From an uncultured Bacteroidales bacterium (GTDB taxonomy: Bacteria; Bacteroidota; Bacteroidia; Bacteroidales; UBA932), in contig ONTQ01000015.1 of NCBI GenBank assembly GCA_900320795.1, positions 1-33,694 on the forward strand: DNA of 33,694 bases, written 5' to 3'. The translations under genes and the position numbers were made by a program. Below the pieces are notes generated by a model, which was not told where the DNA came from, did no database searches, and saw only the letters and a program-made list of their open reading frames with translations. Position 1 is the stretch's first letter. The number at the start of each line of letters is the position of its first letter. Positions 1-33,694 of this stretch are shown piece after piece.

Positions 1-262
1 GGTTTAGGCTCTGCCCCTTTCGCTCGCCACTACTCAGGGTATCGACTTTTCTTTCTTTTCCTCCGGGTACTAAGATGTTTCAGTTCCCCGGGTTCGCCCA
101 CTCTCTCGAGTGTACTGGCTCTTCAAGCCAGTGGGTTGCCCCATTCAGAGATGCTCGGATCAATTCCTGTTTGCAGATCCCCGAGCCTTTTCGCAGCTTA
201 CCACGTCTTTCTTCGCCTCCGGATAGCCTAGGCATCCTCCGTTCGCTCTTCTTTCCTTTCTC
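1..262 (-). rRNA. rrl: 23S ribosomal RNA, 5' part (runs off the window)
   Basis: Read on the minus strand, this is the 5' domain of bacterial 23S rRNA. It contains the conserved blocks GGATGCCTAGGC, GAAGAAAGACGTGG, GAACTGAAACATCTTAGTACC and GTGGCGAGCGAAAGG in the right order and spacing. The 5' end near 262 is set by alignment from memory to the E. coli start, 32 bases before the end of the GGATGCC block, so it is good to a few bases. Only about the first 262 nt are present; the gene continues off the left edge. It is preceded by its own promoter and leader, not by a 16S gene. Confidence 0.95.
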
Positions 263-489
263 TTGCGTGCTTCCGCCGCTCGCGCAGCTTCCGCACTGTG
301 AATCACACATTTTACTGTGTTGCTCTTGCCTATTGAAATTGTAGTCCGAAAATTTCCGTTTGATAACTTCTTTTATCAGACTAACTCTATCTTTTGCTTT
401 ACCTCTTAATCTATTCTCTCAGTATTGTCAATGAACTTTTGGGTGGCCGTTTGGCCGTAAAAAATCCCGTTGTGTTTCAAACGGGACTG
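263..489 (-). other. 23S rRNA leader with boxA-like element
   Basis: This is the transcribed leader between the promoter and the mature 23S 5' end. Read on the minus strand it holds, in order: a terminator-like hairpin (listed separately); a short GGCC-AAAC-GGCC hairpin at 445-456; a boxA-like GTTCATTGAC at 436-427, which resembles the rrn antitermination boxA (TGCTCTTTAACA in E. coli) and the GTTCTTTGAC seen before Bacteroidota rRNA genes; and an A-rich stretch into the 23S. No 16S sequence and no tRNA is present here. The leader is only about 230 nt, far too short for either plus a spacer. Confidence 0.7.
459..486 (-). terminator. Terminator-like hairpin just downstream of the 23S promoter
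   Basis: In the minus-strand transcript UCCCGUU (486-480) pairs with AACGGGA (471-465) around an 8-nt loop and is followed at once by six U (464-459). This looks like an intrinsic terminator placed within the first 35 or so transcribed bases of the rRNA leader. A boxA-like antitermination element lies about 25 bases further on. It could act as an attenuator or pause, or as a 5'-protective hairpin. The pairing and U-tract are visible; the function is inference. Confidence 0.55.
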
Positions 490-520
490 CAAAGGTAGTA
501 ACTATTTTTTAAACTGCAAA
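490..520 (-). promoter_or_regulatory. Promoter of the 23S rRNA gene
   Basis: On the minus strand a TTTG (-33 element, 520-517) is followed after exactly 19 bases by TACCTTTG (-7 element, 497-490). This is a perfect match to the Bacteroidota primary sigma-factor promoter TTTG-N19-TAnnTTTG. The surroundings are very A/T rich (T-runs at 521-545 on the plus strand), as expected of a strong stable-RNA promoter with an UP-like region. The rest of the gap up to the pepT stop (521-658) shows no gene and no clear terminator. Confidence 0.85.
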
Positions 521-658
521 TTTTTTTTACTTTTTTTTGTTTTTTTATCAAACTCGATGTCCTGCAAGTTCTCGAAAACGGTCTATAGCCCCGGGGAGGC
601 CTACAGGTGATTCTTTCGGACGAATCGGCCGAATACGGCCCCGGTACCGCTATCTGCC

Positions 659-1879
659 TTACTCTGCGAACAGCGTAATGATGTTCAGGATGACTTCTGA
701 AGCCTTTTCAATGCTCTCCAGCGGAACAAATTCCATTTTACCATGGAAGTTCAGTCCGCCGGCGAAGATATTGGGGCAAGGAAGACCCTTGAAAGAGAGA
801 TTGGCCCCGTCGGTCCCGCCGCGGATGGGCTGAATCCGGGCCTTGATGCCGGCCATCTCCATGGCCTTCACCGCCTTCTCTATAATATGGTAGTGGGGCT
901 CCACCTGCTCGCGCATATTATAATATTGGTCTTTCACATCCAGTAAGACCGTTCCCTCGCCGTACTTGGTGTTCAGGAAAGACGCCACAAAGCCGATGAG
1001 TTTTTTCTTCTCCTCGAATTTGTCATGGTCATGGTCCCGGATAATATAGGCGAAATCGGCCTCCTCAACCGTTCCTTTGAAGGAAATGAGGTGGAAAAAG
1101 CCCTCGTAGCCTTCCGTGGATTCCGGACGCTGGCTCACGGGAAGCATGGCGTTGAATTCCTGGCCGATGAGGATGGCGTTGCGCATCTTTCCCTTGGCGC
1201 TCCCGGGGTGCACGTTGCGGCCCTGGATATGAATCTTGGCACTGGCGGCATTGAAGTTCTCAAACTCCAGTTCGCCAATCTCACCACCATCCATGGTGTA
1301 GGCGAAATGGGCCCCGAAACGCTTGACGTCGAATTTCACCACGCCCCGGCCGATTTCCTCGTCCGGCGTAAAGCCAATCTTCACCGGTCCATGCTTGAAT
1401 TCCGGATGCTCCACCATATACTGCACGGCGTTCATGATTTCCGCCACGCCGGCCTTGTCATCGGCCCCGAGAAGGGTGGTGCCGTCGGTGGTGATGAGGG
1501 TCTGTCCCACATAATGCAGCATTTCAGGAAAATCCTCCGGCTTCAGCTGCAGGCCGGGAACGCCCTTGAGGGCAATGGCGCCGCCGCCGTAATTCTCTAT
1601 GATTTGCGGCTTCACATCCTTGCCGGAGGCGTCCGGCGCCGTATCCACATGGGCGATAAAGCCCACGGCGGGCACTTCCCTGTCGATATTGGAAGGGATG
1701 GAAGCCATCACATAACCGTACTGATCCAGCGTCACTTCCACGCCCAGGGCGGCCAGTTCGTCCCGGAGCATTTTCAGAAGGTCCCACTCCTTGACGGCCG
1801 AAGGCTGTGTCTCGGACTCTTCGTTACTCTGCGTGTCCACCGACACGTACCGCAAAAATCTGTCTAATATCTTTTCCAT
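659..1879 (-). CDS. pepT: Tripeptide aminopeptidase PepT (M20B family)
   Basis: Peptidase T removes N-terminal residues from tripeptides in the cytoplasm. The 406-residue product fits the family (408 in E. coli). Metal ligands and catalytic residues are in place: H77 and D79 in GFIAHVDTAPDASG, D140 in LLGADDKAG, the E174/E175 pair in TPDEEIGRG, D197 in YTMDGGE, and the C-terminal histidine in GGLNFHGKMEF. The start is the ATG at 1879, which gives the conserved MEKILDRFLRYVSVDTQS. The frame stays open upstream, but that part only reads through the overlapping transporter gene. The A at 1879 is shared with the TAA of the transporter (TAATG), so the two genes are translationally coupled: peptide import then hydrolysis. 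It is the last gene of the operon; no clear terminator follows. Confidence 0.96.
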   Translation of the reverse strand: MEKILDRFLRYVSVDTQSNEESETQPSAVKEWDLLKMLRDELAALGVEVTLDQYGYVMASIPSNIDREVPAVGFIAHVDTAPDASGKDVKPQIIENYGGGAIALKGVPGLQLKPEDFPEMLHYVGQTLITTDGTTLLGADDKAGVAEIMNAVQYMVEHPEFKHGPVKIGFTPDEEIGRGVVKFDVKRFGAHFAYTMDGGEIGELEFENFNAASAKIHIQGRNVHPGSAKGKMRNAILIGQEFNAMLPVSQRPESTEGYEGFFHLISFKGTVEEADFAYIIRDHDHDKFEEKKKLIGFVASFLNTKYGEGTVLLDVKDQYYNMREQVEPHYHIIEKAVKAMEMAGIKARIQPIRGGTDGANLSFKGLPCPNIFAGGLNFHGKMEFVPLESIEKASEVILNIITLFAE

Positions 1880-3852
1880 TACTTTTTCTCGGTTTTCATT
1901 GAAGCATATACCATATAGCCGATGATGCACAGGAACGGGACGATGGCGACGGCCTCGCCGTAAGTGGCGGCCCATTCACTGAGATACAGGTCCACATTGG
2001 CAAACTTGAGGATGGCGCTCACCACGCCCATGAGGGCGCCGCCGGCGATGAAGCCGGAAGCGATGAGCGTGCCCTTTTCCTGGCGGGCGCTGTTCACGGC
2101 GGCGTCCTTGCTGCGGGTACTCACATACCAGGAAATGGCACCGCCCACCAGCAACGGAAGGTTCAGGTCGATGGGAATGAACATACCCAGGGCAAACGGC
2201 AGGGCAGGCACCTTGCCGAAATTGAGCACCAGGGCGATGGCCGCGCCGATTCCGTACAGCAGCCAGGGGGCGCCGCCGCCGGAGAACATGGGCTGGATTA
2301 CCGCCGCCATGGCATTGGCCTGCGGGGCTACCAGGGCGTTTTCGCCGGTGAAACCATAGGTCTTGTTAAGCACCAGCATTACGCCGCAGACCGTCACAGC
2401 GCTCACCGCTACGCCCAGGAATTTCCAGCCTTCCTGGACCTTGGGGGTAGAGCCGATCCAATAACCGATCTTCAAATCCGTGATGAAACTGCCGGCCACC
2501 GAAAGGGCCGTACATACGACGCCGCCGATAATGAGCGCCGCCGCCATGCCGGTATTCCCTTTAAGTCCCACTGCCACAAGTATTAACGAAGCGATGATGA
2601 GGGTCATCAGCGTCATGCCGCTCACGGGATTGGAGCCCACGATGGCAATGGCATTGGCCGCAACGGTGGTGAAAAGGAACGCGATTACCGCCACAATCAC
2701 CAGGCCGATAAGGGCCTGCCAGACATTGTTCACCACGCCGCCGAAGGCAAAGAAGGCAAAGACGCACAGCAGCGCAATCACCACGCCGAAGACAATGGTC
2801 TTCATGGGCAGATCCTCTTCCGTACGGAGCGGTTTCACCGCATCGGCCCCGGGTTTGCGTTTAAACTCGCTCACCGCCAGGCCGGCCGCACTCTTGATGA
2901 CGCCGAAACTCTTCACGATGCCGATAATGCCGGCCGTGGCAATGCCGCCGATGCCGATATGCCGGGCATAGTCCTTGAAAATCTGTTCCGGAGCCATCTC
3001 CCCGATGGTCTGCGTCACACCGGTGTGCATGAGGTCGATGACATCGGCCCCCCAGATGAGGTTCATCAGGGGAATGATGACCAGCCACACCAGCAAAGAA
3101 CCGCAGCAGATGATGAAGGAATACTTGAGGCCGATGATATAGCCAAGGCCCAGCACGGCTGCGCCGGTGTTCATCTTGAGGACGAGTTTGGCCTTGTCGG
3201 AGAGCGCTGCACCCCAGCCCATCACCGTGGTGGAAACGGTTTCGGCCCAGGTCCCGAAGGTGGCCACGGCGAAATCGTACAGACCGCCGATGAGGCCCGC
3301 CGTGATGAGGGTCTTGGCACTGGAGCCGCCGCCTTCACCGCTGATGAGGACCTGCGTGGTGGCCGTTGCTTCCGGGAAAGGATACTTCCCGTGCATCTCC
3401 TTCACGAAATACTTGCGGAAGGGAATCAGGAAGAGGATTCCCAGCACGCCGCCCAGCAGCGAACTCAGGACCATCTGCCAGAAACCCACCTCCACGCCCA
3501 GGATATAGATGGCCGGGAGGGTAAAAATGGCACCGGCCACCACAGCGCCGCTGCAGCCGCCGATACTCTGGATAATCACATTCTGCGGAAGCCCCTGTCT
3601 GAGGCCCAGAGCCCCTGTCAGACCCACGGCAATAATGGCGATGGGAATGGCCGCCTCGAACACCTGGCCCACTTTCAGGCCCAGGTAAGCCGCCGCCGCG
3701 CTGAACAGGATTACCATCAAAATGCCAACGGCCACCGAATAAGGGGTGGCCTCGGCATATTTTTTCTGCGGGTCGAGGATGGGTTTGTATTCCTCTCCCG
3801 GCTTGAGTTCCCGATGTGCGTTTTCCGGGAGACTCACCTGCTGCTTGTCCAT
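1879..3852 (-). CDS. OPT-family oligopeptide transporter
   Basis: This 657-residue polytopic inner-membrane protein belongs to the OPT/YSL oligopeptide transporter superfamily, proton-coupled importers of small peptides (some members move metal chelates). A short hydrophilic N-terminus is followed from about residue 38 by roughly 14-16 hydrophobic segments. The conserved loop GKYPFPEATATTQVLISGEGG lies near residue 155, typical of bacterial OPT proteins. Glycine-rich helices such as GLRQGLPQNVIIQSIGGCSG are also family-like. The start ATG overlaps the STAS stop by one base, and its stop overlaps pepT by one base. Placement directly before pepT supports peptides as substrate. The substrate itself is not provable from sequence. 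Confidence 0.92.
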   Translation of the reverse strand: MDKQQVSLPENAHRELKPGEEYKPILDPQKKYAEATPYSVAVGILMVILFSAAAAYLGLKVGQVFEAAIPIAIIAVGLTGALGLRQGLPQNVIIQSIGGCSGAVVAGAIFTLPAIYILGVEVGFWQMVLSSLLGGVLGILFLIPFRKYFVKEMHGKYPFPEATATTQVLISGEGGGSSAKTLITAGLIGGLYDFAVATFGTWAETVSTTVMGWGAALSDKAKLVLKMNTGAAVLGLGYIIGLKYSFIICCGSLLVWLVIIPLMNLIWGADVIDLMHTGVTQTIGEMAPEQIFKDYARHIGIGGIATAGIIGIVKSFGVIKSAAGLAVSEFKRKPGADAVKPLRTEEDLPMKTIVFGVVIALLCVFAFFAFGGVVNNVWQALIGLVIVAVIAFLFTTVAANAIAIVGSNPVSGMTLMTLIIASLILVAVGLKGNTGMAAALIIGGVVCTALSVAGSFITDLKIGYWIGSTPKVQEGWKFLGVAVSAVTVCGVMLVLNKTYGFTGENALVAPQANAMAAVIQPMFSGGGAPWLLYGIGAAIALVLNFGKVPALPFALGMFIPIDLNLPLLVGGAISWYVSTRSKDAAVNSARQEKGTLIASGFIAGGALMGVVSAILKFANVDLYLSEWAATYGEAVAIVPFLCIIGYMVYASMKTEKK

Positions 3853-4160
3853 TAGCTCTCCTGAATCTCGAACAGGTTCAGGAAACCTGTCATCATGAAC
3901 ACCTGACGGATTTCGTTGTTGATGTCACGCACGATTACCTTGCCGCCCTTGGCGGCGGCGGCTTTGCGCACGGTGAGGAAGATACGGAGCCCGGAACTGG
4001 AAATGTAGGCCAGTTCCTTACAGTCCAGGACAACCGTCTTGTCTGCGTTGTCAATGACGGGCTGAAGTTCAGTGGCGACCTGCTGGGAAACGGCAGTGTC
4101 CAGACGACCGATAAGCTGAGCGGTCATCACATTGTCTTTTTCAGTAATCTTTACTTCCAT
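3852..4160 (-). CDS. STAS-domain anti-anti-sigma factor (SpoIIAA/RsbV-like)
   Basis: A single STAS domain of 102 residues. Antagonists of this type bind an RsbW/SpoIIAB-type kinase and are switched off by phosphorylation of a serine and on again by a PP2C phosphatase. The phosphorylation loop is visible as LDCKELAYISSSGLRIF, with the target serine in the SSSG segment. Two starts are possible: a TTG at 4172 inside the upstream gene, and the ATG at 4160 four bases after that gene's stop. I chose the ATG because it gives the usual MEVKITEK-type first strand. Kinase and phosphatase are both in the fused protein encoded just upstream, so the whole switch is in two adjacent genes. Confidence 0.9.
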   Translation of the reverse strand: MEVKITEKDNVMTAQLIGRLDTAVSQQVATELQPVIDNADKTVVLDCKELAYISSSGLRIFLTVRKAAAAKGGKVIVRDINNEIRQVFMMTGFLNLFEIQES

Positions 4161-4164
4161 AAGT

Positions 4165-6255
4165 TTATGCAATTTTTTTTATCATCGAAAGAATATTCTT
4201 ACCGTCATCGGAACGGGTGTATTCCACCACGTCCATGATGTTTTTTACCAGGAAAATGCCCAGTCCGCCGATGGGACGCTCTTCTGCGTCCAGGGTGATA
4301 TCGGCCTCCGGAGCGGCGGTGGGATCAAAAGGCGTGCCGTTGTCGGAGATGATGAACTCGAGCTCTTTCTTGCGGATGATGGCCTCGATGTCCACCAGCC
4401 CGTCGGAGCCCTTCGGATAGGCATACATAATCACGTTGGAAACTGCCTCTTCCAAAGCCAGGTTCAGGCTCATGGTAAGGCCGACATCCAGATGGGCCAC
4501 ATCGGCCACGGCTTCTACAAATTCGGCCAGTTGCGGAATCTGCTGGATGTCATTGTGGAGGATGAGATGACGCTCGGTCTCCTCCGAAATCTGGTTATTC
4601 ATAAAGCGGATATATAACATGGTGAGGTCGTCGCTTTGGGGCGCGTCACCCACAAAGCCCTGCACGGCCTGTGACACTGTATCAATCTGCTGGTGCGAGC
4701 CCAGTTCTGCGCTGAGGGCTGCGAACATGCGCTCGTCGCCAAACAATTCATGGTTACTGTTTTCGGCTTCGGTAAGGCCGTCCGTGTACAGGAAGAGGCC
4801 GGTACCGGTAGTGAGGTCAGTTTCCTGCTCGGTGAAGGACATGCCCGGAATCACGCCCAGCGGAAGATTGGCTTCCACGGGGAGACTGCGGTTCCCTTCC
4901 GCCGTTACCAGTACAGGAGCGTTGTGACCCGCGTTGCAGTAACGCAGGTGGCCGTTTCTGAGGTCCAGCACGCCGCAGAAGAAAGTAACGAACATATTGG
5001 CCTCGTTCATCTCGGCCATGCTGTCATTGATAGTGGTCACTATGCGCTGCGGACTCTTTTCATGGGCCGATACCGTACGGAAGAGGCTTCGCGTGACGGC
5101 CATCACCAGGGAGGCGGGCACGCCCTTTCCGCTCACGTCACCGATGCAGAAGAAGAGTTTCTCCTCGCGGGTGTAGAAGTCATACAGGTCTCCACCCACT
5201 TCCTTGGCCGGCACCACGGCAGCAAACATATCCACATCCCCGCGTTCCGGATAAGGCGGGAAACTCTTGGGAATCATGGACATCTGGATACCGCGGGCCA
5301 CCTGCAGTTCGCCTTCGATACGGCTCTTGTTCTGACTCACCGACTGGAATTTCTTCTGGTTGTTCATCGTGATGTACAGGATGACGATGAGGAACACGAC
5401 GCCCAGAATTTGCAGGAACAGGACCATGAGTTCCAAACGGTGCAGGTGCTCGAAGATATCATCTTCCGGAATGGTGAGGGACATCTTCCAGCCCGTTCCT
5501 TCCAGCGGAGCCTGGTATTTGAGGGCCTTATCCACCGCAAGCGTCTCCGGCGGCATGGCGATAAGCTGCCCCTTCCGGCTCACGATGGTACCGAAGGCCC
5601 GTTCATAGGGTTTGATCTGCGCCACCACCTCGGTCAGCCAGTTCAGGGTGATATCCAGTCCCAGGACACCCACGGTTTTTCCTTCGTGGTCCTTGAAGGG
5701 GACGGCAAAAGTGACCACCATCATGGAAAGGGCGTCGTCAAGATAGGGCTCACTCCAATAACCCTTTCCCGTCTCTATGACAGACTTGTACCATTCGGCG
5801 GAAAAGTAGTCGTGGGTTTCCGAACCAATCTGAAGACGCTCGTATGTGTTTCCGCTGATGCGGGACAGCACAGGCTCGTACCATCGGCCGAACTGGGGAT
5901 AATAATTGGGCTCAAAGGCGATGAAACTGTTCATGATGACGGGCGTAACGTCCATGATACGCTGCATCTCATCCAGATATATCTCCGGCTTATCGACATA
6001 ATCCTCCAGCATCCAGGCCAGGGCATAGGCCGATCCCTCGATGGTGAGGGTGGTCTTCTCCGTCGTGAGGCGGGCCACCTGCATCTCGGAGGCAGCCCGG
6101 TTATCGGCCTCTTCACGGATAGCCTTCCTGGAAAAATAATACTGCAGAAGGCCGGTGGCTTCCAGGGCAATGACAGCAGCGAGAATGATCAGCAAGCCCT
6201 GCCTGGCCGCCACGCGGTCAAAAGAGTCTTTAATGATTTTGTTCGTCCTTGTCAT
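4165..6255 (-). CDS. Membrane sensor: Cache domain, SpoIIE-type PP2C phosphatase and RsbW-like kinase in one chain
   Basis: This 696-residue protein has five parts. TM1 is at about 20-40. A periplasmic Cache-like sensor spans 45-272 (with YWSEPYLDD and GVLGLDITLNWL). TM2 is at 276-296, followed by a coiled-coil linker (QVARGIQMSMIPKSFP). The SpoIIE/RsbU PP2C domain covers 340-552, with metal-binding aspartates in EVGGDLYDF (D355), CIGDVSGKG (D373), LYTDG (D492) and QSDDLT (D542/D543). A GHKL ATPase of the RsbW/SpoIIAB type fills 565-692, with N-box EEAVSNVIMYAY, D638 in SDNGTPFDP and the glycine lid GGLGIFLVKN. The chain therefore carries both the phosphatase that activates a STAS antagonist and the kinase that inactivates it. 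Its start touches the stop of the upstream kinase gene, and the STAS gene follows. The sigma factor or other final target is not encoded here. Confidence 0.92.
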   Translation of the reverse strand: MTRTNKIIKDSFDRVAARQGLLIILAAVIALEATGLLQYYFSRKAIREEADNRAASEMQVARLTTEKTTLTIEGSAYALAWMLEDYVDKPEIYLDEMQRIMDVTPVIMNSFIAFEPNYYPQFGRWYEPVLSRISGNTYERLQIGSETHDYFSAEWYKSVIETGKGYWSEPYLDDALSMMVVTFAVPFKDHEGKTVGVLGLDITLNWLTEVVAQIKPYERAFGTIVSRKGQLIAMPPETLAVDKALKYQAPLEGTGWKMSLTIPEDDIFEHLHRLELMVLFLQILGVVFLIVILYITMNNQKKFQSVSQNKSRIEGELQVARGIQMSMIPKSFPPYPERGDVDMFAAVVPAKEVGGDLYDFYTREEKLFFCIGDVSGKGVPASLVMAVTRSLFRTVSAHEKSPQRIVTTINDSMAEMNEANMFVTFFCGVLDLRNGHLRYCNAGHNAPVLVTAEGNRSLPVEANLPLGVIPGMSFTEQETDLTTGTGLFLYTDGLTEAENSNHELFGDERMFAALSAELGSHQQIDTVSQAVQGFVGDAPQSDDLTMLYIRFMNNQISEETERHLILHNDIQQIPQLAEFVEAVADVAHLDVGLTMSLNLALEEAVSNVIMYAYPKGSDGLVDIEAIIRKKELEFIISDNGTPFDPTAAPEADITLDAEERPIGGLGIFLVKNIMDVVEYTRSDDGKNILSMIKKIA

Positions 6256-7083
6256 TTAGATAATTCCTTTAAGGCAGGCCCGCATTCCGGGCATGGGGCA
6301 TTTGGTGTCCCGTTCAACGATAAGGGTCTTGAGACCTGCGAAGGGGCGGATCTCCTCTTCAATGTCCTTCAAAGGCCGATCGGCCCCGAAGTAAACGGGC
6401 GCGAATTCTTCCCAGAACCTGACGGCCAGCGGTTTGGGCATATGGAAAAACTCCTCGATGAAGGCGGCGTCGCTGATGCAGCAGCACAGATAGACCATGC
6501 CTACATCGAACAGGGGATATCCGTAACAAAAATCTCCGAGGTCAATGAAATAGCGCTTGTCTCCGACAAAAATGGCGTTGGAGAACTGGAGGTCTCCGTG
6601 GATGGCGGTATCCGTTTCGGGACAATCGGCGATGAAACGGGAGATGGCGTCCTTCTCTCCCTTGGTAAAGAAGGGATTCTCTTCCAGAAGGCGGCCGTAA
6701 CGGTCTTTCACATTTTCAAAGTCCGCGGTGTTCACATGGATTTTGTGAAGGCCGATGCACATCTGCGCGAACTCCCCGGCATATTGGGCCACTTTTTCGG
6801 GATGGTCCGCGGTGGCGCGGGAATAGGAGACCTTGCCTTCGATACGGCGGAAACGGAGGCCATAGCGCACCCCGTCCGTCACATATTCTCCGGGCTCCGG
6901 GGAAGGGATGCCCAGGTCATAGACTTTCCGGGCCATCAGCATCTCGTCCAACGGCTGCTTCACCTTGCCCGGGTTGTAGAGTTTCATCATGACGGAAGGG
7001 TCTGTCCGGTGGAAAAAACTTTCTCCGTTGGCCCCTTCGCCGGAATGGACATAGTCGTCCAGGTTGATTCGGATGGCTTCCAT
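6256..7083 (-). CDS. APH/choline-kinase-fold phosphotransferase
   Basis: A 275-residue protein with the aminoglycoside phosphotransferase/choline kinase fold. The candidate ATP lysine is K34 in VMMKLYN. The catalytic loop is AIHGDLQFSNAIFVG (H162, D164, N169) and the metal-binding motif is YFIDLGDF (D181, D184). The substrate is unknown. The family includes small-molecule kinases and, less often, protein kinases, so an antibiotic-resistance role should not be assumed. The start at 7083 lies one base after the stop of the alarmone hydrolase gene (TAGCATG); the frame is open upstream only inside that gene. Its position between alarmone genes and a partner-switching module suggests a regulatory or starvation role, which is inference. 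Confidence 0.75.
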   Translation of the reverse strand: MEAIRINLDDYVHSGEGANGESFFHRTDPSVMMKLYNPGKVKQPLDEMLMARKVYDLGIPSPEPGEYVTDGVRYGLRFRRIEGKVSYSRATADHPEKVAQYAGEFAQMCIGLHKIHVNTADFENVKDRYGRLLEENPFFTKGEKDAISRFIADCPETDTAIHGDLQFSNAIFVGDKRYFIDLGDFCYGYPLFDVGMVYLCCCISDAAFIEEFFHMPKPLAVRFWEEFAPVYFGADRPLKDIEEEIRPFAGLKTLIVERDTKCPMPGMRACLKGII

Positions 7084-7084
7084 G

Positions 7085-7663
7085 CTATTTGTCAAATACT
7101 TGATTGATAAGGGATACGAACTCCTTGTAGGCAAACGTGTCCTTGAGTTCGCTCAGAGAAGCGGCCAGGCCGCGATAGTGCCACTCATGGTCCTTAGGAT
7201 CCTTGGCGTGAAAGATTTTCCAGAGGTCGTCACCCTTGACAGCATAGTCCCGGGCGATAGCGCGCATGTTTGAGAGTTTGTCCCCCATGGCCACGATTTT
7301 GGCATCGTGCGGGGCCTTGGCCAGGCGGTCGATGGCCGCCTTCTTGCGGGCATGCCAACTGTCCTCTTCACTCACACCCTCCACGAAGACATCGCTCTCC
7401 GCGACCACGAGGTCTGCGATACGGTCTCCGAATTCGCGGCGGATTTCATCGGCCGATATTTCCGTGTCCTCCACGACGTCGTGAAGGGCGGCGGCGGCCA
7501 GCAGCTCCTGGTCGGGCGTGATGGTGGCCACAATTTCCATGGCCTCCATGGGATGGACGATGTAGGGGAAACCCTTTCCGCGGCGCTCCGTGCCGGCGTG
7601 GGCTTTGACCGCAAAGAGGATGGCGCGGTCCAGAAGGGCTGTGTCGAGTGGTTTGTTAGCCAT
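7085..7663 (-). CDS. Small alarmone hydrolase (MESH1-like HD domain)
   Basis: A stand-alone HD-domain protein of 192 residues, matching MESH1/SAH enzymes that remove the 3'-pyrophosphate from (p)ppGpp. The Mn-binding set is H37 (PYIVHPMEA), H61 and D62 (AALHDVVEDTE) and D128 (GDKLSNMRAI), nearly the same positions as in human MESH1. E65/D66 and N132 are also conserved. There is no synthetase, TGS or ACT domain. It follows the synthetase gene by four bases, so the two form a synthesis/hydrolysis pair. In some toxin-antitoxin systems a SAH neutralises a toxic synthetase; whether that applies here is open. Confidence 0.87.
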   Translation of the reverse strand: MANKPLDTALLDRAILFAVKAHAGTERRGKGFPYIVHPMEAMEIVATITPDQELLAAAALHDVVEDTEISADEIRREFGDRIADLVVAESDVFVEGVSEEDSWHARKKAAIDRLAKAPHDAKIVAMGDKLSNMRAIARDYAVKGDDLWKIFHAKDPKDHEWHYRGLAASLSELKDTFAYKEFVSLINQVFDK

Positions 7664-7667
7664 ATTG

Positions 7668-8735
7668 CTATTTATTCATGAAGGGTAAATCTTTGGTTTC
7701 CTCCAGGAGGAATTCGGCCATCATCATGTTGCTGTCCGATTCCCCGTTGAGTTCGTCAAAAAGGTATTTAAGGCCCACTTTCCCGGCGCCGGAGCGAAGG
7801 ATATAGGCGATGCAGAGGTCCTGCGGGCCCACGGAGGAGGAGATGATGTCCAGGTCGGTGAGGCCCATCTGGTAGCAGGCCAGCTGGTAGGCAGCTTCGG
7901 AGTGTTCTTTGATAATGTGGTCGATGTCTCCCAAGGTCTTGCAGTTCAAGCGTTTGAACACAGAAAGGTAGTTCATCAGGTTCACCTCCTGAATCTCGGC
8001 CTGGTTCACGGCGGCGATGCGCTTGTTCAGGCTGTCGAAAGGCCCCAGGGAAAGATAGCTGCGGAACGTGTCGCCGTCCAGGGGAACCTCGGCCAGGTTG
8101 CCGGAGGCCACGAGCGCCTGCACGCGGCGGCGATAGTCCGTAAGTTCGTTGCGGATGCGGGAGAACTGCTCGTCGGCCAGTTCCAGCATGCCGGCCAGGC
8201 GGTTGAGGTTTCGCAGGTATTCGCGGGGCACTTCCACGCCGGATTTGTAACCGGTGTCGTGGTTCATATTGGCCCAGGCGTGCTGCAGGACGGTGCGCAT
8301 CTGGATCTCGAAACGGTACGGGAAGCCCTCCATGGAGCAGATGTAATGCAGGGACATGTAGCCGAAACTGTCAATCTCATGCAACTTGCGCTTGTCCACG
8401 GAGTTTTCCCAGTCCACGTCGAAGAGACGGTCCACGGCCGATGCCACTTTGTCCACGTCGTCACTGTAGAAGGTGATGACGCGGAGTCCCAGGATGTCGG
8501 TAATATCGGCCAGGGTGGCATATTTGGCGCCCTTCAGTTCCAGTTTTCCAGCCAGGGATTTTTCGGTCTTGACACGATATTCAATGGAAGCTACGATGAG
8601 GCCGGCATCCTCGAATACCTTCTTCAGTTTGCCATACACCTTCTCTCCGACCACCTGGAATTCCGGGAGGTGCTCCCGATATTCTTCCAGGATTGCTTCA
8701 CAGTGAGCGTCCAACTGATAATTGTTTTGCGACAT
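7668..8735 (-). CDS. RelA/SpoT-domain alarmone synthetase with C-terminal extension
   Basis: A 355-residue protein with a RelA/SpoT nucleotidyltransferase domain at about 25-175. Catalytic features are intact: R54/K56 in IEYRVKTEKSLAGKL, the acidic DITDILGLRVI segment (D77, D80, R85), GYMSLHY (Y126), and FEIQMRTVLQHAWA (E143, Q145, R147, H152). There is no HD hydrolase domain and no TGS/ACT domain, so this is a small alarmone synthetase. Residues about 175-355 form a helical extension that I do not recognise and that is longer than in RelQ/RelP types. It is the first gene of a seven-gene operon, transcribed from a promoter just upstream and divergent to tRNA-Gln. Alternative: a toxSAS that modifies tRNA. 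Confidence 0.88.
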   Translation of the reverse strand: MSQNNYQLDAHCEAILEEYREHLPEFQVVGEKVYGKLKKVFEDAGLIVASIEYRVKTEKSLAGKLELKGAKYATLADITDILGLRVITFYSDDVDKVASAVDRLFDVDWENSVDKRKLHEIDSFGYMSLHYICSMEGFPYRFEIQMRTVLQHAWANMNHDTGYKSGVEVPREYLRNLNRLAGMLELADEQFSRIRNELTDYRRRVQALVASGNLAEVPLDGDTFRSYLSLGPFDSLNKRIAAVNQAEIQEVNLMNYLSVFKRLNCKTLGDIDHIIKEHSEAAYQLACYQMGLTDLDIISSSVGPQDLCIAYILRSGAGKVGLKYLFDELNGESDSNMMMAEFLLEETKDLPFMNK

Positions 8736-8756
8736 AGGTCATTTTTTCTTAACTTA

Positions 8757-8788
8757 CAAAAATAATAAAATTTTCGAAGAAACCCTTG
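8757..8788 (-). promoter_or_regulatory. Promoter of the alarmone/partner-switch operon
   Basis: On the minus strand TATTTTTG at 8764-8757 matches the -7 consensus TAnnTTTG. The -33 region (about 8788-8784) has only a weak TTTC-like match. The likely transcript start lies near 8750, leaving a leader of about 15-20 nt before the ATG at 8735. It shares the gap with the divergent tRNA-Gln promoter. Confidence 0.6.
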
Positions 8789-8833
8789 GAGTTTCCAAAA
8801 AATGTCGTACATTTGCAGTCCCGTTTGCGGGAC
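8786..8833 (+). promoter_or_regulatory. tRNA-Gln promoter and start-site hairpin
   Basis: TTG at 8786-8788, 19 bases, then TACATTTG at 8808-8815 forms a good Bacteroidota promoter. It is followed by a perfect 6-bp hairpin GTCCCG-TTTG-CGGGAC (8818-8833) that ends four bases before the mature tRNA. The 16 bases TTTGCAGTCCCGTTTG are identical to those at the 23S rRNA promoter in this window, where they also enter a hairpin. Confidence 0.8.
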
Positions 8834-8837
8834 TTAT

Positions 8838-8911
8838 TGAGATATGGTGTAATGGTAGCACTACAGATTCTGGCTCTGTCAGTGAGGGTTCGAGTCCTTC
8901 TATCTCAACCA
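8838..8911 (+). tRNA. tRNA-Gln (anticodon CTG)
   Basis: A full cloverleaf folds by eye. The acceptor is TGAGATA/TATCTCA, the D-stem GTGT/GCAC, the anticodon stem ACAGA/TCTGT with loop TTCTGGC (anticodon CTG, reading CAG), and the T-stem GAGGG/CCTTC with loop TTCGAGT. The discriminator is A at 8908 and CCA is encoded at 8909-8911. Confidence 0.96.
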
Positions 8912-8943
8912 AAAATCAGCCTCACAAAAGCTGATTTTTATTT
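8911..8943 (+). terminator. Intrinsic terminator after tRNA-Gln
   Basis: AAAAATCAGC (8911-8920) pairs with GCTGATTTTT (8930-8939) around a 9-nt loop, followed by a T-rich tail. The bidirectional A/T arms make it a clear Rho-independent terminator. It separates the two tRNA genes, which therefore need not be co-transcribed. Confidence 0.85.
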
Positions 8944-8958
8944 TGAAAACACGGTGAT

Positions 8959-9032
8959 GGCGGGGTAGCTCAGCTGGTTAGAGCGTCGGATTCATAATCC
9001 GGAGGTCGTGGGATCGTGACCCACTCCCGCTA
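8959..9032 (+). tRNA. tRNA-Met (anticodon CAT), elongator-like, with unusual T-loop
   Basis: The cloverleaf has acceptor GGCGGGG/TCCCGCT (G1-U72 wobble), D-stem GCTC/GAGC, anticodon stem TCGGA/TCCGG with loop TTCATAA (anticodon CAT), T-stem GTGGG/CCCAC and discriminator A. No CCA is encoded. The T-loop is ATCGTGA rather than the near-universal TTCRANN, so positions 54 and 58 are A and T instead of T and A. The GGCGGGGTAGCTCAGCTGGTTAGAGCG start resembles Bacteroidota elongator tRNA-Met. A tRNA-Ile2 with modified CAT is less likely. No clear promoter is seen between the preceding terminator and this gene. Confidence 0.88.
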
Positions 9033-9097
9033 CAAAACATCACATATAAGTCTTGGTTCGACTACGATCAACCTCACAGACTAAACTCTCTATATAC

Positions 9098-9125
9098 CCG
9101 TCACAACCCCTTGTGATGGTTTTTT
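9098..9125 (+). terminator. Intrinsic terminator after tRNA-Met
   Basis: CCGTCACAA (9098-9106) pairs with TTGTGATGG (9111-9119), one G-U pair included, around a CCCC loop. A run of six T follows (9120-9125). This is a strong Rho-independent terminator about 65 bases past the tRNA. Confidence 0.85.
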
Positions 9126-9163
9126 GTTTATATGGGGTGGATTGAATACAATCACGCCCCAAA

Positions 9164-9423
9164 TTGCCCCGCGGTGAACCCAATGACCGCCCTCCAGGGG
9201 CAAAAACGGCCCAATCTGCCCCGCGGTGGACCCAACGACCGCTCCCCAGGGGCAAAAACGCCCCAATTTGCCCCGCGGTGGGCCCAAAGACCGCCCTCCA
9301 GGGGCAAAAACGGCCCGAATTGCCCCGCGATGAACCCAATGACCGCTCCCCAGGGGCAAAAACGGCCCAATCTGCCCCGCGGTGGCCACAATGACTGCAC
9401 TCCAGGGGCAAAAACGGCCCAAT
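9164..9423. repeat. Tandem array of five 52-bp hairpin-forming units
   Basis: Five direct repeats with an exact 52-bp period: the GCCCCGCG cores start at 9166, 9218, 9270, 9322 and 9374. A degenerate partial unit lies just before (from about 9155). Each unit has an outer inverted repeat TTGCCCC/GGGGCAA and, in most copies, an inner GCGGT/ACCGC. Each can thus fold into a hairpin with a bulged CCTCCA or TCCCCA, and units are joined by AAACGGCCCAA. Copies differ by substitutions only, with no indels. Because 52 is not a multiple of three, the repeat reads through all frames and is very unlikely to be coding, although frames on both strands stay open. There are no unique spacers, so it is not a CRISPR array. 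The surrounding stretch 9126-9163 and 9424-9468 shows nothing else. Confidence 0.9.
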
Positions 9424-9468
9424 AAGGACATCATGGGTCTCGCGTGGGGCATGGTGCGAAAAGCAGCG

Positions 9469-9558
9469 TCATTCTCCGCTGTAGCGTCCGGCAAAGTGCA
9501 CGGCTCCGGGGCCGGCTTCCGTAATCCGGTAGAGGAACGGACGACAAACCCCAAAAGT
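9469..9558 (-). pseudogene. C-terminal remnant of a serpin gene
   Basis: The last 29 codons before a TGA at 9469 read as a serpin C-terminus: FGVCRPFLYRITE, then GAVHFAGRYSGE. This fits the serpin signature ([LIVMFY]-x-V-[DNQ]-R-P-F-[LIVMFY]2-x-[LIVMFAH]) except that C replaces the usual D/N/Q before RPF. It also matches the following G-A-[IV]-x-F-x-G-[RQ] block of bacterial serpins. Nothing upstream in this frame resembles a serpin reactive loop or core, and the gene would need about 370 more codons. I therefore read it as a decayed remnant. Bases 9559-9680 show no other recognisable gene. Confidence 0.6.
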
Positions 9559-9655
9559 GGCTGTCAATCCACCGTTCACTTTCAGGACTGACCGGGTGGG
9601 ATACGGGTTAGACTGAACCAGATTAAAGCAACATCTTGAACGACGTAAAGGATGC

Positions 9656-9691
9656 TTTTGACAGGTCATATTGAAAAAAACAGTAACTTTG
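9656..9691 (+). promoter_or_regulatory. Probable promoter of the double-GNAT gene
   Basis: TAACTTTG at 9684-9691 matches the -7 consensus. A TTTTG lies at 9656-9660, a somewhat long spacing of 23 bases. The ATG at 9722 is about 30 bases downstream. Confidence 0.6.
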
Positions 9692-9721
9692 ACAGTTAGA
9701 TAAATCGAGATCTGCCGTTAT

Positions 9722-10876
9722 ATGATAAGGCTTGAAAATCCTGCCGATTACCGTGAGGTGGAAAACCTCACGCGCGAAGCATTTTGGAACGTATATCGTC
9801 CGGGTTGTACGGAGCATTATGTGCTGAACCAATATCGGAGTAATCCTGACTTTATCCCGGAACTGGACTTTGTCATGGAGGAGGAGGGCCGACTGATCGG
9901 CCACGTAATGTTCTCCAAGGCCGAATTGGTGCTGCCCGACGGTTCGCGCAAACCCTCCTGGACCTTCGGCCCTATCAGCATCCATCCGGATTACAAGCGT
10001 AAAGGCTACGGACTCCGGCTGCTGAACTACGCGCTGGGCAAGGCCCGTGAAATGGGCATCGGCTTCCTTTGTATGGAGGGCGACATCGACTTTTATAAGC
10101 ATGCAGGGTTCGACCTTGCCAGCAAACGGGGCATCCACTATCACGACTTTCCCAAGGAGGATCCGGTCCCTTTCTTCCTGGCGCAGGAACTGATTCCCGG
10201 TTGGCTTGAGTCAAATGGCATCGCAGAGGCTATGTATTGTCCTCCAAAGGGTTATTTCGTGGCCGATGAGAACCCGGAGGCATTTGAGCAATTTGACGCC
10301 ACCTTCCCGGCAAAGGAGAAGAAACGTCTTCCCGGGCAACTGACCTACGACGGAGTGATGGAAACCGGACGTATCATACTCCGCCCCTGGCGGGACAGCG
10401 ATGCTCCGGTGCTATACAAATGGGCCTCGGATCCCGATGTCGGCCCCCGTGCGGGTTGGGCTCCGCACCAGTCGGTCGAAGAGAGTCTGGAGGTCATCCG
10501 GACGGTCTTTTGCGACACCACCAACACCTGGGCCATCGAACTGAAAGAAGCGGGCGAAGCCATTGGCGCAATGGGCTATGGCCCGTCGTGCAATTGCAAT
10601 CTGCCGGCCCGTGAGGGAGAACCGCTGATTGGTTACTGGATTGCCAAACCGTATTGGAACAGAGGTATTTGCACGGAAGCGCTGGGGCTGATGATTGAAC
10701 ATATCCGCAAAACGACCGATATCAAATCACTGATAAGCGGACATTTCGTGGATAATCCTGCCAGCGGACGCGTGATGGAGAAATGCGGTTTCGTCCCTAC
10801 TGGAGAGACCGTAATAGACGATACCCAATATCAAGGCGCCCATCGGCCCATAAAAGTGCTTCGCTTTGAACTGTAG
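9722..10876 (+). CDS. Protein with two tandem GNAT acetyltransferase domains
   Basis: This 384-residue protein is a fusion of two GNAT folds. The first (about 1-170) resembles YhbS-type N-acetyltransferases and has the acetyl-CoA segment FGPISIHPDYKRKGYGLRLLNYAL, with the R-x-x-G-x-G-type pyrophosphate loop seen as KRKGYG. The second (about 215-384) resembles the RimJ/RimL group: it opens with TGRIILRPWRDSDAPVLYKWASDPDV and has a loop PYWNRGICTEALGLMIEH. The end (NPASGRVMEKCGFVPTGE) is typical of that group. Substrates are unknown. The gene is monocistronic and convergent with the short-chain dehydrogenase gene; the 66-bp gap holds no convincing terminator. Confidence 0.88.
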   Translation: MIRLENPADYREVENLTREAFWNVYRPGCTEHYVLNQYRSNPDFIPELDFVMEEEGRLIGHVMFSKAELVLPDGSRKPSWTFGPISIHPDYKRKGYGLRLLNYALGKAREMGIGFLCMEGDIDFYKHAGFDLASKRGIHYHDFPKEDPVPFFLAQELIPGWLESNGIAEAMYCPPKGYFVADENPEAFEQFDATFPAKEKKRLPGQLTYDGVMETGRIILRPWRDSDAPVLYKWASDPDVGPRAGWAPHQSVEESLEVIRTVFCDTTNTWAIELKEAGEAIGAMGYGPSCNCNLPAREGEPLIGYWIAKPYWNRGICTEALGLMIEHIRKTTDIKSLISGHFVDNPASGRVMEKCGFVPTGETVIDDTQYQGAHRPIKVLRFEL

Positions 10877-10942
10877 CATCCCGTTTATGAAGAATCACGG
10901 CAGGCATCCGTTTTGAATCCGTGGCCGCAGAAGCCAATAAGA

Positions 10943-11707
10943 CTATTTGAGTTTTTTCCAAAGGGCGGCGATGACGGGGCCGGGGAGAAGGCCGATGATT
11001 GCCGGCAGCCACACGTTCATGAAGGAGGGACTCACCACCCTGCGACGGCGAAACATGGCCCGCAGCGCCCGCCGGACCAGCCACTCGGGTGTGTGGATCA
11101 GGCGGGTTTTCACGCCCAGGTCCAGCAGCCGTGAGGGGATTTTATACAGGGGCGTGGCAATGGCTGCCGGGCATACCGTCGTGACTCCTACCCCATAAGG
11201 CTTCAGTTCGTAGGAAAGCGAACGGCCGAAACTACGGAGGTAGGCCTTGGTGGCCGAGTAAAGGGTGATTCCCGGGGCGGGGATACGGGCCGTCATGGAA
11301 GAAACGATGAGGATGTAACCGCTGCCACGCTCTTTCATGGCCAGTCCGAAGAGAAGGCTCAGCCGGGTGACGGTGACCACATGTAAGTCCATCATGGCTT
11401 GGACACGGTCCATATCGGCCTTTTCCAACTCTTTGAAAAAGAACATGCCGGCGTTGTTGATGAGGATATCCGGCAAAAGGCCGCGCGAACGGCATCCGTC
11501 GAAGAGAAGGTCTGCCGCTCCCGGCAGGGAAAGGTCCTGAAACCGGCCTTCCACCTTCACGGGGAACCGGGCCGACAGATCCCGGACCGCACAGGTCAGT
11601 TCCTCCTCCCGGTTGCTCACCAGGATAAGGTCATATCCTTTTTCGGCCAGTTGGCGGGCGTATTCCAGCCCCATACCGGAGCTGCCGCCTGTAATCAGTG
11701 CTACCAT
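10943..11707 (-). CDS. Short-chain dehydrogenase/reductase (SDR)
   Basis: A classical SDR of 254 residues. The Rossmann motif TGGSSGMG is at the N-terminus, NNAG follows (LINNAGMFFF), the catalytic serine lies in ILIVSSMTARIP and the YxxxK pair in LYSATKAYLRSFG. The C-terminus has a long hydrophobic stretch (MNVWLPAIIGLLPGPVIAALW), suggesting membrane association as in the DltE/YqjQ-type SDRs. I start at the ATG at 11707 (MVALITGG), because ten more codons upstream read through the promoter -7 element. A TATCTTTG lies eight bases before this ATG, so the mRNA may be leaderless or nearly so. The substrate cannot be told. Confidence 0.88.
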   Translation of the reverse strand: MVALITGGSSGMGLEYARQLAEKGYDLILVSNREEELTCAVRDLSARFPVKVEGRFQDLSLPGAADLLFDGCRSRGLLPDILINNAGMFFFKELEKADMDRVQAMMDLHVVTVTRLSLLFGLAMKERGSGYILIVSSMTARIPAPGITLYSATKAYLRSFGRSLSYELKPYGVGVTTVCPAAIATPLYKIPSRLLDLGVKTRLIHTPEWLVRRALRAMFRRRRVVSPSFMNVWLPAIIGLLPGPVIAALWKKLK

Positions 11708-11714
11708 TTCCCCC

Positions 11715-11770
11715 CAAAGATACAACGTTTTCTCCAAAGGCCGATAATCAAGATTTTATTTCTATCTTTG
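11715..11770. promoter_or_regulatory. Divergent promoter region between SDR and TMEM43-like genes
   Basis: Two TAnnTTTG -7 elements point outward: TATCTTTG on the minus strand at 11722-11715 (SDR) and TATCTTTG on the plus strand at 11763-11770 (TMEM43-like gene). Neither has a clear TTTG at the -33 position. A GGCCGAT heptamer sits between them at 11739-11745. Confidence 0.55.
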
Positions 11771-11793
11771 TTCTCGATAAAGAATCTATACCT

Positions 11794-12921
11794 ATGGCTT
11801 ACACAGAGACAACCCGTACCAGTTATGGAAAACGCCTGGGGAACTCCCTGGGCGGCATTGTTACCGGACTCCTTCTCTTCGTGGCCGGTACCGTTCTCAT
11901 CTGGTGGAACGAAGGCCGTGCCGTCAAGACGGACAAACTCCTGAAAGAGGCGCAGGGCCAGGTGGTGGAAATGTCCGACATCTCCACCGTGGATCCCTCC
12001 TTCGAAGGCAAACTCATTCACGCGACAGGTCTCGCCACCACGGCCGATTCCCTGTACGATTCACAGTTCAAGGTGGGTGCCAGGGCCATTTCCCTGTCCC
12101 GCGAGGTCGAATACTACCAGTGGGTGGAAAGTTCGGAGTCCGAGACCAAGGACAAACTGGGCGGCGCCCAGGAGACCACCACCACCTACACCTATGACCT
12201 TCAGTGGGTGGATTCCCCGGTCAATTCCAAGGACTTCCACGACCCGGCCTACCGCAACGAGAACACCGTGAAGCAGGTAGTGGATTCCTACACGAAATAC
12301 GCCCAGAATGTAAGTTTCGGGGCCTATCGGCTCAATGCCGGCCAGATTCAGTCCATGAGCGGTTCGGTGCCCGTGGTGGTAAACGACAGCACCGCTTCCA
12401 ATGTCATCTATATCGGCAAGGATCCGCTGAAGCCCGACGTGGGTGATGTCCGCATCACCTTCACCAAAGTGATGCCCGGAGAGGTGAGCATCGTGGCCGC
12501 CGTTTCCGGCAACACTTTCGCCCCCTATGTGGCCAAATCCGGAAAGACATTCTCGGCTCTGAGGATGGGCAACGTCCCGCAGGAGCAGATTTTCGAAAGC
12601 GAGCACGCCGCCAACAAAATGCTGCTCTGGGTATTCCGCCTCCTGGGCTTCTTCCTGTGCCTGATGGGCCTCCGCAGCATTTTCAGCATCCTGGAAACCC
12701 TCCTGAAGGTGATTCCGTTCCTGTCCAACATCGTGGGCTGGGGCGTTGGAGTCGTCTGCGGCGTCGTGGCCTTTGTCTGGACCCTTGTAGTCGCCGCACT
12801 GGCCTGGATTACCTATCGGCCCGTCGTGGCCATTGTCCTGCTGGTGCTTGCGGCCGCTGCCATCTGGTACTTCGCCACGCACCGGAAAAAGAATGCCCCG
12901 GTGGCGCCCACCGAGGCATAG
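11794..12921 (+). CDS. TMEM43 (LUMA) family membrane protein
   Basis: This 375-residue protein matches the TMEM43 family. The N-terminal signature SYGKRLGNSLGGIVTG precedes TM1 (about 19-37), which ends in the conserved IWWNEGRAVKT. A large extracytoplasmic domain of about 230 residues (LIHATGLATTADSL, REVEYYQWVES) follows, and three TM helices end the chain (about 273-365). TMEM43 is a nuclear-envelope/ER protein in animals; bacterial members have no settled function. I start at the ATG at 11794; the frame is open upstream but that stretch contains the promoter. No partner gene is in the same transcript. The stop is 20 bp from the convergent codB stop. Confidence 0.85.
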   Translation: MAYTETTRTSYGKRLGNSLGGIVTGLLLFVAGTVLIWWNEGRAVKTDKLLKEAQGQVVEMSDISTVDPSFEGKLIHATGLATTADSLYDSQFKVGARAISLSREVEYYQWVESSESETKDKLGGAQETTTTYTYDLQWVDSPVNSKDFHDPAYRNENTVKQVVDSYTKYAQNVSFGAYRLNAGQIQSMSGSVPVVVNDSTASNVIYIGKDPLKPDVGDVRITFTKVMPGEVSIVAAVSGNTFAPYVAKSGKTFSALRMGNVPQEQIFESEHAANKMLLWVFRLLGFFLCLMGLRSIFSILETLLKVIPFLSNIVGWGVGVVCGVVAFVWTLVVAALAWITYRPVVAIVLLVLAAAAIWYFATHRKKNAPVAPTEA

Positions 12922-12941
12922 CCCTTACTTTCGGCTGACCG

Positions 12942-14186
12942 CTATTTTTCAATGAGCTTTCCTGTCAGATACAGGAGAGAGGCTACGACCATACCGTTGA
13001 TGGCCGGGAAGCCCCAGTGCAGCAGGTTGGCCACGACGGCACCGGCCACCACACCGGCCACGGCCCACCAGTTGACCTTCTTCAGGGGCTGCGTCATGAA
13101 ATCCTTCTTGCCGAAGAAATAACTGATGATAATGATGATGCCCACCGGCGGCAGCGTGCAGTTGAGAACGTTGAGCCAGCCGCAGAAATTCCAGTAGAGC
13201 CAGACGGCGGCCAGCGTGCCGATGATGCCGGATACGATGACCATGCTCTTCTTGGAGCATCCCGTAATGTTGGAAAGACCCAGGCCTGCGGTATAGAGAG
13301 CGTTGTCATTGGTGGTCCAGATGTTCAAACCCAGGACCAGGACAGCCGTATAGAAAAGGTTAAGGTTGAGCATCACCTCGAAGATGTCGTTTCCACCGGC
13401 ATAGATGCTGGAAACGGCGCCGAACAGGAACATCAGGCTGTTACCCAGGAAGAAAGCGATGACCGTGGTGATCAGTCCCACCTTTCCGCTCTTGGCAAAG
13501 CGCGTGAAGTTGGGCGTAGCCGTTCCGCCGGAAACGAAACTGCCCACTACCAGGCCGGCTCCCGCAATGATTCCCAGGTCTTTGCTGCCCACAGCGAACT
13601 GCTCGACGAGGCCCAGGTCTCCCCTTCTGACAGCCAGGATCATGGCGACAGTTCCCAGGATGGCAACGGCGGGGACGGCGATGTAACTGATAATCGTAAG
13701 ACTCTTGATGCCAAAGTAAGCGCTGGCCGTCATCAGGATACCGGCGATGGCCACCAGGAGGTAACCCTGCCAGGGCATGGAGTCAGGCGTAACCTCCAGA
13801 CCCAGCAGTTCCTTTGCCACCGGAATGGCGAACATCGCAAGGCCCACGCCGAACCAACCGATCTGCGTAAAGCTGATCATGGCACTGGGGAGGTAACTGC
13901 CTTTGGTTCCGAAACTGCGCTGCGCAAGCATGTCCAGCGTGAGACCTGTCTTGGCGCCAATGTAACCGAGAGATCCGGTATAGGCGGCGAGGATGAGGCC
14001 GCCGAGGATCAGCGCCCACACAAAGCCGGAGAAATTGAGCCCGGCGGCGAGCTGCTGGCCGACCCACATGCTGGCCGAGAAGAAGGTGAAGCCCAGCATC
14101 ACCATGAACATGCTGAGCGCCGATTTGCGACCTGCCTGATCGACAGGGGTGTTCGCGTAGTCTACATCAAAAGCTTTTTTTGCCAT
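12942..14186 (-). CDS. codB: Cytosine permease-like NCS1 transporter
   Basis: This 414-residue polytopic protein of about 12 TM segments is close in length to E. coli CodB (419). Family features include the TM1 region SMFMVMLGFTFFSASMWVGQQL, GSLGYIGAKTGLTLDMLAQRSFG, and the ligand-binding helix segments GWFGVGLAMFAIP and NIWTTNDNALYTAGLGLSN. It should import cytosine or a related nucleobase by sodium or proton symport. It is the second gene of a two-gene operon, six bases after the PRTase-fold gene. No cytosine deaminase gene is in the window. The exact base transported is inferred from family resemblance. Confidence 0.85.
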   Translation of the reverse strand: MAKKAFDVDYANTPVDQAGRKSALSMFMVMLGFTFFSASMWVGQQLAAGLNFSGFVWALILGGLILAAYTGSLGYIGAKTGLTLDMLAQRSFGTKGSYLPSAMISFTQIGWFGVGLAMFAIPVAKELLGLEVTPDSMPWQGYLLVAIAGILMTASAYFGIKSLTIISYIAVPAVAILGTVAMILAVRRGDLGLVEQFAVGSKDLGIIAGAGLVVGSFVSGGTATPNFTRFAKSGKVGLITTVIAFFLGNSLMFLFGAVSSIYAGGNDIFEVMLNLNLFYTAVLVLGLNIWTTNDNALYTAGLGLSNITGCSKKSMVIVSGIIGTLAAVWLYWNFCGWLNVLNCTLPPVGIIIIISYFFGKKDFMTQPLKKVNWWAVAGVVAGAVVANLLHWGFPAINGMVVASLLYLTGKLIEK

Positions 14187-14192
14187 ATCGTT

Positions 14193-15242
14193 TTATAAAT
14201 AGAGTTTTTTCAGAGAATCGATACTCGCAAGCCTTCTTTCGGCCACGGCCTTCAGGTCGAGGCCGTCCGCAGCGGAAAGCAGCGCCTGCTCTTTTTCCCA
14301 CAGCCCCTGCCATCCGTCCGGTGCCCGCGTCACCTTTTGCCAGTCTTCGTAGGATAAGGGTTCCGGGTAGCCGAGTTTTTCGCCCACAAGGGCCTTCGGG
14401 TCAATTCTGTCGGCCCGTTCCAGAATGCCTTCCCAATATTCTGAGACTTCCTCCAGGTGAAGGGGAATCTCATAACGGCGGGCGCCGCCGTCGTAGATGA
14501 TGCATTTTTCCAGCAGGGCATCCGGCGTTTCCATCACCCTGGCGCGGAATTCCGGCGCCACGAAACCGCCCTTCCAGCCAAAATCGATGTCCGGCACATT
14601 GATGCCGCTCACACCCGGGTCTTTATATACCGTGAACGCCCCTTCATAGAAGAAACAGTCGAATCCCTCGAATCCGGGGAAAAGCTCCTGCATGACGGGC
14701 AGCAGTTCATCCATCATTTCAATGGCCTTGGTCCCGCCGATGGTGAAAAAAATCATCCTGCGGAGACTGCCGCCCTGGCGTTTGAATTCCTTCAGCGCAT
14801 AATCCAGGCACTTGCGGAGCGTCGCCCCGGAGGCGATGATGTCTCCGATGGCCAGCACCCGCCCGGGTGTGGGACGGAGTTTTTCGTAGCGGATATCCAG
14901 GCCGGTGATGACATGGTCTTTGATGATTCGTTCGCAGGAGAGGAAATGCATGTCGCGGACCCGGATTCCCGCCCGGGCGCAAGCCTCCTCCAGCGGGTAA
15001 TTGAGCCCGCCGCGAAGGATGGTGAGAATATCCAAATCGCCGCCCAATCCGATTGACGACAGATAACGGAGGGCGGCGACAGTTTCTTCTAAAAGGGCTG
15101 AATAACAAGGGAAACCAACGACTTCAGGACGGGCGAGAAGTTCTCTGGATCCGGGACCCGAAAGAATGAAAAAGCGATTATTGGAACAGGACGTACCCAA
15201 CTTGTACAGGCTCGTTTCCTGTAGAGATGCAATCTTTTGCAT
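14193..15242 (-). CDS. Phosphoribosyltransferase-fold protein of unknown substrate
   Basis: A 349-residue protein with a type I PRTase core. LTILRGGLNYPLEEA forms the pyrophosphate loop and RVLAIGDIIASGATLRKCLDYAL is the PRPP-binding loop, where a G precedes the single acidic residue instead of the usual acidic pair. The C-terminal 170 residues form an extension I do not recognise (VSGINVPDIDFGWKGG and a helical tail). It is the first gene before a CodB-like permease, which points to nucleobase salvage. The promoter is excellent and the 5' leader is only a hairpin plus three bases before the ATG. The substrate is not assignable. A regulatory, non-catalytic PRTase relative is possible. Confidence 0.72.
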   Translation of the reverse strand: MQKIASLQETSLYKLGTSCSNNRFFILSGPGSRELLARPEVVGFPCYSALLEETVAALRYLSSIGLGGDLDILTILRGGLNYPLEEACARAGIRVRDMHFLSCERIIKDHVITGLDIRYEKLRPTPGRVLAIGDIIASGATLRKCLDYALKEFKRQGGSLRRMIFFTIGGTKAIEMMDELLPVMQELFPGFEGFDCFFYEGAFTVYKDPGVSGINVPDIDFGWKGGFVAPEFRARVMETPDALLEKCIIYDGGARRYEIPLHLEEVSEYWEGILERADRIDPKALVGEKLGYPEPLSYEDWQKVTRAPDGWQGLWEKEQALLSAADGLDLKAVAERRLASIDSLKKLYL

Positions 15243-15245
15243 AAA

Positions 15246-15300
15246 CCCGATTAAGATTTAACCGGGATGCAAAGTTAGAAAAAAACCATGATGATGCAAA
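15246..15300 (-). promoter_or_regulatory. Promoter and 5'-terminal hairpin of the PRTase-codB operon
   Basis: On the minus strand TTTG (15300-15297), 19 bases, then TAACTTTG (15277-15270) is a perfect promoter. CA and a T follow, then a 9-bp hairpin CCCGGTTAA-ATC-TTAATCGGG (15266-15246, one G-U pair), and the ATG starts three bases later at 15242. The 5' end of the mRNA would be almost entirely this stem-loop, so it could control access to the start codon. Confidence 0.78.
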
Positions 15301-15312
15301 ATTATCTTTGGA

Positions 15313-16662
15313 CTACAGCTCGAAAGCCAAGCCCAGGGTCACTGCTTTGTTATTGGCTTTCAGCGGTGTGCTGGTGTAAGGAATCGTTCCGCCGAAACCG
15401 TCGCTGTAACCGAGGGTCAGGCGGAATTTCCAAATGGCCGCATTCACGGCAGCGCCCCATACGGGACCATAGGTTCCGACACCGCCATTGGCCGTGATAC
15501 CCAGCCACTTCCAAGGATTCCAGGCCAGGACACCGCGACCCTCGGCATAGGAAAAGCCCTTCACATGGAGGTAATTCCCGCTTGCGCCGATGGAAAGGGC
15601 CCGATAGAAGGGCAGGTCGTAACGGATGCCCCCATTCACATGGAAGGGAACGAATTCCCAGGCCGTCCGGCCTTTCAGTTCCTTCATCTTGAGGGAAGAT
15701 CCCAGGGCGGCCAGCTCATCGTCGAACTGACTCTTGATGGAGCCATTCCTAATCTCATCAATGGACAGGCTGTCCATCCCGGTGAATTCGACGCTGCCCT
15801 GTGACCGGCCGGCATTGCCATAGTACCAGAACATGCCTCCCAAATCCAGGAGGGAGGCCGACAAGGTCAGTCCTTCCACGGGGGTGAGGACCACGCCCAG
15901 ATCCAGGGCCAGACCCACGCCGGAAGGCAGTTTCCAGCGGTCCTTACTGCTGAGTTTGGACAAGTCCAGATAGCCCTCCTCGTTGGGACGGATCTTGCTC
16001 CAGCGGCTGGTGAGGTCCAGTTCGGCCTCCAGGTCCAGCCGGTATTTGTCATCGGCCATGTAAATGTCCATGCGGGAGACATTATATTTGAGGGCATTGA
16101 TACCCACCAGCAGTTTGGCCCGTGCGCCCAGGGAAACCCAGTCGGCCAGCTTATGCGAATATCCGTAAGCCAGTTCCACCAAAGCGTTTCCGCCCAGGCT
16201 CAACCCTCCCATGTCATAGTTGGTGTCGCCCGTACCCAATTTGAGAATGGCAAAAATGTCCTTGGGGATATTGGCCGAATAGGCCATGCGGACATTGGCT
16301 TCCAGCGTCTGGTAAGCGACACCTTTGCGCCATCCAAAAGAAAAGAGATTGTAATTGAGGCTGCCGCCCAGCGTGTTGTCGTCTCCCAGGCTTCCCAGGA
16401 ATTCATCGGCCGATACGCTGGAATGAAGGGCGGTCACCACTTCGTTTCCGCGGGGATACAGGAAACTGGCCGCTCCGAAAGTATTGCGCGAGGAGCTTTC
16501 CAACTGCCCGATACTCAAGAAGTTGCTCTCATTTTGCAAGGCAGGATTGTATCGGTAGCCCAGCCGGTATCCGTCCAGGAAAAGGGCCGACTGAAAACTT
16601 TGTGCTTCAATTGAAACGGCGGTCAGCAGCATGGCTGCCAAAAAGATAAATGTCTTTTTCAT
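15313..16662 (-). CDS. Outer-membrane beta-barrel-like protein (DUF5723-like)
   Basis: This 449-residue exported protein has a signal peptide (MKKTFIFLAAMLLTAVSIEAQ). The body is rich in alternating aromatic and hydrophobic strands, ending in a terminal strand KAVTLGLAFEL with the C-terminal hydrophobic residue expected of an outer-membrane barrel. The early block LFLDGYRLGYRYNPALQ and the general layout fit the DUF5723 family of Bacteroidota, whose function is unknown. It follows a lipoprotein gene by six bases, so the two likely act together at the outer membrane. Confidence 0.72.
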   Translation of the reverse strand: MKKTFIFLAAMLLTAVSIEAQSFQSALFLDGYRLGYRYNPALQNESNFLSIGQLESSSRNTFGAASFLYPRGNEVVTALHSSVSADEFLGSLGDDNTLGGSLNYNLFSFGWRKGVAYQTLEANVRMAYSANIPKDIFAILKLGTGDTNYDMGGLSLGGNALVELAYGYSHKLADWVSLGARAKLLVGINALKYNVSRMDIYMADDKYRLDLEAELDLTSRWSKIRPNEEGYLDLSKLSSKDRWKLPSGVGLALDLGVVLTPVEGLTLSASLLDLGGMFWYYGNAGRSQGSVEFTGMDSLSIDEIRNGSIKSQFDDELAALGSSLKMKELKGRTAWEFVPFHVNGGIRYDLPFYRALSIGASGNYLHVKGFSYAEGRGVLAWNPWKWLGITANGGVGTYGPVWGAAVNAAIWKFRLTLGYSDGFGGTIPYTSTPLKANNKAVTLGLAFEL

Positions 16663-16668
16663 AATCGT

Positions 16669-17847
16669 TTACTCTTGAGGGATGGTGATACCGCCGGTCA
16701 GACGGGCCGAGGAGGATTTGACAAAGAGGCCCTGCCGGATAGAGAGGGGGGTGGGCTTTAGTCCAGGCTGGCCCTGCAGGTTCACAGACAGACGCAATCC
16801 GCTGATGTCCGGAAGGGTTCCTTCCAGGGCTTCGATGGAGAAGGTGAGGGGCGTGACGGCCGGATTTTCGAGCGTGCCGCCCGGGATGGTGAAGTCGGCG
16901 ACAATCCTGACGTTCTCGTCAACGGAAGCGTCATCATAGTCCAGTTCTCCATATTCGTTTTTCTCCGGAGGGAGCAATAGCTGGAAATCCTTCACCTCCA
17001 CCCGCATAGGAAGCGTGTTTTCGATTTCCAGGGAGAGTTCGCACTTTTTCAGCTTGAATTTGCCGATGGGGATGTCAACCGGCCCGACCGAGATCACACC
17101 CAGGGGCAATTCGAACGCATCGGTGACCCGAATTTGCGACTTATATTGATAATTGACGGCCACACAGACATTTCCTTCCGGTCTGGAAATGCGCGAAGTG
17201 GGATTGTCGGGCAAAGTCAACTGCAACTCATCCAAGCCGAAAGCGGAAATCGGCAAATACAGATCTCCGGGAATATCCAGCGTGGCCAGTTCTTTTTCAT
17301 AGGAACGGGAAGGGATGGTAAAACTATCCAGTCCTTCAAGGGGGACCACCTCATCCTCCTCTTCGCCGGGGATTACATAGTAAGCCCTTCCGGTGACCGG
17401 AATGGGGCGGTTGAGCGGGTTGTCCACGGTGATGGCGGCCTGCTGGTTAATGCTGCTCAGTCCCAGGTAGGACATCACGCCCATCAGCCCGCCGAGATAA
17501 CAGAAATCTCCTCCGACATCCAGGGTCTGGGAAACGCCAGGGTCGTCCATTTCCTTTTCCAGTTCATAGACATTGGCCTCATAGATACTCCCGGCATCAT
17601 CCGTATAGATGAAACCGTCAGGATCCACTTTCAAATAGTCGGAAAAGAATTCGCCGACACCTTCTATCTCTGCAAGTTTGTCAAAGACCATACCCAGAGA
17701 GAAAGGGCCCGCGCTGCCAATCGGAACCGAGATTTCGTTCTCGAACAAAGTAATCTCCGTGTTGACGCCTTCTGAGATGTCATACTCCGGCCGGGAACAG
17801 GCCAGGACCAGCGGAAAAGCCAGCAGCAGTACGTAAGGAAATTTCAT
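16669..17847 (-). CDS. Surface or periplasmic lipoprotein of unknown function
   Basis: A 392-residue lipoprotein: the signal peptide MKFPYVLLLAFPLVLAC ends in a lipobox with acylated C17. The rest is beta-rich with acidic patches (IPGEEEDEVVPLEG) and repeated strand patterns such as ISVPIGSAGPFSLG and GVISVGPVDIPIGKFKLKKCEL, suggesting several immunoglobulin-like or LEA-like beta domains. I recognise no catalytic motif. It is the first gene of a pair with the DUF5723-like barrel protein. A TACCTTTG promoter element lies about 80 bases upstream. Confidence 0.72.
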   Translation of the reverse strand: MKFPYVLLLAFPLVLACSRPEYDISEGVNTEITLFENEISVPIGSAGPFSLGMVFDKLAEIEGVGEFFSDYLKVDPDGFIYTDDAGSIYEANVYELEKEMDDPGVSQTLDVGGDFCYLGGLMGVMSYLGLSSINQQAAITVDNPLNRPIPVTGRAYYVIPGEEEDEVVPLEGLDSFTIPSRSYEKELATLDIPGDLYLPISAFGLDELQLTLPDNPTSRISRPEGNVCVAVNYQYKSQIRVTDAFELPLGVISVGPVDIPIGKFKLKKCELSLEIENTLPMRVEVKDFQLLLPPEKNEYGELDYDDASVDENVRIVADFTIPGGTLENPAVTPLTFSIEALEGTLPDISGLRLSVNLQGQPGLKPTPLSIRQGLFVKSSSARLTGGITIPQE

Positions 17848-17926
17848 GGTATTATATGGTATGAATTAATGTTACGGATAAATGGTCAGGAGGGACAGGG
17901 GGGGGCGGCCGTCCACTACTGGCTTA

Positions 17927-17972
17927 CAAAGGTAATACTTTTTGCTAAAGTCGCCACAAATCGTTAACTTTG
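17927..17972. promoter_or_regulatory. Divergent promoters: lipoprotein (-) and upp (+)
   Basis: On the plus strand TTTG (17941-17944), 20 bases and TAACTTTG (17965-17972) give a good upp promoter. On the minus strand TACCTTTG (17934-17927) is the -7 element of the lipoprotein gene, with a TTTG at a long spacing of 22 bases inside the upp promoter. The two promoters overlap, so they probably compete. Between the minus -7 element and the lipoprotein start is a G-rich run on the plus strand (gggggggcggcc, about 17900-17910). Confidence 0.7.
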
Positions 17973-17996
17973 ACAAATCGTAAAACTTCAAGAATT

Positions 17997-18626
17997 ATGT
18001 CTCAACTTCATGTAATCAACCATCCCATGGTCCAGCACAAGCTTACGATCATGCGTATGAAAGAAACCGGATCCAAAGATTTTCGTGAACTTCTTAAGGA
18101 AATTGCCCTCCTGATGGGCTACGAAGTCACCCGTGACATCGCCCTGGAAGACTTTGAGATTGAAACCCCCATCTGCAAGATGACGGCCAAGCGGGTCAGC
18201 GGCCGCAAACTGGCCATCGTTCCCATCCTGCGCGCCGGTATCGGCATGGTGGACGGCCTCCTCTCCCTGATCCCGGTAGCAAAAGTGGGACATATCGGCC
18301 TGTATCGCGATGAGCAGACGCACAAGCCGGTGGTTTATTTCTGCAAACTCCCGGCCGATATCCATGACCGCCTGGTCATCCTCACGGACCCCATGCTGGC
18401 CACGGGCGGCAGCGCCTGTGACGGTATCGCCATGCTCAAGGAGCGCGGTTGCACCAACATCCGCCTCATGTGCCTGGTGGGCGCACCCGAAGGCATCGCC
18501 AAAGTGCAGGCCGAACATCCGGACGTGGATATCTACGTGGCCGCCGTCGATGAGAAATTGAACGAGAACGCTTACATCGTGCCCGGCCTCGGAGACGCCG
18601 GAGACCGCATTTTCGGAACCAAGTAA
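17997..18626 (+). CDS. upp: Uracil phosphoribosyltransferase
   Basis: A 209-residue UPRT (E. coli: 208) that makes UMP from uracil and PRPP. It shows [18 protein letters not shown], the PRPP loop [17 protein letters not shown] and the C-terminal uracil-binding block [16 protein letters not shown]. The start chosen is the ATG at 17997 ([10 protein letters not shown]), since nine more upstream codons overlap the promoter -7 element. Its TAA shares the final A with the ATG of the fucosidase gene (TAATG), an unusual coupling of nucleobase salvage to a glycosidase. Confidence 0.96.
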
Positions 18627-20935
18627 TGAAAAGAATCCTGCTGCCTCTGGTGGGACTCGCGCTGCTGGCAGCCTGCAGTACGGCTCCCGAGAAAAAATTG
18701 ACCTTACACTACGACCGCCCGGCCGATTTCTTCGAAGAAGCGCTGCCGCTCGGAAACGGACACTTGGGCGCCCTGGTCTATGGCGGACCCGTCCAGGACC
18801 GCATTTCCCTTAACGACATCACCCTCTGGACCGGCGAGCCGGACCGCGGAAAAGACCACCCGGACTATACGCTGGTCAACACCCTCACCCCCTGGGGAGA
18901 GGCCGCTGCCTGGCTTCCGAAAGTACGCGAAGCCCTCGAGGCCGAAGACTACCGGAAGGCCGATGAACTGCAGCGCCGCCTGCAAGGCCACAACAGCGAA
19001 ATGTATCAACCTCTGGGCAGCCTGGAAATCACTTATCCTGAAGCTGAAATCACCGGATACTACCGCGAGCTAGACCTCGCAAACGCCACAGCCACAGTAA
19101 GATACAAGCGTGACGGCGTTCCCTTCCAGGCGCAGTACTTCGTGTCGGCCCCGGACAGCGTCATCGTGATCCGCCTCACGGGCGAGGGACCCGTGGAAGC
19201 CGTCATCGGCCTGGATTCGGAACTTCCGCACCAGACAGTGGCGGAGGACGGGAGTCTCGTGAGTGACGGTTATGTCGCCTGGCATGTCATCCAGGACGGC
19301 CGTGAGCCGGACCGCTTCTACGATTCGGAGCGCGGTATCCATTACCGCACCGTGGTGCGCTGTGAAGGCGCATCGGCCCGGGACGGGAAACTGCACATCA
19401 GCGGCGTCAGGGAAGCCTTGATCGTGGTGGCCAACCAGACCAGCTACAACGGATTTGACAAAGACCCCGTGAAGGAAGGACGGGAGTATAAGAATGCCTC
19501 CGTGAGCAATGCCCTGGCTGCCGTCCAAAAAGGCTGGAAGGCCCTGAAAGCCAGCCACGAGGCCGACTACAAAACCTTCTTCGACCGCGTGAGCCTGGAT
19601 CTGGGAACCACCGATCCCGCCGTCAGCGCCCTCCCTACGGACCAGCAGCTTCTCCGCTATGCCGACGGCGAAGCCAACCCGGAGTTGGAAGCCCTCTATT
19701 TCCAGTATGGCCGATACCTGCTCATCGCATCGTCCCGCACCGAAGGCATTCCCGCCAACCTGCAGGGCCTGTGGAACGAGAAAATGACCCCGCCGTGGCG
19801 GTGCAACTACACCACCAACATCAACCTGGAAGAGAACTACTGGGCTGCCGAGTCGGCCGCCCTGCCGGAAATGCACGAGGTGCTGCTTCGCTTTGTCCGC
19901 AACCTCTCGCACACCGGTGCCGTCACCGCCCGGAATTTCTATGGTGTCGAGGAAGGCTGGTGCCAGGCCCACAACAGCGACGCCTGGGCCATGACCTGCC
20001 CGGTGGGCCTGGGAACCGGGGATCCGTGCTGGGCCAACTGGAACATGGGCGGAGCCTGGCTGTCCACCCACATCTGGGAACACTGGCTCTTCACCCGTGA
20101 CCTGGATGCCCTGAGGCGGGATTATCCCAGCCTGAAGGGTGCCGCCGCCTTCTGTCTCAATATCCTGGTGGAAAAAGACGGCGAACTCATCACTTCCCCC
20201 TCCACTTCGCCCGAGAACTGGTACATCACCCCGGACGGCTACGCCGGCCGCACGCTCTATGGCGCCACGGCCGACCTCGCCATTCTCCGCGAATGCCTCA
20301 CGGACGCCAAAAACGCAGCTGAACTGTTGGGAGACGATGATTTCGTCCGGCGGATCGACGCCGTCCTGCCCCGGCTCCGCGACTATCAGATAGGCAAAAA
20401 CGGCGCCTTGCAGGAGTGGTACCATGACTGGGAGGACAAGGATCCCCGGCACCGCCACCAGTCCCACCTTGTCGGCGTGTATCCCGGCCACCAGATTCCG
20501 GCCGGAACGCCTTTGGCCGACGCCGCCCACAAGACACTTGAAATCAGAGGCTTCGAGACCACCGGCTGGAGCTGCGGCTGGCGTGTGAACCTCTATGCCC
20601 GCCTGGGCGACGGGGAAAACGCCTACAAGATGTATCGCCGGCTGCTGCGCTATGTGAGCCCGGACAAGTATCAGGGCACAGACTACCGCAGCGGCGGCGG
20701 CACCTATCCCAACCTGATGGACGCCCATTCGCCCTTCCAGATTGACGGCAACTTCGGCGGCTGCGCCGGCGTCGTCGAGATGCTGGTCCAAAGCACCCCC
20801 GACGGCGTGACACCGCTTCCTGCCCTGCCCAAGGCCTGGCCCGACGGTTCCGTGAAAGGCATCCGCACCCGCACCGGCCAGACGGTGGAACTCAGCTGGA
20901 AAAACGGAAAAGTAGAAAAATATATCCTCAAATAA
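18626..20935 (+). CDS. GH95 alpha-L-fucosidase, lipoprotein
   Basis: This 769-residue glycoside hydrolase family 95 enzyme starts with a lipoprotein signal (LLAACSTAP, C17), so it is probably anchored in the outer membrane or periplasm. The N-terminal beta-sandwich holds the GH95 opener ALPLGNGHLGALVYGGP with SLNDITLWTGEP. In the (alpha/alpha)6 domain are TTNINLEENYW (N398, N400), SPSTSPENW (general acid E530) and FQIDGNFGG (D707), which correspond to N421/N423, E566 and D766 of B. bifidum AfcA. Known GH95 members cleave alpha-1,2-L-fucose or alpha-L-galactose from host glycans or xyloglucan; this one cannot be assigned further. No SusC/D genes are near. Confidence 0.93.
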   Translation: MKRILLPLVGLALLAACSTAPEKKLTLHYDRPADFFEEALPLGNGHLGALVYGGPVQDRISLNDITLWTGEPDRGKDHPDYTLVNTLTPWGEAAAWLPKVREALEAEDYRKADELQRRLQGHNSEMYQPLGSLEITYPEAEITGYYRELDLANATATVRYKRDGVPFQAQYFVSAPDSVIVIRLTGEGPVEAVIGLDSELPHQTVAEDGSLVSDGYVAWHVIQDGREPDRFYDSERGIHYRTVVRCEGASARDGKLHISGVREALIVVANQTSYNGFDKDPVKEGREYKNASVSNALAAVQKGWKALKASHEADYKTFFDRVSLDLGTTDPAVSALPTDQQLLRYADGEANPELEALYFQYGRYLLIASSRTEGIPANLQGLWNEKMTPPWRCNYTTNINLEENYWAAESAALPEMHEVLLRFVRNLSHTGAVTARNFYGVEEGWCQAHNSDAWAMTCPVGLGTGDPCWANWNMGGAWLSTHIWEHWLFTRDLDALRRDYPSLKGAAAFCLNILVEKDGELITSPSTSPENWYITPDGYAGRTLYGATADLAILRECLTDAKNAAELLGDDDFVRRIDAVLPRLRDYQIGKNGALQEWYHDWEDKDPRHRHQSHLVGVYPGHQIPAGTPLADAAHKTLEIRGFETTGWSCGWRVNLYARLGDGENAYKMYRRLLRYVSPDKYQGTDYRSGGGTYPNLMDAHSPFQIDGNFGGCAGVVEMLVQSTPDGVTPLPALPKAWPDGSVKGIRTRTGQTVELSWKNGKVEKYILK

Positions 20936-20936
20936 T

Positions 20937-22283
20937 ATGCAAAGAAGAAATTTTCTCCGGGCAACCGCCCTCGGAGCTGCCGCCAGCATGCTCCCGCTGA
21001 ATGCCTTCGCATCGGCCCCGGCCGCCAAGCCGGAGAGAAAATCCGCCAACGGAAAGGTCCAGCTGGGCTTCATCGGCCTGGGACAGCAGGCCATGTACCT
21101 GCTGCAGGGCTTCATGGGCATGGACGATGTGCGCGTCGTGGCCGGCTGCGATGTCTATGACGTGAAAAGGGACCGCTTTGTCAAGCGTGTCCGGGATTAC
21201 TACACCGGCAAGGGCGAAAAAAAGATAAAAGTGGATGTCTATGAGGATTACCAGGATCTTCTCTCCCGCGAAGACATCGACGCCGTGGTCATCGCTACGC
21301 CCGACCACCAGCATGCCGTGACAGCCATCGCCGCGTGCAAGGCCGGCAAGGACATCTATCTGGAGAAGCCCGCCACGCTCACCATCTACGAAGGCCAGCA
21401 GCTGGTGAAGGCCGTACGAAAGTACAACCGTATCTTGCAGATGGGTTCCCAGCAGCGTTCCAGCGAAGAATTCATCCATGCCGCCAACCTCGCCCGCGAA
21501 GGGGAACTGGGCCAGATCCACAAACTCAAGGTTTATGTGGGGCGCAACAACGTGAATCCCGTCACCGCCGCACCCGCTCCCTGCAAGCTGCCCCGCATGG
21601 CCGTTCCCGCCGGCCTCAACTGGGACAAATGGCTGGGACCGCTCCCCGAGAGCGTCTATTACCACTCCGACCTGGATCCCGTCATCACCCCCGAGGAACC
21701 CAATGAGAAACTCTGGGGCGCCTGGCGCTGGTACAAAGTGTCCGGCGGCGGCCTCATGACCGACTGGGGCGCGCACATGTTCGACGTGGCCCAGTGGGCC
21801 CTCGGGAAGGACGGCAGCGGCCCGGTGGAAGTGATTCCTCCCGGATACAGCTACTACGATCACCTCACCTTCAAGTATGACAACGGCATCATCCTGTCCG
21901 AAGAACCTTTCGACGGCACCACCCCCGGCGTGCAGATTTACGGCACCGAAGGTTGGGTGAAGGTGAGCCGCGGCAAGCTGGAAGCCTCCGACAAGAAGTT
22001 TGAAATGCCTATGCGCGAGGCCGATGCCGACGTCCCCTATGAAGTGAAAGTGGGCCATCACCGCAAATTCATCGACGCCGTCCTCAGCCGGAACGACCCC
22101 AACGTCCCCATCGAGGTCGGCCACTCCTCCTGCACCGTGTGCAACCTGGGCAACATTGCCATGGAACTGGAACGTCCGCTCGTCTGGAATCCCATCGTAC
22201 AGAAGTTCATGCACGACCCCGAGGCCAGTGCCCTGCTGCACTACACCTACCGGGCCGGCTACGAACACGCCCTGGATATCTGA
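20937..22283 (+). CDS. Gfo/Idh/MocA-family oxidoreductase with Tat-like signal
   Basis: This 448-residue NAD(P)-dependent dehydrogenase-like protein has an N-terminal twin-arginine-type leader (QRRNFLRATALGAAASML), so it is likely exported folded with its cofactor. The Rossmann domain starts at LGFIGLGQQAMYLLQ. The conserved lysine-containing EKP motif is in DIYLEKPATLTIYEGQQL, and the C-terminal domain has GGLMTDWGAHMFDVAQWAL. Exported members act on sugars or glycosides; some related proteins are GH109 glycosidases, but I see no specific basis for that here. It lies one base after the fucosidase stop and overlaps dacB by one base, which suggests a role in the same glycan pathway. Confidence 0.9.
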   Translation: MQRRNFLRATALGAAASMLPLNAFASAPAAKPERKSANGKVQLGFIGLGQQAMYLLQGFMGMDDVRVVAGCDVYDVKRDRFVKRVRDYYTGKGEKKIKVDVYEDYQDLLSREDIDAVVIATPDHQHAVTAIAACKAGKDIYLEKPATLTIYEGQQLVKAVRKYNRILQMGSQQRSSEEFIHAANLAREGELGQIHKLKVYVGRNNVNPVTAAPAPCKLPRMAVPAGLNWDKWLGPLPESVYYHSDLDPVITPEEPNEKLWGAWRWYKVSGGGLMTDWGAHMFDVAQWALGKDGSGPVEVIPPGYSYYDHLTFKYDNGIILSEEPFDGTTPGVQIYGTEGWVKVSRGKLEASDKKFEMPMREADADVPYEVKVGHHRKFIDAVLSRNDPNVPIEVGHSSCTVCNLGNIAMELERPLVWNPIVQKFMHDPEASALLHYTYRAGYEHALDI

Positions 22284-23752
22284 TGAGAAAATGGCTCCTG
22301 ACCGGGATCGGATGGCTGATTCCGTTCCTTTTTGCCGCCGCACAGACACCGGCACAACGCTATGTTGACCTGCAGCGGCAGGGCGGTCCCCTGAAAGGAG
22401 CCGCCTGGGGTGTCCTGGCGGTGGACCGGGAAGGCCGTACGCTGTGCAGCCACAACGCCGGAGAGCGCCTGACCCCGGCCTCCAACCTGAAACTGGTCAC
22501 GACCGGCACCGCGCTCCACGCTTTCGGCCCGGACTACCGCTTCCCCACCGAACTGGGCTATACCGGGGAAATCCGGGACGGCGTGCTGGTGGGGGATGTT
22601 TACATCCTGGGGCACGGAGACCCCACTATCGGCTCCAAAGACAGCATCGCCACGGATACGGGGCGTTTGTTCTGGCTATGGAAATCCCTCCTGCGCAAAG
22701 CCGGCATCCAGGCCATCGACGGCCGCATCATAGGCCACGGAGGCGCATATGAGGGTAATCTGGAGCACCCAAGTTGGAGTTACGATGACTTGGGCACCTA
22801 TTACGGCTGCGGCATGAGTGCCCTCTGCTTCTATCAGAATGCCATCGACTTCCAGGTGAAAGCCGCTGCGGAAGGGCAGCCCGTCCAGATTCAGCAGACC
22901 TACCCGGAAACCCCCTGGATGCATTTCAAGAACCACAGCCTTACCGGCCCGGCCGGCACGGGAAACAGCCTGTACCTGTACACCACGGACCTGGCTCCCT
23001 ACTCCGAGATGCGCGGTTCCTTCGCCACCGATCGCAGTCCCAAAACCGAGCATTTTGCCAACAAGTTCGGCGCCCTCACCTGCGCCTACTATTTTTGGAA
23101 AAACCTCGTGGAAACCGGCTGGGAAGTGAAAGGAGGCTATGCCGACGTAGACCGGAGCGGCCGCATCCGCGGGGCGGATTTCGTTCCGCGGGACAAGGCC
23201 GGAGAACCGGTCGTCATGGGGCAGACCCAATCGGCCCCGCTGAAGGACATTGCGCGGATTACCAATGTGCGGAGCGACAATTTTTACGCCGAGGCCCTGC
23301 TCCGTGCCATGGGCGAAGAGGCTACCCGCATAGCCCTGTATGACAGCTGCCTGGTGGCCCAGCGGGAAGTGCTGGAAGATTTGGGCGTTGCCAGCGGAGA
23401 CATCCGGATTGCCGACGGCAGCGGCCTCTCCCGCATGAATTACGTTTCTCCGGAGTGGATGGTCGCCTATCTGCAAGCCCTGCAGGAAAGCCCTGCCTTC
23501 GAGGCTTTTCTCGCCTCTCTGCCCACGCCCGGCGAGGGGACCCTCAGCGCCCTCCTTCCCAAAGTGGAAGGCCGGGAACGCGTCCGCATCAAGAGCGGAT
23601 CCATGGACGGAGTCCTCTGTTATTCCGGCTATATCCTCGGGGCCGACGGGCGCCCGCAGGTCACGCTTTCCATCATGACGAACAACACGACCGCCAAACC
23701 CACCGAGGTCAGGGCCGTTTTGGCGCGCTTATTGAAGTTACTAATGGAATAA
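22283..23752 (+). CDS. dacB: D-alanyl-D-alanine carboxypeptidase/endopeptidase (PBP4, S13)
   Basis: A 489-residue S13-family penicillin-binding protein with a signal peptide (MRKWLLTGIGWLIPFLFAAAQ). The active-site triad is complete: S67-N-L-K70 (TPASNLKLVTT), S331-D-N333 (VRSDNFYAE) and K437-S-G (IKSGSMDG, in place of KTG). It trims or cleaves peptidoglycan crosslinks in the periplasm. The start is the ATG at 22283, overlapping the upstream TGA (TGATG). The longer open frame upstream lies inside the oxidoreductase gene and lacks a signal peptide. Confidence 0.94.
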   Translation: MRKWLLTGIGWLIPFLFAAAQTPAQRYVDLQRQGGPLKGAAWGVLAVDREGRTLCSHNAGERLTPASNLKLVTTGTALHAFGPDYRFPTELGYTGEIRDGVLVGDVYILGHGDPTIGSKDSIATDTGRLFWLWKSLLRKAGIQAIDGRIIGHGGAYEGNLEHPSWSYDDLGTYYGCGMSALCFYQNAIDFQVKAAAEGQPVQIQQTYPETPWMHFKNHSLTGPAGTGNSLYLYTTDLAPYSEMRGSFATDRSPKTEHFANKFGALTCAYYFWKNLVETGWEVKGGYADVDRSGRIRGADFVPRDKAGEPVVMGQTQSAPLKDIARITNVRSDNFYAEALLRAMGEEATRIALYDSCLVAQREVLEDLGVASGDIRIADGSGLSRMNYVSPEWMVAYLQALQESPAFEAFLASLPTPGEGTLSALLPKVEGRERVRIKSGSMDGVLCYSGYILGADGRPQVTLSIMTNNTTAKPTEVRAVLARLLKLLME

Positions 23753-23766
23753 TTTTCGTACATTTG
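23732..23766 (+). promoter_or_regulatory. Probable promoter of the SurA-like gene cluster
   Basis: TACATTTG at 23759-23766 matches the -7 consensus and lies nine bases before the ATG at 23775. A TTGA at 23732-23735 is a weak -33 candidate with a long 23-base spacing. If used, the mRNA would be almost leaderless. CATTTGC and GCAAATG (23761-23767, 23779-23785) form a perfect 7-bp inverted repeat around the start codon. Confidence 0.5.
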
Positions 23767-23774
23767 CAAGATAT

Positions 23775-24641
23775 ATGCGCAAATGGGTATTCATCATCCT
23801 TCTGGTACTGTCGGCCACTTCCTGCAAAGTGGCGGACACCCTGGCCGACACCGCCGCCGAACTTTTCCGCGGAGAAGTCGTGGCCCGGGTAGGAGACCAT
23901 AAACTCCGCCGCAGCCAGTTGGAAAAGTACATTCCACAGGGTGTCTCGTCGGAAGACAGCACCAACCTGGCCCGCCAGTACATCGACGCCTGGGCCGAAG
24001 ACCTCCTCCTGCTGGACATGGCGGACCAGCAGCTCTCCAAAGAGGAAAAAGATGTCTCCAAGGAACTGGAAGACTACCGCCGCACCCTCCTCAAATACCG
24101 CTATGAGCAGCGCTACATCGAGCAGCGCCTGGATACCCTCATCACCGAAGAAGAGGTATCCCGCTTTTATAAGGACAATCCCGACAAATTCCGTCTGGAA
24201 CGCCCTGTCATCAAGGCCCGTTATCTGATTATCCCGGCCGATTCCAAGAGCGTCAACAACCTCCGCCGGCTCATCGCCTCGGATGACGAAGCCGACATCG
24301 TGGACGCCGCCGCCATCGCATCCGTCGCCGCCATCAAGTTCGTTGACCAGGCCGACTATTGGACCGACGCCCTTACCCTGGCACAGGACCTCGGAATGGA
24401 ATACCAGACGCTCATCGGCTCGCTGAAGTCCAGCAGCATCGAATACACGGACGCCGCAGGCAATCTTCACCTGGCCCACATTGTCGAAATGATTGCCGAG
24501 GGCAAGACCGCACCGGTAGAGTTTGTCCGGGAACATATCCGCGATCTCATCCTGAGCACCCGCAAGCACAACCTGGAAGTGAGCCTGGAACGGGAGCTCC
24601 TGGAAGATGCCCGCGCCAACAATAAATACGTAATCTATTGA
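23775..24641 (+). CDS. SurA-like periplasmic lipoprotein without a PPIase domain
   Basis: This 288-residue protein has a lipoprotein-type leader (MRKWVFIILLVLSATSC). The helical core resembles the SurA/PpiD N-terminal chaperone module: RVGDHKLRRSQLEKYIP, then LARQYIDAWAEDLLLLDMA and LITEEEVSRFYKDNPDKF. A usual parvulin domain is not seen; only the linker and the C-terminal helix (HIRDLILSTRKHNLEVSLERELLEDA) follow. It probably acts as an envelope chaperone. The TGA lies two bases before the surA ATG, so both are expressed together. Confidence 0.75.
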   Translation: MRKWVFIILLVLSATSCKVADTLADTAAELFRGEVVARVGDHKLRRSQLEKYIPQGVSSEDSTNLARQYIDAWAEDLLLLDMADQQLSKEEKDVSKELEDYRRTLLKYRYEQRYIEQRLDTLITEEEVSRFYKDNPDKFRLERPVIKARYLIIPADSKSVNNLRRLIASDDEADIVDAAAIASVAAIKFVDQADYWTDALTLAQDLGMEYQTLIGSLKSSSIEYTDAAGNLHLAHIVEMIAEGKTAPVEFVREHIRDLILSTRKHNLEVSLERELLEDARANNKYVIY

Positions 24642-24643
24642 AT

Positions 24644-26014
24644 ATGAAACATATTATTCTCTCTGTCACCGCACTTCTGCTGTGCCTCAGCCTCAACGCC
24701 CAGAAATACAAGGGTGTCGTGGACAAGACCGTGGCCATCGTGGGCGGTGAAACCATCCTCATCTCCGATATCGAGTCACAAATCCAAGAGCTCCGCGCCA
24801 GCGGCGCCCCCATTGACAGGGACATGCGCTGCGAAGTGCTGGAAACCATGCTGGACAACAAACTGTTTCTCATGCAGGCCCGCGTGGACTCCCTCACGGT
24901 GAACAACGAGATGGTTCAGAGCAACCTCACCCAGCGTCTCGACTATCTCCGCACCCAGGCCGGCGGTGACGAGGAACTGGAGAAACACTTCGGGAAACCC
25001 CTCTACAAACTGCGTCAGGAGTGGACCAAGGCTCTGGAAGACCAGAGCCTGATCGAGCAGGAGCGTTCGGACATTGCCTCCAAGATTCCCGAGGTAACTC
25101 CCTATGATGTCAAGAAGTACATCCAGGACACCGATCCCGAAGATCTTCCCGTGGTACCAATCAAGTACCAGCTGAGCCAGGTCTGCCTGTATCCGGACCG
25201 TGCCAAGGCCGCCCTTTCTGTGAAAGAAAAGCTTCTGAGCCTCCGCGAGCGCATCATGAACGGGGAGAAGTTCTCCACCCTGGCCCGCATCTATTCCGAA
25301 GACCCGGGCAGCGCCCGCCGCGGCGGCGAACTGGGCCTTGCTTCCAAGACCATTTTCTGGCCGGCGTTCTCCGATGCGGCCATGGCCCTCCGTCCCGGCA
25401 CCGTTTCCCAGGTTGTGGAAACCCCGGACGGCTTCCATATCATCGAGGTGATCGAAAAGAAAGGCGACATGTTCAATGCCCGCCACATCCTGCTCAAGCC
25501 CCAGTACACCAACGACGACCGGGAAAAGGCTTTCCACCAGCTGGACAGCATCCGAACGGCCATCCTGGACGAGGAAATCAAGTTCGAGATGGCGGCCCAG
25601 TTCTACTCCCAGGACCTGGCCACCCGTACCAACGGCGGCCAGATGGCAGACCCCATGACCGGATCTTCCTATTTCGAAATCGACGCCTTGAAACCGGCCG
25701 ACTATGCCGCCATCAAAGACCTCAAAGTGGGAGAAATCTCACAACCTGTCGAATCACAGGACAATGAAGGCTATATGCAGGGCCGCAGCGGCAACCTGGT
25801 GTACAAGATTATCCGGGTGGACAAGATTCTTCCGGCCCATCCCGCCACGTTCGAAAACGACTACAATGAACTGCTGGAGCGGGTACAGGGAGCCAAACAG
25901 ATGGAAGCCATCGACGCCTTCCTCAATGAAAAGGTCAAGGACACATACATTGTCATCGACCCCATCTTCAAGGAATGCGAATTCTCCCGCGAAATCTGGA
26001 ATTCCCGGAAATAG
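24644..26014 (+). CDS. surA: SurA-type peptidyl-prolyl isomerase/chaperone
   Basis: A 456-residue periplasmic chaperone with signal peptide MKHIILSVTALLLCLSLNAQ. The SurA N-terminal domain runs from about 20 to 165 (VVDKTVAIVGGETILISDIESQ). Two parvulin domains follow, at about 170-270 (FSTLARIYSEDPGSARRGGELG, then DGFHIIEVIEKKGD) and 275-390 (NARHILLKPQYT, QFYSQDLATRTNGGQM). It should fold outer-membrane proteins. I use the ATG at 24644 rather than a TTG at 24638 that overlaps the upstream stop. The TAG at 26012-26014 overlaps the GTG start of the next gene by one base. Confidence 0.93.
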   Translation: MKHIILSVTALLLCLSLNAQKYKGVVDKTVAIVGGETILISDIESQIQELRASGAPIDRDMRCEVLETMLDNKLFLMQARVDSLTVNNEMVQSNLTQRLDYLRTQAGGDEELEKHFGKPLYKLRQEWTKALEDQSLIEQERSDIASKIPEVTPYDVKKYIQDTDPEDLPVVPIKYQLSQVCLYPDRAKAALSVKEKLLSLRERIMNGEKFSTLARIYSEDPGSARRGGELGLASKTIFWPAFSDAAMALRPGTVSQVVETPDGFHIIEVIEKKGDMFNARHILLKPQYTNDDREKAFHQLDSIRTAILDEEIKFEMAAQFYSQDLATRTNGGQMADPMTGSSYFEIDALKPADYAAIKDLKVGEISQPVESQDNEGYMQGRSGNLVYKIIRVDKILPAHPATFENDYNELLERVQGAKQMEAIDAFLNEKVKDTYIVIDPIFKECEFSREIWNSRK

Positions 26015-28539
26015 TGCTTCGGAAGGGCTGTCATATCTTCCTGTCCTGGCTGGCGTTTTTCACGGCAGCCGTTTTGCCTGTCTGCGCCCAGCAGAAGCAG
26101 CAGGATGACAAAGTGGTCCTCATCCATGCCGAAAGCGCCCAGCTCATCGAGCAGGACGGGCAGAATTTCCGCAAGGTCATCGGCCCGGCCCGTTTCCTTC
26201 ACAACGACACGTACCTGCTCTGCGACACGGCCCTCTGGAATGTCAACACCAATGTAATTGACGCCATCGGCCACGTGCGCATCATCCAGGACCGCACCCA
26301 ACTCAGCAGCGAAACGCTGCAGTATGTGGTGGATGACAACATGGCCAAGTTCCGCGGCGCCCTGGTACAACTGGAAGACAAAGACCACAACACCCTGCGC
26401 ACACGCTATCTGGACTACAACACCAAGGATTCCGTAGCAATTTTCCAGGACGGAGGCGCCATGCGCGACAAGGACGGGCAAATCATCGAAAGCCTGTACG
26501 GCACCTATGACTCCAAGGCCAATCTCTTTGTGTTCAACGACCAGGTAAACATGTACCTGGACACTACTTTTGTGAAGACCTCCCGCCTGGAATACCGGAG
26601 CGACCTTTCCACCGCTTACTTCGGCTTCGGAACCGACATGTGGCAGGATGACAAAATGCTCAGCGCCAACGACGGCTGGTACAACCGCGGCCAGGAGACC
26701 TTTTTCTTCCGCCGCAGGGTGCATGTACTTACCGAAGACCAGGAAACCTGGGCCGATTCCCTCTTCTATTACCGCACGCGCAATGACGCCGACCTCCGCG
26801 GCCACGTGGAACTGATGGATACCACCCGCAACGTGTATGCCCTGGCCGGCCGTTTCGAGTATGCCGATTCGCTCTCGCAGGTACGCATGACGCGGGATCC
26901 GGCCGTGATGTCCGTAACGGACGAAAAGGGCAGGCGCGACACGCTGTATCTGGGAGGTGATCTCATGATTCTGCGCGGAATCCCCCGTTGCGACATTCCC
27001 GAAGCATGGAGCAAAGATGCCGAAAAACGGCTCAAGGACATCTCCGGAGACCCGGTGATGGAATACCGGAAGAAAGCGGCTGAAGAAGCGGCGGCCAAGG
27101 CGGCCAAGGCGGCTGAAGAAGCGGCCAAAAACGACCCTAACCGCCCGCCGGACAAGCCCAATAAGCCCGCCGGTCCGTCCACACCCCCAACGGGCGCCCC
27201 TGCCACGCCGCCAACCGGCGCCCCAACCACCACACCGCCGCAGGTAATTGATTCCCTGGCAACACCCCCAGCCGTGGACTCCCTGGCCACGCCGCCGGTC
27301 GTGGACACCCTGCCTCCTCCCAAGGACACCACCAAGGTGAATTTCATCTGGGTCACCGACAACGTCCGCATGTTCCGCCGGAATATGCAGATGCGGGCCG
27401 ATTCCCTCACCTACAGCGACCTGGATTCCCTGGCCCGCCTGTACAAGGATCCCGTCTTCTTCAACGAGGGCAACCGGCAGTATGCGGCGGACAGTATCTA
27501 TATGGTCATCAAGAACAAGCAGATGCAGAAAGCCCATCTGCTGTCCAATGCCTTCATCACCATTGAAGAGCAGGAGCATTGCTATGACCAGATCCGGGGA
27601 ACCGAAATGGTAGCCTATTTCGATTCCACCAACGCCCTCACCCGTTTTGACGCCCTGGGCGGAGCTTCCTCCATCTTCTACCTGGAAGAGCAAGGCGCCC
27701 TGGCCACCGTGAACAAAGTGGAGTCCAAGATGATATACGCCCTGTTCAAGGACGGCGACCTCAATCAGATCTACTACTACGAGAATCCCAAGAACGACGG
27801 CTATCCCACCGTGCAGATGCCGCAGGAGGAACGTACGCTCAAAGGCTTCCGCTGGGAGCCGGACAAACGCCCCAAGTCTCCGAGAGATGTCACTTCCCTG
27901 GAGCCCCGCACAAGCGAACGCTATGCGTATCTGGCCCGGCCCCATACGGAATTCAAACAGACCGATATCTATTTCCCCGGCCACGTAAACCGGATTTACC
28001 GGGAAATCGCCATCCGGGATTCCCTGCAGGTTGCCCGGGAGCGGGCCCGCCGGAAAACAGAGGGCATGGCCCCGCTGGACAGCCTGCAAATACCGGTGGA
28101 CTCTTTGCAGGTTCCCGTTGACAGCCTCCAGACTCTGTCGGACAGCCTGAAAACACCGCTGGACAGTCTGAGAGTACCGCTGGACAGTCTGAAAGCGCCA
28201 CTGGACAGTCTGAAGGCACCGGCTGACACGCTCACCACTGCCCCCGTCGTCCCCGGGAAAGAACTCACTCCGGCCGAACTGCGCGCCAAGGAAAAAGCGG
28301 AAAAAGAAGCCGCCAGAAAAGCCGCCCGGGAAGCCAAGTGGGCCGAACAGGACCGTCGCTACGAGGAAAAGCAGGCTGCCAAGGCCCGGCGAAAACTGGA
28401 GAAAGAACGGGCCCGTAAGCTGAAGATGCTGAAGAAATTGGAGAAGAAGGCCCAGAAAGAACGCCGCATCTTTGAGCGATACCTGGAGAAAGAGAGAAAG
28501 AAAGCACTAAAACAGAAAAATAAGGAAATCGAACCATGA
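26014..28539 (+). CDS. OstA-like (LptA/LptD N-terminal-like) exported protein
   Basis: This 841-residue protein has the OstA-like organisation: an N-terminal LptA-type beta domain (LIHAESAQLIEQDG, then GPARFLHNDTYLLCDTALWN and VIDAIGHVRIIQD) with further beta-jellyroll repeats to about 345. An Ala/Lys-rich coil and a Pro/Thr-rich linker (PNRPPDKPNKPAGPSTPP) follow. A second OstA-like segment runs from about 430 to 625, then seven-residue PLDSLK-type repeats, and a highly charged Lys/Arg/Glu coil closes the chain. It probably takes part in LPS transport to the outer membrane. I start at the GTG at 26014 (one-base overlap with surA), giving a signal peptide MLRKGCHIFLSWLAFFTAAVLPVCAQ. An ATG at 25975 would add 13 residues read from inside surA. 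Confidence 0.82.
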   Translation: MLRKGCHIFLSWLAFFTAAVLPVCAQQKQQDDKVVLIHAESAQLIEQDGQNFRKVIGPARFLHNDTYLLCDTALWNVNTNVIDAIGHVRIIQDRTQLSSETLQYVVDDNMAKFRGALVQLEDKDHNTLRTRYLDYNTKDSVAIFQDGGAMRDKDGQIIESLYGTYDSKANLFVFNDQVNMYLDTTFVKTSRLEYRSDLSTAYFGFGTDMWQDDKMLSANDGWYNRGQETFFFRRRVHVLTEDQETWADSLFYYRTRNDADLRGHVELMDTTRNVYALAGRFEYADSLSQVRMTRDPAVMSVTDEKGRRDTLYLGGDLMILRGIPRCDIPEAWSKDAEKRLKDISGDPVMEYRKKAAEEAAAKAAKAAEEAAKNDPNRPPDKPNKPAGPSTPPTGAPATPPTGAPTTTPPQVIDSLATPPAVDSLATPPVVDTLPPPKDTTKVNFIWVTDNVRMFRRNMQMRADSLTYSDLDSLARLYKDPVFFNEGNRQYAADSIYMVIKNKQMQKAHLLSNAFITIEEQEHCYDQIRGTEMVAYFDSTNALTRFDALGGASSIFYLEEQGALATVNKVESKMIYALFKDGDLNQIYYYENPKNDGYPTVQMPQEERTLKGFRWEPDKRPKSPRDVTSLEPRTSERYAYLARPHTEFKQTDIYFPGHVNRIYREIAIRDSLQVARERARRKTEGMAPLDSLQIPVDSLQVPVDSLQTLSDSLKTPLDSLRVPLDSLKAPLDSLKAPADTLTTAPVVPGKELTPAELRAKEKAEKEAARKAAREAKWAEQDRRYEEKQAAKARRKLEKERARKLKMLKKLEKKAQKERRIFERYLEKERKKALKQKNKEIEP
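28074..28227 (+). repeat. 21-bp tandem repeat in the OstA-like gene
   Basis: About seven in-frame copies of a 21-bp unit encode the heptad xPLDSLK (variants PVDSLQ, LSDSLK, PADTL). Later copies, such as CCGCTGGACAGTCTGA, are nearly identical at the DNA level, so copy number can change by slippage without breaking the frame. Confidence 0.85.
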
Positions 28540-29561
28540 AAAAGACTGTTCTTGTATCGGGCGGCGCCGGTTTTATCGGCAGCCATGTAACGGTAGAACT
28601 CATTCAGGCCGGCTACGATGTGGTGGTGGCCGACAATTTCTCCAACTGCGACCGCACCTGTTTCGAAGGGGTGAAAAGAATTACCGGAAAGGAAGATATT
28701 CCCCTGGAAGTGATGGATTTCTGCGACATGGAGGCTGTAAAGGCTCTCTTCCAAAAGTATCCCATTGATGCCGTCATCCACTTTGCCGCCTACAAGGCCG
28801 TGGGTGAATCCGTGGCCCAGCCGCTCAAATACTACAAGAACAACCTCACCAGTTTCCTCAATGTGCTGGAGGCCGCGCAGGAAAAGGGCAGTTTCGTGCT
28901 CTTCTCCTCATCGGCCACCGTCTATGGAGAGCCGGACAGCGTTCCTGTGACGGAAGCCACGCCACGTAAGCCCGCCACTTCCCCCTACGGCAACACCAAG
29001 ACCATCTGCGAAGACATTCTCCGGGATACGGTCAAAGCCTCCGAAGGCAAGCTCAAGGGCATCCTGCTGCGGTATTTCAACCCCATCGGCGCCCATCCCA
29101 GCGCCCTCATCGGAGAACTGCCCCGCGGCGTTCCCAACAACCTGGTTCCTTTCATCACCCAGACGGCCATCGGCAAGCGGGAGTGCCTGAGCATCTTCGG
29201 TAACGATTACCCCACGCCTGACGGCACTTGCCTGAGAGATTACATTGACATCGTGGATCTGGCCAAGGCACACGTCTTTGCCGTGAGCCGCATGGTGGAA
29301 GGTAAGATGAAGCAGGACTGCGAGGTGTTCAATGTGGGCACCGGCCGTCCCGTGAGCGTGCTGGAGCTGGTGAATGCCTTCGAAAAAGTGAACGGCGTCA
29401 AGCTCAACTACAAGTTCGCGCCGCGCCGCGCCGGTGACGTCACCGCCATCTGGGCCGATCCCACCCTCGCCAACACCGAGATGGGCTGGAAGGCCACCCG
29501 CACGGTGGAAGAAACGCTCAAGGCGGCTTGGGCGTGGGAAAAACACCTGGCTGGCAAGTAG
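28536..29561 (+). CDS. galE: UDP-glucose 4-epimerase
   Basis: This 341-residue extended SDR interconverts UDP-glucose and UDP-galactose (or the N-acetyl forms). The NAD-binding motif VLVSGGAGFIGSHV, FAAYKAVGESV, the catalytic SSSATVYGEPD with Y151-x-x-x-K155 in SPYGNTK, and the GalE blocks LRYFNPIGAHPSALIGE and GTCLRDYIDIVDLAKAH are all present. The length (E. coli: 338) is normal. It overlaps the OstA-like gene by four bases (ATGA). UDP-galactose for LPS or capsule would fit that neighbour. Its TAG directly abuts the stop of the convergent GH28 gene. Confidence 0.96.
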   Translation: MKKTVLVSGGAGFIGSHVTVELIQAGYDVVVADNFSNCDRTCFEGVKRITGKEDIPLEVMDFCDMEAVKALFQKYPIDAVIHFAAYKAVGESVAQPLKYYKNNLTSFLNVLEAAQEKGSFVLFSSSATVYGEPDSVPVTEATPRKPATSPYGNTKTICEDILRDTVKASEGKLKGILLRYFNPIGAHPSALIGELPRGVPNNLVPFITQTAIGKRECLSIFGNDYPTPDGTCLRDYIDIVDLAKAHVFAVSRMVEGKMKQDCEVFNVGTGRPVSVLELVNAFEKVNGVKLNYKFAPRRAGDVTAIWADPTLANTEMGWKATRTVEETLKAAWAWEKHLAGK

Positions 29562-30893
29562 TTAACGCTTCGTGATACGGACGTTCTCCAGCGCAATCAT
29601 CTGGGGAACGTCTATTTTTGTATCTGTCTCCCAGACATAGAAGAAGGCATCCTTTACCGTGATGTCGTGAATCATCTCCAGCGTACCGCTGGCCCGGATA
29701 CCGGTTTTAGCGTTCCAGCAACTGACACGCTCTATGACGATATCCTGAAAATCCGGCATAAAGGACCGGGTCTGGGCCGCCTGGTTGTCTTCGTAGCCGG
29801 CAGGCCGGTCGGCATAGGAGGTCTCGAAGATGATGGCCTCTTCCCGGATGTCGTTCATCACGATGTCGTGAATGCGGATGTTCCGGCAATGGCCACCCCG
29901 CTCCGGGGCGCTCTTGAAGCGAAGACCGGTGTCGGTGCCGGAGAAGGTGTTGTGCCGCACGGTGATATCCTCCATGCCGCCGCTGAATTCCGAACCGATC
30001 ACAAAGCCGCCATGGGCGTGAAACACGGTATTGTATTCGATGAGAATGTCTTTGCAGGGGCCATCCTTCAGGGCCTTGGCTCCGGCGCCGCCTTTCATGC
30101 AGATGCCGTCATCTCCCACATCCACCGTACAATGGCGCACCACCACCCGCCGGCACTGCATGATATCGATGCCGTCCCCGTTCTGGGCATTCCAGGGGCA
30201 GCGGACGGTTACGCCTTCAAACACAACATCCTCGCAACGGGAAGGCACCAGGTGGAACTTAGGTGAATTCTGGATTGTCACGCCCGTCACGCTTACCCGC
30301 CGGCAGTCCGTAAACCGAACCAAGTGCGTACGCAGACGCTCCTGAGAGCGGGCATCGGCCGCAATGTTTTCCTGTCCCACAAGGTTGTAGGCATACCAGA
30401 GGCTGCCGTCTTCCGTGACCTCGCCGCCTTTGGAGAGATAGTCCTTCCACTCCACATCGCTCACTTTGCTGCGCTTGACCGGCCGCCAGAAAGACCCGTT
30501 CCCGTCAATGATACCTTCGCCGGAAATGCTCACGTCGTGCCGTTTGGAGGCCGATATCCCCGGTTTCACCGACCCGTCCTTCAGGTACAGCGTCTTGTCC
30601 GGAGAAAAGAGCACCACGGCACCCCGTTCCAGGTGCAGGTCGATGCAGTCCTTCAGGGAGATGGGGCCCGTCAGGTACAGCCCCTCCGGCACCACCAGAT
30701 GCCCGCCCCCCTTCTTGTCAAGGGCCGATATGGCCTTCTCGAACGCCCGGGTATTGAGCGCCGACCCATCGGCCACTGCCCCGAAATCCTTGATGTTCAC
30801 GGTGTTGTCCGGAATCTGCACCGGAGCCGGTGTCACTTGGGCAACCGCCACCATCGGCAGCAAAAGGGTCAGCAAAAAGAGGAAACGATTCAT
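29562..30893 (-). CDS. GH28 polygalacturonase-family pectinase
   Basis: This 443-residue exported glycoside hydrolase of family 28 is a right-handed parallel beta-helix. It has a signal peptide (MNRFLFLLTLLLPMVAVAQ) and the pectin-lyase-fold opener NIKDFGAVADGSALNTRAFEKAI. GH28 catalytic blocks are visible: NGDGIDIMQC, DVGDDGICMKGG, HAHGGFVIGSEFSGG and LRFKS. It should hydrolyse polygalacturonate or a rhamnogalacturonan oligomer, probably in the periplasm. It follows the LytTR regulator gene by ten bases, as second gene of that transcript. Stops of this gene and galE touch, so the convergent transcripts have no terminator between them. Confidence 0.93.
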   Translation of the reverse strand: MNRFLFLLTLLLPMVAVAQVTPAPVQIPDNTVNIKDFGAVADGSALNTRAFEKAISALDKKGGGHLVVPEGLYLTGPISLKDCIDLHLERGAVVLFSPDKTLYLKDGSVKPGISASKRHDVSISGEGIIDGNGSFWRPVKRSKVSDVEWKDYLSKGGEVTEDGSLWYAYNLVGQENIAADARSQERLRTHLVRFTDCRRVSVTGVTIQNSPKFHLVPSRCEDVVFEGVTVRCPWNAQNGDGIDIMQCRRVVVRHCTVDVGDDGICMKGGAGAKALKDGPCKDILIEYNTVFHAHGGFVIGSEFSGGMEDITVRHNTFSGTDTGLRFKSAPERGGHCRNIRIHDIVMNDIREEAIIFETSYADRPAGYEDNQAAQTRSFMPDFQDIVIERVSCWNAKTGIRASGTLEMIHDITVKDAFFYVWETDTKIDVPQMIALENVRITKR

Positions 30894-30903
30894 GTTTATA
30901 GCA

Positions 30904-31758
30904 TTATTTATTTCGAGTATTCAGCCACGCGCGGAAGGCGGGGCGGGCGCTTTCGCTTACGGGGAGGGTGATGCCGCCCTCCAGGGTGACGGTGGCAGCG
31001 CTGGCCTCGCGGATACGGGAGAGCGCCACGATGTAGGAGCGGTGGATGCGCATGAACCGGCCTTCCGGGAGTTCATCCATAAGCCGTTTCAGGCTGTAGA
31101 GCACTACCAGGGGCGCATCCTGGGTGTCCAGCCAGATTTTCACATATTCGCTCATGCTCTCGATGTAGCGGATGCTGCCCAGAGGCACCGTAACGGTTTT
31201 GTGATCCATCTTAAAAAGAAGGATTTCCGGCAAAGCCGGCTGCTTCTCCGCATGCTGAATAGTCTGCTCCAGTAAGAGCCGCTGTGCTTCCAACTCACGC
31301 AACTGCCGTTCACCCCGGATATTCCGGAAAACAGCCTTGACTCCCAGATTCACCCATATCACCAGAAGGCCGATAACCACCTTCATCACCTCCGGCTGCA
31401 AAGGGCGGAAACCATCTGGTGGAGCCGGACGGAAATCACCCCCGGGCGGCGAAGGCGGCGGGGCCTCCATCATCTGAGGAGGACGCTGGGGGGAAAGGAA
31501 ACAATAGGCTCCGAACAACAGCAGAAGCGGAAGCACCATGAGCAGATAGGACTTCCACTTTTTCCTAAGAAGAAAAGGTGCCGCCAAGGTGTCGTGGATC
31601 AGAAAAAGCAGGAAAAAGGGAAGAATCTGTGCCCAGATATCCAGCATCGCTCTCCAGGAGAGGCTGAAATCCCTCCCGGAAAACAACAGGCACACGGGGA
31701 CCAGGGCAAAGACCAGGACCCAAACTGCGGCATACAGGCCAATCTCCCGTTTTCTCAT
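30904..31758 (-). CDS. Membrane-anchored LytTR-domain transcription regulator
   Basis: A 284-residue one-component regulator. The first 150 residues hold four hydrophobic segments (about 8-27, 38-58, 68-86, 118-138), with a Pro/Gly-rich loop (EAPPPSPPGGDFRPAPP) between the third and fourth. A coiled coil follows (ERQLRELEAQRLLLEQTIQHAE). The LytTR DNA-binding domain covers about 175-284 (TVPLGSIRYIESMSEYVKIWL, then RFMRIHRSYIVALSRI). There is no receiver and no kinase domain, so the membrane part is the likely sensor. I start at the ATG at 31758 (MRKREIG); an ATG at 31767 lies in the leader hairpin. It is transcribed with the GH28 gene, divergent to a beta-helix lipoprotein. Confidence 0.87.
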   Translation of the reverse strand: MRKREIGLYAAVWVLVFALVPVCLLFSGRDFSLSWRAMLDIWAQILPFFLLFLIHDTLAAPFLLRKKWKSYLLMVLPLLLLFGAYCFLSPQRPPQMMEAPPPSPPGGDFRPAPPDGFRPLQPEVMKVVIGLLVIWVNLGVKAVFRNIRGERQLRELEAQRLLLEQTIQHAEKQPALPEILLFKMDHKTVTVPLGSIRYIESMSEYVKIWLDTQDAPLVVLYSLKRLMDELPEGRFMRIHRSYIVALSRIREASAATVTLEGGITLPVSESARPAFRAWLNTRNK

Positions 31759-31760
31759 TA

Positions 31761-31805
31761 CATCCATACGGATGCAAAAATAGGAAAAAAGGAAGAAACG
31801 CAAAA
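31761..31805 (-). promoter_or_regulatory. Promoter and start-site hairpin of the LytTR-GH28 operon
   Basis: On the minus strand TTTTG (31805-31801), 18 bases and TATTTTTG (31782-31775) form the promoter. It is followed at once by CATCC-GTAT-GGATG (31774-31761), a 5-bp hairpin ending three bases before the ATG. This is the same TAnnTTTGCA-plus-hairpin layout as at the 23S, tRNA-Gln and PRTase-codB promoters. Confidence 0.7.
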
Positions 31806-31818
31806 GCCGGGCCACCCG

Positions 31819-31848
31819 TTCGCTGAAAAAAATCCCGTATTCGCTGAA
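31819..31848. promoter_or_regulatory. Candidate LytTR operator: 9-bp direct repeat, 21-bp period
   Basis: TTCGCTGAA occurs at 31819-31827 and again at 31840-31848, perfectly, 21 bp apart. Two 9-bp direct repeats with 12 bp between them is the classic LytTR site geometry (AgrA, ComE). The pair lies in the gap between the LytTR gene and the divergent lipoprotein gene. The second copy ends 18 bases before the -7-like element of the lipoprotein gene, taking the place of a -33 element. Confidence 0.7.
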
Positions 31849-31866
31849 TTCGAATCAAATTGGCTG

Positions 31867-31874
31867 CACTTTTG
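31867..31874 (+). promoter_or_regulatory. Weak -7 element of the beta-helix lipoprotein gene
   Basis: CACTTTTG differs from TAnnTTTG at the first base only, and there is no TTTG at -33; that position is occupied by the second direct repeat. This layout suits an activator-dependent promoter. The leader to the ATG at 31921 is about 40 bases. Confidence 0.45.
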
Positions 31875-31920
31875 ATAAAACCTTTCCCGAAAAGTATGTG
31901 TCATCTAAAACCTTACAGCC

Positions 31921-33687
31921 ATGAAGAAGGTATTTTATCTGCCCCTCTGCGTGCTGGTAGCATGCACGGGCTGCAACAAAGACAACCCCTTTAATAATGG
32001 AATGGCCGATTGGAACGAAGCCGGAAGCACGTCGGGGGTGACCGGCGCAACCACCATCGCGGTCTCCACGGATGAGGAAGACCTCATTTCCGGCACCAAC
32101 TTCGACCGCACCATCACCATTCATTTCAACGAAGGCGGGCAGGCCGCCGTCAAGGGCGATGCCAACAATATCGTAAAAGTGAGCGGCAACCAGGTGACGG
32201 CCGACAACACCTCCACCTCCGAAAAAGTAAAATACGAACTGTCGGGATCTACGTCCAACGGTTTTTTCAAAGTCTATTCCAAAAACAAGCAGGCTATTGT
32301 CCTGAGCGACGTTTCCATCTCCAACCCGGGCGGCGCAGCCATTAACAATCAGGGCAAAAAACGCTGTTTCGTGGTGGTCAACGGCACCAATTCGCTGGCG
32401 GACGGCAATTCCTACACCCAAACGCCTGAAAACGAAGACGAGAAAGCCGCCTTCTTCTCCGAAGGGCAACTCATCTTCTCCGGCAGCGGTTCCCTCACCG
32501 TAACCGCCAAGGGAAAAGCCGGCATCACCTCCGACGACTATCTGCATTTTATGGCGTCCCCCACCATCAAGGTCACCTCCAACGCCGGGCATGCCGTGCG
32601 CGGCAAGGATGCCGTCATCGTCTCTGACGGCGTGCTGGAAGCCATCGCCACCCAGGCCATGAAAAAAGGCGTCGCTTCCGACAGCCTGGTCCTTTTCAAC
32701 GGCGGTGTCACCACCGTCAACGTGAGCGGCGGCACCGCCTATGATGATGAAGACCAGGAGTTCAAGGCATCGGCCGGCGTAAAGGCCGACCTGCTCTTTG
32801 TGATGAATGCCGGCACGCTTACCGTAACCAACTCTGGCTCAGGCGGAAAGGGTATCAGCGGCGACGGCCCGGGCTATTTCCAGGGCGGAACCGTTACCGT
32901 GAACGTAACGGGCAGCAACTACGGCCAGTCCTCCTCGGGCATGGGCCGTCCCGGCCAGACCAGCTCCTCCTCCTCCTCCTCCGACGACGACAGTTCCAAG
33001 AGTGCCAAGGGCATCAAGTTCGACGGAGACATCTATATCAGCGGCGGCAGTCTGTCGGCCAAATCCTCCAACCACGAGGCCATCGAGTCCAAGGGCAAGA
33101 TTGAAATCACCGGCGGCACCGTGTATGCCCAGTCCAAGGACGACGCCATCAACAGTGCCGGCATGCTGGCCATCACGGGCGGCAGCGTGTGCGCCTATTC
33201 CACCGGCAACGACGGCATAGACGCCAACGGCAACCTCTTTATCGAAGGCGGCGTAGTCTATGCCGTGGGCTGCGGCGGGGCAGAAAATGCCATCGACGCC
33301 AACACCGAAGGCGGTTACAGACTTTATGTGAACGGCGGCGTGCTCTTTGCCCTCGGCGGCCTGGAAAACGGCTCCGTCCTGAGCCAGAACTGTTACCAGG
33401 CTTCTTCCTGGAGCAAAAACACCTGGTATTCCCTCTCTGTGGGCAGTGACACCTACTGCTTCAAGACTCCTTCCAGCGGCGGCACCGGCCTGGTGGTTTC
33501 CGCTTCCTCCGAGCCTGCGGTCCTCTCCGGCGTAACGCCTTCCGGCGGCACCTCCGTCTTTGGCGGTCTGGGCGTCCTGGACGGCTCCGCTTCCGGCGGC
33601 AATTCCGTGAACCTGAGCGCCTACAGCAGCGGCTCCGGCATGGGTGGTCCCGGCATGGGAGGCCCCGGCGGCGGCAGAGGCTGGTAA
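31921..33687 (+). CDS. Cthe_2159-like beta-helix carbohydrate-binding lipoprotein (DUF4353-like)
   Basis: This 588-residue lipoprotein (leader MKKVFYLPLCVLVAC, acylated C15) is complete up to the TAA before the window's end. The body has repeated turns of the kind G-x-G-x-L-x-[IV]-T-x-G-x-[VIL]: FSGSGSLTVTAKGKAGITSDD, KGIKFDGDIYISGGSLSAKS, KIEITGGTVYAQSKDDAINS and GIDANGNLFIEGG. This right-handed beta-helix pattern is seen in Cthe_2159, a calcium-containing protein that binds cellulose and polygalacturonate. A Ser/Asp stretch interrupts the helix near residue 350 (six TCC codons at 32965-32982), and the C-terminus is Gly/Met/Pro-rich (GGPGMGGPGGGRGW). No lyase catalytic residues are assigned. 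It probably sits on the cell surface under control of the divergent LytTR protein. Confidence 0.82.
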   Translation: MKKVFYLPLCVLVACTGCNKDNPFNNGMADWNEAGSTSGVTGATTIAVSTDEEDLISGTNFDRTITIHFNEGGQAAVKGDANNIVKVSGNQVTADNTSTSEKVKYELSGSTSNGFFKVYSKNKQAIVLSDVSISNPGGAAINNQGKKRCFVVVNGTNSLADGNSYTQTPENEDEKAAFFSEGQLIFSGSGSLTVTAKGKAGITSDDYLHFMASPTIKVTSNAGHAVRGKDAVIVSDGVLEAIATQAMKKGVASDSLVLFNGGVTTVNVSGGTAYDDEDQEFKASAGVKADLLFVMNAGTLTVTNSGSGGKGISGDGPGYFQGGTVTVNVTGSNYGQSSSGMGRPGQTSSSSSSSDDDSSKSAKGIKFDGDIYISGGSLSAKSSNHEAIESKGKIEITGGTVYAQSKDDAINSAGMLAITGGSVCAYSTGNDGIDANGNLFIEGGVVYAVGCGGAENAIDANTEGGYRLYVNGGVLFALGGLENGSVLSQNCYQASSWSKNTWYSLSVGSDTYCFKTPSSGGTGLVVSASSEPAVLSGVTPSGGTSVFGGLGVLDGSASGGNSVNLSAYSSGSGMGGPGMGGPGGGRGW

Positions 33688-33694
33688 ATCCTCT

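Follow-up and report, generated by a model that had tools for sequence, protein, structure and literature searches.

In the SiaABCD system of Pseudomonas aeruginosa, the phosphorylation state of SiaC is determined by SiaA and SiaB, and phosphorylation keeps SiaC from binding, and thereby activating, the diguanylate cyclase SiaD (excerpts of PMC7647112 and PMC8457831). Diguanylate cyclases under partner switches are found in SiaABCD, BgrR/BgrV and HsbD/HsbA (excerpts of PMC8457831). Among the alarmone enzymes, the small alarmone synthetase Tde-SAS of Treponema denticola is restrained by its C-terminal domain (excerpts of PMC10434055; the words 'STAS' and 'operon' are absent from the main text of this paper). 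The locus analysed here, from an uncultured Bacteroidales bacterium, carries the genes of a partner switch and those of predicted alarmone enzymes in one putative operon. The window, i.e. the whole stretch of 33,694 nucleotides that was analysed, is an entire contig (G000:C107) of a genome assembly (G000) consisting of 266 contigs and 85% complete.

Genes of the operon and their products

The operon comprises seven open reading frames on the minus strand (window positions 659-8735), characterized by the ORF list and by Pfam and NCBIfam searches. In operon order, starting with the alarmone synthetase gene (RSH), the junctions measure 4, 1, 0, 4, -1 and -1 bases. A motif scan revealed a promoter-like TAnnTTTG box on the minus strand upstream of RSH (8757-8764), which we take to be the Bacteroidota -7 motif. 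The box was also present 5′ of RSH in 13 of the 19 relatives examined among 35 loci collected with the kinase as bait. A second minus-strand box within 659-8735 lies inside the phosphatase gene (5223-5230), and none was found on this strand ahead of the last two genes, OPT and PepT. In the sigma-70-type scan, terminator-like sites were not in excess of shuffled sequence. An earlier note on this DNA had described seven minus-strand genes with these families and junction lengths behind a single promoter; the genes, families and junctions are as it claimed, and the promoter claim agrees with the one promoter-like box before the first gene.

The first gene (7668-8735) encodes an RSH protein with a RelA_SpoT domain (approximately 8238-8576; PF04607, 6.6e-19) and a conserved helical C-terminal extension. 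In the Pfam search HD, TGS and ACT domains were absent from the same protein, as in small alarmone synthetases. The motifs whose residues we take to be catalytic are conserved among orthologs and relatives: E-x-Q-x-R and FGYxSLH in 71/71, RxK in 70/71. In the predicted model (pLDDT 82.4, pTM 0.46) the catalytic part is nearest in fold to Bacillus subtilis SAS1 and RelP (RelQ/RelP-type), and residues ~170-355 are mainly helical. Past residue 166 the protein has no Pfam match, and the pTM of the model makes the placing of the extension unsure. With these features, (p)ppGpp or else a related nucleotide is the predicted product of RSH. A role as replacement of the housekeeping stringent response was rejected: RelA_SpoT and HD_4 matches occur together in each of two other long frames (758 and 704 aa).

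The second gene (7085-7663) codes for a MESH1-like HD-domain protein (HD_4, PF13328, 2e-19). It is a stand-alone HD domain with the HD..ED and GDK..N motifs of small alarmone hydrolases, and its relatives in the PDB comprise small alarmone hydrolases and the hydrolase domains of Rel. HD..ED was found in 67 of 68 relatives, the single miss being a truncated ORF, and DK[LVM].N in 66/68, the remaining two (L119 and L120) having GDKYSN. The product of the third gene (6256-7083) is an APH-fold kinase (PF01636, 5e-17), TIGR02172-like with a score of 212.9 bits, slightly under the 228.2 cutoff. A PDB search at 0.001 returned no protein related to it in sequence; its predicted model (pLDDT 95.2) adopts the APH/choline kinase fold with a TM of ~0.5. 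The kinase motif HGD....N is present in 66/66 proteins. The D.GD pattern was unmatched in 11/66, mainly in HD-APH fusions, and those passed a looser pattern. In these fusions, which occur in other loci, the kinase is joined to the C-terminus of the hydrolase, which suggests that the two proteins act together.

The fourth gene (4165-6255) encodes a fusion of a Cache sensor (PF22673), a SpoIIE/PP2C phosphatase (PF07228, ~4603-5166) and an RsbW-type HATPase (PF13581, HATPase_c_2, ~4177-4554). It is followed by a gene (3852-4160) for a STAS antagonist (PF01740, TIGR00377) with the phosphorylatable-serine motif ISSSGLR. A SpoIIE phosphatase, a HATPase kinase and a STAS protein with the serine, all recognizable in the sequence, make up the composition of an RsbU/V/W partner switch. 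ISSSGLR occurs in 48/63 and TSSQGLR in 15/63 of the STAS proteins, and SS(S/Q)G in 63/63. We take the serine of this motif to align with Ser58 of SpoIIAA; with one or the other motif in all 63 proteins, the position remains serine throughout. The E..N box of the HATPase was found in 62/62. The GGD..D pattern of the phosphatase was missed in 9/64 ORFs (L062, L065-L068, L163, L164, L167 and a fragment in L060), which may reflect a diverged metal site or a mere pattern miss. Loss of catalytic residues was considered and rejected, since alignment and wider patterns recovered the STAS serine (63/63), the RSH ExQxR (71/71) and the HATPase E..N (62/62).

The genome has one PF01740 match and one PF13581 match above cutoff, both in this operon, two further PF13581 matches below cutoff and six PF07228 SpoIIE phosphatases; the genome being incomplete, these are minimum counts. 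In one relative (L180, 10313-11617) an RsbW-type HATPase is fused with a diacylglycerol-kinase-like domain (DAGK-type lipid kinase), and L181-L183 have HATPase-matching ORFs of similar length.

The last two genes encode an OPT-family oligopeptide transporter (1879-3852; PF03169, 3.7e-107; TIGR00733) and a PepT tripeptide aminopeptidase (659-1879; PRK05469, 1.9e-186), which we classify as local accessories.

Beyond PepT the window contains the 5′ end of a 23S rRNA gene (1-262, minus strand), with no 16S match between them and a TAnnTTTG box at 490-497. A 23S 5′ end follows PepT in the same way in L046 (16777-17524) and L037 (9566-10036), and linkage between 16S and 23S may be absent here. On the other side, tRNA-Gln(CTG) and tRNA-Met(CAT) genes (8838-9033, plus strand) are divergent from the operon. 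Two tRNA matches with equal scores precede RSH in L037, L042, L046, L051 and L069; L055 and L045 have a single match, or a single match plus a truncated one, and L038 has none. Between the tRNAs and a GNAT gene lies a tandem array of 5.2 copies of a 52-bp unit (9154-9423). At 12942-15242 (minus strand) a cytosine/purine permease gene adjoins an ORF of 349 aa that matched no Pfam family.

Conservation and distribution of the core

Gene order was mapped with window-derived profiles in 74 loci: the 35 kinase-bait loci (L037-L071), 8 loci from RSH searches of the order and the phylum, and 31 from family samples. The kinase-bait relatives belong to Bacteroidales or Bacteroidia and many are of rumen origin; as the kinase was the bait, its presence in them is biased. 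RSH was found in 71 of the 74 loci, L049, L061 and L070 being without it in the stretch covered. Removal of a duplicate (L164, whose RSH is the same as that of L068) and of a weak relative (L193) left 69 non-redundant RSH loci. Seven of 15 stretches, with weaker RSH relatives (L121-L127), were left out of the map, and no other core gene was found in them.

Six domains constitute the core: RSH, the HD hydrolase, the APH-fold kinase, the Cache-SpoIIE phosphatase, the RsbW-type HATPase and STAS. Flanks of 6 kb or more on both sides were available for 46 of the non-redundant RSH loci; in these, co-directional partners within 6 kb were HD in 46, APH in 42, Cache in 40, PP2C in 41, HATPase in 40, STAS in 39, OPT in 8 and PepT in 3. 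Without the flank filter, thus with losses at contig ends included, the numbers for all 69 loci were HD 66, APH 62, Cache 58, PP2C 59, HATPase 59, STAS 61, OPT 17 and PepT 7. The synteny of the seven families, which the earlier note proposed to check, is therefore kept in Bacteroidales for the six-domain core, not for OPT and PepT; synthesis and hydrolysis genes, kinase and complete partner switch do form one conserved unit. That the six domains also work as one functional unit is very probable.

The order RSH-HD-APH-[Cache.PP2C.HATP]-STAS prevails in the window's family and recurs in a single f2 locus (L113). Family f81 has HATP-[Cache.PP2C]-STAS-RSH-[HD.APH], a single f79 locus (L118) has [Cache.PP2C]-HATP-STAS-RSH-[HD.APH], a single f41 locus (L114) has [Cache.PP2C.HATP]-STAS-RSH-APH-HD, and L180, L181 and L183 of genus g361 have RSH-[HD.APH]-HATP-[Cache.PP2C]-STAS. 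There are thus at least five gene orders across five families, with the HATPase fused or separate, and in three of the five STAS is the immediate neighbour of RSH.

Trees of RSH (28 loci), HD (27) and STAS (27), built for chosen loci, resolve the same two module types. In the STAS tree, which is unrooted and has long branches, types I and II lie on either side of a branch with 95/88 support, with lone switches on both sides. The HATPase tree likewise separates type I from type II with lone switches among them. The STAS tree suggests, as far as its unsure rooting allows, that the two module types may have recruited the switch independently. Two separate recruitments by RSH, if true, would strengthen the functional link.

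The input domain behaves differently from the other parts of the core. In 18 near relatives having all parts, mean identity to the window was 80% for RSH, 87% for HD, 80% for APH, 71% for PP2C, 74% for HATPase and 83% for STAS, with 88% for OPT and 87% for PepT, and 37% (range 32-83) for Cache. Judged by these identities, the Cache domain appears to have been swapped or to evolve far faster than the other parts, which makes a single invariable ligand improbable.

An RSH alignment search of the order yielded matches at 1e-10 in 20/393 genomes, nine of them full length with E < 1e-140 and representing six families. Switch genes adjoin RSH in five of the six, three of these five being known from one locus each or few. 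In the phylum sample 15/296 genomes matched, full length only in the window's own genome. RSH was found in 12/31 genomes of family f81 at 1e-40 (one weak) and in 23/149 genomes of the window's family. Within the samples taken (order, phylum and two families) the module is patchy and confined to the order. In the family sample, a strong SpoIIE match (E<1e-25) was counted by hand in 23/23 RSH-positive vs 27/126 RSH-negative genomes (Fisher p 1.7e-13, kinship among genomes ignored). Also by hand count, 17/23 RSH-positive genomes have one small STAS (frame <200 aa) and 6/23 have two; the single STAS maps to the RSH locus in 15 of the 17, and one of these 15 is encoded on the opposite strand.

Candidate target of the partner switch

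The earlier note had placed the final target of the switch outside the window, which may still be so. By analogy with SiaABCD we propose that the STAS protein regulates an alarmone synthetase, and the preferred candidate for the target of the switch is the synthetase of the same operon. Families, motifs, linkage and sensor divergence were computed; from them we infer the enzymatic activities, the phospho-cycle and the STAS-synthetase binding of the following scheme. A ligand at the Cache domain would alter the activity of the SpoIIE phosphatase, which would dephosphorylate STAS, the RsbW-like HATPase acting as the opposing STAS kinase. The synthetase would be bound, and its activity set, by STAS in one of its forms, most likely the one without phosphate, perhaps through contact with the conserved C-terminal helical extension of RSH. 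The HD hydrolase would reset the alarmone pool, and OPT and PepT would be a lineage-specific payload tied to the signal by co-expression. We give this whole mechanism, a receptor-controlled alarmone module, an even chance of being right.

A more far-reaching version is tentative, and we lean somewhat to the side of doubt. It holds that the switch directly controls the synthetase, a transmembrane receptor setting (p)ppGpp or a related nucleotide via STAS phosphorylation, that many interchangeable Cache-phosphatase receptors converge on one STAS, and that the RSH core acquired the switch at least twice. Stringent-response enzymes are mostly regarded as answering intracellular cues; judging from these sequences, a signal from outside may directly set the messenger level in gut and rumen Bacteroidales. 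If true, alarmones, here under a membrane receptor, would join sigma factors and c-di-GMP among the outputs of partner switching. The setting is largely uncultured gut and rumen bacteria, and the mechanism is biochemically testable with a few purified proteins.

Several observations count against the receptor-controlled module. RSH-HD loci L119 and L120 have no switch nearby and are flanked by other genes, L182 and L188 have no STAS nearby, and in genome G865 the switch (L224) is on a different contig from RSH-HD-APH (L171). Eight of the nine phosphatases without GGD..D sit in otherwise intact modules. Related switches, moreover, are present at loci that lack RSH.

In an alternative reading the switch targets something elsewhere, such as a transcription factor, a sigma factor or a membrane protein, with the alarmone genes as co-regulated neighbours acting in parallel. 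In classical partner switches the final target is a sigma factor (excerpts of PMC7522486), RSH-HD occurs without a switch in L119 and L120, and Cache-PP2C/HATPase/STAS sets occur at loci without RSH, from which it follows that related switches have other outputs and that the switch is a reusable cassette. Seven of these lone sets adjoin a gene for an NMT1/THI5-like binding protein (L211, L212, L214, L215, L218, L220, L222) and perhaps represent a second receptor system; six of the seven genomes are RSH-negative, and G844 (L211) has RSH elsewhere. The six SpoIIE proteins per one STAS in the window's genome are also compatible with a general hub. However, no sigma factor family was matched by Pfam among the seven proteins of the operon, and the set survives at least five rearrangements over five families. 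We regard a target elsewhere as rather unlikely.

A toxSAS-type pair, in which RSH would be a toxic synthetase and HD the hydrolase acting as its antitoxin, with release governed by the sensor genes, is improbable. ToxSAS enzymes occur in toxin-antitoxin modules, genomes with toxic synthetases often carry hydrolases for self-resistance (excerpted literature), and there was a partial PADLOC match to PDC-S33 (4.6e-14). Against this, the solved sequence relatives nearest to RSH in the PDB search are RelQ/RelP-type (9e-18 to 1e-15), with CapRel at 6e-4, the pair is stably co-located with kinase and switch, and L059 has RSH without an adjacent HD ORF.

Equally improbable is the unit envisaged in the earlier note, a starvation response complete in itself whose sensor and alarmone would govern the scavenging of peptides: seven tightly packed genes do stand behind one promoter-like box, in an order and direction kept in 6/35 kinase-bait loci (L037, L038, L045, L046, L055, L069) and, up to the contig end, in L043, but the remaining near relatives that possess PepT and/or OPT have them inverted or in another order. 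OPT adjoins RSH in 20/71 and PepT in 19/71 loci, all near relatives from the kinase-bait set, and neither was found beside RSH in the more distant of the 71 loci. In L069 OPT and PepT share one 1058-aa open frame (13318-16494), which could reflect either fused genes or a mistake of the assembly.

At other loci the core is accompanied by different transporters or enzymes: a Na+/H+ exchanger (L056, L224), a nucleobase permease (L180, L182), an MFS (L184) or a Na/Pi transporter (L116), and in L119 an amino-acid ABC transporter and adenine deaminase. Directly ahead of RSH is a cytidylate-kinase-like gene in L065 and L167, and a deaminase-like amidohydrolase gene precedes it in L180 and L181; this link to nucleotide enzymes is only a hint. 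Apparently unrelated genes ahead of RSH encode a serpin (L168), DUF5723 (L176), a lysine-decarboxylase-like (L166), a ClpX-like (L063) and a DUF1232 protein (L184). Such varied neighbours argue against peptide use as the general output. Peptide import and cleavage, which the earlier note took as part of the unit, turned out to be a local addition and not a conserved theme; as core output, peptide scavenging was ruled out by synteny (co-directional OPT 17/69, PepT 7/69).

Comparison with known systems

Our literature searches returned no paper combining a partner switch with these alarmone enzymes, the nearest topics being sigma-factor, SiaABC, mycobacterial and general ones; this statement holds for those searches only. 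Like RelQ and RelP, RSH has the synthetase fold and motifs; unlike them, it has an extra conserved C-terminal region past approximately residue 200, and against the NCBIfam YjbM model it scored 51 bits, far under the 320-bit cutoff. The locus resembles Tde-SAS/Tde-SAH (DsRel, ActSpo2) in having a stand-alone synthetase with a C-terminal extension and a separate hydrolase. The extension of Tde-SAS is a TPR (both points from excerpts of PMC10434055), whereas no TPR, the mark of DsRel (SAS-TPR), was matched in RSH by Pfam at 0.001.

Like RsbU/RsbV/RsbW and SpoIIE/SpoIIAA/SpoIIAB, the operon encodes a SpoIIE-type phosphatase, a HATPase kinase and a STAS antagonist with a conserved serine. It differs from these systems in that there is no sigma factor among its genes, that phosphatase and kinase are fused in the window, and that alarmone enzymes are part of the operon.

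The likeness to SiaABCD (excerpts of PMC7647112 and PMC8457831) is that a membrane PP2C phosphatase and a kinase set a STAS-like protein, which controls a nucleotide second-messenger synthetase, here as a proposal. The differences are in the parts: an alarmone synthetase instead of a diguanylate cyclase, a PF01740 STAS instead of the DUF1987 SiaC, and a kinase of RsbW type. Neither DUF1987 SiaC nor GGDEF SiaD was matched among the seven proteins (Pfam, NCBIfam), and the SpoIIE domain scored 51 bits (8.7e-14) against the SiaA model, far under the 700-bit cutoff. Beyond SiaABCD, the locus has a dedicated hydrolase and an APH-fold kinase. The parts, taken singly, all belong to familiar kinds; what is new is the variation of bringing alarmone enzymes together with a partner switch.
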